A DNA stretch of 64,000 nt, taken from NCBI GenBank assembly GCA_947627465.1, contig CANQWD010000008.1, forward strand, positions 1 through 64,000, in the 5' to 3' direction. Position 1 is the stretch's first letter. The number at the start of each line of letters is the position of its first letter. The notes beneath the pieces were generated by a model. The model did not search any database, had not been told where the DNA came from, and saw nothing but the letters and a program-made list of their open reading frames with translations. This document shows positions 1-64,000 of this stretch, piece after piece. The translations under genes were made by a program, and so were the position numbers. The stretch is from an uncultured Clostridia bacterium (lineage in GTDB: Bacteria > Bacillota > Clostridia > Oscillospirales > Ruminococcaceae).

Positions 1-170
1 AGACTGATTTGCTTGTTCATATTTTTATTATACCATTTTCCCTTTCAATTTGCAAGGCTTTGTGCGGTGTTGCCTTAGTTTAATGAAATCCAATTATGGC
101 GAAAATGTTGAGACTGAATATCAAACCGTGTAAATGGCAATAATACCCATAAGGAAGTGAGGTATTTACC
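1..170. other. Non-coding flank upstream of the IS256 fragment
   Basis: No gene is visible here. The last 60 bases, around the sequence CCGTGTAAATGGCAAT, resemble the left terminal region of IS256-family elements, whose ends often carry a TGTGTAAA-like core. A ribosome site (AAGGAAGTGAGG) precedes the transposase start at 171. The exact IS end cannot be set because no matching right end remains in the window. Confidence 0.35.
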
Positions 171-625
171 ATGAAAAAGACACACGGATTAGACGAAAGA
201 GAAATGGAACTGGCAAGGCTGCTTATGGCTGACTGCCATACGACGGGAGATATTCAGGCTAAACTGAAAAGATTGTTTGCCGGCACGATTGAGCAGATGC
301 TCGAATCCGAGATGGACGAGCACTTAGGTTACGAGAAAAACTCTGTTGAGGGGAATAACAGCGGAAACAGTCGAAACGGTTACGGTAAGAAGACGATCAG
401 CAGCGATTACGGTGAGTGCGAAATAGCAGTGCCGCGCGACAGAAACGGTGAATTTGAGCCAAAAGTCATCGAAAAACGACAGACATGAACCGACGAGATC
501 GAACAGAAAATCATGACAATGTATTCCAAAGGAATGTCTCAGCGGGACATTGAAGATACGCTGAAAGAGATCTACGGAACAGAGATCTCACAAGGACTTA
601 TTTCTCGAATAACCGACAAAATCCT
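171..625 (+). pseudogene. IS256-family transposase, N-terminal fragment with an internal stop
   Basis: The first 105 codons encode the N-terminal part of a Mutator/IS256 transposase, including the family motif MDEHLGYEK and the NSRNGYGKKT stretch that precedes the DDE domain. A TGA at 486-488 interrupts the frame; the same frame continues past it with typical IS256 sequence (TDEIEQKIMTMYSKGMSQRD, then ISRITDKIL), so a CGA-to-TGA change is the simplest explanation. The match stops at about 625, where the ISL3 left inverted repeat begins, and the remaining two thirds, including the catalytic DDE core, are not found on the far side of that element. This is a dead remnant. Confidence 0.85.
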
Positions 626-650
626 GGCTCAACCCCCAAAGTAGTGGAAA
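626..650. repeat. ISL3 left inverted repeat
   Basis: It begins GGCTCAACCCCCAAAGTAGT and pairs with the inverted copy at 1939-1963. It abuts the truncated IS256 reading frame directly. Confidence 0.75.
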
Positions 651-653
651 AGC

Positions 654-1893
654 TTAGAAAGGATAAGCGACTGAGAGTTTCAGCTTACCGGCAACGAGAA
701 AAATTTTAGCAACAAAACCTTTAAAAGTATTAAATCCGCGCACTGCTCTTTTTGCGGATTGGATCATCGAATTTATGCCCTTGCAAATTGCATTTGTGAG
801 CTGATTATTAAAGTAATTCAAAATTTGATCCTTGTGTTGTAATAAAGTTGCTGCCGTATTCTTCATTTCGGGAAGCCTCGAACGGCGCATCCAAGAATAT
901 AATGCGCGGAACATAAGTTCGGCATCATCGGCTTCTTCACAGGCATAAAAATCATCTAAGGAATTAACGAATCTATACGCGCGTCCTGTTTTCGGATATT
1001 GCTTTGAAAGGCTTTGTAATGCGATTTTTTGACCGTCGGTCATACGCTTTTCGGTGATCATAAACAGCTTTCTGCCGCGAAACAATGGCAGCTTTTCGGA
1101 TGTTTCTTTTTGCTCCCTTTTGCGAACATCATCAAGCACTTTTAACATTAGCTGTTTAACGTGGAACTTATCAATGGTGTGTTTGGCGTTTGGAAATCTG
1201 TCCTCAACAGCTGACAAAAACGCTGCCGACATATCGCCGGTAACCGATTTGATCTCTTCACAATTCCCGTTCTTTTGGGTCAGTTTATCGGCAAATTTTC
1301 CTACTGTCGAAGCGTCCTTTCCCGGCTCTAAATCTATCACAGCACGTTTCGCAGCATCTATTATTACCGTCACATAATCGTGCCCTTTCTTGAATGATGT
1401 TTCATCAATTGCAAGGCTTTTTAACATCGTCCAATTTCCGTTCATCGAATGCCTTTTCTACCCAATAATTCAAAATGTTCGTAAGTGATTTTTCATCGCA
1501 GCGAAGTGCCTTAGCGGCTTTTGCAATCGGCATGCTCGCCATGATCAACATTGCATAACCCTCAAACATCAGCGTAAAGCGGCTATCCTTGCGTTCAAAC
1601 GGCGCATTGACTTGCTGAACACCGCAGTTCGGACACAAGACCTTTGGTCTGCGGCAATGTACAAGCGTTGGATAAAACATACAATCTCCATGCCGCCAAA
1701 CGCGCTCGTGTAGCTCGTAGCCGTATCTCTTTGTTTCTCCGCCACATTTCGGGCAGGCGATTTTCGCGCGTTTCCTTATGTCAAGAAAAATATGTATAGC
1801 AGGTTCTTCCAAGTGAAATTCAGTTCCTTTTACATACCATGGTTCGCTCAGGTTTAAACTTTTCTCAACCATATTTGTAAAATCTTCTATCAT
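654..1893 (-). pseudogene. ISL3-family transposase, frameshifted
   Basis: Two overlapping minus-strand frames make up one transposase. The upstream part (start 1893, stop near 1405) carries the ISL3 N-terminal zinc-binding motif (CPKCGGETKRYG ... CPNCG) and the helix-turn-helix region. The downstream part, in another frame, carries the DDE domain beginning LAIDETSFKKGHDYVTV and continuing through SVTGDMSAAF and TIDKFHVKQLM to GFNTFKGFVAKI. The frames meet at a run of five A residues near 1420; removing one A restores VKSLAIDET, which fits the family. A good ribosome site (AAGGAG) precedes the start. Either a real one-base insertion or a homopolymer read error explains the break. I see no canonical slippery heptamer in the right frame, so programmed frameshifting is less likely. 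Confidence 0.85.
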
Positions 1894-1938
1894 TTTTACC
1901 GGCTCCTTCCCTGATATTATATCACACTTTTTTGATAA

Positions 1939-1963
1939 TTTCCATTACTTTGGGGGGAGAGCC
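1939..1963. repeat. ISL3 right inverted repeat
   Basis: Read on the minus strand it begins GGCTCTCCCCCCAAAGTAAT and matches the left end at 626-650 with three differences. It marks the right boundary of the element. Confidence 0.75.
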
Positions 1964-2252
1964 TAAATTTAAGATGAAGTCGTCCCCGGATCAGCAGAAT
2001 CTATATCCCATTCGGTATGAAATTTCTGTAAGCTATAAGCCGCAAGGCAACCATTGGGATTTTTTGTTATTTGTTGTAAAGTTGTTGCGTAAATCTATCG
2101 CATAATTCAACAAAACCGCGTTTTTTGTGTTGTTCAAAGCGTAAATAAAATATATATGGTATTCGCGAGTGGACCTGCAAATATGTACTGGTTAATCTAA
2201 ACACATAGCGTCTGCGTTTTTGTGCAAAGTGCACATTTTTTTTTTATTTTTA
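1964..2252. other. Intergenic region between ISL3 and the pilus promoter
   Basis: No coding sequence is apparent. A short hairpin (TGTGCA, AAG, TGCACA) followed by a long T run lies at 2220-2250 and may act as a weak terminator isolating the pilus operon from upstream transcription. Nothing continues the IS256 reading frame. Confidence 0.4.
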
Positions 2253-2281
2253 TTGACTTTTTGGGTGTTTTATGATATGAT
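2253..2281 (+). promoter_or_regulatory. Sigma-A-type promoter of the pilus operon
   Basis: TTGACT at 2253-2258 and TATGAT at 2276-2281 are separated by 17 bases. The transcript would begin about 50 bases before the first gene at 2341, which has a strong G-rich ribosome site (CGGGGGGA). Confidence 0.7.
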
Positions 2282-2340
2282 ATTAAAAATGAGGCGCACT
2301 TTAATTAAACTTGAGAGCGCTTTAACGGGGGGATATATAG

Positions 2341-2676
2341 ATGGCTTCCAAAGAGGAACGATCCCGAACGAATAAATCTCGGGTCAAAAAATTAAAGAAG
2401 TTGAAGCGCTCCGAACTTTTGGAGGTCATGATCGCGCTGAAGCGCGAAAACGACAGGCTGCGTATGCAAAACGTTCAGATAGCTTCCGCCGCCGCAAAAC
2501 GCGAGGAACAGCTTTTCGCGGTAATACGTGAGTTCTCGGAGCTGACGGGAAACATCGACGCGTTGGAGCTGCTTTTGCCTGAGGACGACGGCACGTTCTC
2601 CGAGGAAAATTTCTCAGAGCCGGACTTCGACGATCTGTTTGAAAAATACGTGGGCGAGGTTATGGAGAATGCCTAA
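2341..2676 (+). CDS. Small coiled-coil protein heading the pilus operon
   Basis: This 111-residue protein is not recognised. The N-terminal 30 residues are very basic (repeated Lys-Lys and Arg), residues about 30-70 have a charged heptad-like pattern suited to a coiled coil, and the C-terminal 40 residues are strongly acidic. There is no signal peptide or membrane segment, so it should be cytoplasmic. It is the first gene after the operon promoter and its stop overlaps the start of the signal peptidase gene by eight bases, which implies translational coupling and a role tied to pilus expression. A DNA-binding or regulatory role is conceivable from the basic N-terminus, but no helix-turn-helix is evident. 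Confidence 0.7.
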   Translation: MASKEERSRTNKSRVKKLKKLKRSELLEVMIALKRENDRLRMQNVQIASAAAKREEQLFAVIREFSELTGNIDALELLLPEDDGTFSEENFSEPDFDDLFEKYVGEVMENA

Positions 2677-3250
2677 AAAAAGCTTGCCGCGCCCCTCACG
2701 GCTTGAGCTTGAAGCGGAATTTCGACGGGCAAAGAAATGGGAAACATTTCGGCGGGTATTGAAAAACACGGTGCTGTCGCTTATAGTCGCGTGCGCGGTC
2801 GGGGTGCTTATCTTTACGTTTGTGTTTCCGACGCACCGTATCACCAGCAGCACAATGGAGCCGACGCTCAGCCGCGACGAGCTTGTGATATGCTGCAATT
2901 GGAAAGAGCCGCAGCGCGGCGACATAATCGCGTTTTACTATAACGATGTGATACTTGTAAAGCGAGTGATAGGCAAGACGGGAGACGTGATCGATATGGA
3001 TGAAAACGGCAATGTTACGGTAAACGGCGAACAGCTCGACGAGCCGTATGTGCGCGTTCCCGCGGTGGGAGAATGCGACATAGAGTTGCCGTTTACCGTG
3101 CCGGAAGCGAGATATTTCGTTATGGGCGACAATCGGGAGATCTCGATCGACAGCCGTTCCACGCTTATCGGCTGCGTGAACGAGGAGAAGATAATCGGCC
3201 GTGTAAAGCTTCGCATTTGGAAGCTTAAGGATTTTGGATTTGTTAATTGA
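2669..3250 (+). CDS. Type I signal peptidase of the pilus locus, Thr at the nucleophile position
   Basis: A 193-residue S26-family signal peptidase: basic cytoplasmic tail, one membrane segment (about residues 33-53), then the catalytic domain outside. The general-base lysine is present (Lys98 in ILVKRVIG) and box E is intact (GDNREISIDSR). At the box B nucleophile the usual Ser-Met is Thr-Met (SSTMEPTL, Thr62), with Ser60 and Ser61 just before. I chose ATG 2669 because a GGAG lies just upstream and it overlaps the preceding stop; a further in-frame ATG at 2639 lies inside the upstream gene. Signal peptidase homologs (SipA/LepA type) in Gram-positive pilus loci help pilus assembly, some with altered catalytic residues, so a specialised role here is plausible. 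Confidence 0.88.
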   Translation: MPKKSLPRPSRLELEAEFRRAKKWETFRRVLKNTVLSLIVACAVGVLIFTFVFPTHRITSSTMEPTLSRDELVICCNWKEPQRGDIIAFYYNDVILVKRVIGKTGDVIDMDENGNVTVNGEQLDEPYVRVPAVGECDIELPFTVPEARYFVMGDNREISIDSRSTLIGCVNEEKIIGRVKLRIWKLKDFGFVN

Positions 3251-3272
3251 TCTAGGGAAAGGAGTAATCGAT

Positions 3273-5879
3273 ATGAAAATGAAAAAAAGGATAGCGGCTA
3301 TATTTACCACGGCGGCGCTTGCGCTCACCACGCTGATTTTGCCCGCGTTTACCGCGAGCGGCGCCGACCCGACCGGCGGCACTATCAAGATCAACAACCC
3401 AAAGGGACACACCTACAAGTTTTACCGCATTATAACGGGCGATTTTGACAGCCAAGGCAAGATCATGTCGCAGTCGGCGGATTTTGACAATGCTGTTTTG
3501 AAAGATCTAACAGAATTAACCGCAGATGATGGGACTTACAAAACGCTGAAAAGCGGCAAACATATAATCGATTCGTCTAACACGACTTGGTCTGCATTTC
3601 TAATGGATAATATCAGGAACCTGTATATTCAGTGCGGCGGCATGACGAATAGCAATACATATAACCAAAACTTTAACCATGCCAGTGAGAATACCGGTTT
3701 GTGGGATAACAGCAGTAGCAGCGGCGGTACAAAAATATCCGCCGAGCGCCTGGTGAATCTTCTCACCAACGACCCTGCGATAACAAACAACTACCTTTAC
3801 AAGGACGGCGCGGCGCTCAACGCGTTGGGCAACGCTTTTTTGACCGGCGTAAATGACACTCCGACCAAAACAGTCACGGCGAGCGGCAACGACACCATTG
3901 TCGCGGAAAATCTCCCCGCAGGCTATTACCTTATTGCTTATGACAACGCGCCTGCATATAATGGAACCGCAAAGCAATATTCATCCGGCGACCTCTTGCT
4001 TGCAAGCACAATGTTCGCGGCGGTGTGTGACGCCAATATCGGCGACGATGCCGTTGAGATCGACGCGAAGAACGATTCCTCCGTGCCTAAAGTGGGTATA
4101 GAGGTTTACAAGAATTTTGTTACAAAAACTACTTTGACTGATGATAATAAAGAAAAGTACGGAATAAACCAATCCAGTGGTGCAAACAGAAACGGAGTAT
4201 ATAGTATAGCTAGCGATCTAACCGCAAATGTAATCAAAGTGAACGAAACAGACACCTCTTGCGGCGCTCTGCTGGACGATGATTTCAAGCAGTATACTTC
4301 ATTGGGTCTTACGCATGATGATCAATATCTGCTTTACAGAGTTTCCGTCACGCTGCGGGACAATTTTGAAAGCTACAATCACTACAACCTCGAGGTCGCG
4401 GTGCAATATCTTTTTGATAATTCTTTGAAAGTGACGCGCGAAAATACCACTCGCTGTGAACTATTTGTAAAGCCGAAAGGCACCGGCACAACGCAATACC
4501 GCCTCCCGCTGTTCGACGGGCGTGCAAATTACAATATTGTTGGAAACAATTCTGCAGCACACGGCGGCGCGGGATATATCCTTAATGCCGGTTCTTCCGG
4601 CGGTCATGGCACTGATATTCAAAAGTGGTTTGAAGAACATGGTATGGATAATCTTTTTAACAATGCTAATCCCAATAGCAATAGTGACCATCCCAACGAG
4701 ATATTCTATTTCGACGATCTGAAGTCGTTTGTGTATAATACAAGCGATGATAATAAAGACAATGTAAACATGAAAATTTTGGGAACGGCGGACACACAAG
4801 TGGAAGCAAATGAAGCATGTCTTAAAAGTGGCGACACCCTCTATCTGTACTATCTCGCGGGAAATACAACAACAACCGCTCCCGCTAAATCCGCTCAGCC
4901 AATATCCGCAGTGACGAGAGTTGCCGCGGCGTATTCCAACAACCCCAACGAGGTTGAACCGGGCGACGCTGCCTACGATGATACCAAACCCGGCGTGGAT
5001 TACACTCAAAAACCCGTAGATCAGATGTATCAAATGGGCATTACCCCGATAAGCGAGTGTAACATCAACAGATACAGTCTTAAGGTAAATGTCAAGAAAG
5101 ATACCGGTGATATTCTCAATAACAGCACAAGTTTGAGGTATGCGCTGTACACAAAAGACAGTGACGGCAAAAAAGCATACGCGTCTTTCCAGCAGATCAA
5201 CAGCACCGCCTCAAATGTTGTTGTGCGGTATTTCGACGCAAATCAAACGACTTCTACAACAACCGGTGGAGGTTCCTTTCCCTATTATGTTAGTAACCCA
5301 AGCAATAGTAACACATTTAACTTTTATTGGCTGCCCGCGGGTACATATTACCTTGAGGAACTTCAAATAGGCACTGTTGACGGTTACAAATTAGCCAAAC
5401 AACCGATCAAGTTGGAAATCGGCAACGAATACAACAAAAATCAGCCGAACTCGTCTTACACGCTGACGACAGACGGTACTTATAAAACATTGGTAAACAA
5501 ACTGACCGTTAATTTTAAGAGCGAAACCACGGATAACCGCATTACGGCAACGATAGTAAGACCCGCGGCTAATTCGGCAGCAGGTAAAGCCGCGGCAGTA
5601 ACGGAAGTTGTGCGCACGCTTGATCTTACGGAGGAGGATAACCCGATTTATGCGACCACGACAAAGCTTGATGGCGATGCTGGTAGTGCTTTGATAGACG
5701 GTCTTATTGAGGTGGATATCATACACAATCCCTCAGGTATCGAGCTTCCCGAAACGGGCGGTATCGGTACGGTGATATTCTTCGTTGTGGGCGGCGCGAT
5801 AGTTCTCGCGGCGGTAGTGCTGATAGTCACAAGAATAAGAATCAAACACGAAAAGCTCTATAGCGATCCACGAAAATAA
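3273..5879 (+). CDS. LPETG-anchored pilin-like surface protein 1
   Basis: An 868-residue secreted protein with a signal peptide (residues 1 to about 31, ending near TASGA), a pilin-type first domain starting GTIKINNPKGHTYKFYRI, a Cna-like loop (LPAGYYLIAYDN), a long central region, and a C-terminal SpaA/CnaB-like domain with an E-box-like strand (AGTYYLEEL). The cell-wall sorting signal is complete: LPETG at 825-829, a hydrophobic stretch and a basic tail. The start at 3273 follows GAAAGGAG at ideal distance; an upstream in-frame ATG at 3234 lacks a site and overlaps the signal peptidase gene. The sortase two genes downstream is the likely enzyme that polymerises or anchors it. Whether it is the shaft or the tip subunit cannot be told from sequence alone. 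Confidence 0.85.
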   Translation: MKMKKRIAAIFTTAALALTTLILPAFTASGADPTGGTIKINNPKGHTYKFYRIITGDFDSQGKIMSQSADFDNAVLKDLTELTADDGTYKTLKSGKHIIDSSNTTWSAFLMDNIRNLYIQCGGMTNSNTYNQNFNHASENTGLWDNSSSSGGTKISAERLVNLLTNDPAITNNYLYKDGAALNALGNAFLTGVNDTPTKTVTASGNDTIVAENLPAGYYLIAYDNAPAYNGTAKQYSSGDLLLASTMFAAVCDANIGDDAVEIDAKNDSSVPKVGIEVYKNFVTKTTLTDDNKEKYGINQSSGANRNGVYSIASDLTANVIKVNETDTSCGALLDDDFKQYTSLGLTHDDQYLLYRVSVTLRDNFESYNHYNLEVAVQYLFDNSLKVTRENTTRCELFVKPKGTGTTQYRLPLFDGRANYNIVGNNSAAHGGAGYILNAGSSGGHGTDIQKWFEEHGMDNLFNNANPNSNSDHPNEIFYFDDLKSFVYNTSDDNKDNVNMKILGTADTQVEANEACLKSGDTLYLYYLAGNTTTTAPAKSAQPISAVTRVAAAYSNNPNEVEPGDAAYDDTKPGVDYTQKPVDQMYQMGITPISECNINRYSLKVNVKKDTGDILNNSTSLRYALYTKDSDGKKAYASFQQINSTASNVVVRYFDANQTTSTTTGGGSFPYYVSNPSNSNTFNFYWLPAGTYYLEELQIGTVDGYKLAKQPIKLEIGNEYNKNQPNSSYTLTTDGTYKTLVNKLTVNFKSETTDNRITATIVRPAANSAAGKAAAVTEVVRTLDLTEEDNPIYATTTKLDGDAGSALIDGLIEVDIIHNPSGIELPETGGIGTVIFFVVGGAIVLAAVVLIVTRIRIKHEKLYSDPRK

Positions 5880-5933
5880 CGTTACAGTTCAATTAAACAT
5901 TATAGTGGAACAGGAACTTATAAAGAACCGATG

Positions 5934-5961
5934 TTGCTTTAATTGTGTGGATTGCTATAAT
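5934..5961 (+). promoter_or_regulatory. Possible internal promoter before pilin 2
   Basis: TTGCTT at 5934-5939 and TATAAT at 5956-5961 are 16 bases apart. The -35 is weak and the -10 perfect. Downstream, CCTTGA (5965-5970) and TCAAGG (5980-5985) can form a hairpin that includes the start of the AAGGAGG ribosome site of the next gene, so initiation there might be modulated. Confidence 0.45.
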
Positions 5962-5997
5962 GAGCCTTGATCAAGACTTTCAAGGAGGCGTGATATT

Positions 5998-8667
5998 ATG
6001 AAAATCAAGAAGATCCTAGTCGGCTTTATGGCGGCGATCACGGCGGCGGCAGTCGTTTCCGCGCCGATCTCGGATAATTTCGCCCGGAGCCTTTCCGGTT
6101 CCGTGGCATACGCGGCAGACAGCGCCGCCCCCGATAGCCGCACCGCCGAGGAAAAGAAATCCACGGGCGTTATCACAATTCGTCACCCGCAGACAGGCTG
6201 TACATATACGGCGTATCAGCTCTTTGACGGAAATGTGACTAATGAACAGCGCAGCGATGTCAGTGATGTCAGCGATACCAACCCCTATGTGCTCAAAATC
6301 AACGGGGTAAAATGGGGCGGGGATATGCGGCTGAATACAACCTATGACAATAGCACCGGCTGGAGTTCAGATATGACCGACGCAACAGGTAAAACATATT
6401 TTTTCACATGGTTAAAAGATCAGAATAAAAAAGTTCTCATAGGTAGTGAAAACAAAAGTATCTTGGACATTATTAAGGAATATATCCCCAATGGGAACAA
6501 TCCTTTTGGTGTTGCTTTGACGAATATTACCGCTAATACTGTAAATTTTCCTCTGGATCTTGCAAAAGCACTCAATCTAACTAATGGAACCGGTGCGAAT
6601 AATAAAATCAAAGACCCGCGCATATACGACGCTTTTGCCGAAGCGGCAACGTATTTCTTGAAAGACGGCGCTGCCGGAACAACGTTTGTTGAGGGCACAA
6701 AAACGTTTGCGGACAAAAGCGAAACCGTTATGCAAGCCGTTGTTAAGCCCGGCTACTATGTTATCAAGTGCCAAAAAACCACTCCCGAAAGCGTCGGCAA
6801 CCCTAAAGAGACGGAAAAGGCTCTTTATTACTCGCTCGTTCTGGTTGGAGCTACCGATTTGGGCACAGCTGAGGACAATACGGCACTAACAGGTGATGCG
6901 ACCGTAAATTCTAAGAGCGGCAATTCCGCCGCTACCGTTAAGGTGAAGTTTTATGACAAGCCGTATTCTGACACGAATGGGCGCATTATTGCCAAATCCG
7001 ATAACACCGACGCAATACTGCCGTCAGGCGGCAATTTCCCTACGACGGACGGCGAATGGAAAACAAACGTCTCCATGCCCGATTTAAGCTACGTTAATTG
7101 CCGTATCGAGATAACTCTGCCCGAGACCTACGAATGCTTTGATCAGTATTATCTCGCCGTGCCCGTGATGTATCAATATGTTGATACATATAACAATAAT
7201 AAAAATAACAGTCTACAAGCAAGCAACCATTTTAAGCGCGTGGGAGACCCCGAGCTTAAGATCATAAAATCTGACGGCAATAGTACGGTGGTTACAAAAT
7301 ACGGCGAAACTACGAATGACAGTGACATTAAGGGTAAAATTGAGGGTAATACTTACACTTATGCCAACACAGGAAATAGTGACGTGCAGAATTTTTATGC
7401 GGACGAGGTGTTTGTGATAAACGATCTGCGCAAGCTTATCAACAAGGATACAATTGGAGAAAACGATCAGCTTGTTATCGAATTCCCCGTAAAGTTCGAC
7501 CTTATGCTGCACAAAACCGCAAACGGTATAACAACTATGGGCGGCTACGATCAAAACGACAATAATGCCGGTGGTTCACGCGACAACGTTGCTTATTTGC
7601 GCGACAACAACTTGCTGCAAAACTACATATCCGCAAGAGCCGTTTACTCAAGCAACCCGAACAAGGGCGTTACGGGATATGACGATACAAATAAAGTTAC
7701 GAAGTTTACATACGACACGAGTAAAGCCCCCAATTCGCTTGAAAACCCCATTGCGGTTTCAATGCGTTCCGCCGCGAATATAGTTACTTACAGACTGCAT
7801 TTGCGCGTGGAGCAGAATGCGGATACAGCGGCAGAAAAAGGTGTCAGCGGTTTGAACTTTGCGATCTATGACAAAACGACCGCTAAATATGCTGTTGTTG
7901 AGAAGATAAACACAAATGTTATTGAAGACAAGGATCTGGAGGGTTTGATATACTTTTCAGGAACCGGCAATAAGAAACAGACAGACGCTTGGCGCATTAC
8001 CGGGTGGGAAACAATCTCCGATTTAAAGGCTGATGGGGCTGTTGACGATAACAAGGTCACAACAAAGAAAGCCGATGCCGCTTTGCAGTTGGCTGATACA
8101 AACGGCAGCCTCGAGATCGTTGGATTAGCGCCCGGAAATTACACCTTTGTCTCGTTGGACGACGCAAAAGGCAAGTTTATGAAGACCGGAGGTAATTATG
8201 TTGATGTAATGCGCCCAACCAATTATGACGAGTTTACCGTGGAGATAGCGGACGAGGTTATGACAAAAGTTGATAGTGCTGAAACCGAAGTTCCGTTCCT
8301 CAATCCTACAAGCGATCTTTCGCTGCCTGCCATTAAGCCCGTCAATTCTCTTTCGGGCAAAGTGTTCTATAAAAACAGCACAACCGCGGATTTAAGTGTA
8401 GTGGATACGACCGGCGGCATAACCGGAGACGCTATCGGCACGAAAGATCCGTCGGGTGATGATTTTAAAACCGCGGTCGAAACTCTATACGCAAACAAAG
8501 ACCAAGCGCTTGTTTCCGTAAAGATAACCTATATAAAGCCGGGCGTTCGTCTGCCTAAGACGGGCGGTATCGGCACGGTAATTTTCTTCGCGGCGGGCGG
8601 CGCGATAGTTCTCGCGGCGACGGTGCTTATCGTAACAAGGATCAGAGTGAGAAAGGAAATGTCTTAA
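5998..8667 (+). CDS. LPKTG-anchored pilin-like surface protein 2
   Basis: An 889-residue paralog of the preceding gene in architecture: signal peptide of about 40 residues ending near AYAAD, a first pilin-type domain beginning GVITIRHPQTGCTYTAYQLF, a loop with KPGYYVIKCQ, and a C-terminal SpaA/CnaB-like domain (GLNFAIYDKTT ... GLAPGNYTFVSL). The sorting signal LPKTG lies at 852-856, and the following membrane segment is nearly identical to that of protein 1, evidence of a duplicated anchor cassette while the rest has diverged. A strong AAGGAGG site precedes the ATG. The two large LPxTG proteins together with one class C sortase make this a two-component pilus locus; which one forms the shaft is open. 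Confidence 0.85.
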   Translation: MKIKKILVGFMAAITAAAVVSAPISDNFARSLSGSVAYAADSAAPDSRTAEEKKSTGVITIRHPQTGCTYTAYQLFDGNVTNEQRSDVSDVSDTNPYVLKINGVKWGGDMRLNTTYDNSTGWSSDMTDATGKTYFFTWLKDQNKKVLIGSENKSILDIIKEYIPNGNNPFGVALTNITANTVNFPLDLAKALNLTNGTGANNKIKDPRIYDAFAEAATYFLKDGAAGTTFVEGTKTFADKSETVMQAVVKPGYYVIKCQKTTPESVGNPKETEKALYYSLVLVGATDLGTAEDNTALTGDATVNSKSGNSAATVKVKFYDKPYSDTNGRIIAKSDNTDAILPSGGNFPTTDGEWKTNVSMPDLSYVNCRIEITLPETYECFDQYYLAVPVMYQYVDTYNNNKNNSLQASNHFKRVGDPELKIIKSDGNSTVVTKYGETTNDSDIKGKIEGNTYTYANTGNSDVQNFYADEVFVINDLRKLINKDTIGENDQLVIEFPVKFDLMLHKTANGITTMGGYDQNDNNAGGSRDNVAYLRDNNLLQNYISARAVYSSNPNKGVTGYDDTNKVTKFTYDTSKAPNSLENPIAVSMRSAANIVTYRLHLRVEQNADTAAEKGVSGLNFAIYDKTTAKYAVVEKINTNVIEDKDLEGLIYFSGTGNKKQTDAWRITGWETISDLKADGAVDDNKVTTKKADAALQLADTNGSLEIVGLAPGNYTFVSLDDAKGKFMKTGGNYVDVMRPTNYDEFTVEIADEVMTKVDSAETEVPFLNPTSDLSLPAIKPVNSLSGKVFYKNSTTADLSVVDTTGGITGDAIGTKDPSGDDFKTAVETLYANKDQALVSVKITYIKPGVRLPKTGGIGTVIFFAAGGAIVLAATVLIVTRIRVRKEMS

Positions 8668-8687
8668 CGGACGTTTCACGGTGAGCT

Positions 8688-9572
8688 ATGAAAAAGAAAA
8701 GCAATAAGATAGTCACCGTGCTGCTTTTTGTTTTGCTGATAGCGGGGCTGGCGATAATGCTGTATCCCGTTTACAGCGATATTCTCAATCGGCGGGAGCA
8801 GGAGGGTGTGCTGAGCGTTTACAAACAGGACGTTGATAACCTTGGCAGCGAGGAGTACAGGGAAATTTTAAGGCAGGCGCACGAATACAACGAAAAGCTT
8901 GCCGCGCTTCCCGGAGGACTGTTTAACCCCAAACCCGCGGGCGATTATGATAGTATTCTGAATATCGGCGGTTCGGGGATAATGGGTTACATCACCATAG
9001 ACAAGCTGAAAGTGCATTTGCCGATCTACCACGGCACAAGCGACGAGGTTCTGGCGGCTGGCGCGGGGCATTTGTACGGAAGCTCTTTTCCCGTGGGCGG
9101 GGAATCCACTCACGCGGTCATCACGAGCCATCGCGGCTTGCCCTCGGCGAAGCTCTTTTCCGATCTCGATCAGTTGGTGATAGGCGACAGGTTTACGGTG
9201 ACGGTTCTCGGCGAAACTTACACTTACGAGGTCGAGAGCGTGGATATAATCCTCCCGACCGACTGGAGCAAGTTTGAGATACAACCCGGCAGAGACCTTG
9301 TAACGCTGTTCACCTGCACGCCGTATTCGGTAAACTCACACAGGCTTGTCGTTACGGGACACCGCGTGAAAAACGCCCGCACGCCGGGAAGCCTTGTGAT
9401 ACCCGCCGACGCGGTGCATATCGATTGGAAAAAGATCGCGCTTATCATAGCGGCGGTCATTGCGCCGATACTGTTTGCGTATTGGTTTTTCGGCAGCAGA
9501 GAGCGAAGATTCCCGCACAGAGATCCCGCGTCGGTTCTCAACGAGGAAAAGCGTGAGAAAAAAGACAAGTAA
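8688..9572 (+). CDS. Class C (pilus-polymerising) sortase
   Basis: A 294-residue membrane enzyme with an N-terminal membrane segment (residues about 8-27), the sortase beta-barrel and a second, C-terminal membrane segment (about 245-265), the double-anchor layout typical of class C sortases. The catalytic triad is visible: His148 in ITSHRGL, Cys210 in TLFTCTPY and Arg219 in NSHRLVVTGHR. Class C sortases join pilin subunits by isopeptide bonds at the LPxTG Thr. It follows pilin 2 by 20 bases, has a weak ribosome site (CGGTGAG), and closes the operon before a strong terminator, so it should act on the two upstream LPxTG proteins. Confidence 0.93.
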   Translation: MKKKSNKIVTVLLFVLLIAGLAIMLYPVYSDILNRREQEGVLSVYKQDVDNLGSEEYREILRQAHEYNEKLAALPGGLFNPKPAGDYDSILNIGGSGIMGYITIDKLKVHLPIYHGTSDEVLAAGAGHLYGSSFPVGGESTHAVITSHRGLPSAKLFSDLDQLVIGDRFTVTVLGETYTYEVESVDIILPTDWSKFEIQPGRDLVTLFTCTPYSVNSHRLVVTGHRVKNARTPGSLVIPADAVHIDWKKIALIIAAVIAPILFAYWFFGSRERRFPHRDPASVLNEEKREKKDK

Positions 9573-9604
9573 ATGATTTTGCGTAAGCGCTCCTTATAAA
9601 AAAT

Positions 9605-9642
9605 AACCGCGGCATACCCGATAGGTACGCCGCGGTTTTTTA
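9605..9642. terminator. Bidirectional rho-independent terminator
   Basis: A long stem (AACCGCGGC-TACC paired with GGTA-GCCGCGGTT) with a small loop is followed by TTTTTTATT on the plus strand and preceded by A residues, so it can serve both the pilus operon and the convergent thioesterase operon. Confidence 0.85.
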
Positions 9643-9668
9643 TTGGCAGTTATTTGTGAAATTTCCGT

Positions 9669-10100
9669 TCAGCCTTGAACGTCCTTTTGGGTTTCGCGCT
9701 CAAGTACCTCGTAGAACTCGGGCATTGCTTTTTTGAAGTTAAGGGGCGCGAAATTGGTACTGTCCACAAACGCGTGCGAACTTTCGCCCTCGGTGAGCAG
9801 TTCGCCGTCGGAGTTTCTCGTCAGCTTATAGGAGAACTCAATACGTGCGGGAGTAAGGCGCGTTATTTTTGTGGTGACCGTCAAGTCCTCGTCGTATTTT
9901 GCGGGTCGCCTGTATTTAAGCGCCAAGCCCGTCACGGGGAGCATTACGCCCTGCTCCTCCATTCGGGCGTAGCTGTAACCGAGCGCCTTGATGTAATTCG
10001 TCCGCGCCATTTCAAACCATACGGGATAGACCGCGTGATGAACTACGCCCATAGCGTCGGTCTCGTTGTAGCGCACGTTGATCTCGGTTGTATTTGCCAT
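9669..10100 (-). CDS. Hot-dog acyl-CoA thioesterase (YbgC/4HBT type)
   Basis: A 143-residue hot-dog fold thioesterase with the YbgC signature: ETDAMGVVHHAVY near the N-terminus carries the catalytic-type Asp and the following His/Tyr, and YRRPAKYDEDL matches the second conserved strand. The family hydrolyses short- or medium-chain acyl-CoA or related thioesters in the cytoplasm. The ATG at 10100 overlaps the dehydrogenase stop (TGATG) and a GGGAG site sits eight bases before it; a GTG one codon upstream is the alternative. It is the last gene of a three-gene minus-strand operon ending at the shared terminator. Confidence 0.85.
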   Translation of the reverse strand: MANTTEINVRYNETDAMGVVHHAVYPVWFEMARTNYIKALGYSYARMEEQGVMLPVTGLALKYRRPAKYDEDLTVTTKITRLTPARIEFSYKLTRNSDGELLTEGESSHAFVDSTNFAPLNFKKAMPEFYEVLERETQKDVQG

Positions 10101-10867
10101 CACGAACGCTCCCTTTTTGATTGAAACAGCCCCGCGCCGAATGCCATAATCTTATCGGGAACAAGCTTGCTCAACGATATAGTAAGTTTATTGAAACCGC
10201 TTTCGCAGATCAGCAGCTTGCCCGCGAACATCTCGCGCACCGCGTGCTCGGCAAGTTTTTCGCTGCTGTACAAAACGGAACGGAATTTCACTTGCGCCGT
10301 TTCGCAGAACTCCGTGGAAACGGGTCCCGGGCAGAGCATTGAAACGTGCACTCCCGAACGCGTAGAGCGCAGTTCTTCGTAAACCGCCTGAGTCATTCTT
10401 ACGATGTAGCTTTTGCTTGCGTAATATGACGAAAACCACGGTCCGGGAATAAATCCCGCGGCGCTTGCGGTGTTGAGGATATAACCGCAGCCGCGCTTTT
10501 TGAAGTCGCGCAGAAACAGCTTGAACAGGATATGGAACGCCTTAATGTTCACGTTTATCATATCAAGCTCGCGCTCAAGGTTGGTTTCGGTAAACTCCCC
10601 GAAAACGCCGAAGCCCGCGTTGTTGACGAGAATGTCGATATTGTAGCGCTTCACGGTCTCATAAAGCTTGAATACGCTCTGCTCTTTGGATAAGTCCGCG
10701 GAAACGCACATAACCTTAACGCCGTAATTTTCGATTAGCTCGTTTTTAAGTTCGATAAGTCTGTCGCGGCGGCGCGCCGTGATAATAACGTTTATTCCGT
10801 GACGCGCCAAGCTTCTTGCGATATCGCGTCCTATTCCCGAGCTTGCGCCCGTTACCAATGCTATCAT
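10100..10867 (-). CDS. Short-chain dehydrogenase/reductase
   Basis: A 255-residue classical SDR. The cofactor-binding motif GASSGIGRD lies at residues 6-14, followed by TARR, which suggests NADP(H) preference; NNAGFGVFGE follows, and the active site is YYASK preceded by a serine-containing strand (NTASAAG). The substrate cannot be deduced. The C-terminal 40 residues are basic and moderately hydrophobic, as in membrane-associated DltE-like SDRs. It lies between the esterase gene and the thioesterase gene, and its stop overlaps the thioesterase start, so the two are translationally coupled. Confidence 0.85.
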   Translation of the reverse strand: MIALVTGASSGIGRDIARSLARHGINVIITARRRDRLIELKNELIENYGVKVMCVSADLSKEQSVFKLYETVKRYNIDILVNNAGFGVFGEFTETNLERELDMINVNIKAFHILFKLFLRDFKKRGCGYILNTASAAGFIPGPWFSSYYASKSYIVRMTQAVYEELRSTRSGVHVSMLCPGPVSTEFCETAQVKFRSVLYSSEKLAEHAVREMFAGKLLICESGFNKLTISLSKLVPDKIMAFGAGLFQSKRERS

Positions 10868-10896
10868 TAAAGTACCCCCATAGTTATTATGCTTTC

Positions 10897-10917
10897 CTCC
10901 CCGCGCAGATCGGGGAG
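10897..10917. other. Short GC hairpin between esterase and SDR genes
   Basis: CTCCCC and GGGGAG surround a 9-base loop. There is no T tract, so it may stabilise or process the transcript rather than end it. Confidence 0.4.
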
Positions 10918-10925
10918 CAGTCCGA

Positions 10926-12431
10926 TCAAAGCTTGTTTATCCTGAATGGAGCCAAAGGCAGACCGAATGCGCTGAATATGTGTACTTCGGCATAGTTGCG
11001 CCAGAGATAGCGCACTCCGCACGGGTTTTTGACGTTTTTGGCGGTAATGAAAATACGCTCGCCGGAAATGTCCGCGTAAGCGGGGTAATATACGCCGTCC
11101 TCGCCGCACACCTCAAATCCCTCCGGCTCGCCGTTAGCCTTAAAACCGCCGCGCGAATATTTGAAGCGCAGTTCCACGGTCTCGCCGCGCCAAACGGGGT
11201 AGTCTATCATAGGCGCAAACGCGCCGTCGCAGCCGCCGTAAACCATGTCCAGTATCTGCATGGCGAAACGGTGTCCCACGGGCTGTTTGTCGACAGGGTG
11301 AATGTTGTCGCGTTCGCCGCAGTCGGCAAGGACAACTATTCCGGTGTTCTTTATTGTATCGTAAACCCGCATTTGAGCCTCACGAATAAGCGCCCACGAC
11401 TCGCCGTCCGGATTTTCTCCGGCATACATCGGCAGTTGTCCGATAACAAACGGCAGGCTGTCGTCGCGCCATGCTTCGCGCCAGTTGCGGATAAGCTGAG
11501 TGAGCAGCGTATAATAAGCGTGCGGGTGGCTCTCATCGGTCTCGCCCTGATACCACAGCACGCCGCCCAGCGTATACGGGCAAACGCTCTTCACCATACT
11601 GTCGTACAGAATTCCCGGCGAACATGGATTGCAGGGCGCGGGAGGACCCGGGTACTTGTTTTCTCCACAGACGTCGGCAATTTCCGCTTCCGTTGCATTG
11701 GGAGAAGTTTTCAGGAACTCCGTGCGCTTCTCGTCATACTCGGACTGGTACTTTTGATAATCGCGGTAATCGGACACGGCTTCATCGACCGTTCTTCCGG
11801 CGAGATAAGCGTCATATTCACCAAAATAGACCGCCGCGCCGCCGCGGGCATACTTTCGGTCGATCCAGCAGGAAGCGGACGTGCCGCCCCAATTACAGCC
11901 GATTATACCGACGACCACGTCAAGGTATTGAGCCATTTCCTTGGCGCAGAAATACGCGGCAGCGCTCCAGTGACGGGCGCTCTCTTTGTCGGAAAAAAGC
12001 TCCCACGAAGCGGCGTTCAGCGCTTCGTCGTGATTTTCGTCTAAAAGAGTGGTCTTGGGGACATAGTAATAGCGCACGTCATTCGACTCATCATTTTGGA
12101 GAGCTTCCTCGCCGCCCTTACAGTTGCCCAGCTCGAATTCCATATTGGACTGACCGCCCGCAAGCCAAACCTCGCCTATCGCGACGTCCTCAAAATAAAT
12201 ATAGTCTCCGGTCTCCTCGTCAGTTAGCGTCATATTCATGTGACGGCACGCGCCCATCGGTGGGAACATTACTTTCCACCGCCCGTTTGTGATAACGCAG
12301 CGCGTCTCAAAGCCGCATAGCTCCGCCGTGACGACAACGCCGTCCTCGCCCGTACCGAAAACGCATATATTCTTTCCCCGCTGTAAAACCATTTGGTCTC
12401 CGAACACGGGCGCCGCTTTAAATCTTGCCAT
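10926..12431 (-). CDS. Sialate O-acetylesterase-like SGNH hydrolase
   Basis: A 501-residue protein of the sialate O-acetylesterase (SASA) family. The block I nucleophile motif is GGQSNMEFEL, the oxyanion-hole region is CNWGGTSASCWID, VLWYQGETDE follows, and a C-terminal His (NIHPVDKQPVGHRFA) completes the set expected of SGNH esterases. There is no signal peptide, so it acts inside the cell, probably on deacetylation of an imported acetylated sugar. It is first in the minus-strand operon with the SDR and thioesterase, behind a near-consensus promoter. A carbohydrate acetyl-esterase role other than sialate is equally possible. Confidence 0.85.
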   Translation of the reverse strand: MARFKAAPVFGDQMVLQRGKNICVFGTGEDGVVVTAELCGFETRCVITNGRWKVMFPPMGACRHMNMTLTDEETGDYIYFEDVAIGEVWLAGGQSNMEFELGNCKGGEEALQNDESNDVRYYYVPKTTLLDENHDEALNAASWELFSDKESARHWSAAAYFCAKEMAQYLDVVVGIIGCNWGGTSASCWIDRKYARGGAAVYFGEYDAYLAGRTVDEAVSDYRDYQKYQSEYDEKRTEFLKTSPNATEAEIADVCGENKYPGPPAPCNPCSPGILYDSMVKSVCPYTLGGVLWYQGETDESHPHAYYTLLTQLIRNWREAWRDDSLPFVIGQLPMYAGENPDGESWALIREAQMRVYDTIKNTGIVVLADCGERDNIHPVDKQPVGHRFAMQILDMVYGGCDGAFAPMIDYPVWRGETVELRFKYSRGGFKANGEPEGFEVCGEDGVYYPAYADISGERIFITAKNVKNPCGVRYLWRNYAEVHIFSAFGLPLAPFRINKL

Positions 12432-12478
12432 AGGCCAAACCCCCTTTTATAATGAGCAGCTGAAAATGCTTACTTATT

Positions 12479-12507
12479 ATTATACATCTTTTTTCAACGG
12501 TTGTCAA
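12479..12507 (-). promoter_or_regulatory. Consensus promoter for the esterase operon
   Basis: On the minus strand TTGACA (12502-12507) and TATAAT (12479-12484) are 17 bases apart, about 50 bases before the esterase start, which has a G-rich site (AAAGGGGG). Confidence 0.85.
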
Positions 12508-12591
12508 GCGTTTGTAAGCAAAAGTTTTGAACGGTTCCGCATTATTTTATCCCGCGAACCGCCGCTTTTATTTTCGCCGTCTTACTTTCTA

Positions 12592-12620
12592 TTGACTTTT
12601 CCAAAAATTACGGGTATAAT
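12592..12620 (+). promoter_or_regulatory. Promoter for the ABC exporter pair
   Basis: TTGACT at 12592-12597 and TATAAT at 12615-12620 are 17 bases apart, 31 bases before the start at 12652. It diverges from the esterase promoter. Confidence 0.85.
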
Positions 12621-12651
12621 ATGGGTAAACGCTGAAAACGGGAGTGAGGAA

Positions 12652-14472
12652 ATGTTCAGACTTGCAAGATATCTAAAAGATTTCAAGCTTAATGTCACGG
12701 TGGGACCGTTGTGCAAATTCACCGAGGCGGTGTTCGAGCTTATCGTGCCGTTGGTTATGAAAAAGATAATTGACGTTGGCATAGCGCGCGGCGACAACGA
12801 TTATATTTTAAAGCACGGCTTGATTTTGGTGTTGTTGGCGGCTTTGGGGCTGTCGTGCGCTTTGGTGTGCCAGTATATGGCGAGCGTCGCTTCGCAGGGC
12901 GTGGGAACGGCTTTGCGGCGCGATCTGTACGCCCGCATCAACACGCTTTCGTATAAGGAACTCGATAAAATAGGCACGCCCGCGCTGGTTACACGCATTT
13001 CCAACGATGTGAACCAAGTGCAGACCGCCGTGGCTATGCTTATTCGATTGGTAGTTCGCGCGCCGTTTCTTGTTATCGGAGCGACCGTTATGAGCTTCAC
13101 GATCTCGCCGCGCTTGTCGCTCATTTTTTTTGGCGCAATGATCTTCATAATTGGCGTTATGGTTCCTATAATGAAAGCGACCGTTAAGCTGTTTAAAAAG
13201 CAGCAGACCTCGCTTGACGGAGTTTCGCGGATAACACGCGAAAACCTTACGGGAGTGCGCGTGGTAAGGGCGTTTTCGCGGCAGGGGCACGAGGTCGATC
13301 GTTTTGAGGAGACCGCCGAGGAATACAGAAAATTCGCGGTAAAAGCAGGAAGAATAAACGCATTGCTGAATCCGCTTATCTTCGTCGCGGTGAACGCCGC
13401 ATATTTATTGATAGTATATTTCGGAGCGGGCTTCGTTCAAAACGGTACGGACGGCATGACGCAAGGCTCGGTTATCGCGCTGATAAACTATATGACGCAG
13501 ATATCGCTGGCGCTGGTAGTCGTTGCGAATTTGGTGACTATTTTCACGAAAGCCGCGGCTTCGGCGGCGCGTATCAATGAGATCTTTGATATGGAGCCGT
13601 CCGTTAAAGGCGCGGAAACGTCTCCGAAACAAGACCCGAACGCGCCCGCCGTTGAGTTTAACAACGTTGAGTTTTCGTATATTGGCGGCGAAAACGCGCT
13701 CGAAAAGCTCTCGTTCAGTCTTAAGCGCGGGGAAACGCTCGGAATTATCGGCGGCACGGGTTCGGGCAAATCCACGCTGGTAAATCTTATCTGCCGCTTT
13801 TACGACTGCGACAGCGGCGAGATCAAAATAAACGGAGCGAACGTCCGCGACTATCCTACGGAGGAGCTGCGTAAAATAATCGGCATAGTTCCGCAAAAGG
13901 CAGAATTACTCTCAGGCACATTACGACAAAATATGACTTTGGGTAAAGAAAATATCTCTGATGAACAGATACAAAAAGCTCTTGAGGTCGCACAGGCAAA
14001 AGAGTTTACGGATAATTTGGAAGGCGGCTTGGATTTCCGCGTTTTACAGGGCGGCAAGAACTTCTCGGGCGGGCAAAAACAGCGTTTGACCATAGCAAGG
14101 GCGTTGGCGGGGTCTCCCGAGATAGTGATTTTGGACGACAGCTCCAGCGCTTTGGATTACGCGACTGACGCTAAACTGCGCAAGGCTCTGCGGGAGCTTG
14201 GCGGCGACAGGATGTCGCGAAGCCAACGCCCAAAGGCGCGGCAGGACGCCGCGCCCCCAAGCGTTGGCGGCGTTACGGCGGTCATCGTGTCGCAAAGGGC
14301 GAATTCCATAATGCACGCCGATAAGATAATTGTGCTTGACGACGGCAGAGCCGTTGGGATAGGCACGCACGCGGAATTACTGAAAAACTGCGAGGTTTAT
14401 CATGAAATATGCGCAACGCAATACTCCGAAGAAGAATTGCGGGAACAGGAAAGAGAGGGCGGCGCGATATGA
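12652..14472 (+). CDS. Heterodimeric ABC exporter subunit with degenerate ATPase site and an in-frame insertion
   Basis: A 606-residue half-transporter: an exporter-type membrane domain with six segments (about residues 15-300), then the nucleotide-binding domain with Walker A GGTGSGKST, signature NFSGGQKQR and Walker B IVILDDSSSALD. Asp replaces the catalytic Glu and Gln replaces the H-loop His (VSQRANSI), the pattern of the degenerate half of heterodimeric exporters. Residues 519-540, between the D-loop region and the H-loop, are an extra 22 residues encoded by a palindromic 66-base insertion flanked by TTGGCGGC repeats; without it LRELGG joins VTAVIVSQ as in the family. The start at 12652 follows GGGAGTGAGG. 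Its stop overlaps the start of the partner gene (ATGA). Substrate unknown; drug or lipid export is typical. Confidence 0.9.
   Translation: MFRLARYLKDFKLNVTVGPLCKFTEAVFELIVPLVMKKIIDVGIARGDNDYILKHGLILVLLAALGLSCALVCQYMASVASQGVGTALRRDLYARINTLSYKELDKIGTPALVTRISNDVNQVQTAVAMLIRLVVRAPFLVIGATVMSFTISPRLSLIFFGAMIFIIGVMVPIMKATVKLFKKQQTSLDGVSRITRENLTGVRVVRAFSRQGHEVDRFEETAEEYRKFAVKAGRINALLNPLIFVAVNAAYLLIVYFGAGFVQNGTDGMTQGSVIALINYMTQISLALVVVANLVTIFTKAAASAARINEIFDMEPSVKGAETSPKQDPNAPAVEFNNVEFSYIGGENALEKLSFSLKRGETLGIIGGTGSGKSTLVNLICRFYDCDSGEIKINGANVRDYPTEELRKIIGIVPQKAELLSGTLRQNMTLGKENISDEQIQKALEVAQAKEFTDNLEGGLDFRVLQGGKNFSGGQKQRLTIARALAGSPEIVILDDSSSALDYATDAKLRKALRELGGDRMSRSQRPKARQDAAPPSVGGVTAVIVSQRANSIMHADKIIVLDDGRAVGIGTHAELLKNCEVYHEICATQYSEEELREQEREGGAI
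14206..14271. repeat. Palindromic element inserted in frame inside the ABC exporter gene
   Basis: This 66-base block interrupts the conserved ATPase domain without breaking the frame. It contains two nested inverted repeats: GCCAACGC (14222-14229) with GCGTTGGC (14261-14268), and GGCGCGGC (14235-14242) with GCCGCGCC (14248-14255), around a 5-base loop AGGAC. TTGGCGGC occurs at both edges, consistent with target duplication. The structure resembles REP/RPE-type palindromic elements. I found no second copy in this window. Confidence 0.7.
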
Positions 14473-16199
14473 ATAACAAAAAAGGCGCGTTGTCGCGCGT
14501 TCTCCGCTATATGAAAGGACAGCTTCCGCTTGTGGCATTGGCGATAGTCTGCGCGGCGGGCAGCGTTTTGCTGTCGCTTTACACTACGGTTTTGGTGGGT
14601 AAAGCGGTGGATTGTATCAGCGTCGAAAAATCCGATTGGAGCGGCTTGTATCCCATTTTGTTAAAAATAGCCGCAATTATACCAACGGTAGCGCTGCTTC
14701 AATGGCTGATGTATTTTTCCACGAATAAGATCACGCATAAGACCGTAAAATCTTTGCGAACGGATATTTTCACGCACTTGCAGAATCTGCCGCTGTCTTA
14801 TATCGACGCGAACTCCCACGGCGACATAATAAGCCGCGTGGTAAACGACGTAGACGCGGTTTCCGACGGACTTTTGCAGGGCTTTCAGCAGCTCTTCACG
14901 GGCGTTGTCACGATAATCGGCACTTTGTTTTTTATGTTTTCCTTAAATTGGAGGATCACGCTGGTCGTCGTGTGTATCACGCCGCTGTCTTTCGCGGTCG
15001 CGGCGGTGATATCGAAGCTCTGCTTCAATAAATTCAAGGAGCAGTCCGCGATAAAGGGCGAGCTTACGGGCTACATCGACGAGCATATCGGAAGCCAGCG
15101 GCTCGTTAAAGCGTTCGGGTTCGAGAACGTCTGCGAGGAGCAGTTCGCCGAGATTAACGAACGACTGAACCAATGCGGCAAATTGGCGCAGTTCTATTCC
15201 GCGCTTACGAACCCCTGCACACGGTTTGTAAATTCGCTCGTTTACGCGGGCGTGGGCGTTTTCGGAGCGCTGAACGCCGTGAGCGGCGGGCTTTCCGTGG
15301 GCGACCTGTCTTGCTTTTTGCAGTACGCGAACCAGTATACAAAGCCGTTTAACGAGATATCGGGCGTTGTGACTGAGCTTCAGAACGCTTTGGCTTCCGC
15401 GGCGCGGATCTTTGCGCTTATCGACGAACAGCCCGAGACCTCCGAAGAGGACAAAACAGTTCTTGAAAACGCGGACGGGCGCGTTGAGATCGATAACGTC
15501 GATTTCTCCTACGTTCCCGAAAAGCCGCTTATCGAAAACCTCAATTTAAACGTTAAAAGCGGTCAGCATATCGCGATAGTAGGTCCCACGGGCTGCGGAA
15601 AAACCACTTTGATAAACCTTTTAATGCGATTTTACGACGTGACGGACGGCGAGATAAGGGTAAGCGGCAAGCCCGTCAAAGAGCTTACGAGAAACAGTCT
15701 GCGCGGAAGTTTCGGGATCGTGCTTCAGGAAACATGGGTGTTCAAAGGAACGGTTCGTGAGAATTTAAGTTATGGCAAGCCCGACGCTTCGGACGAGGAA
15801 ATAATCGCGGCGGCGAAAGCGGCGCACGCGCACAGCTTTATAAAGCGGCTTCCCGAGGGCTACGATACGGTTATCACCAACGACGCGGAGCTGTCGCAGG
15901 GACAGCGGCAGCTTTTGTCCATTGCGAGAGTTATGCTGGCTTTGCCGCCCATGCTGATACTCGACGAGGCAACGTCCTCGATAGACACGCGCACCGAAAT
16001 GAAGATACAGTCCGCGTTTGATAAGATGATGCAGGGCAGAACTAGCTTTGTCGTTGCGCACAGGCTTTCGACCATACGCGAGGCTGATTGTATTCTTGTG
16101 ATGAAGTCGGGGCATATCGTCGAACAGGGCACTCACTCGGAGCTTCTAAAAAAAGGCGGCTTTTACGCCGAGCTTATACGTTCGCGCGAGGAAAGATGA
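14469..16199 (+). CDS. Heterodimeric ABC exporter subunit with the catalytically competent site
   Basis: A 576-residue half-transporter: six membrane segments (about residues 15-300), then a nucleotide-binding domain with Walker A GPTGCGKTT, Walker B MLILDEATSSID with the catalytic Glu, and an H-loop VAHRLSTI. Its signature is LSQGQRQ, a departure from LSGGQ that is expected because it faces the degenerate site of the partner. The canonical Walker B here and the canonical FSGGQ of the upstream subunit would form the one hydrolysing site. ATG 14469 overlaps the upstream stop by ATGA; an in-frame ATG 60 bases earlier lies inside the partner gene and is unlikely. Both genes should be translated at similar rates and form a 1:1 complex in the membrane. 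Confidence 0.92.
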   Translation: MNNKKGALSRVLRYMKGQLPLVALAIVCAAGSVLLSLYTTVLVGKAVDCISVEKSDWSGLYPILLKIAAIIPTVALLQWLMYFSTNKITHKTVKSLRTDIFTHLQNLPLSYIDANSHGDIISRVVNDVDAVSDGLLQGFQQLFTGVVTIIGTLFFMFSLNWRITLVVVCITPLSFAVAAVISKLCFNKFKEQSAIKGELTGYIDEHIGSQRLVKAFGFENVCEEQFAEINERLNQCGKLAQFYSALTNPCTRFVNSLVYAGVGVFGALNAVSGGLSVGDLSCFLQYANQYTKPFNEISGVVTELQNALASAARIFALIDEQPETSEEDKTVLENADGRVEIDNVDFSYVPEKPLIENLNLNVKSGQHIAIVGPTGCGKTTLINLLMRFYDVTDGEIRVSGKPVKELTRNSLRGSFGIVLQETWVFKGTVRENLSYGKPDASDEEIIAAAKAAHAHSFIKRLPEGYDTVITNDAELSQGQRQLLSIARVMLALPPMLILDEATSSIDTRTEMKIQSAFDKMMQGRTSFVVAHRLSTIREADCILVMKSGHIVEQGTHSELLKKGGFYAELIRSREER

Positions 16200-16307
16200 C
16201 CCAATAAAGCCACTTGAATTTTTGCACATAAAATTCCGCAAATTTCGAGCGAATTTGGGCATAATTCACTATTATTTTTCTGTAATCGTTCTTGTTGAAA
16301 AAACCGC

Positions 16308-16337
16308 TTGACGAAACCGTTCGTTTTGTAGTACAAT
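16308..16337 (+). promoter_or_regulatory. Promoter of pfkA
   Basis: TTGACG at 16308-16313 and TACAAT at 16332-16337 are 18 bases apart. This leaves a leader of about 125 bases before the pfkA start at 16471, in which I see no recognised regulatory RNA. Confidence 0.65.
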
Positions 16338-16470
16338 AAGAATTGAATGTAACCGAATGATTATTTGGAGCTGCGGAACTGCCGATCCGGCGGCGTTTTA
16401 CGATTTTGATCCGATCGGCACGCCCCTCTATACAATATCATCAGACAGTAATAATAAGGAGACAATGACT

Positions 16471-17436
16471 ATGGAAAAGAAAAAAATCGGCGTTTTGACA
16501 AGCGGAGGCGACGCGCCCGGAATGAACGCGGCGGTAAGATCGGTAACCCGCGCGGCGATCTCCAAGGGATTTGACGTTATCGGCATACGCAGAGGTTATA
16601 ACGGGCTTCTGCACGGCGATATGATCCCGTTGGACGTAACGGCGGTAAGCGATATAATCCAGCGCGGCGGCACGATGATCTATACCGCGCGCTGCCTTGA
16701 GTTTAAGGAGCCGGAGAATGTTAAAAAGTGCGCGGATATCTGCAAGGAGAAAAACATCAACGGTATCGTCGTAATAGGCGGCGATGGCTCGTTCAGAGGC
16801 GCGGCTGATCTGTCAAAGGCGGGTGTTCCCTGCGTGGGACTTCCCGGCACTATCGACAACGATATCCAGTGCTCCGAGTACACCATAGGCTATGATACGG
16901 CAATGAACACCGCCGTTGAGATGATCGACAAGCTGCGCGATACTTCGCATTCTCACGAACGCTGCGCGGTAGTCGAGGTCATGGGCAGACACGCGGGACA
17001 TATCGCGGTGAACGTCGGTTTGGCGTGCGGCGCTACCGCCGTGCTCGTTCCCGAAATGGAATTTGATATGGAAGCCGTTATCGCGCGTATTAAAGAGGTT
17101 CGCGCGGCGGGCAAGAAGCAGTTTATCATCGTCGTTGCCGAGGGCGTGGGTCATACCGAGGAGATAGCAAGACGCGTCGAGGAGGAAACGGGCATAGAGT
17201 CCAGAGCGACTATTTTGGGTCACGTTCAGCGCGGCGGCGCTCCCACGGTGCGCGACAGAGTTATAGCTTCCGAAATGGGCTATTATGCCGTTGAACTGCT
17301 CGAAAAGGGTATCGGCAACCGCGTTGTCGGAATGAAAGACGGCAAGGTATACGACGTCGATATTCAAGAGGCGCTTTCTATGAAGAAACCGTTCAACGAG
17401 CGTCTTTACAGAATTTGCAATGAGATAAACTTCTGA
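16471..17436 (+). CDS. pfkA: ATP-dependent 6-phosphofructokinase
   Basis: A 321-residue bacterial PfkA, the usual length. It phosphorylates fructose 6-phosphate to the 1,6-bisphosphate, the committed step of glycolysis, as a cytoplasmic tetramer. Visible motifs: GVLTSGGDAPGMNAAVR at the N-terminus, the nucleotide loop GGDGSFRGA (Gly rather than Asp after GGD, the ATP- rather than pyrophosphate-type), the catalytic PGTIDNDI, and MGRHAGHIA for sugar binding. The start is taken at 16471, nine bases after an AAGGAG site; an ATG two codons earlier is too close to that site. The in-frame sequence further upstream (from 16357) lies in the leader and is not PFK-like. Confidence 0.95.
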   Translation: MEKKKIGVLTSGGDAPGMNAAVRSVTRAAISKGFDVIGIRRGYNGLLHGDMIPLDVTAVSDIIQRGGTMIYTARCLEFKEPENVKKCADICKEKNINGIVVIGGDGSFRGAADLSKAGVPCVGLPGTIDNDIQCSEYTIGYDTAMNTAVEMIDKLRDTSHSHERCAVVEVMGRHAGHIAVNVGLACGATAVLVPEMEFDMEAVIARIKEVRAAGKKQFIIVVAEGVGHTEEIARRVEEETGIESRATILGHVQRGGAPTVRDRVIASEMGYYAVELLEKGIGNRVVGMKDGKVYDVDIQEALSMKKPFNERLYRICNEINF

Positions 17437-17489
17437 TTATAGCATTTTCCGAAGCATGTCGAAAAATGTATAATAAGCAATAAAAATAC

Positions 17490-17616
17490 ACAGAGTAGAA
17501 AATCGCGCGTTAAGTGCCGACCGAACGGAGAGTTGTCGGGCGGACGAAAAGCGGGAGCTGCGTTTTGCGAAAAAACGCGCTCTAAGTCTTGCGGTGCGGT
17601 TTTCGCATCTCGCTGT
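17490..17616 (+). promoter_or_regulatory. Tetrahydrofolate (THF-I) riboswitch upstream of folT
   Basis: The leader contains the hallmark segments of the THF-I (folT) riboswitch in order: AGAGTAG, CGCGTTAAGTGCC, GGACGAAA followed by GGGAGC, and a 3' part GCGGTGCGGTTTTCGCATC. ACAG at 17490-17493 pairs with CTGT near 17613-17616 to close P1, and AAAATCGC pairs with GCGGTTTT for P2. A TATAAT at 17469-17474 lies just before it, with a poor -35. The THF-I class binds reduced folates and represses folate transport genes, usually at the translational level, and the next gene is a folate ECF S-component, which agrees. Confidence 0.85.
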
Positions 17617-17691
17617 ACATAATCGAATAAAGATATGAAAAGTCATTTTTATTCCCTGTTGTATAGCGGAAAAGTCACGGAGGTAATAATT

Positions 17692-18330
17692 ATGACTTTT
17701 TTTGCTAACTTTAAGAAATCGGCTCTGGAGCTTAAAAATCTGCGCTGCTTGTGCGTTACGGCAATACTTATTGCGCTTGATTTGGTGCTGAAAAGCGTCA
17801 CGATTAACATTACAAAGGATTTGAAAATTTCGTTCGCGTTTTTGGCTTTGGCTTCAATCGGAATGCTGTTCGGACCGACGGTGGCGTTTCTTGCGGGCGC
17901 GGTGACGGATGTTTTGGGCTTGCTAATTGCGAATAACATAGGCATGTTCAACCCGATTTTTACGCTTATTGAAGCTACGGGCGCTATGCTGTACGGAATA
18001 TTCCTATATAATATAAAATTTTCGGACGCTCAGACGCTCGGCGGAAAATTTACAAACAAAAACGATGTCAAGCAGCTTTTGCGGATCGTTCTCGCAAAGG
18101 TAAGCGTAGTTATAATCTGCAATTTGATTATGACTCCAATAGGTCTTATTGTTAATAGTTCTATGGCGGCGGGAACTTTTGTCTATGCGGATGTTCTTGC
18201 GAAATATCCTGCGCGTTTGATTAAAAACGCAATTCAGTGCCCTGTAGACTGTATGCTGCTTTTCGCGGTTCTGCCGATTATTTCAACAGCTTATCACCGC
18301 GTTTTTAAGCGCAATATGTCGGCAGCGTAA
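17692..18330 (+). CDS. folT: Folate ECF transporter S component
   Basis: A 212-residue integral membrane protein with about six hydrophobic segments. The family motif region (ISFAFLALASIGMLFGPTVAFLAGAVTDVLG) is characteristic of FolT-type substrate-binding subunits of energy-coupling-factor transporters, which bind folate and pair with shared EcfA/A'/T subunits encoded elsewhere. Identification is strengthened by the THF riboswitch immediately upstream. ATG 17692 follows ACGGAGG; an in-frame ATG at 17635 lacks a site. Expression should fall when reduced folate is abundant. Confidence 0.9.
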   Translation: MTFFANFKKSALELKNLRCLCVTAILIALDLVLKSVTINITKDLKISFAFLALASIGMLFGPTVAFLAGAVTDVLGLLIANNIGMFNPIFTLIEATGAMLYGIFLYNIKFSDAQTLGGKFTNKNDVKQLLRIVLAKVSVVIICNLIMTPIGLIVNSSMAAGTFVYADVLAKYPARLIKNAIQCPVDCMLLFAVLPIISTAYHRVFKRNMSAA

Positions 18331-18378
18331 AATGTCGAATTGTAAAATTTTGTTTTAAAATTACGGAAAGGCTAACAA

Positions 18379-19179
18379 ATGAAGAAACTTGGATTTATCG
18401 GCGTCGGAAATATGGGCGGCGCGATCATTAAAGGCATTAACGGAAAGCTTGGCAACACGGCTGTGTTCGCTTACGACAGCAACCTCGAAAAGCTCAAAGA
18501 CTTGAACCTGAACGGTGCGACTGCCGCGCCGAGCATTTTGGAGCTTGCGAAAAAATGCGACTTTATATTACTCGCGGTAAAACCTCAGCAGCTTGACGGC
18601 GTTCTTGAAGAAATCAAAAACGCGGGGAATGATAATTTGGTTATAATTTCCATTTGTGCGGGAATCTCCGCGGAATATATCCGTGCGAGAACTTTTGCCA
18701 ACGCGAAAGTCGTGCTTGTAATGCCGAATACGCCGATGATGCTCGGCTGCGGCGCGGCGGCGATAAGCCGCGACGACAAAACCTCGGACGACGAGTTCGA
18801 GTTCGCCAAAAAGATAATCGGCTGCTGCGGTATAGCCGAGGTCGTGCCTATGGACAAGATGAAAGAGGTTATCGCGATAAACGGCTCCTCGCCCGCGTTT
18901 ATTTATCTGTACGCAAAGGGCTTCGTGCAGTACGCGCACAAGGTCGGCATTAACGAGGACGCTGCTTTGCGCCTGTTCGCGCAGTCGCTTATCGGCTCGG
19001 CGCGTATGATGACCGAAAGCGGTATGACGGTGGACGAGCTGATAAAGCAGGTAAGCTCTCCGGGCGGCACAACTCTCGCGGGGCTTCAGGAGCTTTACAA
19101 CGGTCGTTTGACCGACGTCGTTATCGAAGCGTGCGACGCTTGCACTCACCGCGCGTATGAACTCGGAGCAGAAAAATAA
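18379..19179 (+). CDS. proC: Pyrroline-5-carboxylate reductase
   Basis: A 266-residue ProC, normal length, catalysing NAD(P)H-dependent reduction of pyrroline-5-carboxylate, the last step of proline synthesis. The Rossmann motif is GFIGVGNMGGAIIKG at the N-terminus; VLVMPNTPMMLGCGAAAI and the C-terminal signature region VSSPGGTTLAGLQEL match the family. The ribosome site is GGAAAGG, nine bases before ATG 18379. It lies 48 bases after folT in the same direction and is followed by the cyclophilin gene, so all three may share a transcript. Confidence 0.95.
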   Translation: MKKLGFIGVGNMGGAIIKGINGKLGNTAVFAYDSNLEKLKDLNLNGATAAPSILELAKKCDFILLAVKPQQLDGVLEEIKNAGNDNLVIISICAGISAEYIRARTFANAKVVLVMPNTPMMLGCGAAAISRDDKTSDDEFEFAKKIIGCCGIAEVVPMDKMKEVIAINGSSPAFIYLYAKGFVQYAHKVGINEDAALRLFAQSLIGSARMMTESGMTVDELIKQVSSPGGTTLAGLQELYNGRLTDVVIEACDACTHRAYELGAEK

Positions 19180-19225
19180 CTCAAAAAATGTAAAATACGC
19201 GCTAAAAATTACGGAGGGTATATTT

Positions 19226-19699
19226 ATGGTAGTTATCGAAATGGAAAACGGCAAGAAAATAAAGTTGGAGCTTTATCCGGAAAAAGCGCCAATCACAGTT
19301 GAAAATTTTTTAAAATTAGTAAACGCGGGGTTTTATGACGGGCTTATATTCCACAGAGTAATTAGCGGCTTTATGATACAGGGCGGCGATCCCGAGGGAA
19401 CGGGAATGGGCGGCGCGAAAGACAAGATCAAAGGCGAGTTCAAGTCAAACGGTGTGGAAAATGATATCAAGCATGTTCGCGGCGTAATATCAATGGCGCG
19501 TTCCCGAGACAAGAACTCCGCTTCAAGCCAATTCTTCATTATGCACAAGGACGCGTCGTATCTTGACGGGGATTACGCGGCTTTCGGCAAGGTAGTCGAG
19601 GGTATGGAGGCAGTTGACGAGATCGCCGAGACCGAAACTGATTACAACGACCGCCCTTTGAATGACGTTCGGATGAAGAAAGTTTACGTCGAGGAGTAA
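19226..19699 (+). CDS. Cyclophilin-type peptidyl-prolyl cis-trans isomerase
   Basis: A 157-residue single-domain cytoplasmic cyclophilin that speeds prolyl bond isomerisation during folding. Active-site motifs are clear: FHRVISGFMIQGGDPEGTG includes the catalytic Arg (FHRV) and the Gln of the active site, and SSQFFIMHKD and YAAFGKVVEGMEAVD follow. No signal peptide is present. ATG 19226 is preceded by ACGGAGGG; an earlier in-frame ATG at 19157 would overlap proC and has no ribosome site. A strong terminator follows. Confidence 0.93.
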   Translation: MVVIEMENGKKIKLELYPEKAPITVENFLKLVNAGFYDGLIFHRVISGFMIQGGDPEGTGMGGAKDKIKGEFKSNGVENDIKHVRGVISMARSRDKNSASSQFFIMHKDASYLDGDYAAFGKVVEGMEAVDEIAETETDYNDRPLNDVRMKKVYVEE

Positions 19700-19743
19700 T
19701 AAGCATAAATAATATTACAATTTGTAAAGAAATGTCGAAACAT

Positions 19744-19775
19744 AAAGAAGCGTGTTTAAAATGCGCTTCTTTTTC
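19744..19775 (+). terminator. Rho-independent terminator after the cyclophilin gene
   Basis: AAAGAAGCG and CGCTTCTTT form a 9-base stem around an 11-base loop, followed by TTTTT. Confidence 0.85.
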
Positions 19776-19877
19776 GCTTTTGAAAGATTTGTGCAAATTA
19801 AACAAAAATATAAATGGAATTTTGTCATAATACCTCATGATTTTGTAATAAAACAGGGGTTTTGTACAATGTTGCTA

Positions 19878-19906
19878 TTGACAAATACTGAAAATTATAG
19901 TAGAAT
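19878..19906 (+). promoter_or_regulatory. Promoter of the polysaccharide deacetylase gene
   Basis: TTGACA at 19878-19883 and TAGAAT at 19901-19906 are 17 bases apart, about 55 bases before the start at 19962. Confidence 0.8.
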
Positions 19907-19961
19907 AATAGAATAGGGGAATTATAACTATATCCTAATTCCTTAAAGAAGAGGTTCGGAT

Positions 19962-21353
19962 ATGCGTTTTGGCAGCGTTGAGTTTTTTAAAGTGCTGATA
20001 AAAACAGTGCTTGCAATATTGTTTTTTGTTCCGCTGATACTCGCTGTGGTTTTCGGCGTGCTTTTTGTACAAAAGAACACACAAGTAAACGAGCTTACGT
20101 CGGAAAACACATCAATTCAGCAGGATAACGACAAGCTTTCCGTGGTGGCGGACGTTTTGGTCGAAGAAAAGGTAGCCGGAGCGCAGGACGTCCGTGAGAT
20201 ATTGCGCATGAGCGGAGTGTCCTACGAGGAACTGATAAAGCTTGCGGCGGAGGAAAAAGATCTGGACGCGCAGGGACTTTATGATATTCTGGCGAATTGC
20301 GGGGTGTCCGATAAAGATATCGTCGCGATGGCGGCGGCAAAGAAAACCCTCGGCGCGGAGGATTTTTACGATGTGATGAGCAAGAACGGCATTACTTCCG
20401 GGAGCCTGATAAAAGCCGTGGCTGAAAAGAGCGGCAAAAGCGCCGAGGAGTTTTATGAAATACTCTCGGAGTGCGGAATGAACGACGATGAGCTGATCGA
20501 ATTTATTCAATCGAAGCAAAAACAGCCCGATAATTCGAGCGGCGGTTCGGATGTGAGCGAAGCGGGAGGAGATAATTCCGATACAAGCGGCGGCGATATC
20601 GATACAAGCAATATAAGCGGCACGAGTGAAACGAACGACACGAGTGATACAAGTGAACCGGAGGAATCGAGTCCTTACGCCGATCTGTACGAGGATATGT
20701 ACGTCACAACGCCGGAAAAATACAATTTTGAAGAGGATACGATCTATTTCACGTTTGATGACGGTCCGTCGAAGTATACTTACGGATTTTTGGATTATTT
20801 AAAGAAGAATAACGCGAAAGCGACATGGTTTGTGGTTCCCGATGAATCCGACTGGTGCCGCGACGCGCTGAAAGCTATTGCTGCAGACGGGCACACGATA
20901 GGCGTTCACAGCCTGACGCACGATTACAACAAGATATACGCGTCTGTGGAAGCGTATTTGGATGATTTCCACGCGGCTTGGCAGATCATAAGAGACGCAA
21001 CGGGACAAACGCCGCAGATCTTCCGTTTCCCGGGCGGCAGCAAAAACGATTTTAACGGCGACACGCGCGACGCGATCATTAAGGAAATGACGCGCCGAGG
21101 ATTCAGATTTTACGATTGGAACGTGGAAAGCGGCGACGTTGACGGAGCGAATTGGCAGCAGATGTACAATTCGATACCGCGCGACTGTCACAGCGTAAAG
21201 CGGCCTATAATTTTAATGCATGATTCCGCGGGCACCGAAAACGCGCTATATGTTATCGACGACGTGCTTAAGGTGCTTAAAGCCGAAGGCTATAAGTTTG
21301 ACAGTATTCAAGACGACACGGAACCGATTCAGTTCATCGGACCGTTCTCATAA
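19962..21353 (+). CDS. Membrane-anchored polysaccharide deacetylase with helical repeats
   Basis: A 463-residue type II membrane protein: membrane segment at about 10-35, a short coiled coil, then four tandem helical repeats of about 30 residues (residues about 65-185; each has a YDIL- or YEIL-like helix, then CGVS or NGIT, then a second helix), a Ser/Asp/Thr-rich linker, and a C-terminal NodB domain from about 250. Deacetylase motifs are complete: TFDDG near 263-267, HSLTH near 315-319, RFPGG, the WNVESGD strand and ILMHD. Such enzymes remove N-acetyl groups from peptidoglycan or other wall glycans. The repeats may act as a spacer or a protein-binding platform. It is followed by the bactofilin gene, consistent with a role in envelope shape. 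Confidence 0.88.
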   Translation: MRFGSVEFFKVLIKTVLAILFFVPLILAVVFGVLFVQKNTQVNELTSENTSIQQDNDKLSVVADVLVEEKVAGAQDVREILRMSGVSYEELIKLAAEEKDLDAQGLYDILANCGVSDKDIVAMAAAKKTLGAEDFYDVMSKNGITSGSLIKAVAEKSGKSAEEFYEILSECGMNDDELIEFIQSKQKQPDNSSGGSDVSEAGGDNSDTSGGDIDTSNISGTSETNDTSDTSEPEESSPYADLYEDMYVTTPEKYNFEEDTIYFTFDDGPSKYTYGFLDYLKKNNAKATWFVVPDESDWCRDALKAIAADGHTIGVHSLTHDYNKIYASVEAYLDDFHAAWQIIRDATGQTPQIFRFPGGSKNDFNGDTRDAIIKEMTRRGFRFYDWNVESGDVDGANWQQMYNSIPRDCHSVKRPIILMHDSAGTENALYVIDDVLKVLKAEGYKFDSIQDDTEPIQFIGPFS

Positions 21354-21426
21354 AAAAGTTAAAAAGCCGAAAATAAGACGGCAGACCCGCAAAATTTCGG
21401 AATGTCCATATTGAAAGGATAGTATT

Positions 21427-22671
21427 ATGGGAATCAAAGATAATTTCTCACAGGCGGTAAAAGAGCTGTGGAAGAAAGAGGGTCAAGATAAGAAGGACGA
21501 TAAGCAGCAAAAAGCCGCGCAGCCTTCCGAGCTTGACAAATATCTTCGCGACGGCGAACAGGGGAACGCCGCGGCGTCGGGATTGGAACGGAATGGCGAC
21601 GGCATTCCGCTTGAGACCCCGTATTATCGAAGCTCCGCGGAGACGCAAGGCTCTCCGGCGCAGCAAACGCAAGGGGGAGCGCAGGGGGCGCAAACGGATC
21701 GTCAAGCTCAGCCGATGCGCGAGCAAGCGCAGCCGACAAATCCGATGGGAGCGGCTCAAGAGCCGAGAGCGCAGGCAGATCAGCCTGTTTCAAACGAGCC
21801 TCCGATAAACCAAAACGTGCTCAATGCGCAGAACGCCTCCAACCGTGCGGAGCAGCAGAACGCAGAACGCTCCAACGCGGCTGAAGCGCAGCAAGCTTAT
21901 CAAAATCCGCAAAGAGATTTAAGCGCGCCGCAAAACAATCAGCAATCGCAGTATGATCAAAACATTCAGAGTATTCGTCAGAATTTTGGGTATAATCAAC
22001 AAAGCGGCTCGGATAATTACGGCGGCTATAATCAAGGCGGCTATAATCAAGGCGGCTATAATCAAGGGAGTTATAATCAGGGCGGCTACAATCAAAACGG
22101 CTACGGCGGCTACGGAGGAAATCCTCCGACGGGCGGCGGTTACGGCAACGGCGGAAATATGCCCATGGGAGCGCCCAACCCCAACGAGACCGACGAGGTC
22201 ACGGTAATTTCCAAAAACACGATGATAGACGGAAATATCCGTTCGCTCGCAAATATGCAGATAGACGGCAGCATAAAAGGCAACGTCGAAACTACGCGCA
22301 ACATAGATATGAGCGGAAAGGTAATAGGCGACGTCACCTGCAACAACGCGGGAATGGTCTCGGCGGCAATGCAGGGCAACATATCTCTTAAAGGCAGAAT
22401 GAGAATGGACCGCGATACGATACTTATCGGCGATCTTTCCTCGCAGTATGCGGACATAAACGGAAGAGTGCGCGGAAAGCTCGATATAGTCGGCAAGGCG
22501 GAGCTTAAGCGCGACGCGGTGGTTTTCGGCGACATAAACGCTTCCACTATCGCGGTAACGGACGGCGCAATAATCCAAGGCTATGTAAACACTACGTTCC
22601 TCTCCAAAGAGGACAGCCGTAACGTATTCCCCGACGCTATATCTATCGACAGCAAAGAGGTTAAAAGCTGA
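21427..22671 (+). CDS. Bactofilin with a long disordered Gln/Gly-rich N-terminus
   Basis: A 414-residue protein. Residues 1 to about 255 are low-complexity (rich in Gln, Ala, Asn, Pro), ending in a tandem YNQGG repeat block (about residues 195-225). From about 256 a bactofilin (DUF583) beta-helix follows, recognisable from regular six-residue turns such as VISKNTMIDGNIRSL and IDGSIKGNVETT. Bactofilins self-assemble into cytoskeletal filaments without nucleotide and position wall enzymes. The extended N-terminal tail is unusual compared with the common 120-200 residue forms. The gene follows the deacetylase by 74 bases, a frequent pairing of bactofilins with cell-wall hydrolases or deacetylases. 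Confidence 0.9.
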   Translation: MGIKDNFSQAVKELWKKEGQDKKDDKQQKAAQPSELDKYLRDGEQGNAAASGLERNGDGIPLETPYYRSSAETQGSPAQQTQGGAQGAQTDRQAQPMREQAQPTNPMGAAQEPRAQADQPVSNEPPINQNVLNAQNASNRAEQQNAERSNAAEAQQAYQNPQRDLSAPQNNQQSQYDQNIQSIRQNFGYNQQSGSDNYGGYNQGGYNQGGYNQGSYNQGGYNQNGYGGYGGNPPTGGGYGNGGNMPMGAPNPNETDEVTVISKNTMIDGNIRSLANMQIDGSIKGNVETTRNIDMSGKVIGDVTCNNAGMVSAAMQGNISLKGRMRMDRDTILIGDLSSQYADINGRVRGKLDIVGKAELKRDAVVFGDINASTIAVTDGAIIQGYVNTTFLSKEDSRNVFPDAISIDSKEVKS

Positions 22672-22763
22672 CGCGTAAAACGCGCAGAAGTTTTGCTTTA
22701 AATCTTTGTTTCCGCCTAGCGCGGAGTAAGAAGTTCAGATAAATTTAAAGGTAGTTTTGTTTA

Positions 22764-23735
22764 ATGAGTGAGAAAAATAACGGCTCTAAAAATTCATCGA
22801 AAACAAGCGCGGTGATAGGCACCGTGGTTGTGGCGGCTTTGGCGGTCGCCGCGATCGTGGTATTGGTGATGATGAACAACAAGCCCTCGGTAGATCAGAC
22901 CCTCCCCGACGGCACGACAGTGTCCTATAGAGCGTCGCAGGAGCTTGCCGATGAATGCGGCGAAAGAGCGCGCGAGCTTATGTCGGATAACTACAAAACA
23001 ATACGGTTGTTTATAACCGAGGGGCTTCCGCATAAAGATGAGCCTTACGGAAACCGTCCCGAGGACGGTTATTACACGGTAAATTCCGAGGAATTCAAGC
23101 TCTATGAACAGTTGGAAAGCTTCGTGAAGTCCGTTTATACGGAGAGCGAAGCCGAAAGAATATTGACGAAGATGCCGTCCGACCCCGCCGTAACGCTCGG
23201 CGGTGTAAAGAGGGAAAACTCCGAGAACAATTCGGAAAACACCTCCGAAACGGAAACGCGTCCCGAGACCATTGCGGTTTACCAAAGCCGCGATGTTTAT
23301 GTTGATATTCAAACGGAGTCGGAAACGTCCACTCCAAAGGTGCCCACCGTGGTGGTTCCGAAGCCGTCCGAGAGCGGTGCTGAAAGCGCAGGCTCGGAGA
23401 ACGGCGAAACCGAAGTATGGGACAGCGACCTTGTTGTTTCCGAGTCGGATGAGTCGGTCGAGCCGGCGGAATCGGTGAAGCCGGTTGAACCGACCTACAC
23501 TAAGCAGAGCGTTCTGGGAATAAGCGAATATTTCGTGCCATATACCGAGTACGACAGACCGTGGAATTCGATAAGCATAAAGGTAGTGCCATCCGGCGAG
23601 GAAGAATGCTTCATCACCGTTTATCTCGGCTCGGACAGGGACGTGAACCTTTCAAGCGTGGATGACAGCGACATTATCAGCACGAAAATGGTAAAGGAAA
23701 ACGGCGAGTGGAAGCTTACGGAGCTGGTTTATTGA
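22764..23735 (+). CDS. Membrane-anchored protein with a Ser/Glu-rich linker, function unknown
   Basis: A 323-residue protein with an N-terminal membrane segment (about residues 15-38) and the rest outside. Residues about 50-130 form a helical section, about 150-245 are a low-complexity Glu/Ser/Thr/Val stretch, and the last 75 residues are a beta-rich piece ending MVKENGEWKLTELVY, which looks like the last strands of an NTF2-like (SnoaL/DUF4878-type) domain. I infer an NTF2-like fold whose two parts are separated by the linker. It stands just before the ATP synthase genes (one-base gap to the next start) and may be co-transcribed with them. No function is assigned. Confidence 0.75.
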   Translation: MSEKNNGSKNSSKTSAVIGTVVVAALAVAAIVVLVMMNNKPSVDQTLPDGTTVSYRASQELADECGERARELMSDNYKTIRLFITEGLPHKDEPYGNRPEDGYYTVNSEEFKLYEQLESFVKSVYTESEAERILTKMPSDPAVTLGGVKRENSENNSENTSETETRPETIAVYQSRDVYVDIQTESETSTPKVPTVVVPKPSESGAESAGSENGETEVWDSDLVVSESDESVEPAESVKPVEPTYTKQSVLGISEYFVPYTEYDRPWNSISIKVVPSGEEECFITVYLGSDRDVNLSSVDDSDIISTKMVKENGEWKLTELVY

Positions 23736-23736
23736 T

Positions 23737-24042
23737 ATGAAAAAGAATGAAAATCCTCTGTCGGTCTACGCGAACGTAAGTCAATTGGCGTTTATTATCG
23801 TCGCGCCGCTGCTGTTGTTTTTGTGGGGTGGCAGCGCGGTAGTGAAAAAGTTTTCGTTGCCCGATTGGGTGATGGGCGTTTTTATCGGATTGGGCTTGCT
23901 GTTTATGATATGCGGCGCGGGAAATTACATCGCAAAGCTTATCAAAATGTACGAAAAGCCCGATAAAAAAGCTCCGAAAGCGTTCACAAGTTCGCGCGGC
24001 GACAACGACTATTATGATGAGTATAAAGATTTGCGAAAATAA
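23737..24042 (+). CDS. AtpZ/AtpI-type small membrane protein of the ATP synthase operon
   Basis: A 101-residue protein with two membrane segments (about 15-35 and 45-65) and a hydrophilic, acidic tail. Position and two-helix layout match the AtpZ family (PF09527), proposed to aid ion supply or c-ring assembly together with AtpI. It begins one base after the stop of the upstream gene and precedes a four-helix AtpI-like gene by nine bases. Confidence 0.75.
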   Translation: MKKNENPLSVYANVSQLAFIIVAPLLLFLWGGSAVVKKFSLPDWVMGVFIGLGLLFMICGAGNYIAKLIKMYEKPDKKAPKAFTSSRGDNDYYDEYKDLRK

Positions 24043-24051
24043 CGAACGGGA

Positions 24052-24468
24052 ATGATGATCTTGAGAAAAAACCAACCGATCTACGACGAAATGCGTTCGC
24101 TCTCTCCGTATTATTTGACCTTGAGCGGAATATATTTGGCGGTAGTGACGATACTGTGCTGCGCCGCGGGCGGTGATTTTGCGCTGCCGATCGGCGCGGT
24201 TTACGGCATAATATTGGGCGTGTTGAATTTCCTTATATTGGGAAAATCCGCGCAAGCGGCTTTGGAAAAGACCACCTTCAAATCCGCGCAGACTTATATG
24301 AATATAATGTACTGCGTGCGATATTTGGGGCTGTTCGGGCTTTTGACGATAGCCGCGCTTGTACCGTTTATAAATCTTATCGCGGCGGCGATACCGCTTT
24401 TTTTCGTTCGGATCGCTATCATGATAAGAGAAATAAAAAACGGACGCGTAAAGCGTACTAAACGCTGA
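24052..24468 (+). CDS. atpI: ATP synthase I-like membrane protein
   Basis: A 138-residue protein with four hydrophobic segments, basic at the C-terminus, in the position of AtpI directly before atpB. AtpI homologs act as chaperones for c-ring assembly. Sequence similarity is weak in this family, so the assignment leans on length, topology and context. Several start codons are possible (ATG 24052, ATG 24055, TTG 24061) and the ribosome site is poor. Confidence 0.75.
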   Translation: MMILRKNQPIYDEMRSLSPYYLTLSGIYLAVVTILCCAAGGDFALPIGAVYGIILGVLNFLILGKSAQAALEKTTFKSAQTYMNIMYCVRYLGLFGLLTIAALVPFINLIAAAIPLFFVRIAIMIREIKNGRVKRTKR

Positions 24469-24497
24469 AGCGTTCTACAAAAAGGAGGAATGATAAT

Positions 24498-25217
24498 ATG
24501 CCGTCCGCATTGACGTTCGCCGCGGAGAGCGGTATTACCGTAAACGGGCCTCTCGTGGTTGCGAGCTTTAAGCTGTTTGGCATAACATTCAACTTGACAG
24601 AAAGCGTTATAGTGCAATGGTTCGTAATATTGCTATTGCTTATCGTTGTGCTGGTGCTCACACACAACCTTAAGGTCGTTCCGGAAACAAAACGGCAGGC
24701 TGCCGCCGAGATGATCGTGGAGTTTTTCCGCGGCACCGTCGAGGGCACTATGGGCGTGAAATACCAGAGACATATCGCGTATTTCGGCTCGCTGTTTTGC
24801 TTCATTATGATAAACAACCTTATGGGTTTGCTTGGGCTGCGAAATCCGACCGCCGATGTTTCGGTGACGGGCGCGTTTGCCATTATAACGTTCTGCATGG
24901 TGCAGTTCAATAAAGGCAAAACGGGCAAGTTTAAGGGTTTTATGAAGAGCTTTGTGGAGCCGCTGCCGTTTATGCTTCCGTTTAACATAATCGGCGAGTT
25001 CGCAAACCCCTTGGCGCTGACGCTTCGTCTGTTCGGCAATATGGTTGCGGGTATGGTTATCGGGTCGCTAATCTATTTCGCGCTCGGACATTTCGCAATA
25101 CTTATTCCCGCTGTCGCGTCGCTTTACTTTGACATATTCTCAGCCGTTATGCAGGCTTATATCTTCATGATGCTGAGTATGTCGTACATCTCGTCCGCCG
25201 ACTGCGGAGAGGACTAA
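24498..25217 (+). CDS. atpB: ATP synthase F0 subunit a
   Basis: A 239-residue membrane protein with five to six hydrophobic segments. The essential Arg of the ion channel lies in ANPLALTLRLFGNMVAG, and the preceding LPFNIIGEF also matches the family. Subunit a forms the two half-channels beside the c-ring. AAAGGAGG precedes ATG 24498 at good distance. Confidence 0.95.
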   Translation: MPSALTFAAESGITVNGPLVVASFKLFGITFNLTESVIVQWFVILLLLIVVLVLTHNLKVVPETKRQAAAEMIVEFFRGTVEGTMGVKYQRHIAYFGSLFCFIMINNLMGLLGLRNPTADVSVTGAFAIITFCMVQFNKGKTGKFKGFMKSFVEPLPFMLPFNIIGEFANPLALTLRLFGNMVAGMVIGSLIYFALGHFAILIPAVASLYFDIFSAVMQAYIFMMLSMSYISSADCGED

Positions 25218-25223
25218 GGCAAA

Positions 25224-25575
<352 letters not shown>

Positions 25576-25612
25576 TTTACGGGTCAGAATATATCGGAGG
25601 AGGAGAGCATAA

Positions 25613-26176
25613 ATGCTGCAATTTATTTGCGAAGCGGCGCAGACGGCGGAATCGGCTGCCGAAACCGTGGGACAAAGCACTTTGTCGCTGGTGTCGATAG
25701 ATACCGGGACGATCGTTTTCACGCTGATAAATACGCTTATCATCTTCCTCATCTTTAAGTTCTTCCTGTTCAAGCCCGTAGGCAAGATGCTCGACAAGAG
25801 AAAAGAAATGGCGGCTTCCGCGATAAAAGACGCGGAGGACGCAAAGGCAAAAGCCGAGGCTGCCGAAAAGGAATATAACGAATCCTTGGCGAACGCGAAA
25901 GCAGAAGCCGCGGAGATCGTTAAGCAGGCAACATTAAGAGCGCAGAAGCGCGAGGAAGAAATCGTAAACGACGCCAACCAAAAGGCGGCGGATATCCGCG
26001 CGAAAGCGGAGGAAAATATCGAGCGCGACAAGCAGCGCGCCATAAACGAGGTAAAGGATCAGATATCCGAGCTTGTTTGCATGGCGGCGGGCAAGGTCGT
26101 TGAAAAAGAAATTTCCGCGTCGGACAACGAGGAGATCATCTCCAAGTTCCTGAGTGAGGTAGGCGCGGCAGAGTAA
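25613..26176 (+). CDS. atpF: ATP synthase F0 subunit b
   Basis: A 187-residue protein with one membrane segment at about 38-58 (FTLINTLIIFLIFKFFLFKPV), then a long Ala/Glu/Lys-rich helix that forms the peripheral stalk. The roughly 35 residues before the membrane segment are longer than in many homologs. The ribosome site is GGAGGAGGAG. It is in the standard order between atpE and atpH. Confidence 0.95.
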   Translation: MLQFICEAAQTAESAAETVGQSTLSLVSIDTGTIVFTLINTLIIFLIFKFFLFKPVGKMLDKRKEMAASAIKDAEDAKAKAEAAEKEYNESLANAKAEAAEIVKQATLRAQKREEEIVNDANQKAADIRAKAEENIERDKQRAINEVKDQISELVCMAAGKVVEKEISASDNEEIISKFLSEVGAAE

Positions 26177-26198
26177 ACCGCGCAGAAAGGGAATTTTT

Positions 26199-26750
26199 AT
26201 GAACGACAACGCTTGTAAAGTATACGGCGACGCGTTCTTCAGTTTGTGCTGTGAGGAAAACGAGAGCGGTTTAAAGGACACGCTCACCGAGCTTACGGAG
26301 CTTTCGGGTACCTTTTCGGAGAACCCCGAATTCATAAAGCTCATGGGCACGCCCACGGTGCCGCTTGAGGAGAAAAAAGCGCTCATCGACGAGATGGAAA
26401 AAAGCGGCGGCGTATCCGAGCTTACGAAAAACCTGCTCGGAGTGCTTACCGAAAAAGGCAGAATGAGCTGCTTCGGCGGAATAACGAAACGTTTCCGCGA
26501 GCTTTATAACGACAAGTTCAAGCTCGCCGAGATAACGGTGACGACTTCCGCGCCACTTTCAAGCGAAATGAAGAATAGGATTGCCGAAAAGATGTCGAAG
26601 ATCATCGGAAAAACCGTGACGATAAACGAACGGATTGACAAGACGATCATCGGCGGCATTATAATCGACCACGGCAGCCGCCGTTACGACGGTTCCGTAA
26701 AGGCAAGACTGAACGAGCTTTCAAAAGAACTCGGCTCAGTAATCAATTGA
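26199..26750 (+). CDS. atpH: ATP synthase F1 subunit delta
   Basis: A 183-residue OSCP/delta subunit linking the peripheral stalk to the top of F1. The C-terminal signature GGIIIDHGSRRYDGSVKARL and the N-terminal helical domain (CKVYGDAFFSLC) fit the family. AGAAAGGG precedes ATG 26199. A 104-base repeat-rich gap follows before atpA. Confidence 0.93.
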   Translation: MNDNACKVYGDAFFSLCCEENESGLKDTLTELTELSGTFSENPEFIKLMGTPTVPLEEKKALIDEMEKSGGVSELTKNLLGVLTEKGRMSCFGGITKRFRELYNDKFKLAEITVTTSAPLSSEMKNRIAEKMSKIIGKTVTINERIDKTIIGGIIIDHGSRRYDGSVKARLNELSKELGSVIN

Positions 26751-26836
26751 CAATGGACAATTGATAATTGACAATTATTGTATCGACGGCAAAGAAGTTT
26801 AAAATTGTCAATTGTAAATTATACATTGTACATTAG
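26746..26836. repeat. AT-rich ATTGACAATT repeat between atpH and atpA
   Basis: The gap contains repeated and inverted copies of ATTGACAATT/AATTGTCAAT (for example 26764-26777 and 26801-26815) that can fold into an imperfect hairpin. Related short copies lie at the atpG-atpD junction (29460-29482) and at the end of carB (46694-46727). Repeats of this sort are scattered between genes in many bacteria. Confidence 0.6.
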
Positions 26837-26854
26837 AAGAAAGGGATGTATGTA

Positions 26855-28363
26855 ATGGATTTACGCCCCGATGAAATAACGGGTCTTATAAAGAACCGCA
26901 TAAAGAACTACAACTCGAAGATCCAGCTCGGCGACGTCGGAACGGTCGTTACTATCGGCGACGGTATCGTGCGTATTCAAGGCTTGGAAAAATGCATGTT
27001 GAACGAGCTTTTGGAATTCGAGAACGGCGTTCAGTGTATGGCGATGAACCTCGAGCAGGAATTCGTCGGCGCGGTTATGCTTGGCTCGGACAAGGGCATT
27101 AAAGAGGGCGACAGCGTAAAGCGCACGAACAGCATCGTGTCCGTGCCCGTAGGCGACGAGCTTTTGGGACGCGTTGTAAACTCCCTCGGACAGCCGATCG
27201 ACGGTAAGGGCGACATTCTCGCAAAGGAAAGACGTCCTATCGAGAAGATCGCTTCGGGTATCATCACGCGCGAACCCGTAAGCGTGCCGCTTCAGACAGG
27301 TATCAAGGCAATAGATTCCATGATACCGATTGGCAGAGGTCAGCGTGAACTTATAATTGGCGACAGACAAACGGGTAAGACCGCTATCGCCATAGATACC
27401 ATAATCAACCAAAAAGGCAAGGATTGTCTGTGCATTTACGTCGCGATAGGTCAGAAGAATTCCACCGTCGCGAACGTTGTGGAAACTCTTACAAAAGGCG
27501 GAGCGATGGACTATACAATAGTTGTATCGTCGACCGCTTCCGAGCTTGCGCCGCTGCAGTACATAGCGCCTTACGCGGGCTGCGCTATGGGCGAGTACTT
27601 TATGGAGCAAGGCAAGGATGTGCTTATCGTATACGACGATTTGTCGAAGCACGCGGTAGCTTACAGAGCGCTCTCGCTGCTGCTGAAGCGCCCGCCGGGA
27701 CGTGAGGCGTACCCCGGCGACGTATTCTATCTGCATTCAAGACTTCTTGAGCGTGCGGCGCGTATGAATAAGGACTACGGCGGCGGTTCGCTTACCGCGC
27801 TGCCGATCATCGAGACGCAGGCGGGCGACGTTTCGGCGTATATCCCGACCAACGTTATTTCTATAACCGACGGACAGATATTCCTTGAAACGGAGCTTTT
27901 CAATTCGGGCGTTCGTCCCGCCGTAAACCCCGGTATCTCGGTATCCCGTGTCGGCGGCGACGCGCAGATAAAGGCTATGAAAAAGGTTGCCGGCAAGCTG
28001 AAGCTCGACTACTCGCAGTATCGTGAGTTGGCTTCGTTCGCGCAGTTCGGTTCCGATCTGGATAAGGACACCAAGGATCGTCTCGCAAAGGGCGAGCGTA
28101 TCGTTGAGGTGCTTAAGCAAGACCAGAACTCGCCGCTGGCGGTCGAGGAGCAGGTAGTCATAGTTTACGCGGTAGTAAACAACTATTTGGCGCCCATTCC
28201 CGTGCCGAAAATAAAGCAGTATCAGAAAGACCTTATCGAGCACATCAAGGCAAACAAGCCCGAGATACTCGACGGTATTCGCACCGAAAAGGTAATGTCG
28301 GAGCAGAACGAGGAAGCGCTAAAGGAGCTTTTGACAAGCTTTGCGGCGTCTTATGCGGGCTGA
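26855..28363 (+). CDS. atpA: ATP synthase F1 subunit alpha
   Basis: A 502-residue non-catalytic nucleotide-binding subunit. The P-loop is [10 protein letters not shown], and the [20 protein letters not shown] and [12 protein letters not shown] segments match alpha subunits. Of three ATGs in a cluster, 26855 is best spaced from the AGAAAGGG site; 26846 is in frame but only two bases from it. The order is standard after atpH, except that a small extra gene follows. Confidence 0.96.
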
Positions 28364-28390
28364 TTTTTCCGTATTCCGAAAGGAGAAAAT

Positions 28391-28516
28391 ATGAAACAGG
28401 CATCATTCGTTCTCAGCATAGTGGCGACAGTGCTCGCGACGGTTTCGGCTATCGCGGTGGCGTGGCTCTACATTGAGAAAAAGGTAAAATATATCACCAC
28501 CGACGACAACGTTTAA
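28391..28516 (+). CDS. 41-residue single-pass membrane peptide within the ATP synthase operon
   Basis: A short reading frame lies between atpA and atpG with a good ribosome site (AAAGGAGAAAAT) right before ATG 28391. It encodes MKQASFVLSIVATVLATVSA followed by the rest of a hydrophobic helix (through AVAWLYIE), then a short basic and acidic tail (KKVKYITTDDNV). Topology would be one membrane helix of about 23 residues. It is not a recognised ATP synthase subunit. The remaining 95 bases to atpG hold a long hairpin (GGCTTTG ... CAAAGCC, 28517-28570). It could be an accessory peptide of the enzyme or an unrelated small protein. Confidence 0.7.
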   Translation: MKQASFVLSIVATVLATVSAIAVAWLYIEKKVKYITTDDNV

Positions 28517-28611
28517 GGCTTTGTTTTAAACGGTCGGAGAACGGTCTTGGACGGCTAGGGAAGCAAAGCCGAACAAGATCATGAAATTTAATCAAATAAG
28601 GGGTGAAATAT

Positions 28612-30902
<2,291 letters not shown>

Positions 30903-30933
30903 TTCCTTAACTTGACAGGAAAGGAGATTATTT

Positions 30934-31335
30934 ATGACACCTTTTAAGTTACAGATCATCACGCCCGAAAAGACGGTGTTCGACGGCGAGACCGAGCAGA
31001 TAATCGTCCGCACGACGGTCGGAGACGTAGGAATATTGAACGGTCATGAGCCGTACTGCGCGGCGGTCGCTATCGGGCAGATGCGAATAATGATAGACGG
31101 CGAATTTCGCCGTGCCGCGACTTCGGGCGGTATTATAAAGGTATCCAAGGAAAAGACGACGGTGCTTGTCCAGACCTGCGAGTGGTCGGACGAGATCGAC
31201 GTTGAACGCGCCGAGGCTGCCAAAGCCGCCGCCGAGGAACGCGTTAAAGCTGCCAAGAACGACAAGGAACTGCTTCTTGCCGAGGCTAAGCTGAAACGTG
31301 CACTCAACCGAATAGATACCTCTAATTTTAATTAA
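30934..31335 (+). CDS. atpC: ATP synthase F1 subunit epsilon
   Basis: A 133-residue protein with the N-terminal beta sandwich (PFKLQIITPEKTVFDGE, VGDVGILNGHEP) and the C-terminal two-helix domain (ERAEAAKAAAEERVKAAKND, then a RALNRI-like end). It couples rotation and inhibits hydrolysis. It is last in the operon, 31 bases after atpD, and a terminator follows at once. Confidence 0.95.
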   Translation: MTPFKLQIITPEKTVFDGETEQIIVRTTVGDVGILNGHEPYCAAVAIGQMRIMIDGEFRRAATSGGIIKVSKEKTTVLVQTCEWSDEIDVERAEAAKAAAEERVKAAKNDKELLLAEAKLKRALNRIDTSNFN

Positions 31336-31338
31336 ATT

Positions 31339-31367
31339 AAATCCCCCTCGAGCGAGGGGGATTTTTC
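31339..31367. terminator. Bidirectional terminator between atpC and the GH3 gene
   Basis: AATCCCCCTC and GAGGGGGATT form a 10-base stem with a GAGC loop, followed by TTTT; on the minus strand the flank also supplies T residues. It serves the convergent ATP synthase and GH3 transcripts. Confidence 0.85.
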
Positions 31368-31373
31368 ATAAAG

Positions 31374-32567
31374 TTAGTTCAAAAGTCCCATTTGCTGTTT
31401 TAAGGTAAGAATACGCGTTACGCTTTCATTTATCCTCGTCTCGGGAATTATACCACAATTTACAGCGTCAATAACGCCGCTTACCGCCAAGTCCAAATCC
31501 TCGGGAGCCAAGATCATGTCCATCCCCGCGTTTATCGCCAGCTTTGCGGCTGTGCTTGAATAGTAAACGTCGGAGATCGTGCTCATATTCTGCGCGTCGG
31601 TGACAGCAATGCCGTTGAAGCCAAGCTCGCCGCGCAGCATTTCGGTTACTGCCGTGTAGGATAAGTCTGCGGGAAGATCGTCGCCGAACGCCGATACTTT
31701 TTGATGTCCCACCATAACAAAATCCGCGCCCGCCTCTATTCCCCGTTTAAACGGTACAAATTCGGTACTTCGCAGTTCATCGAGCGAACGTTCAATAATT
31801 ATCTCGCTGTCGGTGTGAGTGTTCCCATCCTCAGCGCCCAGACCGGGAAAGTGCTTAAGTGTCGCAGCAATTTTCGAGGAGTTCAAACCGCTCACAACCC
31901 CCGCCGTCATATTCGCGCAAATCTCGGGATCGGCGCTGAATATGCGGTCGCCAAGCTCGTTAGTCGGAGAAATGTCCACGTCGGCAACAGGCGCGAAGTC
32001 CACGTTGAAACCAAGCTGTCGCAAGTCCGCGCCGATTGTTTTCCCGATATTGAACGCCTCATCGTAATCGTTGCGTTCACCGTAGACTTCCATAGGCTCA
32101 AAAGCCGTTGTGCCGAGATTATCCGCACAGCGCGCGACTTTCCCGCCCTCCTCGTCCACGGCAAGAAATACCCCGACGCCGTTTTTCAGAGAGCTTTCCA
32201 GCGTTCCGGAAAGCATGGCGCGAGTTTGCTCGGCGTTTTCAAGATTATCGCCCATAAGCAGCACGCCGCCAACGGGCTTTTCGGACAGATCGAGCGCCGT
32301 AACTACGGAATATTCGTCTTCCGCTATCTGTTCGGGCATGACAAAAAACATCTGATATACTTTTTGTTCCAAAGTCATTTTGGAAAGCGTTTCTTGGATT
32401 ATATCGGAAGCCTGTTCGCTTTTATCCACGGAAGTTTCCGAGCTTACGGAAAAAACGGCGACCTCGGAAAGGTCGTTTTCCGAAATCGCCGAGCTGTCGT
32501 AATTTCCGCACCCCGAAAGCGTCGTCAAAGCCGCCATAACGAGCGCGCATATTCCGCGCTTAGTCAT
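31374..32567 (-). CDS. Glycoside hydrolase family 3 lipoprotein (NagZ-like)
   Basis: An exported lipoprotein of about 397 residues. From ATG 32567 the signal peptide is MTKRGICALVMAALTTLSGC with the lipobox LSGC, followed by a Ser/Asp linker and a GH3 domain. The catalytic nucleophile Asp is in GIAVTDAQNM, and KHFPGLG marks the substrate loop. In NagZ-type enzymes the acid/base is an Asp-His pair in a DSH or DTH motif after that loop; here the aligned residues read NTH, so the Asp may be replaced by Asn. The family releases N-acetylglucosamine from wall fragments. Start 32567 overlaps the upstream stop; ATG 32594 is an alternative with a longer N-terminus. Confidence 0.82.
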   Translation of the reverse strand: MTKRGICALVMAALTTLSGCGNYDSSAISENDLSEVAVFSVSSETSVDKSEQASDIIQETLSKMTLEQKVYQMFFVMPEQIAEDEYSVVTALDLSEKPVGGVLLMGDNLENAEQTRAMLSGTLESSLKNGVGVFLAVDEEGGKVARCADNLGTTAFEPMEVYGERNDYDEAFNIGKTIGADLRQLGFNVDFAPVADVDISPTNELGDRIFSADPEICANMTAGVVSGLNSSKIAATLKHFPGLGAEDGNTHTDSEIIIERSLDELRSTEFVPFKRGIEAGADFVMVGHQKVSAFGDDLPADLSYTAVTEMLRGELGFNGIAVTDAQNMSTISDVYYSSTAAKLAINAGMDMILAPEDLDLAVSGVIDAVNCGIIPETRINESVTRILTLKQQMGLLN

Positions 32568-33627
32568 TAAGCGGTTGTTTCGCGTTAAATTCATTGTTTT
32601 CGACCTGTTGCTCAAACACCGCGCCTGCGTAAGCTGCGCCGTGGCTTATCTCACTTTCGTGCCGCTCGAGACAGTCATCGTTGATAACGGGCTTGGGCGG
32701 TTCGGGCTTTTTCTTGGCGAACATTGAATCGCCGATACCCATAGTTTCCGCCGCGACTCCGAGCGTAGACACTATCTGCGTTAAGTCGGTCGGCATAAAT
32801 ATCTTCGTGGAGTTTCCGTTCGCGACTTCTTTCAAAGCGTCAAGACCTTTGAGCTGCAAAACGGAGTGCTCTACCTTAACGGCGTTCAGCCGCGCCAAAC
32901 CGCTTGCCTCAGCCTCGTAAACGAGCTGTATGCTCTTTGCTTTACCCTCGGCGAGAGCGATCTGCGCGTCTCGTTCAGCTTCGGCGGCGAGAACTTTCGC
33001 TTGCTTGTCGCCCTCCGCGCGTTTGATAACGGATTCCTGATGAGCCTCGGCTTCAAGTATAGCCTGACGTTTTTCGCGCTCTGCACGCATTTGCTTTGTC
33101 ATAACCTCTTGAATTTCCGCGGGCGGCTGAATGTTTTTTATCTCAACGCGCGTTATCTTAATGCCCCACGGGTCGGTGGCTTCGTCCAAAACGCCGATCA
33201 TCTTCGCGTTTATCGCGTCGCGCGAGGACAACGTCTGGTCGAAATCCATCTCGCCGACAATGTTACGCAAAGTGGTCGCCGCAAGGTTCTCAATAGCGAA
33301 CATCGGGTTGTCGATGCCGTATGTAAAGAGCTTCGCGTCAAGTACCTGCATAAACACAACGGAATCTATCGCCATTGTAACGTTATCTTTAGTAATAACA
33401 CGCTGCGGCTGAAAGTCGAGAGTGCGCTCTTTAAGCGACACCTTGTTTACTATCCTTTCGAAAAACGGAACCTTAAAGTGCAGCCCCGAATTCCACGAAG
33501 CCTTGTATTTTCCCAAAAATTCCGTTACCCAGCAGTTAGCCTGCGGCACGACCCTAATGCACTTAAATAATAGAATAAGTACAAAAAAACCGATAACGCA
33601 GAGCCAGATGATTTGTCCCTGTGTCAT
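32560..33627 (-). CDS. SPFH/stomatin-like (band 7) membrane protein
   Basis: A 355-residue protein with one N-terminal membrane helix (about residues 5-22), the SPFH domain (CIRVVPQANCWVTEFLGKY onward), then a long Ala/Glu-rich coiled coil (about 170-250) and a flexible tail. Such proteins form large membrane-microdomain assemblies, often linked with an NfeD protein or a protease; none is next to it here. ATG 33627 follows AAAGGGG. It is transcribed with the downstream GH3 lipoprotein, whose start overlaps its stop. Confidence 0.9.
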   Translation of the reverse strand: MTQGQIIWLCVIGFFVLILLFKCIRVVPQANCWVTEFLGKYKASWNSGLHFKVPFFERIVNKVSLKERTLDFQPQRVITKDNVTMAIDSVVFMQVLDAKLFTYGIDNPMFAIENLAATTLRNIVGEMDFDQTLSSRDAINAKMIGVLDEATDPWGIKITRVEIKNIQPPAEIQEVMTKQMRAEREKRQAILEAEAHQESVIKRAEGDKQAKVLAAEAERDAQIALAEGKAKSIQLVYEAEASGLARLNAVKVEHSVLQLKGLDALKEVANGNSTKIFMPTDLTQIVSTLGVAAETMGIGDSMFAKKKPEPPKPVINDDCLERHESEISHGAAYAGAVFEQQVENNEFNAKQPLND

Positions 33628-33684
33628 AAAATTACCCCTTTCATATTTCAACTATATCTCCCGCAGCGCGTGAGCATATAAGTA

Positions 33685-33713
33685 AGTATACCATATTTTC
33701 ATCAAAAAGTCAA
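33685..33713 (-). promoter_or_regulatory. Promoter of the SPFH-GH3 operon
   Basis: On the minus strand TTGACT (33708-33713) and TATACT (33685-33690) are 17 bases apart. It lies in the gap after galT, which reads in the same direction. Confidence 0.75.
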
Positions 33714-33720
33714 ATGTAAA

Positions 33721-35202
33721 TTACAGGGAGCTTATAAACCTGTCAAATGCCGCGAAGCCCTGTTCGTCGCGTTTAAACACGCCGCAGTCGAGCAGCACCT
33801 GCTCAAAAACCGCGCCGACTTCCATACGGATTATCTCGGCGGCATTTTCGGAGTTCATTTCGGGATGACGCGTTTTCACGTCAAGCGCCCATGCTTTATG
33901 CGGCGCTGTGAGAGCGCTTTCTCCAAGTCCCAACAGCATATCCTCCACAGCGCCAAGCTCCTCCGCAAGGCGCGACGGCAGAACCGCCAAGCCCATAACC
34001 TCTATAAGTCCGATATTTTCCTTTTTGATGTGGAACAGCGAGGGATTTGGGTGATAAAGCCCTAACGGCCGCTCGGGAGTGGTTAGGTTGTTCCGCAAAA
34101 CCAAGTCAAGCTCGAATACGCTGCCGTGCCGCCGCGCTATCGGTGTAATCGTGTTGTGCGGTTCGCCGTCCGTTTCGGCGAAAATCATAACGCTCTCATC
34201 GGAGTAGCCGCGCCACTTTTTCAGAATATGCGAAGCCGCCGCGCAAAGCTCTTTGCGGTTCCCGGATTGCAGACGAATAACCGACATAGCCCATTTGAGT
34301 ATTCCGAACTTCACCTCGGAAAATTGCGGCAATGTAAATTCTTTTTCAATTGGCGCGACCTCCATAGCGAACGTGTAACGTCCACCCTGAAAATGCTCGT
34401 GGCTCAATATAGAGCCGCCGACTATCGGAAGATCGGCGTTTGAACCGACAAAATAATGCGGCAAAATTTCCAGAACGTCAAACAGCTTCTCAAAAACAGC
34501 GTCGTCTATCACCATTGCCGTGTGCTTTTCGTTGAACACTATGCAGTGTTCGTTGTAGTAGCCGTAAGGCGAGTATTGCAAAAACCAAGGCTCTCCGTGG
34601 ACGGAAATGGCTATTGGGCGCAGATTTTGCCGCGCGGGACGCTTGACGTTTCCCGCAAAGCCCGCGTTTTCGGCGCAGAGCATACATTTCGGGTATTCGG
34701 CGGACTTCGCAGACTTTGCCGCCGCTATATCGCGGGGGTCTTTTTCGGGTTTGGAGCGGTTTATCGTGATGTCAAGCTCCCCGAACTCGGACTTGTACTT
34801 CCAGCGTTTATCCCGCGCCATTCTGCCCGCGCGGACGTAGTTCAGATCCTTACTGAATTTGTAGTACCAGTCGGTAGCCGCCTCGGGCGAGTTTTCATAC
34901 AGAGCGCGGAAAGCCGCGTTCATCTCGTGCGGAAGCGGCGTTAAAACGCCCATAAGCTTCGTGTCAAACAGATCGCGTGAGTTTGTGGTATCGGAGATAA
35001 TGCCGTTTTCGCAGGCGAAATCCACAAGAGGAGCCAAAACGTCGTCGATCGGCTCGCCCGAGTATTTCGCGCCCGTTTTCTCAAAATCCGAAAGCCCCAG
35101 CGTTTCCATTAGCTGATTTTGAACGACATAAACATCGTCCTCGGATATAAGTCCTTTTTTCAGCGCGTAGTCCATGAGTTTTTCCACAGCTTCGTAAATC
35201 AT
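33721..35202 (-). CDS. galT: UDP-glucose--hexose-1-phosphate uridylyltransferase, class II
   Basis: A 493-residue enzyme of the Firmicutes-type GalT class II, which is longer than and distinct in sequence from the E. coli class. Motifs include PYGYYNEHCIVFNEKHTAM, GGSILSHEHFQGG with the His-x-His active site, and the conserved C-terminal LYHPNPSLFHIKKENIGLIE. It transfers UMP between UDP-glucose and galactose 1-phosphate in the Leloir pathway. No galK or galE lies beside it in the window. The ATG at 35202 follows AAGGAGG. Confidence 0.95.
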   Translation of the reverse strand: MIYEAVEKLMDYALKKGLISEDDVYVVQNQLMETLGLSDFEKTGAKYSGEPIDDVLAPLVDFACENGIISDTTNSRDLFDTKLMGVLTPLPHEMNAAFRALYENSPEAATDWYYKFSKDLNYVRAGRMARDKRWKYKSEFGELDITINRSKPEKDPRDIAAAKSAKSAEYPKCMLCAENAGFAGNVKRPARQNLRPIAISVHGEPWFLQYSPYGYYNEHCIVFNEKHTAMVIDDAVFEKLFDVLEILPHYFVGSNADLPIVGGSILSHEHFQGGRYTFAMEVAPIEKEFTLPQFSEVKFGILKWAMSVIRLQSGNRKELCAAASHILKKWRGYSDESVMIFAETDGEPHNTITPIARRHGSVFELDLVLRNNLTTPERPLGLYHPNPSLFHIKKENIGLIEVMGLAVLPSRLAEELGAVEDMLLGLGESALTAPHKAWALDVKTRHPEMNSENAAEIIRMEVGAVFEQVLLDCGVFKRDEQGFAAFDRFISSL

Positions 35203-35274
35203 AGCGTCCTCCTTGAAATACAGTGCGGCGTTTTATTTTATGCCGGAAAGCGCCCGAATAATACATTTCTCTTT

Positions 35275-35305
35275 GCTTTCTGCCCCGCATAGCGGGGCAG
35301 AAAGC
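35275..35305. terminator. Strong hairpin between galT and the Na/Pi cotransporter gene
   Basis: A perfect 14-base stem (GCTTTCTGCCCCGC and its complement) closes a three-base loop. There is no clear T tract, so it may act as a terminator or mRNA-end protector for the upstream minus-strand gene that ends at 35331. Confidence 0.6.
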
Positions 35306-35330
35306 AATATAATCTCAAAGACGCAATTTT

Positions 35331-37088
35331 TTAATCGGGCAGAGCGTATTTGTCTTTGTATTGGTTAAATTCGTCCATAAATTCGCTTTTGTCAAGACGT
35401 TTAAGCTCGTTCATATATTCGTGCGTATCCATATTGTTTTCCTGAGTTTGAATAAGGCAGACCGCGATGTTGGAGCAGTGATCGGACACGCGTTCGAAAT
35501 TCGTCAGCAAATCCTGAAGAATAAAGCCCAGCTCGATAGTGCAGATACCTTGGCGAAGCCGTTCCACATGGCGGTTTTTCAGTTCGGTGCGAAGTCCGTC
35601 GATAACGTCCTCAAGCGGCTCCACTTCCTTAGCCTTGGCAACGTCAACGGTAACGAAAGAGCTTATCGTCATATCAAGTATTTCGGTCACGGCGTTCATC
35701 ATAATGCCGATCTCCTCTTTGGCGGCGGGTGAAAAACCTATTTTCTTGTCGTACATCTCCTCGGCGGCTTCCTTGATGTTCACCGCATGATCGGAAATGC
35801 GCTCGAGATCTCCTATCGTGTGCAGAAGATTTGAAACTACTTGGCTGTCCGCAACGGACAAGTCCTTTGAAGCGACCTGAAGAATATACGAGCCTATCTT
35901 GTCCTCGTAAATATCAATGGCGTTTTCGTTATCGACGACGGTCTGCGCCGTTTCTTTGTCGTACTTTCCGACCAATTCCATAGACAACATGATAGTTTTT
36001 TGGGTAAGCTTCGCCATTTTAAAAGCCACGTTCTTGCAGTGCTCGATAGCAACAGCGGGAGTTTTAAGGAAGCGCTTGTCGAGAATAGGCACTTCGGTTT
36101 CCTCGTCTCCCGGCTTGTCGCGCACGGTAAGGCATGCGAGCTTTTCAAGCTGCTTTGTGAACGGCAGGAACAGTGCCGTAACAAGTACGTTAAAGCAAGT
36201 GTGGATAACGGCAATGCCCGTGGAATTAAGCTTGTCCGACATAAACGGCATATCGATAAGTCCGTTTACTATATAAAACAGCGACAGGAACACTACGGTG
36301 CCTATTACATTGAAATAAAGGTGCACGATCGCCACACGTTTCGCGGATTTATTGGCTCCGATTGAAGATATCAGCGCCGTAACGCAAGATCCGATGTTCT
36401 GACCGAGGATTATCGGCAGCGCTATCGAATAGGTGATTGTCCCCGTTTTGTTGGAGAGCGTCTGCAAAATACCGATAGAGACGGACGAAGATTGTAAAAC
36501 GGCAGTCAGCAAAGCGCCGACGAGCACTCCCAAAAACGGATTGGAGAAAGCCACCATAACGTTCGCGAACGCTTCGTTGTCTTTAAGACCTTCAGCCGCC
36601 GATGACATGCTGTTCATGCCGAACATCAAAAGTGAAAATCCTATGAGAATTGTGCCGACCGTTTTCTTCTTGTCGGACTTCATAAACATAATAAGCACAA
36701 TGCCGATAAGCGCGAGCATCGGCGTGAAGTTTGAGGGGTTGAATACCGCCGCGATACCGCCGCCGCTTACGGACGACAGGCTCAGTATCCAAGCCGTCGC
36801 GGTTGTGCCTATGTTCGCACCCATAATAACGCCGATAGCCTGCGACAATTTCATTATCCCCGAGTTTACAAAGCCGACCATCATAACGGTGGTAGCCGCC
36901 GAGGATTGTATCAGCGCAGTAACGCCCGCACCCAAAGCCACGCCTTTAAGAGGGTTTGACGTCATCTTTTCAAGCCAGTGTTCCAAGCGTCCGCCCGCGA
37001 GCTTTTCCAAAGCCGCCGACAGCGTGTGCATTCCGAACATAAATACGGCAAGTCCGCCGAGCATTGCAAGTACATCGTGAACAGTCAT
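35331..37088 (-). CDS. Na+/phosphate cotransporter with C-terminal PhoU-like domain
   Basis: A 585-residue protein. The first ~330 residues form about eight membrane segments with two inverted PF02690 repeats, each with a QSS motif (ALIQSSAATT and AVLQSSSVSIG). The C-terminal ~220 residues are helical and match a PhoU-like domain (IYEDKIGSYILQVASKDLS, RISDHAVNI, RVSDHCSNIA). The family imports phosphate with sodium and may be regulated by its PhoU part. ATG 37088 follows AAAGGGAG; an ATG 72 bases upstream gives an implausible basic extension. Confidence 0.92.
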   Translation of the reverse strand: MTVHDVLAMLGGLAVFMFGMHTLSAALEKLAGGRLEHWLEKMTSNPLKGVALGAGVTALIQSSAATTVMMVGFVNSGIMKLSQAIGVIMGANIGTTATAWILSLSSVSGGGIAAVFNPSNFTPMLALIGIVLIMFMKSDKKKTVGTILIGFSLLMFGMNSMSSAAEGLKDNEAFANVMVAFSNPFLGVLVGALLTAVLQSSSVSIGILQTLSNKTGTITYSIALPIILGQNIGSCVTALISSIGANKSAKRVAIVHLYFNVIGTVVFLSLFYIVNGLIDMPFMSDKLNSTGIAVIHTCFNVLVTALFLPFTKQLEKLACLTVRDKPGDEETEVPILDKRFLKTPAVAIEHCKNVAFKMAKLTQKTIMLSMELVGKYDKETAQTVVDNENAIDIYEDKIGSYILQVASKDLSVADSQVVSNLLHTIGDLERISDHAVNIKEAAEEMYDKKIGFSPAAKEEIGIMMNAVTEILDMTISSFVTVDVAKAKEVEPLEDVIDGLRTELKNRHVERLRQGICTIELGFILQDLLTNFERVSDHCSNIAVCLIQTQENNMDTHEYMNELKRLDKSEFMDEFNQYKDKYALPD

Positions 37089-37164
37089 ATAGTAGCTCCC
37101 TTTTTTTCTCAGCGGCACATCATTCCGCCGCCGTCCCTTTTTCTTATTTTTCCCGTACAATTCT

Positions 37165-37193
37165 ATTATACAAGATATTTTGGGAAATGTACA
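37165..37193 (-). promoter_or_regulatory. Promoter of the Na/Pi cotransporter gene
   Basis: TATAAT (37165-37170, minus strand) lies 17 bases from a weak TGTACA at 37188-37193. Confidence 0.55.
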
Positions 37194-37348
37194 GTAGTTT
37201 TTGTAAAATTATTTTAGCAAACCCACAGCGTTTTGTTAACTCTAAACAAAAGCGGGTAAAACGGGCGGCGATTGTTGTACAAAACGCCGATTTTGCGAAA
37301 AGCGCTATTACAAACGCGATTTTCCGTAAAGCTCCTCAAAAAACACAC

Positions 37349-37377
37349 TTGACAAAACCCCGTGAAAAGAGTATAAT
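37349..37377 (+). promoter_or_regulatory. Consensus promoter of the pyrimidine operon
   Basis: TTGACA at 37349-37354 and TATAAT at 37372-37377 are 17 bases apart, a perfect sigma-A consensus. A structured leader of about 200 bases separates it from pyrR. Confidence 0.9.
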
Positions 37378-37383
37378 AATATC

Positions 37384-37540
37384 TAATGGAGAGCGGCTTT
37401 TAAGACGGCGCGGGACGCCGATAAGGTTTGCGAAATAATTTGGGCGGGTGTGAAAGGCGCGGTAGTCATGACAAACTCCGCGTACGCCCCACTGAAATAA
37501 TCGAAACCGAAAGCCGCCAAAGAAGCGGCTTTTTCTTTGT
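37384..37540 (+). promoter_or_regulatory. PyrR-responsive attenuator leader
   Basis: The leader ends in a terminator, AAAGCCGC (37510-37517) with GCGGCTTT (37525-37532) followed by TTTTC. A second copy of GCGGCTTT at 37393-37400 can pair with the same AAAGCCGC arm to form an antiterminator. The 5' copy lies within GGAGAGCGGCTT, which resembles the loop sequence bound by PyrR, so PyrR with UMP could hold it in an anti-antiterminator and allow termination. A further hairpin (GGGCG ... CGCCC) lies between. PyrR is encoded just downstream. Confidence 0.75.
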
Positions 37541-37585
37541 TATTTGTTATATGATTAAGAAGCCCGTCTTGTGAGGTGAGAAAAC

Positions 37586-38119
37586 GTGGCGGAATGTTCC
37601 GTAAAAGCTGAGATACTTGATGAAAATGCCATATCGCGGGCGATAACGCGTATATCGTTTGAAATAATAGAGCGGAACAAGGGTGCGGAAGATCTGTGCG
37701 TAATAGGGCTGTATTCGCGCGGCGCGGTGCTGGCGCAGCGCATTGCCGCGAAGATCGCCGCGAACGAGGGCAGAGAGATACCCACGGGTCTGCTCGACAT
37801 CACGCCTTATCGAGACGACGAGCGGCGCGGGAGCGGCGGCTCGACGCGAATAGATTTCGATATAACGGATAAGCGCGTAGTCATAATAGACGACGTGATA
37901 TTTACGGGAAGAACGGCCCGCGCGGCGATAGACGGCCTGATGTCCCGCGGCAGACCCAAGATGATACAGCTTGCCGCGCTCGTCGACAGAGGTCACCGCG
38001 AATTGCCGATAAGGGCGGATTATATAGGAAAAAATCTTCCGACTTCAAGCGGCGAAAAGGTAAGGGTCATGTTTAAGGAAACGGACGGATGCGATAAAGT
38101 GGTGATCGTAAACAATTGA
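37586..38119 (+). CDS. pyrR: Bifunctional pyr operon regulator / uracil phosphoribosyltransferase
   Basis: A 177-residue PyrR. The PRPP-binding loop is VVIIDDVIFTGRTARAA, and GLYSRGAVLAQRIA and TPYRDDERRGS match the family. It binds pyr mRNA when UMP is high and promotes attenuation; it also has modest uracil phosphoribosyltransferase activity. The start is GTG 37586 after GAGGTGAG. Its place directly after an attenuator-like leader and before pyrC is the usual Firmicutes layout. Confidence 0.93.
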   Translation: MAECSVKAEILDENAISRAITRISFEIIERNKGAEDLCVIGLYSRGAVLAQRIAAKIAANEGREIPTGLLDITPYRDDERRGSGGSTRIDFDITDKRVVIIDDVIFTGRTARAAIDGLMSRGRPKMIQLAALVDRGHRELPIRADYIGKNLPTSSGEKVRVMFKETDGCDKVVIVNN

Positions 38120-38153
38120 CGGCGGTAATAGTTGACGGAAAAACGGGGGAATT

Positions 38154-39425
38154 ATGGATTTAATATTAAAAAACGGCTTTGTTGTTGATTCCGCGAACAA
38201 TTTCGAGGGCGTTGCGGATGTGCTTATAGATAAGGGCAAAATTGTCAAATGCGCGCCCGATATCGAGGAAAGCGCGGACAAAATTATAGATTGCTCCGGA
38301 CGAACGGTAATTCCGGGGCTGTGCGATATGCACGTTCATTTCCGCGATCCCGGGCAGACGCATAAGGAAGATATAATTACGGGCTGCGAGGCGGCTGCGG
38401 CGGGCGGCGTGACCGCCGTCGCGTGTATGCCGAACACGACCCCGCCCGTAGACAACGCCGAAGTGGTGATGTATATACTCAATAAGGCGCGGAAAGCTAA
38501 GGCAAAGGTGTATCCGATAGGCTGCATAACCAAAGGAATGAAAGGCGAGGAGCTTTGCGATTATGAGGAGCTGCGAAAGGCGGGCTGCGTGGCGGTGTCG
38601 GACGACGGCAAGCCCGTTCTGAACGCGCGGATTATGGCGAGGGCAATGGTAAAGGCGCATTACGCCGGATTGAGAGTTATCTCTCACTGCGAGGATCCCG
38701 ATATAATTGCGGGCGGCATTATGAACAGCGGCGCGGTGTCGAAAGAATTGGGAGTTAAGGGAATGCACCGAATGAGCGAGGACACCCAAACCGCGCGTGA
38801 AATAGTTATGGCCGGCGATCTGGAAATGCCGATACACATAGCGCATGTCTCGACGGCAACAAGCATGCTGCTTGTAAGATTGGGTGCGCGTTACGGCACA
38901 ATGGTGACGAGCGAGACCTGTCCGCACTATTTCACGCTGACGGATGAGAAGCTTCGGCTTCGCGACGCGGATTATCGAATGAACCCGCCGCTGCGCACCG
39001 AGGACGATGTAACGGCGATAACGGAAGCGGTCTGCGACGGCACGATCGACTGTATCGTCACCGACCACGCGCCGCATACCGCCGAGGAAAAAGCGGATTT
39101 CGAGAAAGCGCCCAACGGCGTAGTGGGCTTGGAAACGTCTCTCGCCGCGACTCTTACGGAGCTTTACCACCGCGGCAAGATCTCGCTTAGGCGCATAGTA
39201 AAGCTGATGTGCGTAAATCCGCGCAGAATATTGAATATTCCGGGCGGCAGCTTTTCCGAGGGCGAGCCTGCCGATATCGCGATATTTGACCCAAACGAGG
39301 AGTGGATCGTCGATCCGGACAAGCTGCACTCAAAGTCGCACAACACCTGTTTTAAAGGAATGAAGCTCAAAGGGCGCGTTAAAATGACGATTTTGAACGG
39401 AAACGTTGTTTATGAGGATAAGTAA
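38154..39425 (+). CDS. pyrC: Dihydroorotase
   Basis: A 423-residue class I dihydroorotase that closes carbamoyl aspartate to dihydroorotate. The metal site DMHVHFRDPGQTHKED, the HIAHVST strand, TCPHYFTL, and the catalytic TDHAPHTAEEK are present. It follows pyrR by 34 bases. In many relatives pyrB (aspartate transcarbamylase) sits between pyrR and pyrC; it is missing here. The stop TAA is immediately followed by the ATG of the broken YbhB-type gene. Confidence 0.95.
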   Translation: MDLILKNGFVVDSANNFEGVADVLIDKGKIVKCAPDIEESADKIIDCSGRTVIPGLCDMHVHFRDPGQTHKEDIITGCEAAAAGGVTAVACMPNTTPPVDNAEVVMYILNKARKAKAKVYPIGCITKGMKGEELCDYEELRKAGCVAVSDDGKPVLNARIMARAMVKAHYAGLRVISHCEDPDIIAGGIMNSGAVSKELGVKGMHRMSEDTQTAREIVMAGDLEMPIHIAHVSTATSMLLVRLGARYGTMVTSETCPHYFTLTDEKLRLRDADYRMNPPLRTEDDVTAITEAVCDGTIDCIVTDHAPHTAEEKADFEKAPNGVVGLETSLAATLTELYHRGKISLRRIVKLMCVNPRRILNIPGGSFSEGEPADIAIFDPNEEWIVDPDKLHSKSHNTCFKGMKLKGRVKMTILNGNVVYEDK

Positions 39426-39892
39426 ATGAAAATAAACGTAAGGCTTGAAAACGGGCTTCTGCCCGATACAGCGATAACAAGGCGGACGGCGCGCCAATCG
39501 TGTCGTTTCCGATCAAAATTGAGGGCGTGCCCGAGGAAACAAAAACGCTTGCTCTGACTTTTGTGGATTTCGATTCGATACCCGTGTGCGGTTTTGCATG
39601 GAAGCATTGGCTTGCGGCGAACATTCCCGCGGATATTGCGGAAATTCCCGAAAACGCGAGCCAAGACTGCGCGTTTGGAATGGTTCAGGGCAAAACGGAC
39701 TTTTCGGGCGCGGCAAGCCGCCGCTACGGAGGACCAACTCCGCCCGATAAAACGCACAACTACACGCTGACTGTGTTCGCGCTTGACTGTGTTTTGAAGC
39801 TTGCCGAGGGCTTTTCTTTGGACGAGCTTAACGCGGCTATGAACGGACATGTTCTGGAAAAAGTGGAGACAGTTCTCCCCGCAAGGAGTTGA
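39426..39892 (+). pseudogene. YbhB/PEBP-family gene with a 5' frameshift
   Basis: The reading frame from ATG 39426 (MKINVRLENGLLPD) fits the start of a PEBP/YbhB protein, but the family sequence continues in another frame from about 39465 (RYSDNKADGAPIVSFPIKI, then FVDFDSIPVCGFAWKHWLA, YGGPTPPDKTHNYTLTVFAL) to the stop at 39892. A single-base indel near 39462 explains it. A GTG at 39500 could start a shortened protein lacking the first strands. The family has no agreed enzymatic role in bacteria. A read error is possible, so coding status is uncertain. Confidence 0.75.
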
Positions 39893-39896
39893 TTTT

Positions 39897-40127
39897 ATGA
39901 GTACAAGAGAACGCGCGCAGATGATTTTCGACAGTCTTACCGAGGAACAGCTTGAACAGCTTATGCAATATATGGAAGATAAATTTCTTCCCGAGCCGCC
40001 AAATACGGTGCATTCGTTGGCGGAGCTTGAGGAAAAACTTGCCGAAGCGGAGGAAGATATAAAGGCGAGCAGAGTTGTCACGGAAGAAGAAATGAACGCT
40101 TTCTTTAAGGAGCATTTTGGAATATGA
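39897..40127 (+). CDS. Probable antitoxin of a ParE/RelE-type module
   Basis: A 76-residue acidic, helical protein (MSTRERAQMIFDSLTEEQLE ...) with a Leu-rich first half and a Glu-rich second half, AAGGAG before ATG 39897. Its stop overlaps the start of a decayed ParE/RelE-type toxin by ATGA, the usual arrangement of such modules. The sequence is not close to a well-known antitoxin family, so identity rests on size, composition and partner. With the toxin dead it may be a relic that still folds or binds DNA. Confidence 0.65.
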   Translation: MSTRERAQMIFDSLTEEQLEQLMQYMEDKFLPEPPNTVHSLAELEEKLAEAEEDIKASRVVTEEEMNAFFKEHFGI

Positions 40128-40402
40128 AGCTTATATATTCACAGAAAGCGCAAATTGACTTTTTGGCGATTAAACAATATGTTTCAAGCGAATAAACAGC
40201 CGCCGAAATCGTAAAGGCGATTAAGAGAAAAGGTTTACGATTTGAAGGTTTTCCCTAAACGATATAAGTTATGAAAGAACAGCGGGTTAAGGTTTTTTCG
40301 GCGAAAAATTACCTTGTGTTTTACCGTCTTGACGAACAAGCCGAGACGGTATATGTAGAAAGCGTAATTTACTCGCGCAGAAACGTTGACGAACTGCTGT
40401 AG
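40124..40402 (+). pseudogene. Decayed ParE/RelE-type toxin
   Basis: One frame of 92 codons runs from ATG 40124 to TAG 40402 and reads as a ParE-like toxin: MKLIYSQKAQIDFLAIKQYV at the start and KVFSAKNYLVFYRLDEQ, then TVYVESVIYSRRNVDELL, at the end. Three in-frame TAA codons interrupt it (40193, near 40256 and near 40265), and the middle is shorter than expected. It is non-functional. Confidence 0.8.
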
Positions 40403-40414
40403 GAAACTGATCTT

Positions 40415-40489
40415 ATGAATGTAAAGCAACTCGTCGGTCGGTGCTCGCTGTTGGATAAAGCGGAGATGATCTTCCCCGCGAGAAATTGA
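40415..40489 (+). pseudogene. Possible C-terminal fragment of a second YbhB-like gene
   Basis: A 24-codon frame ends LLDKAEMIFPARN, close to the LEKVETVLPARS end of the YbhB-type gene at 39426-39892. This suggests a decayed duplicate, split from the first by the toxin-antitoxin pair. The match is short, so confidence is low. Confidence 0.3.
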
Positions 40490-40492
40490 GAA

Positions 40493-40765
40493 ATGCGCAG
40501 TAATATGGAATTAACGAAAACGGACATATCTGTTTTGGAAGAATATTCGGTCGGCAAAATAACGTGGAAAATTGTTGAAAAGATACCGCTTAAGCGGTTT
40601 GCCGAGGAAGTTCCGCCGACGCTGATTATAGAGTTTGGCGGTACTTATATCGCGAAAACCGTTATTGACGGCGAGAACGTTTGGGCGGTAGTCGGAAAGC
40701 GTAAGGGCAAATTTTATTACGAGTCGTATGCCGACACGCTCAAATCACTGTTGGATAATCTTTAA
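40493..40765 (+). CDS. Hypothetical 90-residue protein in the pyr operon
   Basis: Not recognised. A soluble protein with mixed alpha/beta pattern, no signal peptide, no Cys pairs; the central part reads TLIIEFGGTYIAKTVIDGEN. ATG 40493 has no strong ribosome site, and ATG 40505 is an alternative start. It lies between the dead toxin and a repeat block and could be another acquired gene. Confidence 0.5.
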   Translation: MRSNMELTKTDISVLEEYSVGKITWKIVEKIPLKRFAEEVPPTLIIEFGGTYIAKTVIDGENVWAVVGKRKGKFYYESYADTLKSLLDNL

Positions 40766-40771
40766 AAAATT

Positions 40772-40991
40772 AACGCTACGGCGGCGCATAAGTTTCAAAA
40801 AGCGCTGACCGAAGCGCGGGTGATCGCTTGCGGTTGTGCTAAAATCGCTGTTGCCTTAACAAAAAACAACGCTTTGGCGGCGCATAAATTTCAAAAAGCG
40901 TCGACCGGAGCAAAGCGTAGGGAGACCGGTCTTGAGTTTGATGCACAGCGAACGAAGTGAGCGAGCAATCAAACTTAAGATTTTGAAATTT
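40772..40991. repeat. Duplicated and palindromic repeat block upstream of pyrF
   Basis: Two direct copies of a roughly 42-base unit (ACGCTACGGCGGCGCATAAG... at 40772 and ACGCTTTGGCGGCGCATAAA... at 40869) share about 80% identity. The second copy sits in a large nested inverted repeat: AAATTTCAAAA (40886-40896) with TTTTGAAATTT (40981-40991), and CTTGAGTTTGATGC (40931-40944) with GCAATCAAACTTAAG (40965-40979). No gene is seen. It could be a small palindromic mobile unit or an mRNA structure before pyrF. Confidence 0.7.
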
Positions 40992-41014
40992 AAATTTAAA
41001 TAAGGAGTAAGAAA

Positions 41015-41953
41015 ATGGCACTTGACAGACTTATCGAAAAGATAGAACAAACCCAGAACCCCACGGTTGCGGGCTTAGACCCGAAGTTAGATTACGTACC
41101 CGAGTACATTAAGAAAAAGTGCTTTGAGAAGTACGGTGAGACGCTGAAAGGCGCTGCAAAGGCGCTGCTGAAGTTCAACAAGGGTCTTATCGACGCGCTT
41201 TACGATATAGTGCCCGCTGTGAAGCCGCAGGCGGCGTATTACGAGATGTACGGTGTAGAGGGCGTTAAAACGCTCTACAAAACGCAGGAGTACGCGCGAA
41301 GCAAGGGGATGTACGTCATCACGGACGGCAAACGCAATGATATCGGTACGACCATGGAGGCTTACGCGACCGCTCATTTGGGCAAGGTAAAGGTGGGCGG
41401 AGAGGAATACGAGCCGTTTTTGGGAGACGCGCTGACGGTAAACGGCTATCTCGGCACGGACGGCATAAAGCCGCTTTTGAACGTCTGCAAGGAGAACGAC
41501 AAGGGCATTTTCGTGCTGGCGAAAACTTCCAACCCGTCAAGCGGCGAATTGCAGGATAAGAAGATCGACGGCGTTCCCGTTTACGAGGTAATGGGAAAAA
41601 TGTGCGAAGATTGGGGCAAGGAACTTTCGGGAGTGTACGGTTACAGCGGCGTGGGAATAGTCGCGGGCGCTACGTATCCCGAGCAGATAAAGCGGCTGCG
41701 CGAGATATTGCCGCATACTTTCTTCCTTATCCCGGGATACGGCGCTCAGGGCGCGTCCGCAAAGGATATCTCGGCGGCGTTCGATAAGAAAGGCTTGGGC
41801 GGGATCGTAAACTCATCGCGCGGGATTATGTGCGCGTATCAGAAGCAGAAGTGCAATGAACACGAGTTCGCCGAGGCGGCAAGGCGCGAGGCTATCCGTA
41901 TGCGCGATGAGATTATGGGAGAAGTCGGGAAGATAACGATTTTGAAAGGGTAA
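41015..41953 (+). CDS. pyrF: Orotidine 5'-phosphate decarboxylase (type 2)
   Basis: A 312-residue PyrF of the longer type 2 subfamily. GLDPKLDYVPEY near the N-terminus, the catalytic Lys/Asp region ITDGKRNDIGTT, and FLIPGYGAQG with VNSSRGIM near the C-terminus are typical. It makes UMP from OMP, the last step of the pathway. AAGGAG precedes ATG 41015. The usual partner pyrE is not in the window. Confidence 0.94.
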   Translation: MALDRLIEKIEQTQNPTVAGLDPKLDYVPEYIKKKCFEKYGETLKGAAKALLKFNKGLIDALYDIVPAVKPQAAYYEMYGVEGVKTLYKTQEYARSKGMYVITDGKRNDIGTTMEAYATAHLGKVKVGGEEYEPFLGDALTVNGYLGTDGIKPLLNVCKENDKGIFVLAKTSNPSSGELQDKKIDGVPVYEVMGKMCEDWGKELSGVYGYSGVGIVAGATYPEQIKRLREILPHTFFLIPGYGAQGASAKDISAAFDKKGLGGIVNSSRGIMCAYQKQKCNEHEFAEAARREAIRMRDEIMGEVGKITILKG

Positions 41954-41958
41954 GACTG

Positions 41959-42354
41959 ATGACGGTCAAAGAAGCAAGGCGTGTTTTGGAGAAAAACTCG
42001 GACGGCTTAAAGGGCTCTTTAATGTGGGAGATATGCGAGAACGAAACGTTTTCCGAGGACGCTTTTTGGGAGTTTTACGATTGCGTTATAACGCTTGTAA
42101 AGGACGCTGTTGATAATGACAACAGAGATTTTGAAACCGCCGAAAAGATAACTAATGTTTACGAGTGGTTTCTTACCGAATTGATTTTTTATTTCAATCC
42201 GAACGATACGTTGGAAATCAAAAATTTCCCAAACAGTCCGCATTGGTATGAATATACTTACTATCTCGAAAGGCTCGATGACGCTGTTAAAGGATATTTT
42301 CGCAAGGCGCTGCCCGATGAAACGCTTTACGAACTGCAAAGACCTAAGGGATAA
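41959..42354 (+). CDS. Hypothetical protein between pyrF and carA
   Basis: A 131-residue soluble, acidic protein rich in aromatic residues (FWEFYDCVITLV, WFLTELIFYFNP, WYEYTYYLERLDD) and probably all-helical. It starts five bases after the pyrF stop, with a weak site (AAAGGG within pyrF). I do not recognise a family; its size and composition would fit a small immunity or accessory protein, but nothing more can be said. Confidence 0.7.
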   Translation: MTVKEARRVLEKNSDGLKGSLMWEICENETFSEDAFWEFYDCVITLVKDAVDNDNRDFETAEKITNVYEWFLTELIFYFNPNDTLEIKNFPNSPHWYEYTYYLERLDDAVKGYFRKALPDETLYELQRPKG

Positions 42355-42385
42355 TTATACAGGCAAATTAAGGAGAAAAACGATC

Positions 42386-43480
42386 ATGATTTTTGAGAAC
42401 AAACGAAAAGCGACATTGATCCTCGCGAACGGCGAGGAGTTTTGCGGGCGCGGTTTCGGAGCGGAGGGCACGACCGTTGGCGAGATAGTGTTCACCACGG
42501 CTATGACGGGCTATCAGGAAACGCTTACCGACCCGAGTTATTGCGGACAGATAGTAACGCAGACTTTCCCGCTTATCGGTAACTACGGCGTGAATAAGAT
42601 CGACCCGGAGAGTAACGGCAGCGCGGTCTCGGGCTACATAGTGCGTGAGCATTGCGAACAGCCGTCTAATTTCCGATGCGGGGGCGATCTGGATACGTAT
42701 CTCAAAAATCTGAATATAATCGGAATTTACGACATTGATACGCGTCACCTCACCAAGATAATCCGCGAAAGCGGTGTTATGAACGGCGCTATCGTCAGCG
42801 GGGATTACAACAAGGACGAACTTCTTGAAAAGATACGCGCGTATAAAGTCGGCGAGGTGGTTTCAAAAGTTTCCGTAAAGGAAAAGGAATATTACCCCGC
42901 GGAAAACGCGAAATTTAACGTTGTTTTAATGGACTACGGTTATAAATTCAACATTCGCAGAGAGCTTGTAAAGCGCGGCTGCAATGTTACCGTAATGCCG
43001 TATAACGCCACCGCCGAGGAGATAAAGGCGGTAGATCCGGACGGCATTATGCTGTCAAACGGTCCGGGCGACCCTGTTGATAATGTACAGTCCATTCAAA
43101 CGCTGCGGGAGCTTATCCCCGAGCAGATACCGACGTTCGGCATTTGTCTCGGACATCAGCTTCTGGCGCTTGCGAACGGCGCGAAAACCGAGAAGCTGAA
43201 ATACGGTCACCGCGGCGGCAATCAGCCCGTAAGGGACATAGCGCACGACAAAACGTTCATTACCTCGCAAAATCACGGCTACGCGGTTATAGGCGGGAGC
43301 ATTCCCGCGGAAGTCGGCGCGGTAAGTCACGTAAACGGCAACGACGGCACCTGCGAGGGGGTTCGCTACACGAACGCGCCTGCGTTTACGGTGCAGTTCC
43401 ACCCGGAGGCGTGCGGAGGACCGCACGATACCTCGTACTTATTCGATGAATTTATAAAACTTATGGGAGGGCGCAAGTAA
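42386..43480 (+). CDS. carA: Carbamoyl-phosphate synthase small (glutaminase) subunit
   Basis: A 364-residue CarA. The N-terminal domain ATLILANGEEFCGRGFG and the class I amidotransferase triad (Cys in FGICLGHQLLALA, His-Glu in VQFHPEACGGPHDT) are present. It releases ammonia from glutamine for CarB. ATG 42386 follows AAGGAG at 42369-42374; the ORF extends upstream into the previous gene but without family similarity. The stop overlaps the carB start (TAATG). Confidence 0.96.
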   Translation: MIFENKRKATLILANGEEFCGRGFGAEGTTVGEIVFTTAMTGYQETLTDPSYCGQIVTQTFPLIGNYGVNKIDPESNGSAVSGYIVREHCEQPSNFRCGGDLDTYLKNLNIIGIYDIDTRHLTKIIRESGVMNGAIVSGDYNKDELLEKIRAYKVGEVVSKVSVKEKEYYPAENAKFNVVLMDYGYKFNIRRELVKRGCNVTVMPYNATAEEIKAVDPDGIMLSNGPGDPVDNVQSIQTLRELIPEQIPTFGICLGHQLLALANGAKTEKLKYGHRGGNQPVRDIAHDKTFITSQNHGYAVIGGSIPAEVGAVSHVNGNDGTCEGVRYTNAPAFTVQFHPEACGGPHDTSYLFDEFIKLMGGRK

Positions 43481-46400
43481 TGCCGTTAAGAAGCGATATA
43501 AAGAAAGTATTGGTGATAGGCTCGGGACCTATCGTTATAGGACAGGCCGCAGAGTTTGACTACGCGGGAACGCAGGCTTGCCGCGCGCTGAAGCAGGAGG
43601 GCTTGGAGGTGGTTTTGATAAACTCCAACCCCGCAACTATTATGACGGACAAGCACATGGCAGACAAGATATACATTGAGCCGCTGACTTTGGACGTTGT
43701 AAAGCGTATAATAGAGATCGAAAAGCCCGACAGCGTAGTATCAAACCTCGGCGGGCAAACCGCGCTCACATTATCCATGCAGTTAGCCGAGAGCGGATTT
43801 TTGGAGGAACACGGCGTAAAATTGCTCGGCTCCAATCCCGAGACCATTCACAAAGCCGAGGACAGACAGGCTTTCAAGGACACAATGGAATCTATCGGAC
43901 AGCCGTGCATTCCGTCAAAGGTAGTAGAGGATATCGACAGCGCGATGGCGTTCGCCGAGGAGATAGGCTATCCCGTAATTGTAAGACCCGCGTTCACCTT
44001 GGGAGGAACGGGCGGCGGTATCGCCGAAACGCGCGAGGAGCTTCACGAAATTGCGACAAACGGTCTGCGGCTCTCGCCTATCACGCAGATACTTGTTGAG
44101 AAGTGCATTTCGGGCTGGAAAGAGGTAGAGTTCGAGGTAATGCGCGACCGCAAGGGCAACGTTATCACGGTCTGCTCCATGGAGAACTTCGACCCCGTGG
44201 GCGTTCATACGGGCGACAGTATCGTAGTCGCGCCCACGGTGACGCTTGCGGATAAGGAATATCAAATGCTGCGTACTGCCGCTTTGGATATAATTCAGGC
44301 TCTGAAAGTCGAGGGCGGCTGCAACTGCCAGTTCGCGTTGAAGCCTGACAGCTTTGACTACGCCGTTATTGAGGTAAACCCGCGTGTTTCGCGTTCCTCG
44401 GCGCTTGCTTCCAAAGCTACGGGTTATCCAATTGCTAAAGTAGCCGCAAGAATTGCGGTGGGCTACACCCTTGATGAAATAATTAACCAAGTCACGGGCA
44501 AGACCTACGCCTGCTTCGAGCCCGCGCTGGATTACCTTGTTGTAAAATTCCCGAAGTGGCCGTTTGATAAGTTCGTTTACGCGAAGAAAACGCTCGGCAC
44601 ACAGATGAAAGCCACGGGCGAGATTATGGCGATAGCGCCGAGCTTTGAAGCGGGAATGATGAAAGCCGTGCGCTCGATAGAACTTAAAATGGATACGCTC
44701 ACCAAAAAGGAGTTCACAAAGCTCACGGATGAGGAAGTCGAGAAAAAGCTCTATGACGTTGACGTAGACCGCTCGTTCTGCGTGTTTGAAGCGTTAAAGC
44801 GCGGCATTTCCATTGACAGAATACATGATATTACAAAAATCGACAAGTGGTTTATCTCTAAGCTGAATAATCTTGTACAGCTTGAAAAGTGGCTTGCCGA
44901 GGGCGAACTTACCGAGGAGAAATACGATATCGCGAAGAAATACTGCTATCTCGACAGCACTATAGAGCGCATTTCGGGGCAGAAGCTCGCCGACAAGGGA
45001 ATAGACCGCCGTCTTGCCGTTTACAAAATGGTCGACACCTGCGCCGCGGAATTTTCGGCTTCCACGCCGTACTTCTACAATACGTTCGACCGCGAGAACG
45101 AAGCGGCGGAGTTTATTGAAGCGCACCCGTCCGACAAGAAAAAGGTTATCGTTTTCGGAAGCGGACCTATCAGAATAGGACAGGGCATCGAGTTTGATTA
45201 CTGCTCCGTACACTGCGTTTGGACGTTAAAGGACGAGGGCTGCGAGGCGATAATCTGCAACAACAACCCCGAGACCGTCTCGACAGACTTCGACACGGGA
45301 ACGCGTCTTTATTTCGACCCGCTGACAAGAGAGGACGTGGAAGCGCTGATAGCTACCGAAAAGCCATACGGCTGCGTAGTTCAGTTCGGCGGACAGACGG
45401 CTATTTCGCTTACGAAACATCTCACCGAAATGGGCGTGCGTATTCTTGGAACGCAAGCCGCCGATATCGACGCGGCTGAGGACAGAGAACTGTTCGATGA
45501 ACTGCTTGAAAAGTGCGGTATCCCGCGTCCAAAGGGCGAGACTGTGTTCACGACCGAGGAGGCTCTTAAAGCGGCTAATGAATTGGGCTATCCCGTTCTG
45601 CTTCGCCCGAGTTACGTTCTCGGCGGTCAGAACATGATAATAGCGCACTGCGACAGCGATGTTTCGGAATATATGAATATCATCACGGCGACGAAGCTCG
45701 AAAATCCCGTGCTTATCGACAAGTATATGATGGGCACGGAAGTCGAGGTCGACGCTATCTGCGACGGCGAGGATTTTGTAATCCCCGGCATTATGGAGCA
45801 CGTTGAACGCGCGGGAATACACAGCGGCGACAGTATCTCCATTTACCCGTGCCAGAACCTTTCCGAGCACATCAAAAAGGTGATAATAGACTACACGGAG
45901 AAGCTTGCAAAGGCACTTCACGTTATGGGTCTTGTCAATATCCAGTATGTGGTTTACAACCACGAGGTTTATGTTATAGAGGTAAACCCGCGCTCCTCAA
46001 GAACCGTGCCGTATATCAGCAAGGTGACAGGCGTTCCCATGGTGGACTTGGCGACTAAGATAATTCTAGGCAAGAAATTAAAAGATATGGGCTACAAGAG
46101 CGGGCTTTATCACGAAAGCAAGTACATCGCCGTGAAAGTTCCCGTGTTCAGCTTTGAAAAACTTCACGACGTTGATAACCAACTGGGTCCTGAGATGAAG
46201 TCCACGGGCGAGTGTCTCGGTATCGCGAAAACGTTCGGCGAAGCGCTCTATAAGGGCTTGACGGCGGCAGGGTACAAGTTTGGAGTAAGCACTCCCGATA
46301 ACCCGAAAGCGGTGCTTATCTCCGTGCGCGACAGTGATAAAAACGAAGTCATTGAAATTGCGAGCCGTTTTGAAGCTCTCGGATTCAAGATATACGCGAC

Positions 46401-46707
46401 AAGCGGCACGGCGAGTGTTCTCAACCGCAATATGATAGCCGCCAATCACGTTTACAGAATACACGAGGAGCGCGAACCGAGCGTTATCACTATGCTTGAA
46501 AGCGGCGAGATAAGCTACGTTATCTCCACTTCCGAAACAGGCAGAAAGCCCTCTCTCGACAGCGTTCGCATGAGGAGAAAAGCGGTTGAGCGTTCAATAG
46601 TCTGCCTTACCGCTATCGACACGGCAAACGCGCTGTTGGACTGCCTTGAAGCGCGCCGTTCGATAGACGACGTGGAATTGGTGGACATTGTGACGATTGA
46701 CAATTGA
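43480..46707 (+). CDS. carB: Carbamoyl-phosphate synthase large subunit
   Basis: A full-length 1075-residue CarB with two ATP-grasp halves (first SGPIVIGQAAEFDYAGTQAC; second SGPIRIGQGIEFDYCSVHCV), an oligomerisation region between them, and a C-terminal MGS-like allosteric domain (VLISVRDSDKNEVIEIASRF onward). It makes carbamoyl phosphate from bicarbonate, ammonia and two ATP. The end of the gene runs into an ATTGACAATT repeat at 46694-46727. Confidence 0.97.
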   Translation: MPLRSDIKKVLVIGSGPIVIGQAAEFDYAGTQACRALKQEGLEVVLINSNPATIMTDKHMADKIYIEPLTLDVVKRIIEIEKPDSVVSNLGGQTALTLSMQLAESGFLEEHGVKLLGSNPETIHKAEDRQAFKDTMESIGQPCIPSKVVEDIDSAMAFAEEIGYPVIVRPAFTLGGTGGGIAETREELHEIATNGLRLSPITQILVEKCISGWKEVEFEVMRDRKGNVITVCSMENFDPVGVHTGDSIVVAPTVTLADKEYQMLRTAALDIIQALKVEGGCNCQFALKPDSFDYAVIEVNPRVSRSSALASKATGYPIAKVAARIAVGYTLDEIINQVTGKTYACFEPALDYLVVKFPKWPFDKFVYAKKTLGTQMKATGEIMAIAPSFEAGMMKAVRSIELKMDTLTKKEFTKLTDEEVEKKLYDVDVDRSFCVFEALKRGISIDRIHDITKIDKWFISKLNNLVQLEKWLAEGELTEEKYDIAKKYCYLDSTIERISGQKLADKGIDRRLAVYKMVDTCAAEFSASTPYFYNTFDRENEAAEFIEAHPSDKKKVIVFGSGPIRIGQGIEFDYCSVHCVWTLKDEGCEAIICNNNPETVSTDFDTGTRLYFDPLTREDVEALIATEKPYGCVVQFGGQTAISLTKHLTEMGVRILGTQAADIDAAEDRELFDELLEKCGIPRPKGETVFTTEEALKAANELGYPVLLRPSYVLGGQNMIIAHCDSDVSEYMNIITATKLENPVLIDKYMMGTEVEVDAICDGEDFVIPGIMEHVERAGIHSGDSISIYPCQNLSEHIKKVIIDYTEKLAKALHVMGLVNIQYVVYNHEVYVIEVNPRSSRTVPYISKVTGVPMVDLATKIILGKKLKDMGYKSGLYHESKYIAVKVPVFSFEKLHDVDNQLGPEMKSTGECLGIAKTFGEALYKGLTAAGYKFGVSTPDNPKAVLISVRDSDKNEVIEIASRFEALGFKIYATSGTASVLNRNMIAANHVYRIHEEREPSVITMLESGEISYVISTSETGRKPSLDSVRMRRKAVERSIVCLTAIDTANALLDCLEARRSIDDVELVDIVTIDN

Positions 46708-46726
46708 TAACGGAGTATTGACAATT

Positions 46727-47314
46727 ATGACAGTAAACGGAATTGAAGTAAAACGGCGCTATAAGCCCGCACGGATAATTTCGGACGTTGTGTCGCTTTT
46801 GATAACGGCGGCGGTCGTTTTTATGACGGTGACGTTTTTCCCCGAATACCGCTTCGCCGTGAATACCAATCCGAACGTCAATGAATTGGTTATGAAATAC
46901 CGCGAGGGTTTGGCGACCCGGCAATATATCGCGTGGATATTTCCCGCGCTTGCCGCGGCGGTATTCGCTGCGTATCTTATACTTACGCTTAAAAGCTGCA
47001 AATTTGCGAAATACAATATCACAAAGCAAAACGCGCAGAATGTTTACGATTGGTACGCGTTCGCTGTGTCCCTTGTGAAAATACCGCTGCTGCTGATCGT
47101 TTTTGATTATATGTATATCGTTCAGCAGCGGCTGATGTTTAAAAACGCAAGTCTGTTCAATGTTCAGATCGTTTTGTACGCTTTGGTTACGGTCATAATA
47201 ATTCGGCTGTCAATACACAGAATAAGAGGGCTTTCCAAAACCGAGAAGCCTCCGGAAACGGAACGGGGCGGTGTAAAAGCAAGGCTCGCCGACGACGAGG
47301 ATAATAAGGAGTAG
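46727..47314 (+). CDS. Four-helix membrane protein in the pyr operon
   Basis: A 195-residue integral membrane protein with about four hydrophobic segments (residues about 15-37, 60-82, 112-132 and 145-165) and a charged C-terminal tail. No family is recognised. It lies 20 bases after carB and three bases before pyrK, so it is translated with the operon. A transport or membrane-association role for the operon products is possible but unsupported. ATG 46727 follows CGGAG. Confidence 0.7.
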   Translation: MTVNGIEVKRRYKPARIISDVVSLLITAAVVFMTVTFFPEYRFAVNTNPNVNELVMKYREGLATRQYIAWIFPALAAAVFAAYLILTLKSCKFAKYNITKQNAQNVYDWYAFAVSLVKIPLLLIVFDYMYIVQQRLMFKNASLFNVQIVLYALVTVIIIRLSIHRIRGLSKTEKPPETERGGVKARLADDEDNKE

Positions 47315-47317
47315 ATC

Positions 47318-48088
47318 ATGTATTATTGCGGAAAATATCCCATAATTGAAAAAAAGACGCTGGCAAAGGGTGTGTATTCATACATTATAGACGCGGACGA
47401 GCCTGCTGATGAAGCGCAGCCGGGGCAGTTCGCGATGATAAGCGCACCGAATTATACTCTGCGCCGTCCGATTTCGATATGCGGTATCGACAAAGAGCGC
47501 GGAACGCTGCGTTTCGTGTTCGAGGTTCGCGGAAAAGGCACGGAGGAGATCGCAAGCCTTACCGAGGGCGAAAGTTTGGATGTTCTCGCGCCGCTGGGCA
47601 ACGGTTTTCGCATACCCGACGGCAAGAAGATCGTAGTAGTGGGCGGCGGTATCGGCGTGCCGCCGCTGTTGGGAATATCGCGCTGTTCCGGTGAGCTTTG
47701 CACGGCTATTTTGGGCTTTCGCGATTATTCCAAAATAATTCTGGAGGACGAGTTCCGCGAAAACGGCAGCGAGACTATTCTCTGCACCGACGACGGAAGC
47801 GTCGGGCAAAAAGGCTTGGTGACGTTCCCGCTGGCGGAGGTTCTCGAAAAGGGCGAGACGGCGGCGGTTATGGCTTGCGGTCCCACGCCCATGCTGAAAG
47901 CGGTCGTTAAGATGTGCGAGCTTTATAAAGTGCCGTGTCAGGTGTCCTTGGAGCAGCGAATGGGCTGCGGCGTGGGCGCATGCGTTACCTGCTCCTGTCT
48001 TACCGTGCGCAATGGCAAGGAGTTCTATTCAAGAGTGTGCAAGGACGGTCCCGTGTTTAATGCCGAGGAGGTGAAGTTCGATGGTTGA
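47318..48088 (+). CDS. pyrK: Dihydroorotate dehydrogenase B electron-transfer subunit
   Basis: A 256-residue iron-sulfur flavoprotein. FAD binding is in LRRPISICGID, the NAD site in GGGIGVPPLLGIS, and the 2Fe-2S ligands are in RMGCGVGACVTCSC plus the final Cys of YSRVCKDGP. It passes electrons from PyrD to NAD+. It overlaps pyrD by eight bases. Confidence 0.95.
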   Translation: MYYCGKYPIIEKKTLAKGVYSYIIDADEPADEAQPGQFAMISAPNYTLRRPISICGIDKERGTLRFVFEVRGKGTEEIASLTEGESLDVLAPLGNGFRIPDGKKIVVVGGGIGVPPLLGISRCSGELCTAILGFRDYSKIILEDEFRENGSETILCTDDGSVGQKGLVTFPLAEVLEKGETAAVMACGPTPMLKAVVKMCELYKVPCQVSLEQRMGCGVGACVTCSCLTVRNGKEFYSRVCKDGPVFNAEEVKFDG

Positions 48089-48992
48089 TATGAGCGTAAG
48101 AATTGCGGGCGTGGAATTCCCCAACCCCGTTATAGCCGCGTCGGGAACTTATGGCAACGGCGAATGCTACACTGAGCTTTATCCTATCTCAAAGCTGGGT
48201 GGTATTTCCTGTAAGGGAATGACTATCGAGCCGAAGCTCGGTAACCCGCCGCCGCGTATCGCGGAAACTCCAAGCGGGATATTGAACTCGGTGGGCTTGC
48301 AGAATATCGGAGTTCACGGCTTTATCGAGTATTATCTGCCTACTCTTAAAGAGGAGGGCAACGTTATAATAGCGAATGTTGCGGGCGCGACGATCGACGA
48401 TTATATTGCCGCTGCGGAGGCTCTGGACGCGTCGAACGTGGATATGATAGAGCTTAATATTTCCTGCCCGAACGTAAAGGCGGGCGGCGCTACTTGGGGA
48501 GTAACTCCCGAGGGCGCGGCGGATGTGACAAAGGCGGTGCGCCGCGCGACTTCTAAGCCGCTTATCGTGAAACTCACGCCGAACGTTACGGACATCACGG
48601 TAATAGCGAAAGCCGTTGAAGCCGAGGGCGCGGACGCGCTCTCGATGATTAACACGCTTCTCGGAATGAGAATAGATATTCGCACGCGCCGACCGATACT
48701 CAAAAACAACACGGGCGGACTGAGCGGTCCGGCAGTATTCCCCGTGGCTGTCAGAATGGTGCGGCAGTGCTATAAAGCGGTGAATATCCCGATAATCGGT
48801 ATGGGCGGCATTTCCACATGGGAGGACGCGATTGAGATCATGTTGGCGGGAGCGTGTGCCGTGCAAATGGGTACGGCAATATTCACAGATCCGTACTCGC
48901 CGCTGAAAGTTATAGACGGCATTGCCGATTATATGGAGCAAAACGGCATTAAGAGCCTGTCCGAGATAGTGGGGCAGTGCCAAGAGTGGTAA
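48081..48992 (+). CDS. pyrD: Dihydroorotate dehydrogenase B catalytic subunit
   Basis: A 303-residue class 1B enzyme with FMN. The catalytic Cys is in LNISCPNVK, GTYGNGECY lies near the N-terminus, and GMGGISTWEDAIEIMLAGA is the phosphate-binding end of the barrel. It oxidises dihydroorotate to orotate as a heterotetramer with PyrK. GAGGAGGTGA precedes the start inside pyrK. Confidence 0.96.
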   Translation: MVDMSVRIAGVEFPNPVIAASGTYGNGECYTELYPISKLGGISCKGMTIEPKLGNPPPRIAETPSGILNSVGLQNIGVHGFIEYYLPTLKEEGNVIIANVAGATIDDYIAAAEALDASNVDMIELNISCPNVKAGGATWGVTPEGAADVTKAVRRATSKPLIVKLTPNVTDITVIAKAVEAEGADALSMINTLLGMRIDIRTRRPILKNNTGGLSGPAVFPVAVRMVRQCYKAVNIPIIGMGGISTWEDAIEIMLAGACAVQMGTAIFTDPYSPLKVIDGIADYMEQNGIKSLSEIVGQCQEW

Positions 48993-49002
48993 GGTGAACC
49001 CT

Positions 49003-49530
49003 ATGACGAAGATAGACGAATGGAAAAAGACCGCGCCCAATACTTTGAACATAGATTGGGCGGCAGTTGAGAAAACTCTGGGTTTTGCTCTGCACGATAA
49101 TCTTAAAGATCTTTATTCAAGAATAATTTCCAAAAAAGACGTTAAGGGCGTTATGAAGTACGATCCAAAGGACTTCGTTAAAGAGTACGTAAACAAGGAA
49201 AATTGGCTTGACAGCAGCAACGGCGGCTTTCCGAACTGCGAGTTTGAGCTTTGGGCGCTTGGCGGTACGGAAACGGAGTATGTGTGCCGCTTTTTTCAAG
49301 ACGCGTTTTTCGGCGACTGGACGGGAGGCGGCGATTTTGGTCGTCACGCGCTGATAGGTCAGCTTTTCATCAATATCGGGCAGCTTTATTTGATATTTAA
49401 CAACGATACGGGACGGTTCGAGTGGGCGGATCTCGGATACGGTTATTTCGACGTTTACGAGGAAAATCCTTACGGAATAATTGCCGACAGCGCACAGGAA
49501 TTTCTTGATAAAATAAAGAGGGGCGGCTAG
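49003..49530 (+). CDS. Probable SMI1/KNR4 (SUKH)-like protein
   Basis: A 175-residue soluble protein. The opening (IDWAAVEKTLGFALHDNLKDLYS) and the GRHALIGQLFINIGQLYLIF and FEWADLGYGYFDVYEE strands are reminiscent of SUKH/SMI1-KNR4 proteins, many of which neutralise polymorphic toxins, but the match is weak. It starts 11 bases after pyrD; AAGGTGA stands before ATG 49003, and a GTG three codons upstream is less likely. No toxin gene is beside it. Confidence 0.55.
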   Translation: MTKIDEWKKTAPNTLNIDWAAVEKTLGFALHDNLKDLYSRIISKKDVKGVMKYDPKDFVKEYVNKENWLDSSNGGFPNCEFELWALGGTETEYVCRFFQDAFFGDWTGGGDFGRHALIGQLFINIGQLYLIFNNDTGRFEWADLGYGYFDVYEENPYGIIADSAQEFLDKIKRGG

Positions 49531-49556
49531 TTAACACAAACGAATTTTTTATCTGT

Positions 49557-49737
49557 CCGGCAGCGACACCTTGGACGCGAATATGGAGTTTGAGGCGATT
49601 TTATTCGCGCCCGCAAAAGCGTGGGCAAAAAGCACGGCAGCGATCCCGATGAATACCCTCATATTTACAATCCCGATTATGAAACCGGCAGCAGCACGGC
49701 GGCATGGGGCGATAAGCTTTTACCGAAAGGATCAATT
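49557..49737 (+). other. Coding-like remnant upstream of tcdA
   Basis: Two frames together read like the C-terminal part of a protein: DTLDANMEFEAILFA in one, then GKKHGSDPDEYPHIYNPDYE in another, joined near 49610. No start or ribosome site is seen. It may be a decayed gene end; I cannot name the family. Confidence 0.35.
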
Positions 49738-50436
49738 ATGGATGAATTTTGCAGAACAGAGCGTTTGCTTGGCTCGGCGGCTCTCGAAAAGCTGAACAAA
49801 AGCCGTGTCGCGGTGTTCGGTATAGGCGGAGTGGGCGGTCACGCCGCGGAAGCTCTGGTGCGCAGCGGCATAGGCGCACTTGACATAATCGACGGCGACG
49901 AGGTCGCGCTGTCGAACATAAACCGGCAGATAATCGCTTTGCACAGCACGGTCGGTATGGCGAAAACCGAAGCCGCCGCCACGCGTTTACTCGATATCAA
50001 TCCCGAATTGGTTTTGCGGAAATATCAATTCCGATTATCCGAGGAAACGGTCGGCGAATTTGACTTTTCGGATTACGATTATGCTGTAGACGCTATCGAC
50101 GATGTTCGCGCTAAAGTGCTTTTAGCCGTAAAGTGTAAGGAAAGCGGCACGCCGCTGATAAGCTCGATGGGCGCGGGAAATAAGATAGACCCGACAAAGT
50201 TTCAAGTCGCGGACATTTACAAAACGAGCGTTTGTCCGCTAGCTCGGGTAATGCGCCGAGAACTCAAATTGCGCGGAATAGAGCGCCTAAAGGTCGTGTA
50301 TTCCACGGAACTGCCGCACGCTCCCACAAAAGAATGTGAGCGCGTTGTTCCCGCTTCGTGCGCGTTTGTGCCGTCGGTCGCGGGGCTGATTATCGCAGGC
50401 GAGGTCGTTAAAGATCTTACAAATATTACTAAATGA
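49738..50436 (+). CDS. tcdA: tRNA threonylcarbamoyladenosine dehydratase (ThiF/E1-like)
   Basis: A 232-residue E1-like enzyme that cyclises t6A in tRNA to ct6A. The nucleotide-binding FGIGGVGGHAAEALVRSGIG, DGDEVALSNINRQ and the DYAVDAIDDVRAKVLL strand match TcdA (CsdL/YgdL). ATG 49738 follows GAAAGGA; longer in-frame sequence upstream belongs to a remnant. The C-terminus lacks the extension seen in some homologs. Confidence 0.88.
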   Translation: MDEFCRTERLLGSAALEKLNKSRVAVFGIGGVGGHAAEALVRSGIGALDIIDGDEVALSNINRQIIALHSTVGMAKTEAAATRLLDINPELVLRKYQFRLSEETVGEFDFSDYDYAVDAIDDVRAKVLLAVKCKESGTPLISSMGAGNKIDPTKFQVADIYKTSVCPLARVMRRELKLRGIERLKVVYSTELPHAPTKECERVVPASCAFVPSVAGLIIAGEVVKDLTNITK

Positions 50437-50487
50437 AACATAGAATTTCCCCGTCGGCGGCGGGGAAAAATTTTTATAAAAAAGTGC

Positions 50488-50516
50488 TTGACAAATACCC
50501 CCGTGGGGTATATAAT
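50488..50516 (+). promoter_or_regulatory. Promoter of the copper module
   Basis: TTGACA at 50488-50493 and TATAAT at 50511-50516 are 17 bases apart. The spacer is almost entirely the CsoR operator, so repressor binding would block RNA polymerase. Confidence 0.9.
50495..50511. promoter_or_regulatory. CsoR operator
   Basis: The 17-base palindrome ATACCCCCGTGGGGTAT (7+3+7) matches known GC-centred CsoR sites of Firmicutes and fills the -35/-10 spacer. The gene it controls encodes a CsoR protein. Confidence 0.88.
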
Positions 50517-50537
50517 ATTAAGGGGGAGATGATAACG

Positions 50538-50840
50538 GTGGCTGAAAATTGTCCTCATTGTCAAAAGAAAAAAGAGCGTTCCGAAGCGGAATATAAGAAG
50601 CTGATAAACCGATTGAACCGCATTTCGGGTCAGATAAACGGGATAAAGAAAATGGTGGAAAACAGCGCGTACTGCACGGATATTCTGGTGCAAGTCGCCG
50701 CTGTGAATGCCGCGCTGAACTCGTTTAATAAAGAACTGCTCGCGGAGCATATTCGCACTTGCGTTGCGGATAATATTAAGAACGGCAACGACGAGGTAAT
50801 AGACGAACTGGTGAATACTTTACAGAAGCTGATGAAGTAA
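50538..50840 (+). CDS. csoR: Copper-sensing repressor CsoR
   Basis: A 100-residue four-helix repressor of the CsoR/RcnR family. The Cu(I) ligands are all present with canonical spacing: Cys in AYCTDIL, His 25 residues later and Cys 29 residues later (EHIRTCV). The N-terminus also has a CPHC pair not needed for the core site. The start is GTG 50538, ten bases after GGGGGAG; ATG 50529 is in frame but only one base from that site. Copper binding should release it from the operator and allow expression of itself and copA-copZ. Confidence 0.92.
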   Translation: MAENCPHCQKKKERSEAEYKKLINRLNRISGQINGIKKMVENSAYCTDILVQVAAVNAALNSFNKELLAEHIRTCVADNIKNGNDEVIDELVNTLQKLMK

Positions 50841-50915
50841 ACGATTGACTTTTGGGCGTGGTTTTTTGCCGTATTCTGAAAAAGCGTTGAAATTATTTTT
50901 AAATAAGGGGCTAAA

Positions 50916-53396
50916 ATGGAGCAATATAATGTTACGGGAATGTCCTGCGCGGCTTGCTCCGCGCGGGTGGAAAAAGCGGTGAACGCCGTTTCGGGAGTTA
51001 CAAGCTGTTCGGTCAGCTTGCTCACGAACTCCATGGCGGTGGAGGGCGGCGAGCCGTCCGAGATCGTTAAGGCAGTGGAAGCGGCGGGCTACGGCGCGGC
51101 GGTCAAGGGCGCAAAAAAGTCGGAGAGCGCTAAGGACGAGTTAAAGGACACGGAAACGCCCAAAATGAAAATGCGCCTGTTTTGGAGCTTGGGATTTCTG
51201 GCTGTGCTGATGTATATTTCAATGGGCGCGATGATGTGGGGCTGGAAAGTTCCGCCGTTTTTGGAAAATCACGTTGCTATGGCTTTGGCGCAGCTGCTGC
51301 TTTCAGCGGTGATAATGATTATCAATCAGCGGTTCTTTATAAGCGGAGTTAAGGGAGTGCTTCACAAGTCTGCGAATATGGATACGCTGGTGTCGCTGGG
51401 CGCGGCGGCGGCGTTCGGTTATTCGGTCTACGCGATGTTTAGGATGATAAACGGAGACGAAGCCGCTCAAATGGCTTATATGCACGAGCTGTATTTTGAA
51501 AGCGCGGGCATGATACTCACACTGATAACGCTCGGCAAGCTGTTGGAAGCGCGTTCCAAGGGGAAAACCACCACGGCTTTGAAAAGCCTGATAAAATTAG
51601 CGCCGCAGACCGCCGTGCTGATAAGAGACGGCGAAGAGATCACGGTGCCGATAGAGAGCGTGAACGTCGGCGATATATTCTCGGTGAAGGCGGGAGAGAG
51701 CATTCCCGTGGACGGTGTAATTATAGACGGCGAGACCTCGATAAACGAAGCAGCGCTCACAGGCGAGAGCATTCCTGTTGACAAAATAGTCGGCGACGAG
51801 GTAAGCGCCGCAACTATCAGCGTTTCGGGATATATAAAGTGCAGAGCAACGCGCGTCGGCGAGGACACCTCGCTGTCGCAGATAATCAAGACGGTAAGCG
51901 ACGCGGCAGCTACCAAAGCCCCCATAGCTAAGATTGCCGACAAGGTCTCGGGGGTATTCGTGCCCGTGGTAATAGCGATAGCGCTTGTGACCATTGCCGT
52001 GTGGCTGATTATCGGAAACGGCGCGGGGTACGCAATAGAACGCGGAATTTCCGTGCTTGTTATATCCTGTCCGTGCGCGCTGGGGCTGGCTACTCCCGTA
52101 GCGATAATGGTGGGCAACGGCATTGCCGCGAAAAACGGCATTTTGTTTAAAACGGCGGCGGCTCTTGAGGCGGCGGGAAAGACGGATATCGTGCTGCTTG
52201 ACAAAACAGGCACCATTACAAGCGGAGAGCCTACCGTGTGTGATATTCTTCCCTTTAATATCGAGGAGGAAGAGCTGCTGCGCGCCGCTTACGCCATAGA
52301 AAAACGAAGCGAACATCCTTTGGCTAAGGCGATAGTTTCTCACGGACGCTCGTATAATTTCCCGAACGAGGAGCCAAGCTCGTTTCAAGTTCTGCGCGGG
52401 AGCGGAATTTCGGCGGAGCTGAACGGACGGCAGTATATAGCGGGAAATCTGCGGCTTTGCGAGACATACTGCGATATACCGAGAGAACTTCGCGACGCTT
52501 CGGAGCGCTTTGCGAATGAGGGCAAAACGCCGCTCTATTTCTGCCGCGACCAAAAGCCTATCGGCATTATCGCCGTGGCGGACGCTATCAAAGAAGAAAG
52601 CGCGGAAGCCGTTTCGCAGCTTAAAGCAATGGGCTGTCACACAGTCATGCTGACGGGCGACAACAAACGCACCGCCGAAGCCGTCGGAAAAATCGCGGGC
52701 GTCGACGAGGTGATAGCCGAGGTTCGTCCGAACGATAAAGAAGACGTTGTGCACGAGTTCCAAAAACGCGGCAAAGTCATTATGGTGGGCGACGGCATAA
52801 ACGACGCGCCCGCCCTCACCCGCGCGGATATCGGAATAGCGATAGGCGCGGGCAGCGATATCGCGATAGACAGCGCGGATATCGTGCTGATGAAGTCGCG
52901 GCTTTCGGACGTTCCCGCCGCGATAAGGCTGTCAAGGCGCACGCTGCTCAACATCAAGGAGAACCTGTTTTGGGCGTTTATTTACAACGTTATCGGAATA
53001 CCGCTTGCGGCGGGCGTTTGGATAGGCTTGTTCGGCTGGCGGCTGAACCCGATGTTCGGGGCGGCGGCTATGAGCCTGTCAAGCTTCTGCGTGGTTACAA
53101 ACGCTTTGCGGCTGAATTTCGTGAAGATCTATGATACTAAGCACGACCACCCAAGGCGTGCGAAAAATAAACAGTTAAAGGAGAAAAACACTATGGAAGT
53201 TACTATGAAGATCGAGGGTATGATGTGCGGTCACTGCGAGGCGACCGTCAAGAAAGCTCTGGAAGCCGTTCCAACTGTCGAGAGCGCCGAAGTTTCCCAC
53301 GAAAAGGGAACCGCGGTGGTTAAACTGAAAGAAGCCACCGATTTCGCCGTGCTGAAGAAAGCCGTTGAGGACAAAGACTACAAGGTCGTTGAATAA
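50916..53396 (+). CDS. copA: Copper-exporting P1B-ATPase CopA fused in frame to CopZ
   Basis: An 826-residue fusion. Residues 1-759 are CopA: a heavy-metal-associated domain (GMSCAACSARVEKAV), membrane helices with the CPC metal site (VISCPCALGLATP), phosphorylation motif DKTGTITSGEP, the SEHPLAKA nucleotide motif, and GDGINDAPAL. Residues 760-826 are a second heavy-metal domain (GMMCGHCEATVKKAL), identical in layout to a free CopZ chaperone. No stop separates them; the linker is basic (RRAKNKQLKEKN). An internal ribosome site also allows separate CopZ. It pumps Cu(I) out of the cytoplasm. The start follows AAGGGG, 75 bases after csoR. Confidence 0.92.
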   Translation: MEQYNVTGMSCAACSARVEKAVNAVSGVTSCSVSLLTNSMAVEGGEPSEIVKAVEAAGYGAAVKGAKKSESAKDELKDTETPKMKMRLFWSLGFLAVLMYISMGAMMWGWKVPPFLENHVAMALAQLLLSAVIMIINQRFFISGVKGVLHKSANMDTLVSLGAAAAFGYSVYAMFRMINGDEAAQMAYMHELYFESAGMILTLITLGKLLEARSKGKTTTALKSLIKLAPQTAVLIRDGEEITVPIESVNVGDIFSVKAGESIPVDGVIIDGETSINEAALTGESIPVDKIVGDEVSAATISVSGYIKCRATRVGEDTSLSQIIKTVSDAAATKAPIAKIADKVSGVFVPVVIAIALVTIAVWLIIGNGAGYAIERGISVLVISCPCALGLATPVAIMVGNGIAAKNGILFKTAAALEAAGKTDIVLLDKTGTITSGEPTVCDILPFNIEEEELLRAAYAIEKRSEHPLAKAIVSHGRSYNFPNEEPSSFQVLRGSGISAELNGRQYIAGNLRLCETYCDIPRELRDASERFANEGKTPLYFCRDQKPIGIIAVADAIKEESAEAVSQLKAMGCHTVMLTGDNKRTAEAVGKIAGVDEVIAEVRPNDKEDVVHEFQKRGKVIMVGDGINDAPALTRADIGIAIGAGSDIAIDSADIVLMKSRLSDVPAAIRLSRRTLLNIKENLFWAFIYNVIGIPLAAGVWIGLFGWRLNPMFGAAAMSLSSFCVVTNALRLNFVKIYDTKHDHPRRAKNKQLKEKNTMEVTMKIEGMMCGHCEATVKKALEAVPTVESAEVSHEKGTAVVKLKEATDFAVLKKAVEDKDYKVVE
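53193..53396 (+). CDS. copZ: Copper chaperone CopZ from an internal start
   Basis: ATG 53193 is in frame inside copA and is preceded at nine bases by AAAGGAG (53177-53183). It gives a 67-residue protein with the CxxC motif MMCGHC and the beta-alpha-beta pattern of CopZ, which carries Cu(I) to CopA and CsoR. In related genomes this would be a separate gene after the copA stop. Whether free CopZ, the fusion, or both are made is inferred. Confidence 0.7.
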   Translation: MEVTMKIEGMMCGHCEATVKKALEAVPTVESAEVSHEKGTAVVKLKEATDFAVLKKAVEDKDYKVVE

Positions 53397-53414
53397 AATA
53401 CAGAAAAATAATGC

Positions 53415-53444
53415 TTTCTCCCCCTCTTCGCGGAGGGGGAGAAA
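53415..53444. other. Strong hairpin after copZ
   Basis: TTTCTCCCCCTC and GAGGGGGAGAAA form a 12-base stem with a six-base loop. It lacks a T tract but lies between convergent genes, so it may end or protect both transcripts. Confidence 0.6.
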
Positions 53445-53459
53445 ATGAAAAAACACTTT

Positions 53460-54027
53460 TTATTCACTCTGTCCGCTTCCCGAGGGGAGCGGATTTGTGT
53501 TATCATCTACAAATATAAATTTGCCGAGCGAGGGAAGACGGAGGTAGTTTTCGCCGGAATGAAAAAATATATGCACGGTGTTGTCATAGGTTAGGTCTTC
53601 GGGGAGCGACCGCTCCTCGGTGCAGTTAATAATGATATTATAATATACGGAGTATTCTTCCTCCACGATGTATTCTTTTTTCGTGGCAGTAATATCTTTT
53701 CGTCAGCATACGCTGCCTCTGCGCCATATCTTTGTTGCTCCACTCTTTTTCCATATATTTTTTTATTGAAGCGTCAACATCGCTGCCGTTAAGCAGAAAC
53801 GTTTCGGGCGTTATCTCCACCCACAGGTCGGCGTTCTTGTCGCCGTTGAGGTAATATTTGCCCAACTTTAAGGTGTCCTCCGGTACTTCTGTCGGCGGGA
53901 TATAGACGTTTTGTTCCGCGTTTAGGCGCTCGGTTTCGGCGTTTTTTTTGTTTATCAAGGCCGTCACTGCAACAGCCGCGATAAGCAAAACCGCCGCGAT
54001 AATAATAGGTATTGAGATCTTTTTCAT
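53460..54027 (-). pseudogene. Exported small protein of unknown function, frameshifted
   Basis: The N-terminal part, from ATG 54027, has one membrane segment (ISIPIIIAAVLLIAAVAVTAL) then a soluble region (VPEDTLKLGKYYLNGDKNAD). It runs out of frame near 53700, while the other frame continues with compatible sequence (DITATKKEYIVEEEYSVYYN ... SLGKFIFVDDN) to the stop at 53460. A one-base change in a run of A residues explains this. The joined protein would be about 188 residues. No family is recognised; a read error is possible. Confidence 0.65.
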
Positions 54028-54218
54028 AGAATTCACCATCCAAACTATAATATAATTATACAAATTTTCAGGTATTATGTCAATACTGTAAGCATAAATT
54101 TAGTTGCGTTCCGGAACAAATTTGTATGCTTGCACAAACTGTCTGCCGCCAATTTGTTATAAATCACAATCGTTTTAGAGTCTGTCTGTTATACTGCCAT
54201 GACATCGTCAAAATCAAC

Positions 54219-54247
54219 TTGACAAAAACTGTGGAATGTGCTATAAT
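54219..54247 (+). promoter_or_regulatory. Consensus promoter of the hemerythrin-receiver gene
   Basis: TTGACA at 54219-54224 and TATAAT at 54242-54247 are 17 bases apart, about 80 bases before the start at 54328. No riboswitch class was recognised in the leader. Confidence 0.85.
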
Positions 54248-54327
54248 ATTAGGGGAAATTATATCCGAAAGACGAAACTTGAAAATCGCAAGGCGGGTAA
54301 ACATACAATGCAACAGGAGGTTTCGGT

Positions 54328-55707
54328 ATGAGTGATGAATATCAATGGCGGGAAGAGTATAATATCGGTGTTGAGAGTATCGACAAGGAACATCGGCAGC
54401 TTTTTAGTATAATAAATAAGCTTTTTGCCATGGAAAAAGACGGGAAAGATATCGAATGGGTCTGCAGCGAGGGTATTAAGTTTTTTAAGACGCATGCTCT
54501 CACACACTTCTCCAATGAAGAAGCTTATATGGCGTCCATAGATTACAAAGGACTTCCGCAGCATCGTCTGCTTCATCAAAATTTCCGCAATAACACGCTT
54601 CCCGCTTTGGAAAAAGAGCTGGAGCGCACTAATTATTCCCAAAACTCGCTGGAGCATTTCCTCGGAGTATGCGCAGGTTGGCTTATCGGTCATACGCTTA
54701 CCGAGGATATCGCAATATCGGGTAAGGAAAATTCCGAACGCTGGCAGCATCTTTTTTCCGGCAATGAGCAGGACGATATTAAAAAGGTGATCCTCCAACA
54801 GCTGTTCAACGTATTTCATGTTGAAGCACACCTTGTAAGCGACAGATACGGCGCGGAGAAGTTCGGAAACGGAATATATTACCGTTTGGTCTACGGTATG
54901 CCAAATATAAGCGAAAAGCTGGAGATAATTATGGTATTCGAGGAACAGATGGTCATAAATACTGTGGGAAAGGTTCTCGGAATACATACGAACGAACTGG
55001 ACTCAATGCTGCTGCACGCTACGCGTTATTCGGCAAGACAATTTGTGAACAGGGCTGTGGAGTGTTTTCCGGCATTGGCTAATTACGGTCTTGAGGAAGA
55101 GGACTTTCTTTCTTACAGCGATTTCCATAAGCTTATGTCGAAAGGCGAGCATCAACTGAGTTTGTTGTTTGACACGGGGGTAGGTTACTTCGCTTACTGC
55201 GTGATCGCGCCGCATTTGCTTGAAACGGGCATCGGTTATTCCATTATGAGCGACAACGCCGCCTCCGAAGTAGAAAAGTACCTGAACCGCCGCAAGGAAA
55301 AGGAAGAACAGGCTAAGAAAAATCCCCGAAAAAAGGTGCTGATCGTGGACGATTCTCCCACTATACGCGAGGGAATGAAGAAAATGCTTTCAAACGACTA
55401 TTCAGTTTCCGCAGTGGATTCGGGGGTCGCGGCTATTCGGTCCATTGCGCTGGACGTTCCGGATCTTGTGCTTCTTGATTATGAAATGCCCGTGTGCGAT
55501 GGTCGTCAGACATTGGAAATGCTCCGTTCGGACGAGGTATTTGCCAACGTTCCGGTTATTTTCCTTACGGGACGCAGAGACCCCGCAAGCGTAATCGGGG
55601 TTATGCCGCTAAAGCCCTCGGGATATATTCTGAAAACTTCTAAGCCCGACGAGATCCAAAAAGAAATAAGTGATTTTTTCGCAAAGCAGCAGAGTGTTAA
55701 GAATTAA
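54328..55707 (+). CDS. Hemerythrin - CheX-like - response regulator receiver protein
   Basis: A 459-residue cytoplasmic protein with three parts. Residues 1-135 form a bacteriohemerythrin with a full di-iron set: His22, His60, Glu64, His79, His83, His122 and Asp127. Residues about 145-315 have the alternating strand-helix pattern of CheX/CheC-type domains, but the Glu-Asn pair needed for phosphatase action is not evident. Residues about 330-450 form a receiver domain (KVLIVDDSPTIREGM, LLDYEMP, FLTGRRD, ILKTSKP), with the phosphoryl Asp in LLDYEM and the conserved Thr and Lys. No output domain follows. It probably senses oxygen or redox and feeds into phosphorelay or chemotaxis-like signalling. 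AGGAGG precedes ATG 54328. Confidence 0.85.
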   Translation: MSDEYQWREEYNIGVESIDKEHRQLFSIINKLFAMEKDGKDIEWVCSEGIKFFKTHALTHFSNEEAYMASIDYKGLPQHRLLHQNFRNNTLPALEKELERTNYSQNSLEHFLGVCAGWLIGHTLTEDIAISGKENSERWQHLFSGNEQDDIKKVILQQLFNVFHVEAHLVSDRYGAEKFGNGIYYRLVYGMPNISEKLEIIMVFEEQMVINTVGKVLGIHTNELDSMLLHATRYSARQFVNRAVECFPALANYGLEEEDFLSYSDFHKLMSKGEHQLSLLFDTGVGYFAYCVIAPHLLETGIGYSIMSDNAASEVEKYLNRRKEKEEQAKKNPRKKVLIVDDSPTIREGMKKMLSNDYSVSAVDSGVAAIRSIALDVPDLVLLDYEMPVCDGRQTLEMLRSDEVFANVPVIFLTGRRDPASVIGVMPLKPSGYILKTSKPDEIQKEISDFFAKQQSVKN

Positions 55708-55769
55708 AAACCGCTTTGGGGTCGTTTGCTGCGGCTCATCGCTTAGAGCGTATAGATTTTCAGTCGTCT

Positions 55770-55802
55770 CTAAAAACCGTTTTTGTAAAACACGGTTTTT
55801 AG
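55770..55802 (+). terminator. Terminator after the hemerythrin-receiver gene
   Basis: CTAAAAACCG and CGGTTTTTAG form a 10-base stem around a 13-base loop, with the T-rich strand inside the stem. Confidence 0.65.
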
Positions 55803-56056
55803 TGGCGGCTTTATTTGTTCAATTGTGACATCGTTACCAAAAAGATTTTTTCGACTTTCACCAAAAACTATTCAAAGCCATTAAATGTAATTTGAAATAT
55901 CTATATTAACTTTTTATTTGTTTGTTTAATCTTGGAACGTTTTATAAATGGCTTTGTTAAGACGTTTATTGTTGGGAAATGTTCGATTTGTTACGATGCC
56001 TAATTATCTGTAAAGGGTATTTTAAAGGGTATAAAAATCTCTAAGAAGTTAAAAAA
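55803..56056. other. AT-rich spacer before the mobilizable element
   Basis: No gene or recognised RNA is seen. The edge of the integrated element is probably in this stretch or just beyond, but I cannot identify a direct-repeat attachment site. Confidence 0.4.
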
Positions 56057-56172
56057 GAAGTGTCCGAAGTGTCTGAGATGGCTTGCAGAAAGGGCTCACA
56101 GGTGTTTTTTAAAGTGTCCGAGAAGTGTCCGAAGTGTCCGAACCCGTATTGTTAAGCCATTTAAAGCGTCCG
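56057..56172. repeat. Left iteron block of the mobilizable element
   Basis: The block carries AGTGTCCGA at 56059-56067, 56113-56121, 56124-56132 and 56133-56141, with a variant AGTGTCTGA at 56068-56076. It is about 88% identical, in opposite orientation, to 63841-63957. Iterons of this kind often bind replication initiators. Confidence 0.85.
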
Positions 56173-56282
56173 CAAGATGGGATTTTAAGGGTATAAAAAT
56201 TTGTGAAGTAAAAGGAGTGCCGGACTTTTTCTTTTTCAGCCTTGTAAAAAGAAAAACGGCACTTTTTCGTGCCGTTTCTTCG

Positions 56283-56681
56283 TTATTCAGTCCAATTCTC
56301 GATTTTTAAGTCGGGAACGCGCTCAAACTCCCGAACATTGTTGGTTACCACCGTGAAACCTCGCGACCGCGCGTGAGCCGCTATCAGCATATCCATAGTG
56401 CCTATCGGAGTACCGTTTCGCTTCAGATAAGCGGCTATCTGTCCGTAATGCCGAGCTGCATCTTCGTCAAACGGAATAACTTCAACGGCGCATAAAAGCC
56501 CGTTAAGGCGTTGGACATTTTTATCATAAGCGTTTGAACCCTCAATACCGTGCCAAATCTCCGCTAAGGTTATCGCGGATATAACTAATCCGTCACGCGA
56601 CTTTTCAGCCATTGCCTTAATAACGGCGGGAGTTCCCTTTTGTGCGTAAATACAGATGTTTGTGTCCAGCATATACGTCAT
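56283..56681 (-). CDS. vapC: VapC-type PIN-domain toxin
   Basis: A 132-residue PIN endoribonuclease. The acidic active-site residues are visible: Asp in YMLDTNICIY, Glu in LAEIWHGIE, Asp in IGTMDMLIAAHA, and the final Asn-rich VTNNVREFERV strand. VapC toxins cut tRNA or rRNA. Its ATG overlaps the stop of the antitoxin gene. It lies inside the left end of the mobile element and may stabilise it. Confidence 0.92.
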   Translation of the reverse strand: MTYMLDTNICIYAQKGTPAVIKAMAEKSRDGLVISAITLAEIWHGIEGSNAYDKNVQRLNGLLCAVEVIPFDEDAARHYGQIAAYLKRNGTPIGTMDMLIAAHARSRGFTVVTNNVREFERVPDLKIENWTE

Positions 56682-56941
56682 AATTCTTCCCTCTTTGACG
56701 GTACTTCGTTTCTGCGTGCGTCTTCGATTGTTTCAATAAAATCGTTCGAAAAGCCGCCCAATTCAGATACGGATTTCATAAACTTGTCAAACCCTGTTTC
56801 GGGGCTTTTCTCTGATTTCGGTGCAAGTCTAAGCTCCGATCCGACTTTGCTTATTTCGACCTCTGAACAATTAAGGTGAAGTTCGCTCGGAATTACCATT
56901 ATTTGGGTACTGCCGTCTGTAAGGATTTTCGCTGTTGCCAT
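56678..56941 (-). CDS. vapB: VapB-type antitoxin
   Basis: An 87-residue protein with a short N-terminal AbrB-like DNA-binding beta fold (AKILTDGSTQIMVIPSELHL, VEISKVGSELRLAPK), then an acidic helix that would wrap the toxin. ATG 56941 follows AAAGGGG. The gene has its own promoter and overlaps vapC, so the pair is translationally coupled and probably autoregulated. Confidence 0.88.
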   Translation of the reverse strand: MATAKILTDGSTQIMVIPSELHLNCSEVEISKVGSELRLAPKSEKSPETGFDKFMKSVSELGGFSNDFIETIEDARRNEVPSKREEL

Positions 56942-56963
56942 ACATACCACCCCTTTCAATTTT

Positions 56964-56992
56964 AGTATACTCCAAAAAGAACCGTTTGTCAA
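56964..56992 (-). promoter_or_regulatory. Promoter of vapBC
   Basis: On the minus strand TTGACA (56987-56992) and TATACT (56964-56969) are 17 bases apart. A 15-base palindrome lies just upstream of the -35 at 57001-57015. Confidence 0.8.
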
Positions 56993-57000
56993 GAACCGAA

Positions 57001-57015
57001 TTCGCCATTGGCGAA
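57001..57015. repeat. Palindrome TTCGCCATTGGCGAA, copy 1
   Basis: This near-perfect palindrome sits directly before the vapBC promoter; the same motif with the same flank (GAATTC ... TTCTTGACAAA) recurs at 62879-62893. It may be an operator or a cassette boundary. Confidence 0.7.
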
Positions 57016-57039
57016 CTATAAACTTGTATTCTTTCAGCC

Positions 57040-58185
57040 TTATTCGTTCTTCTCAATATTATCGATATATGCTTGCATTTTATCCGCGCTGTCCGTTTTC
57101 ATTTTGTCGGAAACGTGCGCGTAAACCTGCATTGTGAAAGAGGCTGTCGCGTGACCGAGGTTTTCCTGTACGGTCTTGATACTGTCGCCGTTTTGCAGTG
57201 ACAGCACCGCGAACGTATGCCGCAAATTGTGAAAACGCTGCTCCGACATACCGAGATTATTAACGATTGCCTTGAAATTCTTGCTGACCGTACAATGCGA
57301 CAGATGTTTGCCGTTTTCGTTTACAAACACAAGGTTCATAGGATTATCGGCGGTCGGCAGCTCGCTAAGTCTAACCAGAATATCGAATATCGAGTTTGGC
57401 AGCCGTTCAACGCGGCACTTGTCGTTTTTCAAGGGCGCAAATTTGTATTTGCCGCCTTTTTTCTTTTCACGAATAAGCTGCTTTTCAATGCGGATAGTAT
57501 GATTTTCAAAATCCACGCAGTCCCACGTCAGACCCAAAGCCTCGCCTTGGCGCATACCTGTGAACAATGTAACCTTGAACAAATCCTCATACTTGTGATA
57601 TTTTATCGCTTTCAGAAATTCCGCTATATCGTTATCGGAAAGCGGGTTTATAGGTTTCTTCTCCACGCGCGGAAGAACTACCGCGTCCGCGGGATTTGAA
57701 CGTATGTAGCCGATTTTCTGCGCGATTTTAAGAGCCTTGTGAAGAACGCCGTGACAATTCTTTAAAGACTTTGGTGAAAGCGGCTTATAGCTCGTTTTTC
57801 CCGCTAAAATCTCGTTGTATGCGTTCTGTATCATCGGCGCGTTCAGAGCCGTAAGCTTGATCCGTCCCAGCATAGGCTTTAAATGCTGTTCGCAATAGAC
57901 CTCATAGGATTTTTGTGTAAATTCCTTGACATCACCGTTATATTCTTTTAAGAACACATCGAGCCACTTCCCGACGGTTAGTTTTGAGGGTTCAATAAAC
58001 ACTCCGTTGTCTATATCTGCGGTGATTTGCGCAAGTTTCTTGCGAACCTCCTGCTGTGTTTTGCCGTAAACGGACTTCTGAACCTGTTTTCCCGTTTTGG
58101 GATCGCTGCCCAATGTGTACCTGCCCTCCCATAGTCCGTCCTTCCGGTGACGAATAGACCCGTTGCCCTGTGCATTTCTGCCCAT
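57040..58185 (-). CDS. int: Tyrosine recombinase (integrase)
   Basis: A 381-residue phage/Tn916-type integrase: an N-terminal arm-binding region rich in Lys/Gly, a core-binding domain, then the catalytic domain with Arg in FTGMRQGEALGL, His-x-x-Arg in HNLRHTFAV, and His in NLGHATASF with the nucleophile Tyr in TMQVYAHVS. It integrates and excises the element. It reads toward the left end, away from the XRE repressor gene, which lies 14 bases upstream on the same strand. Confidence 0.94.
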   Translation of the reverse strand: MGRNAQGNGSIRHRKDGLWEGRYTLGSDPKTGKQVQKSVYGKTQQEVRKKLAQITADIDNGVFIEPSKLTVGKWLDVFLKEYNGDVKEFTQKSYEVYCEQHLKPMLGRIKLTALNAPMIQNAYNEILAGKTSYKPLSPKSLKNCHGVLHKALKIAQKIGYIRSNPADAVVLPRVEKKPINPLSDNDIAEFLKAIKYHKYEDLFKVTLFTGMRQGEALGLTWDCVDFENHTIRIEKQLIREKKKGGKYKFAPLKNDKCRVERLPNSIFDILVRLSELPTADNPMNLVFVNENGKHLSHCTVSKNFKAIVNNLGMSEQRFHNLRHTFAVLSLQNGDSIKTVQENLGHATASFTMQVYAHVSDKMKTDSADKMQAYIDNIEKNE

Positions 58186-58199
58186 AATGTCACCTCCCG

Positions 58200-58688
58200 T
58201 TATTTGCTGTCATCATCGTTGTCCGAGCGTTTTTCGCGCGTTTTCCTGAGCTGCTCTTGAAATATCTTAGCTTGGGACGTTGGGTAGTTATACCGCCACA
58301 TATCGTATTCCACGCGTGTGATCTCGCCCTTTTCAAGTTTCTCTTTCATATTGTGCCATTCAAGCAGAAAATTATTTATCGTCAGCTCGTCGGCGCGTAT
58401 GCATAAGAAACCGTCCTCTTGCGACACGGTAAACCCCAGCTCGTCCTCAAAGTCAAAGAGTATATGCGCCGCTGCCACGAGAGTTTGCGCGTTCGTTGGG
58501 TTAGACAGCGCGTTTATATTAACGCCGAGCTTGGCGGCAAATACTTCTAATTGAGCAGCAGAAGGCTTTCTTATTCCTTGTTCATAGCTTCTAAGCGTGT
58601 ATTCGCTTATACCACACCAATTTGCTAATTCTTTCCGCGACAAACCCTTTAATTCGCGTATCTTTTTTATTTTATCACCACACGTCAC
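58200..58688 (-). CDS. XRE-family repressor-like regulator
   Basis: A 162-residue protein with an N-terminal helix-turn-helix (KIRELKGLSRKELANWCGIS, then TLRSYEQGIRKPS) and a long C-terminal part of unknown fold. GTG 58688 is eight bases after GAGGTG; ATG 58706 is an alternative. It is divergent from the excisionase and primase genes and probably controls the lytic-like switch of the element. Confidence 0.85.
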   Translation of the reverse strand: MTCGDKIKKIRELKGLSRKELANWCGISEYTLRSYEQGIRKPSAAQLEVFAAKLGVNINALSNPTNAQTLVAAAHILFDFEDELGFTVSQEDGFLCIRADELTINNFLLEWHNMKEKLEKGEITRVEYDMWRYNYPTSQAKIFQEQLRKTREKRSDNDDDSK

Positions 58689-58772
58689 CGCAATGACACC
58701 TCGCATATATTATCTCATTATATATTATAACACATATTACAAAAAAATGGAATAGGAAATCAAAAAAACGTA

Positions 58773-58801
58773 TTGACATTTTGTTTTTTACGTTGTATAA
58801 T
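58773..58801 (+). promoter_or_regulatory. Promoter of the excisionase-primase operon
   Basis: TTGACA at 58773-58778 and TATAAT at 58796-58801 are 17 bases apart. Confidence 0.85.
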
Positions 58802-58810
58802 AAATGCATA

Positions 58811-58824
58811 ATACAATATTGTAT
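58811..58824. promoter_or_regulatory. Probable repressor operator
   Basis: The perfect palindrome ATACAATATTGTAT lies just after the -10 of the promoter, a natural site for the divergently encoded XRE protein. Confidence 0.6.
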
Positions 58825-58861
58825 TTATAAATACGTTATATTTGAAAGAGAGGTATAATTT

Positions 58862-59101
58862 GTGAAAAACAATCAAAACCATTCCAACGAAGTCCCGCTG
58901 CTGCTGTCAGCGAAAGACCTTGTAAATCTTGGCATAAGCCGCTATATGGCATATCGAATTCTGAACCGTGAGGACGTTCCCGTAATTAAAATCGGCGATC
59001 GCAAGCTGATAAAGCGCGATGACTTCTTCGCTTGGCTTGAAACCTGCAAGGTTGTAAACGCGAACCGGAACGAACAAGAAAAGAACGGTGGTCGCCGATG
59101 A
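58862..59101 (+). CDS. Excisionase-like helix-turn-helix protein
   Basis: A 79-residue basic DNA-binding protein with a winged-helix/MerR-type fold of the Xis/HTH_17 kind (LLSAKDLVNLGISRYMAYRI, then VPVIKIGDRKLIKRDDF). Such proteins steer integrases toward excision or activate transcription. GTG 58862 follows GAGAGGT. The stop overlaps the primase start. Confidence 0.8.
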   Translation: MKNNQNHSNEVPLLLSAKDLVNLGISRYMAYRILNREDVPVIKIGDRKLIKRDDFFAWLETCKVVNANRNEQEKNGGRR

Positions 59102-60372
59102 AGTGGCTGTCAGCTGACGGAAAAATAGACGAACGCGAATTCTGCGCGGAATTTTGCGCACATTATCCGCTTAAATACGTTGGCGGACGGTTTTACAGCG
59201 CGGACGGCGAGGAAAACGCGGAGAACGTCAAAGCAAAGGTCGGAGAGATCATCTTTCAAAGCGGTATAAAGTCGGGTATAGCGAACAAAACCGTAAACCT
59301 GTTTGAGGCGCTCAAGCTGTTCTGCCACAGTGAGCCGCTCCCAATAAACCCGAACGAGATACACGTTCAAAATGGCGTTCTGAACACCAACGGAAAGTTT
59401 TTACCCAAAAAGGAGTTCTGCATAAACCGTTTGAATGTGGAGTATGTTCCGACCGCAGGAGAACCGGAGCGCTTTCTCGCCTACCTTGCCGAGCTGCTCG
59501 ATGATGAGGATATTCGGACGGTGCAGGAATATCTCGGTTACTGCTTGATACCGTCAACAAAAGGACAGACAGCGCTTTTCTTGATCGGCAGCGGCAATGA
59601 GGGAAAAAGCCGTCTGGGAGTAATTATGCGGGATATGTTTGGCGGCGCGGCTATAACGGGCGACTTTCAGCGCGTGGAGAACGACAGATTTTTTCGTGCT
59701 AACCTCGTCAACAAGCTGCTTATGATCGATGACGATATGAAAATGTCCGCGCTGAAATCCACGGGTTATGTCAAAAGCATAGTCACGGCGGAAACTCCGA
59801 TAGATGTTGAGTCCAAGGGGCAGCAGTCGCGGCAGGAGCTGCTGTACAGTTGTTTCCTTTGTTTCGGTAACGGCTCTCCTAAAGCGTTATATGATCGCAG
59901 CGAGGGATTTGCGCGGCGGCTCCTGATTTTGACGGTAAAGCCCGCGCCCGTTGGACGCGTAAAAGACCCATACATAGCCGAGAAATTCATCAAGGAGAAA
60001 AGTAAAATATTCCTTTGGTTTTTTCGTGGACTTCAGCGGCTAATCGCGAACAATTTCTGCTTTACCGTTTCGGAAAAAACACGGCAAAATCTTGCCGACG
60101 CAATAGCGGAAAACTGTAACGTTATTCAGTTCCTTGCCGATGAGGATTACGTCGTTCTCGGTGAGGGTGAAACGGCGAGCGCGGAGCTATATTACTATTA
60201 TACTTTGTGGGCAAGAAGAAACGCTCTTGAACCGATGAAAAAGCACACATTCACAGCGTGGTTAAACGATAATCAGCGCAAGTACGGAATACAGGCGGAC
60301 AATCATATCAAATCCAATTTCGGCGCAGGTGAGGCGCGCGGTTTTCGCGGCATTAAAATCAAGCCGAATTAG
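59098..60372 (+). CDS. D5/P4-type primase-helicase (SF3)
   Basis: A 424-residue replication protein with a D5 N-terminal domain and an SF3 helicase domain (Walker A LIGSGNEGKSRLG, Walker B LLMIDDDMKM, and FLCFGNGSP). It is shorter than phage P4 alpha protein because the primase part is absent, but a separate CHC2/Toprim primase lies at 62917. It would unwind the element's origin; the iteron blocks are candidate sites. Confidence 0.85.
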   Translation: MKWLSADGKIDEREFCAEFCAHYPLKYVGGRFYSADGEENAENVKAKVGEIIFQSGIKSGIANKTVNLFEALKLFCHSEPLPINPNEIHVQNGVLNTNGKFLPKKEFCINRLNVEYVPTAGEPERFLAYLAELLDDEDIRTVQEYLGYCLIPSTKGQTALFLIGSGNEGKSRLGVIMRDMFGGAAITGDFQRVENDRFFRANLVNKLLMIDDDMKMSALKSTGYVKSIVTAETPIDVESKGQQSRQELLYSCFLCFGNGSPKALYDRSEGFARRLLILTVKPAPVGRVKDPYIAEKFIKEKSKIFLWFFRGLQRLIANNFCFTVSEKTRQNLADAIAENCNVIQFLADEDYVVLGEGETASAELYYYYTLWARRNALEPMKKHTFTAWLNDNQRKYGIQADNHIKSNFGAGEARGFRGIKIKPN

Positions 60373-60391
60373 AGAAAGGAGCGACGTAATT

Positions 60392-60541
60392 TTGAATAAA
60401 GCAATCGTGATAATCGGTTTGGCGATTTCGGCATTAGCGGAAATAATTTTCGTGCTGAAAACGACAAGAAAACCTCACGGAAAATCTATGACAATTCGTG
60501 AAATTTACGAGGACAATTTCGGTGAGAAATGGTCAATATAA
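60392..60541 (+). CDS. Small single-pass membrane protein
   Basis: A 49-residue protein from TTG 60392, ten bases after AAAGGAG: one membrane helix (AIVIIGLAISALAEIIFVLK) and a charged tail (IREIYEDNFGEKW). No family is recognised. It follows the primase-helicase by 19 bases and is likely co-transcribed. Confidence 0.6.
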   Translation: MNKAIVIIGLAISALAEIIFVLKTTRKPHGKSMTIREIYEDNFGEKWSI

Positions 60542-60594
60542 AAAGCGAAAATTCACGCCAAATAACAAATCTGAATTTTCTCGTTTTCAATAAT

Positions 60595-60688
60595 AGCAAG
60601 CATCGTCGGTGTACTACACTCGACGAATTTTGCCCCTTTTTGCTCGCTGTCGCGAGCGGGACAAAATGCTTGTTGGGGCACGTCCCCA
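60595..60688. other. Probable oriT region
   Basis: This non-coding stretch upstream of mobC and the relaxase has several inverted repeats: AGCAAGCAT (60595-60603) with ATGCTTGT (60666-60673), CGTCGGTGTA and TACACTCGACG (60604-60625), GCTCGC with GCGAGC (60642-60657), and TTGGGG with CCCCAA (60672-60688). Such structure next to relaxase genes is typical of transfer origins. The nick site is not known. Confidence 0.6.
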
Positions 60689-60793
60689 AACCCCTATCCG
60701 GTCGATATAATCCATCGACTTTTTAAGCCGCAGAGTGTGGCTGTGGCTTAGTATGTTTCAAAGGTAAAAATCATTCTCGGGAGGAAGAAAAAA

Positions 60794-61180
60794 ATGGCGT
60801 ATTATTTGCGGATTGGCAAACAAAAAGTTATAGTAAGCGAGGAGGTTTACAGGCGATACAGGAAGTCACAGCGCAGAGAAAAATATTTGCACGAACAGGA
60901 ATATGAAAACGGCGTTGTGAGTATTGAGGAATTGTACTCGCCGCCCGCGTCGAAGTACAACATTGAGGAAGATTTTGAACGCACGGAAATATCGAGAAAA
61001 TTATGGTCGGCTTTGAACGAGCTTTCGGCAGAGGAATTTGATTTGATAAATCTGCATTTCTTTGAAAATTACTCCCTTAAAGAGCTGGCTGAAATGAAAC
61101 ACATAACTTACATTCAATGTTGGCGAAAACGAAAGGCGACACTAAATAAACTTCGGCTGATGATCGGAGAGATTTATTGA
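60794..61180 (+). CDS. Sigma-70 region 4-like protein of the mobilizable element
   Basis: A 128-residue protein with a basic N-terminus (residues about 5-35) and a C-terminal helix-turn-helix matching sigma-70 region 4 (ELSAEEFDLINLHFFENYSL, then KELAEMKHITYIQC and RKRKATLNKLR). Region 2 is missing, so it is not a full sigma factor. Similar proteins occur in Firmicutes conjugative elements and may act as transcription regulators. GGGAGG precedes ATG 60794. Confidence 0.8.
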   Translation: MAYYLRIGKQKVIVSEEVYRRYRKSQRREKYLHEQEYENGVVSIEELYSPPASKYNIEEDFERTEISRKLWSALNELSAEEFDLINLHFFENYSLKELAEMKHITYIQCWRKRKATLNKLRLMIGEIY

Positions 61181-61196
61181 AAGGAGCATCACGTCA

Positions 61197-61538
61197 ATGT
61201 CTATGAAAAACCGAACAAGAAGCGTCAACCTTTCCTTTTGGGTAACCCCCGAGGAGCGTAAAATCATTGAGAAGAAAATGGAGATAGCCCACCTTAAAAA
61301 GATGTCGGATTTTCTAAGACAGGCGGCTATTTGCGAACGTGTTCTCGTGTACGATTACGACGGTCTCGCGCTCCGAGATATGACGAAAGAAATAAACAGG
61401 ATCGGCGTAAATATAAATCAAGTCGCGGCTCGTGTAAACTCAACCGATAATGTTTATCAAGAGGATTTGGATTATCTGAAAACCGAGGTGGAAAAGATAT
61501 GGCAGCTACAAAAATCCATTCTATCAAAACTACGCTGA
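61197..61538 (+). CDS. mobC: MobC-like relaxosome protein
   Basis: A 113-residue protein with an N-terminal ribbon-helix-helix (RSVNLSFWVTPEERKIIEKK) and the MobC signature ALRDMTKEINRIGVNINQVA. It binds oriT and helps the relaxase nick. It overlaps the relaxase gene by 40 bases in another frame. Confidence 0.92.
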   Translation: MSMKNRTRSVNLSFWVTPEERKIIEKKMEIAHLKKMSDFLRQAAICERVLVYDYDGLALRDMTKEINRIGVNINQVAARVNSTDNVYQEDLDYLKTEVEKIWQLQKSILSKLR

Positions 61539-62872
61539 ATTTAGCTGTTGATTACATCACAAACGCTCGCAAAACCGAGGAACAAAAGTATGTGTTCGGC
61601 TGTAATTGTTCTCCGGAATTTGCGAGCTTGGAATTTGACCAAACACGAAGAAAATTCGAGTTCAACGGGAAGAATTTAGCGTATCATCTGATACAGTCTT
61701 TCGCCCCGGGAGAAACCACTCCCGAACAGGCTCACGAGATCGGGAAAAAGCTATGTGAAAAGCTGCTTGGGAACGAGTATGAATATGTTCTTGCCACACA
61801 TTGCGATAAAGACCATATTCACAACCATATCATAATAAATTCCGTGAACTGCCTTACGGGAAAATCTTTTAGCCGAGAACACGACCAAAAGCCCTTTCCC
61901 GCGTGGAAGGCAATTCGCCAAATCAGCGACGAGCTTTGCCGCGAGAACGGCCTTTCTGTGATAAAAATTCCCGATAAGGGTAAGGGCAAATCCTACTATG
62001 AGTGGGAGCAGAACAAAGCAGGTAATTCGTGGAAAGCAAAACTTAGGGAAAATATCGACGACTGTATAATGACGGCGGCGAGCTTTGAAGATTTCCTTTG
62101 GAAAATGCAAGAGAAAGGCTATCGGATAAAGCGAGGTAAATACATATCGTTTCAAGCGAAAGGACAGGAGCGTTTCACTCGCTCAAAAACGCTGGGTTGG
62201 TATTATCAAGAGGAGCAGCTCCGCACGAGAATTGAACGCCGTATTGAGTTAAGACTTCGACAGGAGCAGCGTGAAGTTCAAGCACCGTATCAGCTTACAC
62301 AAAGGAGCAAAAGTTTTATTGAGATCGAGGGTAAAGTCGCGGAGAACGAGGGCTTGAAACGTTGGGCAATGCTGCAAAATATGAAAAACGCGTCCGCGCT
62401 GATAAACGAGCTTGCCGAACAAGGTATCGACAGTCGAGAGCAGCTTCAAAATCGAATGGTCGATTTATTTGACAGTCAGCTCGATATTACCCGCGCAATC
62501 AAAAAGTGCGAACGCGATATATCGGAAAAGCAGCTTGCTTTACGAAAAATCAAGACTTATCTCGGCTCAAAACCGATATACGCCGAATACAGGTCCGCGA
62601 AGAACAAAGAAAAATTCTTCCGCGAACACGAGGACGAGCTGCTTTTACACGACGCGGCTAAAGCGGAAGTCAAGCCGCTGTTGAACGCCAACGGCAATCT
62701 TCCGTCTACTGCCAACCTCAAACGAGAACTCGCCGAGCTTGAGGAGGAAAAAGCCGCGCTGATGAAGAGCTACGGGAGTATAAAAGCCGAAATTTCCGAA
62801 GTTAAAAAGCAGCAAAAACAAATTGAACAACTTAACAATGCAAGTTTTCGTGATAAAAATCAAGCGTTGTAA
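61499..62872 (+). CDS. mobA: MobA/VirD2-type relaxase
   Basis: A 457-residue relaxase. Residues 1 to about 200 form the nuclease domain: a Tyr-containing N-terminus (VDYITNARKTEEQKY), the SF-rich ring, and the metal-binding three-His motif THCDKDHIHNHIIINSV. The rest is a long charged coiled coil. It nicks oriT and pilots the strand. ATG 61499 is placed inside mobC; GAGGTGGAAAAG precedes it. Confidence 0.93.
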   Translation: MAATKIHSIKTTLNLAVDYITNARKTEEQKYVFGCNCSPEFASLEFDQTRRKFEFNGKNLAYHLIQSFAPGETTPEQAHEIGKKLCEKLLGNEYEYVLATHCDKDHIHNHIIINSVNCLTGKSFSREHDQKPFPAWKAIRQISDELCRENGLSVIKIPDKGKGKSYYEWEQNKAGNSWKAKLRENIDDCIMTAASFEDFLWKMQEKGYRIKRGKYISFQAKGQERFTRSKTLGWYYQEEQLRTRIERRIELRLRQEQREVQAPYQLTQRSKSFIEIEGKVAENEGLKRWAMLQNMKNASALINELAEQGIDSREQLQNRMVDLFDSQLDITRAIKKCERDISEKQLALRKIKTYLGSKPIYAEYRSAKNKEKFFREHEDELLLHDAAKAEVKPLLNANGNLPSTANLKRELAELEEEKAALMKSYGSIKAEISEVKKQQKQIEQLNNASFRDKNQAL

Positions 62873-62878
62873 ATAAAA

Positions 62879-62893
62879 TTCGCCAATGGCGAA
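62879..62893. repeat. Palindrome TTCGCCAATGGCGAA, copy 2
   Basis: A second copy of the palindrome at 57001-57015, just after mobA and 24 bases before the primase gene, followed by TTCTTGACAAA, as before the vapBC promoter. Here no -10 hexamer follows at the expected distance; the ribosome site of the next gene comes instead. Confidence 0.7.
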
Positions 62894-62916
62894 TTCTTGA
62901 CAAATAGGGGTAAATT

Positions 62917-63777
62917 ATGAATGGTTTCGTAACACAAGAGCAAATAGAACGCGCCAGAAACGCTAATCTTGCCGAGTTTTTTCTCAGCGGTGGGTATGAT
63001 TGCGAACGTGTGCGGAACGAACTGCACATAAAAGGCTTTGGCGGACTTTATGTAAATGCCGTTACCAATCAATGGCACTGCTTTGGTGAAAACAAGGGCG
63101 GCACAAATTCGATAAATTGCTTGACGGAGATACTCGGAATTAATTTTCAAGCGGCTGTTTACGCTCTCGCGGAAAACTGCAATATTTGTTGTGATGAAAT
63201 TCACAAGGCTGAAAAAGAAAAATTTGTGCTGCCCGAACGCGCCGACAATATGCGAAAGGTTTTTGCCTACTTATGCCAAACGCGGAAAATCTGTTCGGAG
63301 CTTGTTTCGCGTCTTGCTCACGATAGACTTCTGTACCAAGATGTCCGAGGAAATGCTGTATTCGTTCACCGGGACGAGTGCGGCAATGCCGTTGGTGCGG
63401 AAATTCAAGGAACGTGTTCCGAAAAAAGATACAAGGGCGTTGCCAAAGGCACGGCGGACAGCGTTTTTTCTGTGAGCTTAGGCAAACCGCGCAGGTGTTA
63501 TGCTTTTGAAAGCGCAATAGATCTTCTTTCGTTTTGGCAGCTAGCCGACCCGATCAAAATTCAAAGTTCGCTGCTTGTTTCAATGGGTGGATTGAAATTC
63601 CACTCGATAAAGAAAATCGCTGACAGCGGAATGACGATATTTTCCTGCACCGACAACGACAGCGCGGGAATACGGTTTTCAAAAACGAACGACCTGCCAC
63701 ATTGTCGGCGTATACTTGAGGAGAACAATGTAAAGGATTTTAACGAACTGCTCCAAAAACGAGAGGCTCTGTTATAA
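62917..63777 (+). CDS. CHC2/Toprim primase-like protein
   Basis: A 286-residue protein with a primase-like zinc-binding region near residues 25-60 (ERVRNELHIKGFGGLYVNA, WHCFGENKGGTNS) and a C-terminal Toprim domain with CYAFESAIDLLSFW and STD-like acidic residues (IFSCTDNDSAG). The family is common in mobilizable elements of Firmicutes and would prime replication of the transferred strand. ATG 62917 follows AGGGGT. Confidence 0.82.
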   Translation: MNGFVTQEQIERARNANLAEFFLSGGYDCERVRNELHIKGFGGLYVNAVTNQWHCFGENKGGTNSINCLTEILGINFQAAVYALAENCNICCDEIHKAEKEKFVLPERADNMRKVFAYLCQTRKICSELVSRLAHDRLLYQDVRGNAVFVHRDECGNAVGAEIQGTCSEKRYKGVAKGTADSVFSVSLGKPRRCYAFESAIDLLSFWQLADPIKIQSSLLVSMGGLKFHSIKKIADSGMTIFSCTDNDSAGIRFSKTNDLPHCRRILEENNVKDFNELLQKREALL

Positions 63778-63782
63778 AGATC

Positions 63783-63807
63783 GCCGCGGTAACAGCGGCA
63801 ATTTTTT
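63783..63807 (+). terminator. Terminator after the primase gene
   Basis: GCCGC and GCGGC pair around a seven-base loop, followed by AATTTTTT. Confidence 0.75.
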
Positions 63808-63840
63808 ACACAAATGCACGACTTTTGTCTATTGATTTTT

Positions 63841-63957
63841 CGGACATTTCTAAATGGCTTAACAATGCGGGTTCGGACACTTCGGACACTTCTCGGACAC
63901 TTCAAAAAATGCCCGCGAGCCCTTTCTGCAAGCCGCTTCGGACGCTTCGGACACTTC
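63841..63957. repeat. Right iteron block, inverted copy of 56057-56172
   Basis: On the minus strand it reads GAAGTGTCCGAAGCGTCCGA... with three tandem AGTGTCCGA units before AACCCGCATTGTTAAGCCAT. Thirteen substitutions, all transitions, and one gap separate it from the left block. Beyond it, 63958-64000 is an AT-rich stretch without a gene. Confidence 0.85.
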
Positions 63958-64000
63958 TATTTGCACTACCATTATATATTATATATAAAGAATACAGCAG

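Follow-up and report, generated by a model that had tools for sequence, protein, structure and literature searches.

Does a single copper-export gene supply both a chaperone tethered to the pump and the same chaperone in free form? The 64,000-nucleotide stretch of DNA that we analysed (the window) raises this question because its copA reading frame, as an earlier note on this DNA had pointed out, continues without a stop codon into a complete CopZ domain, inside a gene that also carries AAAGGAG nine bases ahead of ATG 53193. The open reading frame and a full-length PF00403 match bear out the first of these observations, and the sequence itself bears out the second. The elements of the gene are as follows.

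50916..53396, + strand: full-length CopA-CopZ fusion; open reading frame of 826 amino acids with an ATG start, TIGR01511, E1-E2_ATPase and Hydrolase domains
50925..51092, + strand: N-terminal HMA domain (PF00403, E 3.5e-15)
53121..53192, + strand: linker from the last transmembrane helix to the CopZ domain, with low predicted RNA structure toward its end
53177..53183, + strand: internal Shine-Dalgarno (SD)-like AAAGGAG, within Leu-Lys-Glu codons (TTA AAG GAG); conserved in relatives
53193..53396, + strand: inner CopZ reading frame from ATG 53193, 67 amino acids, stop included, in phase with copA; full-length PF00403 match

A copper ATPase joined to a CopZ-like domain

The window CopA scores 586.4 bits against TIGR01511 (cut-off 397), which places it in the copper-exporting P1B ATPase subfamily, and the CPC, DKTGT and GDGxND motifs are invariant among 39 aligned proteins; it does not reach the cut-off of the equivalog PRK10671 (632.6 versus 1316). 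Positions 53193-53393 encode 67 amino acids that make up a complete HMA domain (PF00403, 58.6 bits against a cut-off of 24.8, profile positions 1-62 of 62). This inner protein has the size of a stand-alone HMA protein and the MMCGHC (MxCxxC) motif, and so has the domain make-up of CopZ. Because it falls below the curated CopZ cut-offs (61.5 versus 85 bits for NF047957, 49.7 versus 91 for NF033795), we call it CopZ-like, on the basis of its domain and its gene position. An AlphaFold2 model of the fusion, built with 39 aligned sequences (mean pLDDT 81), predicts two HMA-like folds; the last membrane helix ends at residue 735, pLDDT is below 50 for residues 749-758, and residue 760, the start Met of CopZ, opens the first strand of the second HMA domain.

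Flanking sequences

A regulatory gene and a promoter-like sequence precede copA.

50488..50516, + strand: promoter-like TTGACA-17-TATAAT ahead of csoR-copA, matching the sigma-70 consensus at 12/12 positions (consensus scan of 50300-53600)
50495..50511, no strand assigned: palindrome ATACCCCCGTGGGGTAT / CCCCCGTGGGG inside the promoter, a candidate CsoR operator
50529..50840, + strand: csoR-like metal-sensing repressor (50550-50837 scores 109 bits with PF02583, cut-off 22.8)

The start codon given for the csoR-like gene is our choice, the listed open reading frame starting at 50433, and the palindrome is one that we presume, as a candidate, to serve as the CsoR operator. The consensus scan of 50300-53600 returned four promoter-like sites, none of them downstream of 51679; we rejected transcription of CopZ from an internal promoter of its own because the scan was empty between 51680 and 53193. 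No structured RNA element matched Rfam at the gathering threshold within 50000-54000.

On the other side of copA, two minus-strand open reading frames in different frames at 53460-54063 resemble fragments of a single small membrane-anchored protein; the gene may be broken, or the sequence may contain a local error. Further downstream, the open reading frame at 54328-55707 appears from its translation to combine a hemerythrin-type domain with a response-regulator receiver domain.

The fusion in other genomes

An assembly or sequencing error that deleted the copA stop codon would create the appearance of a fusion. The window genome is fragmented (52 contigs), and the gene at 53460-54063, near copA, looks broken into two frames, both of which speak for such an error. 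Against it, the same fusion is present in other genomes of the genus and order, in named genomes that include the cultured strains Ruminococcus bromii ATCC 27255 and Coprococcus catus VPIC661, and on two complete plasmids, from Roseburia sp. 831b and Ruminococcus albus 7, which have the same junction and for which the gene table lists one ATPase gene. Since the same fusion is read in relatives, cultured strains and complete plasmids, it is not an assembly artefact; we consider the error vanishingly improbable and reject it as refuted by the relatives. The earlier note had named a stop codon in other isolates as the sign of an assembly or sequencing error, and what the other genomes show is the same fusion.

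Our genome survey covered 61 genomes, the window's own and 60 relatives. A C-terminal HMA region is joined to CopA in 45 of them; copZ is a separate, adjacent gene in two (G004 and G044), and five have a CopA without copZ directly downstream (G039, G053, G055, G058 and G059, with a small HMA frame upstream in G055). G026 is an ambiguous contig-end case, G031 stops at a contig end, and no CopA ortholog was among the listed matches in 7 of the 61. The junction could be read in 44 of the 45 fused genomes: 40 have a start codon and an SD-like core, the internal SD being weak in two of these (G046 and G051), and four lack this combination (G008, G017, G042 and G043). In G004, which belongs to the same genus, a TAA follows copA, and the same AAAGGAG and copZ come after it as a separate gene in another frame.

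We also collected loci with two kinds of query, the fused protein and a fused profile that included linker columns, and in part took the best matches listed; locus counts are therefore not prevalence estimates, and retention of the site may be inflated by retrieval that favours similarity to the fusion. All of the best 80 of 571 confirmed loci align with the fused query along almost its entire length; their titles name Oscillospiraceae, Lachnospiraceae, other Clostridia or Bacillota, and some are cultured strains. After 14 unparsed loci and L001-L004, L142 and L143 had been left out, merging duplicates gave a set of 268 distinct loci. Among the matches listed, a start codon with SD-type pairing (energy -4.2 or better) is kept at the CopZ boundary in 222 of 237 distinct fused loci; the internal start is not universal among fused copA genes, as 15 of the 237 listed loci have no usable one. 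Pairing is weak (-6 to -4.2) in 28 of the 222, mostly those with AAGGA cores, and a few are doubtful (e.g. L162 and L272).

Conservation of the internal ribosome site

Internal SD-like sequences arise by chance, and the window copA has several: 3 of its 67 internal in-frame ATG, GTG or TTG codons have an SD duplex energy of -8.0 kcal/mol or better, 53193 among them, and the same energy is found at 2.0% of 2941 control in-frame ATGs from related genes. At these rates one such site in a single gene is not rare, and chance stands as an explanation for this gene alone; as judged from the aligned loci, it is the conservation among relatives, and not the single site, that exceeds chance. SD energies were computed with an assumed 16S anti-SD tail, there being no 16S match in the window's own genome or in 43 genomes of the genus.

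In the first set of listed matches, all 101 distinct loci share the position of the CopZ start Met and have a GGAG or AGGA core at -8 to -17. The mean SD energy at the CopZ start of these loci is -9.8, compared with -2.9 for 2941 other in-frame ATGs in the same genes. The surrounding linker is hypervariable, with entropy above 3 bits at every position from -24 to -6, and the two site codons have entropies of 1.61 and 0.49 bits. Codon choice is strongly skewed at the site: Lys is encoded by AAG in 67 of 68 cases versus 110 of 481 at other linker positions (Fisher test, p about 2e-36), and Glu by GAG in 89 of 94 versus 22 of 142 (Fisher p about 5e-37), p-values that are overstated because related sequences are not independent. 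Lys-Glu pairs are written AAGGAG in 97 of 114 cases at the site, and in 165 of 743 in gene bodies. When codons were reshuffled synonymously in the 209 of 237 fused loci that have an ATG at the standard place, an SD energy of -6 was reached in 14.7% of cases with linker codon use, or 37.5% with body codon use, as opposed to the 87.6% observed.

The core could be placed in 219 of the 222 loci with a site, and lies in codon phase 0, 1 or 2 in 178, 35 and 6 of them, respectively; the phase shifts give Lys-Glu, Lys-Gly or Glu-Arg type residues from one RNA motif, and parsimony counts 25 changes of phase. The motif is thus not tied to one codon phase, and the encoded residues vary while the RNA motif persists. 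RNA structure around the start was assessed for the 222 loci with a site and for 14 of the 15 without. The 60-base start region has a mean MFE of -2.75, versus -14.55 in the bodies of the 222 genes, and is less structured than every sampled body window in 199 of them; in the 14 fused genes without a site the start-region MFE is -11.26, and 28% of bases are A, compared with 54% in genes with a site. For the window gene, the 60-nt MFE around the CopZ start is -1.4 versus a gene mean of -15.5. These comparisons show nucleotide-level selection on the putative ribosome site, inside a hypervariable linker. The locus has the hallmark of a gene within a gene, namely a conserved in-frame internal start with a ribosome site.

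History of the fusion

To place the junctions in a phylogeny we used a CopA tree of 242 rows, built by a quick search and rooted at its midpoint after removal of two short cores and 24 near copies; 90 of its 239 inner branches are poorly supported. A branch with an SH-aLRT of 100 splits 25 rows (21 with an adjacent, separate copZ and 4 without copZ) from 217 rows, of which 199 are fused with the site, 12 fused without it, 3 adjacent, 2 without copZ and 1 at a contig end. The fused-with-site rows span 52 families, as counted on a subset of the genomes, and 18 of these rows fall outside the class of the window's genome. The earlier note had called for a survey of copA-copZ junctions in relatives, and the tree gives its outcome: the copA stop is absent on one large branch, within which there are three nested splits, one of them in the same genus (G004, L115).

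Parsimony requires four changes between fused and separate, consistent with one fusion followed by three later splits, and, among the fused rows, eight changes between having the site and lacking it. Linker length (counted from a fixed ATPase motif) changes about 144 times among the 199 fused-with-site tips; parsimony counts on a quick tree with many weak forks may be too high, but length also differs in 44 of 57 sister pairs. Read in the +1 frame, 124 of these 199 linkers contain stops, and in the +2 frame 164. Because these tips are fused by the way in which the set was chosen, the telling figure is the number of splits nested inside the fused branch, which is only three, in a sampling that favoured fused genes. 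The open frame of the fusion looks constrained and has been maintained. We propose that the ancestor had separate, adjacent copA and copZ genes, that the copA stop was lost while the ribosome site of copZ was kept, and that both products would have been retained since then in most of the sampled branch. On this midpoint-rooted tree, the direction from separate to fused is the likely one.

Fused genes without the site, and other small HMA genes

By our tally, a stand-alone HMA gene is present in 9 of 15 fused genomes without the site, versus 18 of 55 with it. One of these 18 is the window genome, which has small HMA genes on two other contigs, C42 and C4, the C42 one reading as a different HMA type; it may therefore obtain small HMA proteins without the fused copA. 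Next to the fused copA, a stand-alone HMA gene occurs at 3 of 15 loci without the site versus 2 of 222 with it, in flanks that differ in length; two of the three look like a different HMA subfamily. In L252, which is fused without the site, a CopZ-like gene lies just upstream of copA. These variants are no more than suggestive of a separate copZ compensating for a lost internal start.

Two further arrangements were seen among the loci. In L129 and L240, CopA is fused to a tandem pair of C-terminal HMA domains and the internal start is lacking, and in L152 and L160 small HMA proteins of the GMMCxMCExHxND type are encoded directly downstream of a site-less fused copA, the C42 protein of the window genome being similar.

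Discussion

We consider it highly probable that copA in the window is a dual-product gene, yielding a tethered CopA-CopZ and, by in-frame internal initiation, a free CopZ. Ribosomes that start at 50916 would make the 826-amino-acid CopA, with its N-terminal HMA domain and a CopZ-like domain on a flexible C-terminal linker; other ribosomes would bind AAAGGAG within the linker codons and start at ATG 53193, giving a free 67-amino-acid CopZ from the same frame. The free form would diffuse and carry copper to CopA, perhaps also to CsoR, and the tethered copy would be a local copper donor. The sequences show the fusion, the motif, its codon-level constraint and the upkeep of the frame; initiation at 53193, the amount of free CopZ and the roles of both forms are inferred. 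The earlier note had suggested that one gene could give both forms of the chaperone, and the evolutionary evidence supports that suggestion, in that the fusion frame and the internal start both look constrained.

There are three other explanations of the conserved junction. The site could be an inert leftover of an old, separate copZ, with the fusion protein as the sole product; relatives with separate adjacent genes bear such a site before copZ, so simple inheritance could account for its presence. A leftover would be expected to decay, however, whereas this site shows strong synonymous bias, persists through changes of codon phase and is kept in a linker that often changes length, and the 14 fused genes without it have linkers that are on average less A-rich and more structured. 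We regard a fossil site as very unlikely. SD-like codons within genes have been proposed to slow ribosomes, and the site falls after the last transmembrane helix of the predicted structure, where AAGGAG might act as a pause signal for membrane insertion or folding of the fusion rather than as a start. A pause would require neither an ATG at near-fixed spacing nor unstructured surroundings, yet the Met is kept in all of the first-set loci, at the first strand of the CopZ domain, and the split gene in the same genus uses the same element as an ordinary start; we give this explanation even less credence.

Conversely, free CopZ alone might matter, the open frame to CopA being incidental. Three lineages within the fused branch have split copA and copZ, and tethering is dispensable there. 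Set against this are the frame's staying open on all fused-with-site tips despite the many changes of linker length, and the small number of nested splits, in a sample that favoured fused genes; we find this explanation less credible still.

If copA is indeed a dual-product gene, many Clostridia without a separate copZ beside copA make CopZ from inside copA, and a pump and chaperone encoded by one gene evolved at least twice, through different translational tricks. Annotation would then hide a probable second protein, since the two complete plasmid records list only the ATPase here. The fused genes with the site, fused genes without it and split genes form a natural system for testing the effects of tethering a metallochaperone. 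We also raise, as a speculation that we think unlikely to hold, that a ratio of tethered to free chaperone is built into copA across a large part of the Clostridia, with elongating and newly loading ribosomes competing at the linker; the share of free CopZ would fall or rise with copA translation, adjusting copper hand-off without a second gene.

Comparison with known systems

Passages in PMC7558416, PMC6747150 and PMC10187127 (citing Meydan 2017) describe E. coli copA as also yielding a free CopZ-like protein, CopA(Z), by programmed -1 frameshifting, and PMC6747150 identifies the released product as the first, N-terminal metal-binding domain. In both cases one copA gene would give a copper pump and a free CopZ-like chaperone; by contrast with E. 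coli, the window gene would release its C-terminal domain, by in-frame internal initiation, and the earlier note's proposal of a different solution to the same need agrees with those passages. We did not adopt an E. coli-type copA(Z) frameshift for the window gene, because the slippery site is not conserved: a slippery heptamer with an early -1 stop occurs after the N-terminal HMA domain in 24 of 166 loci (14.5%) versus 279 of 2684 control windows (10.4%), a slight excess. The window itself has A_AAA_AAG in the right phase at 51113-51119, with a -1 stop after four codons, at 51131; in the near relatives L007 and L012 another heptamer lies four codons before that place and is followed by an early -1 stop, and L006 has none. 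The window copA may still carry a lineage-specific frameshift site.

In other bacteria, free CopZ is able to pass copper on to CopA, according to a passage in PMC7558416. In Monoglobus pectinilyticus the same two proteins are encoded in the same order, copA then copZ, but a stop codon separates them and there is no tethered CopZ. Structures of copper ATPases with HMA domains (e.g. 3j09 and 8q73) likewise have HMA domains tethered to a P1B ATPase, although the best-scoring stretches listed end at or before fusion residue 743 and none covers the C-terminal CopZ-like domain. We found no description of internal initiation in copA in the open-licence literature, as judged from titles and abstract openings and with most subscription papers outside that scope, which is weak evidence of novelty. 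The closest mechanistic parallels are the Rpn large and small proteins and Cas10d/Cas11d, for which a passage in PMC10327210 describes separate translation of the C-terminal part from an in-frame internal start. The window gene shares that gene-within-gene arrangement but differs in protein family and in purpose, its inner product being a metallochaperone, which some relatives encode in an ordinary gene of its own. It would thus join the known gene-within-gene systems as a variant that reaches the outcome of E. coli CopA(Z) by another mechanism.
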